Assembly: GCA_016839905.1 (NCBI GenBank)
Contig: JAEOTJ010000469.1
Span: 1-5,618 of the forward strand
DNA from: Promethearchaeota archaeon
Lineage (GTDB): Archaea > Asgardarchaeota > Lokiarchaeia > Sigynarchaeales > SOKP01
DNA length: 5,618 nt
Direction of reading: 5' to 3'
Below are positions 1 to 5,618 of this stretch, piece after piece. A program made the position numbers and the translations under genes. Position 1 is the stretch's first letter. Every line of letters begins with the position of its first letter. A model generated the notes under the pieces. The model was not told the origin of the DNA. It worked only from the letters and a program-made list of their open reading frames with translations, and searched no databases.

Positions 1-244
<244 letters not shown>

Positions 245-268
245 AATTAATATGAATATTTATGAAGC

Positions 269-308
269 ATGTCGCAAAAAATATTTCTAAATATTTAGGA
301 ATCGACAT
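269..308 (-). repeat. Inverted repeat just upstream of 16S
   Basis: ATGTCG (269-274) pairs with CGACAT (303-308) across a 28-nt loop. The loop itself contains the perfect 12-bp palindrome CTAAATATTTAG (287-298). In the rRNA precursor this would place a hairpin about 25 nt before the mature 16S end, where leader processing structures often lie. The outer stem is short, so it may form only cotranscriptionally or not at all. Confidence 0.35.
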
Positions 309-338
309 TTTTTTAGGGTTCTCAAATAAACTTTCTTC

Positions 339-358
339 AGTCATTATTAATTATGACT
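339..358 (-). repeat. Short hairpin in the 16S leader
   Basis: AGTCAT (339-344) and ATGACT (353-358) form a perfect 6-bp stem with an 8-nt AT-only loop. It lies midway in the 16S leader. On its own it could be chance; its position between two other inverted repeats makes a leader structure plausible. Confidence 0.3.
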
Positions 359-402
359 ACATTTTTTATATCGCATTTTAGAATCAACTTTTCATTTAAC
401 GG

Positions 403-440
403 GCATTTTCCGTAATCCAAGCTTACACCGGTTAAAATGC
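403..440 (-). repeat. Bulged hairpin at the 5' end of the 16S leader
   Basis: Three stacked helices share one axis: GCATTTT (403-409) with AAAATGC (434-440), CCG (410-412) with CGG (429-431), and TAA (413-415) with TTA (423-425). They are separated by one-sided bulges of 2 nt (432-433) and 3 nt (426-428), with a 7-nt apical loop (416-422). This 13-bp structure would begin about 28 nt after the predicted transcription start. A second copy of GCATTTT at 373-379 can compete for the same right arm: CGCATTTTA 372-380 with TAAAATGCG 433-441, 9 perfect bp. Confidence 0.5.
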
Positions 441-486
441 GGTTTTCTGTAAATAATAAAGAAGGAATGAATTTTAAATTTTGTTA

Positions 487-506
487 TTTTATATATAAAA
501 TTTTCA
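487..506 (-). promoter_or_regulatory. 16S rRNA promoter (BRE and TATA box)
   Basis: On the minus strand the sequence reads TGAAAATTTTATATATAAAA. A GAAAA B-recognition element is followed directly by a TTTTATATA TATA box, close to the known consensus of strong archaeal stable-RNA promoters. With normal spacing the start would be near 468, giving a leader of about 225 nt. The TATA portion (487-500) is a perfect palindrome, so TBP could bind in either orientation. The BRE is good on the minus side, which supports that direction. Confidence 0.6.
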
Positions 507-556
507 TTTTCTAAATTTTCGTAGTTTAAAAATCTCTTTTAAAAGATTAGATTATC

Positions 557-567
557 TATATAAAAAA
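557..567 (+). promoter_or_regulatory. Candidate TATA box of the Roadblock-GTPase operon
   Basis: TATATAAAAAA centred about 22 nt before the ATG at 582 would put the transcription start at or next to the start codon, giving a leaderless or nearly leaderless mRNA. That is common for first genes of archaeal operons. An AAAGGT motif at 571-575/576 could act as a weak Shine-Dalgarno site if transcription starts further upstream, for example from the palindromic TATA at 487-500. Confidence 0.45.
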
Positions 568-581
568 CTTAAAGGTTTATT

Positions 582-1589
582 ATGCATTTAAATGAGAAAA
601 TTGGAATTCATTTAGATCAAATCAAGCAAATTAAAGGAGTAGAAAATGCCGTCTTAACTCAAAGAGATGGAAATCCAATTCAATCAACAGGAGTTTGGTT
701 CTCAAAGGATGAAATTTTTAATGTTTGTTCTGCTGCTAGTGCAATATACAATATTGGAATACACCTGCATCCAATAGATTTAAGATATATTTTAATTGAA
801 GGTAAAAAGGCAAAAATTTTAATTGCTCCATTAAATAGTCCTTTACATTCTTCTTTAAATAGAATTTTAGAGCAACAAGGAATTATTAGCCAAGATAATA
901 ATCATGAATTTTTTATTGCAATTTCTGCTCATCCTAATGTAAATTTGGGAGGGATTTTTTTACAAACAAGTGAATGTTTAAGAAAAATTAAAACAACTTT
1001 AATTACATCTGGAGAATCCTTTAAACCCCCTCTAATTGAATTTAATAATCAGAAAATTCAAAATATTATTGAAGGTTTCAGTGTTAAAGAAGATAATCAA
1101 ATTAATTTTAGATTATCTTCATTCTCACTAAGTTTTTCAGAAGAAATCTCTTTAGAATTAAAAAGAGTACTAAAAGATTTCTCTTTAACCATACCTGATT
1201 TAAGATATGCATTTATTACAATTGAAGGAGGATTTATTGTGTCTAAAATATTAAAAAATGCTAATTTAAGTAAGGATAAGTTAGATCAAACATCAGCGAT
1301 GAGCTATTCCCTCTTTCAAACAGCAAATCGGTGCGCTTGGTTATTAAAAAAGATGAATGCAGAGTCAATTTTGCTTGATTGTGAAACATCATTTCAATTT
1401 ATAACTGGACTTGGAAAAGCAATATTTAATACTGAAATAGGGAAAGCGAGGCAAAAATTAGGATTATTAAGATTAGTATTACCACAATTTTCAAAAAAAA
1501 TTAATAATCTTATCAAAAGAGCAACCAAAATTCAAAATTATAGAACTTTTGACATTAAAAAATTGCTAGGTGAATTAATAATTAAGTAA
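582..1589 (+). CDS. Tandem Roadblock/LC7-domain protein, putative GTPase regulator
   Basis: This 335-residue cytosolic-looking protein has no signal peptide or membrane segment. Residues about 8-142 resemble a Roadblock/LC7 fold. An N-terminal helix (LDQIKQIKGVENA) leads into a strand-turn with a DGNPI turn (about 22-35), a central helix (about 43-60), strands at 68-83, a further strand near 110-116 and a closing helix near 128-140. Residues about 186-312 look like a second, diverged copy, with the turn ITIEGGFIVS at 212-221 and a helix near 235-258. Roadblock proteins dimerise and bind small GTPases: MglB is the GAP of MglA, and Ragulator subunits scaffold Rag GTPases. Two copies in one chain could form an intramolecular dimer. 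The gene heads an operon that ends in an MglA-like GTPase, supporting a regulator or adaptor role. The ATG at 582 fits the TATA box about 22 nt upstream. The first domain is the surer assignment. Confidence 0.75.
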   Translation: MHLNEKIGIHLDQIKQIKGVENAVLTQRDGNPIQSTGVWFSKDEIFNVCSAASAIYNIGIHLHPIDLRYILIEGKKAKILIAPLNSPLHSSLNRILEQQGIISQDNNHEFFIAISAHPNVNLGGIFLQTSECLRKIKTTLITSGESFKPPLIEFNNQKIQNIIEGFSVKEDNQINFRLSSFSLSFSEEISLELKRVLKDFSLTIPDLRYAFITIEGGFIVSKILKNANLSKDKLDQTSAMSYSLFQTANRCAWLLKKMNAESILLDCETSFQFITGLGKAIFNTEIGKARQKLGLLRLVLPQFSKKINNLIKRATKIQNYRTFDIKKLLGELIIK

Positions 1590-1601
1590 TGAGGGGAAAA
1601 A

Positions 1602-2516
1602 ATGAATTTCTTTAAAATACTGGATAAATTAAAAAAAAAAAAGCCTTCTTTGATTCTTTATTGTATTTTAAATAGAATCCCAATTTTTGTATTTGGAAAT
1701 AATGAGGATAAGATTGATGAATTCATAGTTGAATTTTCTGAACTTATTCATTTCAGAAAAGAATTCGTCTTTTATACAGATTTTTTATCACTAGAAGAAC
1801 ATAATCATTTAATTCAGAATGAATACATTGATTATAATTCTCAGCGAGCCCATATTAGATGTCCATGCGATGTTGCTTTTAAAGCCTTAAAACAATTTAA
1901 TAATTTTAATTCCTGGATAATTGGAATAGTTATTCCAAACCAAAAAGAAGAGTTTTTACATATCAAAAACCAAATAAAAGAGAAAATTCAAGAATTTTTA
2001 TGTATAAATATATCTTCCAAGAATATTATTGTAGAATTAGAAGGATTAAATGTAAAAGTAATTGATTTTACATTGGAACAAAACATTTTACAAAAAGTTT
2101 TTCAAGATACTGAGAGATCTATAACTCGAATGAAGAGAGCATTATCACAAACAATAAATTCAAATAAAATTAGTAAAGAATTAATTAAAATGTTATTGGA
2201 TTTTGAAGCTGAAAAAAAGGAATTAAAAAGAAATATATTTAAAAAAGAAATTCAAAATTTTTATTCTGGTTCAAAAAGAGCTTACTATATTTTTAGTAAA
2301 TTGAATATATTGAGTAATTTAGAAGTTAAAGCGAAAATTGGGAATAAAATTCTCTTAGATACAATAGATTATATAGATGCCCCAATAGAAAGAATTTTAT
2401 CATTTATTAATAAAGAATGGGGTGAAAATTTCTATGATTTTGTTGAATATGATAAAAAAGTGATAATTGGAGAAAAAATCTCTACTTTGTGGGGTTTAGA
2501 AAAATATGAGGTCTAA
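1602..2516 (+). CDS. Protein of unknown function in the Roadblock-GTPase operon
   Basis: I do not recognise a family for this 304-residue protein. It starts 12 nt after the Roadblock gene; GAGGGG at 1591-1596 is a good Shine-Dalgarno site for the ATG. It ends 6 nt before the GTPase gene, so co-translation is likely. The N-terminus is Lys-rich and hydrophobic (KKKKPSLILYCILNRIPIFV, 11-30), too charged for a confident membrane helix and better read as a helix plus buried strand. Residues 25-110 look like an alpha/beta domain: strand IPIFVFG, helix 38-50, strand EFVFYTDF, an acidic segment LSLEEHN, QRAHIRCPCD (81-90) and strand WIIGIVIP. GNNEDKID at 32-39 sits where a P-loop could be but lacks GK[ST]. 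Residues about 160-235 are helical and basic. Residues 236-300 may be a small winged-helix-like or alpha/beta tail. By context it is a candidate partner of the GTPase or Roadblock protein. Confidence 0.8.
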   Translation: MNFFKILDKLKKKKPSLILYCILNRIPIFVFGNNEDKIDEFIVEFSELIHFRKEFVFYTDFLSLEEHNHLIQNEYIDYNSQRAHIRCPCDVAFKALKQFNNFNSWIIGIVIPNQKEEFLHIKNQIKEKIQEFLCINISSKNIIVELEGLNVKVIDFTLEQNILQKVFQDTERSITRMKRALSQTINSNKISKELIKMLLDFEAEKKELKRNIFKKEIQNFYSGSKRAYYIFSKLNILSNLEVKAKIGNKILLDTIDYIDAPIERILSFINKEWGENFYDFVEYDKKVIIGEKISTLWGLEKYEV

Positions 2517-2522
2517 TATAAA

Positions 2523-3116
2523 ATGATATTTAACTATGATGAAAACACAGTATTAGTAAAAATTGTATATTACGGTCCTGCGATGTCGGGAAAAACTACT
2601 TCTATTAAATATCTATTTACATATTTTGGTAAAGAAGATAAATTAGAATCAATTGATAGTACCGTTGGAAGGACTTTATTTTTTGATTTTGGCGTTTTAC
2701 GATTCAAAGGGGAGGAATGGACTTTGGAATTTTTATTATATTCCGCAACAGGGCAGGACTTTTACGCAAGTACTCGTCCAGCAACCCTAAGTGGAGTTGA
2801 TGGGATTATATTCGTAGTTGATTCTCAGATTGATTATGTAGAACATAACCTAAGATCTTGGAACGAATTGAGAAGATTGTTTGGAGATGATATTTATAAT
2901 ATTCCAACCGTAATTTCATTAAATAAATATGATTTAGATTGCGTAAAAAAAATAGAAATAAATGATTTTATGAGCTATATTGATTTTAAGAAATTTAAAT
3001 ATCTATCATTAAAAAAAACAGTCGCAGTTAATGGAACTGGGGTTCTAGAGTCCTTTAAACAATTAATAAATTTTATTTTCCCCCAATTAACATTAAATAT
3101 GAATATTCCAAATTAG
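2523..3116 (+). CDS. MglA-like small GTPase (Ras superfamily)
   Basis: This 197-residue single-domain GTPase is the usual length for MglA. G1 (P-loop) is GPAMSGKTT at 18-26. Switch I is STVGRTLFFDF at 46-56, which matches the RTLFFDF signature of the MglA family; R50 aligns with the intrinsic arginine finger described in bacterial MglA. The G3 region is LYSATGQDFY at 72-81: the usual Asp of DxxG is replaced by Ser, as in MglA-type proteins (TVPGQ), while Gly77-Gln78 is kept. GVDGIIFVVDSQ follows at 91-102. G4 is NKYD at 134-137 and G5 is probably AVNGTG at 168-173. No C-terminal prenylation motif or transmembrane segment is seen. It is the last gene of the operon; GAGGT at 2508-2512, inside the preceding gene, is a possible ribosome site with slightly long spacing (10 nt). 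Its likely role is a GTP switch regulated by the Roadblock protein. The cellular process is unknown. Confidence 0.92.
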   Translation: MIFNYDENTVLVKIVYYGPAMSGKTTSIKYLFTYFGKEDKLESIDSTVGRTLFFDFGVLRFKGEEWTLEFLLYSATGQDFYASTRPATLSGVDGIIFVVDSQIDYVEHNLRSWNELRRLFGDDIYNIPTVISLNKYDLDCVKKIEINDFMSYIDFKKFKYLSLKKTVAVNGTGVLESFKQLINFIFPQLTLNMNIPN

Positions 3117-3134
3117 GTAGTATAAATAATTGAA

Positions 3135-3314
3135 TTATATAATTTTTTCATACATATTTTTACCTATACGCTTAATATATCCTTGTAAATGAAATTGCTT
3201 TAGGATATTTCTTGCTTTACGCACGTCTGGGGCATCAATCCCTAATATTCCCATCAATTGAAAAATTGAAAATTGATTTGGTAGTTTTTCTTTAATATTG
3301 TTATAAAGACCCAA
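3135..3314 (-). CDS. Small winged-helix-like ORF, or tail of a decayed gene
   Basis: This minus-strand frame of up to 59 codons reads like real protein despite its size. After GLYNNIKEKLPNQFSIFQLM comes GILGIDAPDVRKARNILKQF, then HLQGYIKRIGKNMYEKII and stop. This is the helix / turn-helix / wing order of a winged-helix DNA- or protein-binding domain: a recognition-like helix at about residues 30-43 and a basic beta-wing GYIKRIGKNMYEKI at 45-58. The only start that includes the whole domain is a TTG at 3312-3314, preceded by GTGAT, a partial Shine-Dalgarno match; an internal ATG gives 39 residues. Just upstream, the ATG frame MNKIKVISIGSL-stop lies one base out of register and overlaps the TTG start. 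The locus could therefore be a frameshifted, decaying gene. I cannot name a family. It is convergent with the GTPase operon. Confidence 0.4.
   Translation of the reverse strand: MGLYNNIKEKLPNQFSIFQLMGILGIDAPDVRKARNILKQFHLQGYIKRIGKNMYEKII
3142..3161 (+). terminator. Oligo-T terminator candidate after the GTPase gene
   Basis: A T6 run (3143-3148) and a T5 run (3157-3161) lie about 25-45 nt after the GTPase stop codon. Archaeal RNA polymerase commonly terminates on such U-tracts without a hairpin. In this AT-rich genome T-runs are frequent, so the assignment rests mainly on position. The run also overlaps the last codons of the minus-strand winged-helix-like frame. Confidence 0.35.
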
Positions 3315-3370
3315 TACTTATCACTTTTATTTTATTCATATTCAAGGTTATTGGTTAAAAATGAATTAAG

Positions 3371-3388
3371 ATTTTTATAAATTCCCCC
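3371..3388 (-). promoter_or_regulatory. Candidate BRE/TATA for the small winged-helix ORF
   Basis: The minus strand reads GGGGGAATTTATAAAAAT: a purine-rich BRE-like stretch directly before a TTTATAAAA TATA box. Normal spacing puts the start near 3350, about 35 nt before the TTG at 3314. The site overlaps the left arm of the hairpin at 3378-3420. This is the best promoter-like sequence in this gap and is part of the reason for not dismissing the small ORF. Confidence 0.35.
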
Positions 3389-3420
3389 TTATCTTCTAAA
3401 AAAACTTATAAGGGAATTTA
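3378..3420. repeat. Imperfect inverted repeat (13-bp stem)
   Basis: TAAATTCC plus CTTAT (3378-3385 and 3388-3392) pairs with ATAAGGGAATTTA (3408-3420). There are 13 base pairs, with a 2-nt C bulge (3386-3387) and a 15-nt loop that contains an A7 run (T7 on the minus strand). It is far stronger than the local background. It may be an operator over the candidate promoter at 3371-3388, an RNA hairpin, or the remnant of a small mobile element. No target-site duplication is evident. Confidence 0.55.
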
Positions 3421-3540
3421 AAAAGTCAATAAAGATATAAATGAACTAATGTAACAAGCAGGATCATTATTAGAAGGGGAAAAAGCAATTAAAGGAATAT
3501 AAGGTTTATATAATTCTCAAAGTAACTATAAGATATCATT

Positions 3541-3555
3541 CCTACCCATGGTAGG
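3541..3555. repeat. Compact hairpin CCTACC-CAT-GGTAGG
   Basis: This is a perfect 6-bp GC-containing stem with a 3-nt loop in an AT-rich gap. On the plus strand a T7 run follows at 3570-3576, on the minus strand no U-tract follows. It lies about 70 nt after the stop codon of the leuA-like gene. It could mark the 3' end of either convergent transcript, but neither case is strong. Confidence 0.35.
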
Positions 3556-3627
3556 TCATCTTTATGTAGTTTTTTTCATCGAAATTTCATAACCTTGGGA
3601 ATCCCTAATAACTTTTTAAAATTTTTT

Positions 3628-5241
3628 TTATTTATCTTTATTTTTCATTATATGATTAAGTCCTTTTAATAATGCTAAAACTGAGCTCATTACAATATCT
3701 TCATGAGTAGCACTGGTTTTTACAATATATTTACTGTCTAAATCCATTAATTCAATTGAAACCTGTCCTAATGCATCAGGTCCACCAGTAACAGCTTCAA
3801 TATTATAATCTAAAAGCTTAACTTTACTCATTGGTTCAAAACATTTAACCATTGCTTTAACAGATGCATCTACAGGTCCCACTCCTATTGATGATGCTAC
3901 TTTATCAATATAATTACCATTATTACGAATTTTTAAACGAACCGTAGAGGTAGGGGTAATAGTTCCTGTTAAAACGGATAATTCTTTGAGCATAACATAC
4001 TTTTCTTCTTTTGGGAGTTCACCCATAACATCTTTTACAATGGCTAAAAAATCTTCTTCAGTCACCTCATGGCCTTTATCGCCAAAATTTTTAATATGTT
4101 CCATTATACTACTTAATTGTTCATCCGTAGTAGGTATTCCTAAATCTATTAACTTAGCCTTAAGAGCATGACCTCCAGAATGTTTCCCAAGTTTAATAGA
4201 TTTACGTAATATTTCCCCAACATCATCAGAACGTTGGATTCCAATTAATTCTGGAGTTATGGGTTCATAAGCACGAGCATTTTTTATCATTGCGTGCGCG
4301 TGTATCCCCGATTCATGAGCAAAAGCATTTTGACCAATTAATGGTTGAAGCCTTCCAATTTTAATCTTTCCTCCACAATAACTTTCAATTAATTTTGCTG
4401 TTGGATAAATCTCCTCCATCTTAATATTCATTGGGATATTGTATAAAGCATAAAGCGACACTGCCGTTTCTTCGAAAGAGGCATTTCCTGCTCGTTCTCC
4501 TAAACCCATTATGGTTGTTTGGGCTTCTGAAGCACCATTCTCAAAACCCGCTATTGTATTTGCTACAGCTAATCCAAAATCGTTATGACAATGAACGGCA
4601 ATGCGTATATTTTTAGGAATGGATTCATTGATTTTTTTAATAATATCTCCATATGCTTTTGGTGAAATTGTTCCAACTGTATCAGGAATATTCACGCGAG
4701 TAGCTCCATTTTCGATTGCTGTTAGATTCGCTTTTATTAAAAAATCTAAATCTGTTCTTGTAGCATCTTCTGCAGAAAATAATATTGTTGAATAATGTTG
4801 CTTGGCATATGAAATCATATTTGTAATATGATCTAAGACTTCCTCTCGTGACATTTTAAGTTTTGATTTCATATGTAAATCTGAAGTTGCTATAAATACA
4901 TGAATACTATTTAAATCCGCATTAATAACACTATCAATATCTTCTTTTACCATTCTTGCTAAACCCATTATTTCTGAATCTAAGCCTAATTTGGCGATAT
5001 CACGGCAAGCATTAAATTCACCTTCAGAGATTATTGGAAATCCAGCTTCAATTATATCAATCCCTAAATTATTTAAAGATTGAGCTATAGATAATTTTTC
5101 CTCATGTGTAAAACTGATTCCAGGAGTTTGTTCCCCATCACGTAGTGTTGTATCAAAAAAATATGCTTTTTCTGGTAAGTTCAATGATTCTCGAATTTTT
5201 CCCATCATCTTTGAAACATTAATTTTATTTTCTTCCATCAT
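3628..5241 (-). CDS. leuA: 2-isopropylmalate synthase family enzyme (LeuA or citramalate synthase)
   Basis: This 537-residue cytosolic enzyme condenses acetyl-CoA with a 2-oxoacid; with 2-oxoisovalerate this is the first committed step of leucine synthesis. The HMGL-like TIM barrel spans about 27-295. It has FFDTTLRDGEQTPG at 28-41 (R34, D35, E37 and Q38 of the active site), IATSDLHMKSKLKMS at 117-131, EDATR at 158-162, HCHND at 217-221 (metal-binding His217 and His219) and GLGERAGNAS at 246-255. Linker motifs follow: NAFAHESGIHAHAMIKN (305-321) and LGKHSGGHAL (351-360). Residues about 400-530 are the LeuA allosteric dimer domain, which binds leucine in LeuA and isoleucine in citramalate synthases. 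That domain argues against AksA/NifV-type homocitrate synthases, although HAHAM recalls them. AGGTG at 5247-5251 lies 5 nt before the first ATG and supports it; a second ATG follows immediately. There is no adjacent leu operon in the window. Catalytic residues appear intact. Family assignment is firm; the 2-oxoacid substrate is not. Confidence 0.93.
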   Translation of the reverse strand: MMEENKINVSKMMGKIRESLNLPEKAYFFDTTLRDGEQTPGISFTHEEKLSIAQSLNNLGIDIIEAGFPIISEGEFNACRDIAKLGLDSEIMGLARMVKEDIDSVINADLNSIHVFIATSDLHMKSKLKMSREEVLDHITNMISYAKQHYSTILFSAEDATRTDLDFLIKANLTAIENGATRVNIPDTVGTISPKAYGDIIKKINESIPKNIRIAVHCHNDFGLAVANTIAGFENGASEAQTTIMGLGERAGNASFEETAVSLYALYNIPMNIKMEEIYPTAKLIESYCGGKIKIGRLQPLIGQNAFAHESGIHAHAMIKNARAYEPITPELIGIQRSDDVGEILRKSIKLGKHSGGHALKAKLIDLGIPTTDEQLSSIMEHIKNFGDKGHEVTEEDFLAIVKDVMGELPKEEKYVMLKELSVLTGTITPTSTVRLKIRNNGNYIDKVASSIGVGPVDASVKAMVKCFEPMSKVKLLDYNIEAVTGGPDALGQVSIELMDLDSKYIVKTSATHEDIVMSSVLALLKGLNHIMKNKDK

Positions 5242-5246
5242 ACCTA

Positions 5247-5251
5247 CACCT
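5247..5251 (-). promoter_or_regulatory. Shine-Dalgarno site of the leuA-like gene
   Basis: The minus-strand sequence AGGTG matches the core of the archaeal anti-SD complement (GGAGGTGATC) and ends 5 nt before the ATG at 5241. With the second ATG (5238) the spacing would be 8 nt, also acceptable, so the two starts differ by only one residue. The site implies a leadered mRNA. Confidence 0.5.
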
Positions 5252-5260
5252 ATTAATTAC

Positions 5261-5294
5261 TTATATATTTATAATCTCTCTCATTTATAAGAAT
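5261..5294 (-). promoter_or_regulatory. Promoter region of the leuA-like gene (alternative TATA boxes)
   Basis: Two TATA-like sites lie in line on the minus strand. TTATAAATA at 5266-5274, preceded by purine-rich GAGAGAGA, has the better BRE but would start transcription almost at the ATG and lose the Shine-Dalgarno site. CTTATAAAT (5283-5291), inside the left arm of the inverted repeat, would give a leader of about 20 nt that keeps it. I cannot decide between them from sequence. Confidence 0.4.
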
Positions 5295-5324
5295 GAAAGA
5301 ATCTTAATTCTTATAAAAAGAGAG
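5276..5324. repeat. 17-bp inverted repeat upstream of the leuA-like gene
   Basis: CTCTCT (5276-5281) pairs with AGAGAG (5319-5324), and TTTATAAGAAT (5284-5294) with ATTCTTATAAA (5307-5317). A small internal loop (CA at 5282-5283 against A at 5318) separates the two helices, and the apical loop is 12 nt (5295-5306). This is the strongest inverted repeat in the window. Each arm holds a TATA-like TTATAA core. It lies 35-83 nt upstream of the start codon, where an archaeal operator would sit. It could equally fold in the RNA of a transcript entering from the right. Confidence 0.65.
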
Positions 5325-5329
5325 CGTAT

Positions 5330-5431
5330 TTATTTTAATAAGAGAAGCCCATAAATTAAATTTAAAAATAATCCTAAAGGAAATATTCTAATTAAAAAGA
5401 CTTTTAAATCATAATCGTGAAAAATCTTCAT
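5330..5431 (-). CDS. Possible 33-residue single-pass membrane peptide
   Basis: An ATG-started minus-strand frame encodes MKIFHDYDLK, then the hydrophobic run VFLIRIFPLGLFLNLIYGLL, then LLK and stop. The run of about 20 residues, broken by one Arg, could span a membrane; charged residues sit at both ends. A TATA-like TATTTATAATA lies roughly 35-45 nt upstream. No clear Shine-Dalgarno site is seen. It ends just before the inverted repeat upstream of the leuA-like gene and is on the same strand, so it could be cotranscribed. Against it, a frame this short rich in Leu, Ile and Phe arises easily by chance in AT-rich DNA. I recognise no family. Confidence 0.25.
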   Translation of the reverse strand: MKIFHDYDLKVFLIRIFPLGLFLNLIYGLLLLK

Positions 5432-5618
5432 TATAAAACAATCCAATAGGTTTTAATTAATTATTATAAATATAATTTAATATTAAAAGTTTTCTATTTA
5501 TCTACTAACTTCTATATATTATTACAGCGATTATTTTATATTTTAATTAAAATAGAAGGGGGATATAAAATAAACTCCATAAGAAGAGAAGAGTTATCAT
5601 TATATATTATTGTGAATA
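5432..5618. other. AT-rich right end, no gene identified
   Basis: The sequence is very AT-rich and includes a perfect 16-bp palindrome (TATTTTAATTAAAATA, 5539-5554). Shortly after it comes GGGGGATATAAAATAA (5558-5573), a BRE/TATA-like motif on the plus strand that could serve a gene beyond the right edge. A plus-strand frame is open from 5450 to the edge but has no ATG or TTG start and a composition typical of noncoding AT-rich DNA. I do not call a gene here. Confidence 0.4.

Follow-up and report, generated by a model that had tools for sequence, protein, structure and literature searches.

A conserved Asgard archaeal operon of Roadblock, DENN-like and MglA-like genes that likely encodes a three-part GTPase switch

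In traffic, autophagy and nutrient signalling, Rab, Arf and Rag GTPases are under the control of DENN proteins, and in eukaryotic DENN modules the DENN domain sits beside a longin domain. Roadblock proteins bind the small GTPase MglA as a GAP/GEF platform. At the lysosome, Rag-Ragulator-FLCN/FNIP is a system in which a Roadblock scaffold, a small GTPase and a DENN-fold regulator work together. In published accounts, DENN proteins are described as Rab GEFs (PMC3521125), two of them, Avl9 and DENND6A, as GAPs that act on Arf-family GTPases (PMC12803157), and FLCN/FNIP as a Rag GAP (PMC9481161). The Roadblock fold is presented as the prokaryotic relative of longin, and a 2012 proposal derives longin from MglB-like Roadblock domains and places its linkage to DENN and d-DENN in the stem lineage of eukaryotes (PMC3521125). 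Among prokaryotes, the conservon of Actinobacteria is described as comprising the kinase CvnA, the Roadblock protein CvnB, the unknown protein CvnC and the GTPase CvnD (PMC4316618, PMC13343842). For archaeal Group 4 mglA genes, an analysis predating Asgard genomes found no conserved neighbours (PMC4316618).

The locus and its outer genes

The window, which is the whole stretch of 5,618 nucleotides that was analysed, contained the following features on the forward (+) and reverse (-) strands.

1-242 (-): archaeal 16S rRNA gene, 5' end, upstream of the operon and divergent
571-575 (+): SD-like AAAGG ahead of the RB ATG, from the sequence
582..1589 (+): RB, tandem Roadblock protein, 335 aa (ORF; Robl_LC7 at aa 9-86, Roadblock profile matches, comparison of N- and C-terminal halves)
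582..1076 (+): RB domain 1, aa 1-165 with an approximate boundary; the Loki version carries an insert
1077..1586 (+): RB domain 2, aa 166-335, boundary approximate
1591..1596 (+): SD-like GAGGGG ahead of the MID ATG, from the sequence
1602..2516 (+): MID, DENN-like protein, 304 aa (ORF)
1641..2051 (+): MID aa 14-150, alpha/beta part, DENN-like, lacking Walker A (secondary structure of the predicted model)
2070..2492 (+): MID aa 157-297, all-helical part, possibly d-DENN-like (predicted model; folliculin alignment to model residue 275)
2490..2495 (+): MID W297-G298, with the C-terminal Trp that is conserved; the tail is modelled with low confidence (W297 in 72/72, G298 in 67/69)
2508..2512 (+): SD-like GAGGT ahead of the GTP ATG, within the MID 3' end, from the sequence
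2523..3116 (+): GTP (below, the operon GTPase), MglA-like small GTPase, 197 aa (Arf and Ras above cut-off; MglA the best solved structure, E 3e-28)
2574..2597 (+): P-loop GPAMSGKT, aa 18-25 (G18, G23 and K24 in 69/69 operon GTPases)
2670..2672 (+): Arg50, aligning with the MglA switch I Arg53, proposed intrinsic Arg finger (69/69)
2754..2756 (+): Gln78, aligning with MglA Gln82, catalytic Gln position (68/69, the remaining row being a gap)
3628-5241 (-): 2-isopropylmalate-synthase-family gene (HMGL-like, LeuA dimerisation domain), downstream of the operon and convergent

The gaps between the genes were 12 nt (RB-MID) and 6 nt (MID-GTP), as a preliminary description of three packed genes had given them, and the SD-like sites that it mentioned were present. 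On the + strand, no other ORF of at least 50 aa was found between the 16S end and RB. Because the 16S rRNA gene lies divergently upstream and the 2-isopropylmalate-synthase-family gene convergently downstream, RB-MID-GTP forms a closed unit. A TTG-start frame of 59 aa at 3135-3314 (-) had no Pfam match and resembles a small winged-helix fragment; it may be due to chance.

The outer genes had been described as Roadblock and MglA-like GTPase genes, and our searches agreed. RB matched Robl_LC7 above the Pfam cut-off (26.3 versus 23 bits, aa 9-86). A profile of 22 RBs matched Roadblock structure 7f8m with its N-terminal part (4-116, E 1e-5) and Roadblock structure 9jue with its C-terminal part (169-288, E 1.3e-9), and it matched MglB structures at E 0.019-0.029. 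Comparison of the RB N half with the C half (hhalign) gave a probability of 93.3 and an E value of 2.7e-7. Judged from its sequence, RB is two Roadblock domains in one chain, a tandem that the preliminary description had not noted and the arrangement to be expected if an MglB dimer were linked covalently.

The operon GTPase matched Arf and Ras, both above the Pfam cut-off, over residues 12-183. Among solved structures bacterial MglA was far the best match (102 bits), and the next family was Rab11 (29 bits). The NKxD residues N134, K135 and D137 were present in 68/69 operon GTPases, with a gap in the remaining row, and the G3 Asp position was Ser or Thr in 68/69. The Arg53 of MglA has been cited as an intrinsic finger (PMC10933270). 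With a switch I Arg and a catalytic Gln of its own, the operon GTPase is expected to hydrolyse GTP when its active site is ordered, and these residues suggest that it should be an active enzyme. By analogy with MglA, its hydrolysis may depend on RB.

The middle protein and its relation to folliculin

The preliminary description had found no recognised family for the middle protein. This held at the Pfam cut-offs, above which MID matched nothing, and searches of Pfam, NCBIfam and PDB sequences with just the window MID found no match above cut-off; it did not hold for the predicted fold, which is DENN-like. Phage integrase and amylase domain names appeared below the Pfam threshold and were dropped, being inconsistent across members. 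In a structure search with the predicted MID model, DENN entries were the first seven among the matches listed, and in a second structure search the folliculin DENN was best, ahead by 2.3 Z units. In the predicted model, the alpha/beta part opens the MID chain, and no N-terminal longin (u-DENN) precedes it. For the helical residues 157-297, the folliculin match to residue 275 was obtained with the whole model. The Walker A motif GxxxxGK[ST] was found in 0/72 MIDs, and a Trp was present among the final 10 residues in 72/72, these counts leaving out loci L032-L064, which are mostly duplicates of genomes in L001-L031. Model pLDDT was below 50 at 286-294 and 296-304. At the level of the predicted fold only, the alpha/beta part would be a DENN domain that has a P-loop-like layout but lacks the residues for nucleotide binding. 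We class MID as DENN-like and do not count it in the tripartite module, because it has no in-chain longin and scores below the Pfam cut-off.

The DENN-like identity of MID is well supported by the predicted fold and thinly by sequence. When 28 MIDs were compared with Pfam, Folliculin_C, the DENN part of folliculin, matched two members; its best match (E 5.1e-4) scored below the cut-off (20.1 of the 27 bits needed) and had the lowest E value for MIDs among the 25 families listed. In a search of 227 genomes of the phylum, Folliculin_C matched 53 at E <= 1, one of them over the cut-off (G023, 27.7 bits), and two of the matches were operon MIDs. None of 14 control genomes matched Folliculin_C. A PF02141 scan of the 227 genomes gave none over the cut-off and was counted as uninformative.

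Several of the strongest Folliculin_C matches other than MIDs were proteins of 308-362 aa from genomes without the operon (L105-L115, L120); this Folliculin_C-like family was seen in genomes G016-G073. Its profile, A7, matched the MID profile (93.8, E 1.7e-7, 57 columns) and did not match the GTP and RB profiles (0.3 and 0.4). Searched against PDB sequences, A7 matched just three at E <= 10, all folliculin (0.11-0.53), a partly circular result, and because part of A7 had been selected by Folliculin_C, which picked it largely, the link from A7 to folliculin is not independent. The MID profile found no DENN among PDB sequences, a single A7 member searched alone found only BirA, and a joint short MID and A7 profile gave SMCR8 at 1.2, which was not significant.

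A7 matched 71 of the 227 genomes at E <= 1e-4, the largest number of scored matches in a genome being eight. In six genomes (G066-G071) A7 matched twice in a single frame, 746-783 aa long, and frames of 152-179 aa matched just the N-terminal part of A7. Judged by eye, the N-terminal 100-130 residues of the family look like a Roadblock/longin domain; the A7-family proteins gave no longin match in Pfam. The genomes with this family appear to be Heimdall-like. At L112, a member of the family is 2.7 kb away from an Arf-family GTPase; sub-threshold longin and Roadblock matches were found in the C-terminal part of this GTPase. At L123 4222-5760 (-), a 318-aa A7 member begins 15 nt past a 188-aa small GTPase-like frame.

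Synteny across Asgard genomes

A protein search with MID gave 346 proteins at E <= 1, and in the best 120 of these the taxon was Asgard wherever the source named one. Together with the archaeal identity of the 16S rRNA gene in the window and the titles of the contig loci given next, this confirmed the Asgard host that had been raised beforehand. A scan of GTDB genome contigs for MID gave 31 loci, 30 titled Lokiarchaeota/Lokiarchaeia and one Patescibacteria; the latter (L016) has the Loki operon and looks like a mislabelled or mixed bin. RB and GTP lay on either side of MID in 27 of the 31 loci, and neither was nearby in three (L001-L003). L031 (G009 C69) is a second copy of the operon, in which RB is split between two frames and GTP is truncated; the intact copy is on another G009 contig. 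The 16S rRNA gene was just upstream of the operon and divergent in 25/31 Loki loci. L004 (at 4167-4592, -) and most other intact Loki loci have a second MglA-like GTPase gene of ~228 aa on the opposite strand, mostly ~1.1 kb beyond the operon and with 29-36 percent identity to GTP; this gene is absent from the window.

Within the 227 genomes of the phylum, the Loki MID profile matched 113, a broader MID profile 120 at E <= 0.01, and the RB profile 114 at E <= 1e-15. Full-length MIDs numbered 114, in 110 of the 227 genomes, and in 108 of these 114 the gene just before MID was RB and the gene just after it GTP, all on one strand, with GTP coordinates taken from the best-scoring GTP matches listed. 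This count leaves out the 17 weakest rows of the broad profile (E above about 1e-10), and MIDs shorter than 750 nt (G192, G007 C7, G077 C57, G163) were not counted as full length. The six exceptions were the lone MIDs of G001-G003, the second copy in G009 with broken RB and GTP, and contig ends in G221 and G077. Genome G003 has its RB-GTP pair elsewhere. RB-GTP pairs without MID were found in at least six genomes (G003, G075, G077, G079, G080, G081); therefore RB-GTP is the minimal unit and MID the usual third member. In the regions around distant MIDs the RB-MID-GTP order was seen in 40/40, and it was kept where MID identity to the window copy fell to 19-31 percent (19-23 percent in the Thor group).

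This synteny excludes chance neighbours. The preliminary description would have been contradicted by MID homologues lying mostly away from Roadblock and GTPase genes, and our survey placed 108 of the 114 full-length copies between the two. A published study states, for strain MK-D1, that Asgard GTPase genes are generally not in operons with Roadblock genes and that partners are hard to match (PMC10933270); in contrast, the partner set here is given by the genome in 110/227 genomes.

Proposed switch, alternatives and known systems

A three-part GTPase switch is likely. DENN proteins act as GEFs or GAPs and Roadblock is the MglA platform, and therefore we propose RB and MID as a two-chain regulator of the operon GTPase. 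RB, a covalent Roadblock pair, would replace the MglB homodimer and bind the GTPase. MID, with a predicted DENN/d-DENN fold and no longin, would dock beside the RB Roadblock platform and contact the switch regions of the GTPase, so that RB and MID would be the split, two-chain equivalent of the eukaryotic longin-DENN module. We give somewhat better than even chances to this reading of all three proteins as one regulated small-GTPase switch with a split longin-DENN counterpart, and there is a good chance that MID controls the nucleotide state jointly with RB. GEF is slightly favoured over GAP as the output of MID, and the C-terminal Trp tail (W297) is probably a docking peptide for RB or the GTPase. 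The data show the genes, their domains, the synteny, the catalytic residues and a predicted fold, and from these we infer the binding among the three proteins, the direction of regulation and the cellular role. The earlier suggestion that MID might be a third subunit or exchange factor now has more to rest on, because MID is predicted to fold like DENN-type GTPase regulators.

The fold itself may be read otherwise, with MID as a degenerate P-loop or receiver-like adaptor unrelated to DENN, the likeness reflecting a common alpha/beta layout plus helices and the operon still being a three-part switch. GspE, FlaI and KaiC matches fit a degenerate P-loop ATPase, and for a partner protein in bacterial Group 3 MglA systems the published prediction is a receiver-like N-terminus with a winged-helix C-terminus (PMC4316618). 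We consider such an adaptor unlikely, because DENN entries and folliculin led the two structure searches, the ATPases mostly aligned with model residues 1-150 alone whereas folliculin aligned with 1-275, Walker A was lacking throughout, and the Folliculin_C sequence matches were independent. Receiver-domain families did not appear among the matches listed in the MID structure searches, which is no evidence against them.

It is also rather improbable that MID works downstream, as an effector or membrane adaptor of the GTP-bound GTPase, with RB alone performing exchange and hydrolysis. The RB-GTP pairs without MID would suit this role, MglB alone has been described as both GAP and GEF for MglA (PMC11016934), and a Trp tail kept in every MID suits a partner-binding peptide; however, the published DENN-fold proteins are GTPase regulators, either Rab GEFs (PMC3521125) or GAPs such as Avl9 and DENND6A (PMC12803157). 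Ordinary co-expression, for example beside the 16S rRNA gene that adjoins most Loki copies, could in principle make neighbours of proteins that do not act together. We regard this as very improbable, because the order is kept in 108/114 copies (GTP among the matches listed) and at such low MID identity, and because RB, a known MglA partner, flanks MID.

With the regulated three-part switch as the preferred reading, we see an even chance that DENN-type GTPase regulation predates eukaryotes and originated in Asgard archaea, the eukaryotic module being inherited and not a stem invention. The operon, with its tandem Roadblock, free-standing DENN/d-DENN protein and MglA-like GTPase, would be a split early form. 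A fused longin-DENN stage may be represented by the further DENN-like proteins of other, apparently Heimdall-like Asgard genomes, which have an extra N-terminal Roadblock/longin-looking domain and would occur in eight or so copies, in tandem, some beside Arf/Rag-like GTPases. With an archaeal operon of MglB-like tandem Roadblock, DENN-fold protein and MglA-like GTPase, the 2012 longin proposal can be put to a direct test on just three proteins, all small and soluble. In the openly accessible papers and few preprints covered, we found no report of a DENN protein or an RB-MID-GTP operon in Asgard archaea.

The preliminary description had likened the outer families to MglA/MglB and to Rag/Ragulator. 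MglA/MglB is the nearer and Rag/Ragulator the less near, because the 197-aa GTPase has no C-terminal Roadblock domain; unlike Rag, it is also a single GTPase and not a heterodimer. As in MglA/MglB of Myxococcus and Thermus, the Roadblock partner is encoded beside a GTPase with a switch I Arg, the Gln, and Ser/Thr replacing the G3 Asp. MglB, however, is a single Roadblock domain that forms a homodimer, whereas RB has two domains in one chain, and the operon has a third conserved gene between the Roadblock and GTPase genes. The conservon likewise brings together a Roadblock protein, an unknown protein and an MglA-family GTPase (PMC4316618, PMC13343842), but the window has no histidine kinase gene of the CvnA type and Pfam linked MID to none of the conservon proteins. 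Both the conservon and the Group 3 MglA systems were weighed as families for the operon, and neither was adopted. The eukaryotic DENN module (folliculin, C9orf72-SMCR8, DENND1, DENND10) gave the best structural matches of MID and shares with it a predicted alpha/beta domain followed by an all-helical part. A further likeness is that MID is encoded together with a small GTPase and a Roadblock protein, the latter of a fold related to longin. In contrast to that module, MID has no in-chain longin, the Roadblock is a separate tandem protein, and the GTPase is MglA-like and not a Rab, Arf or Rag.
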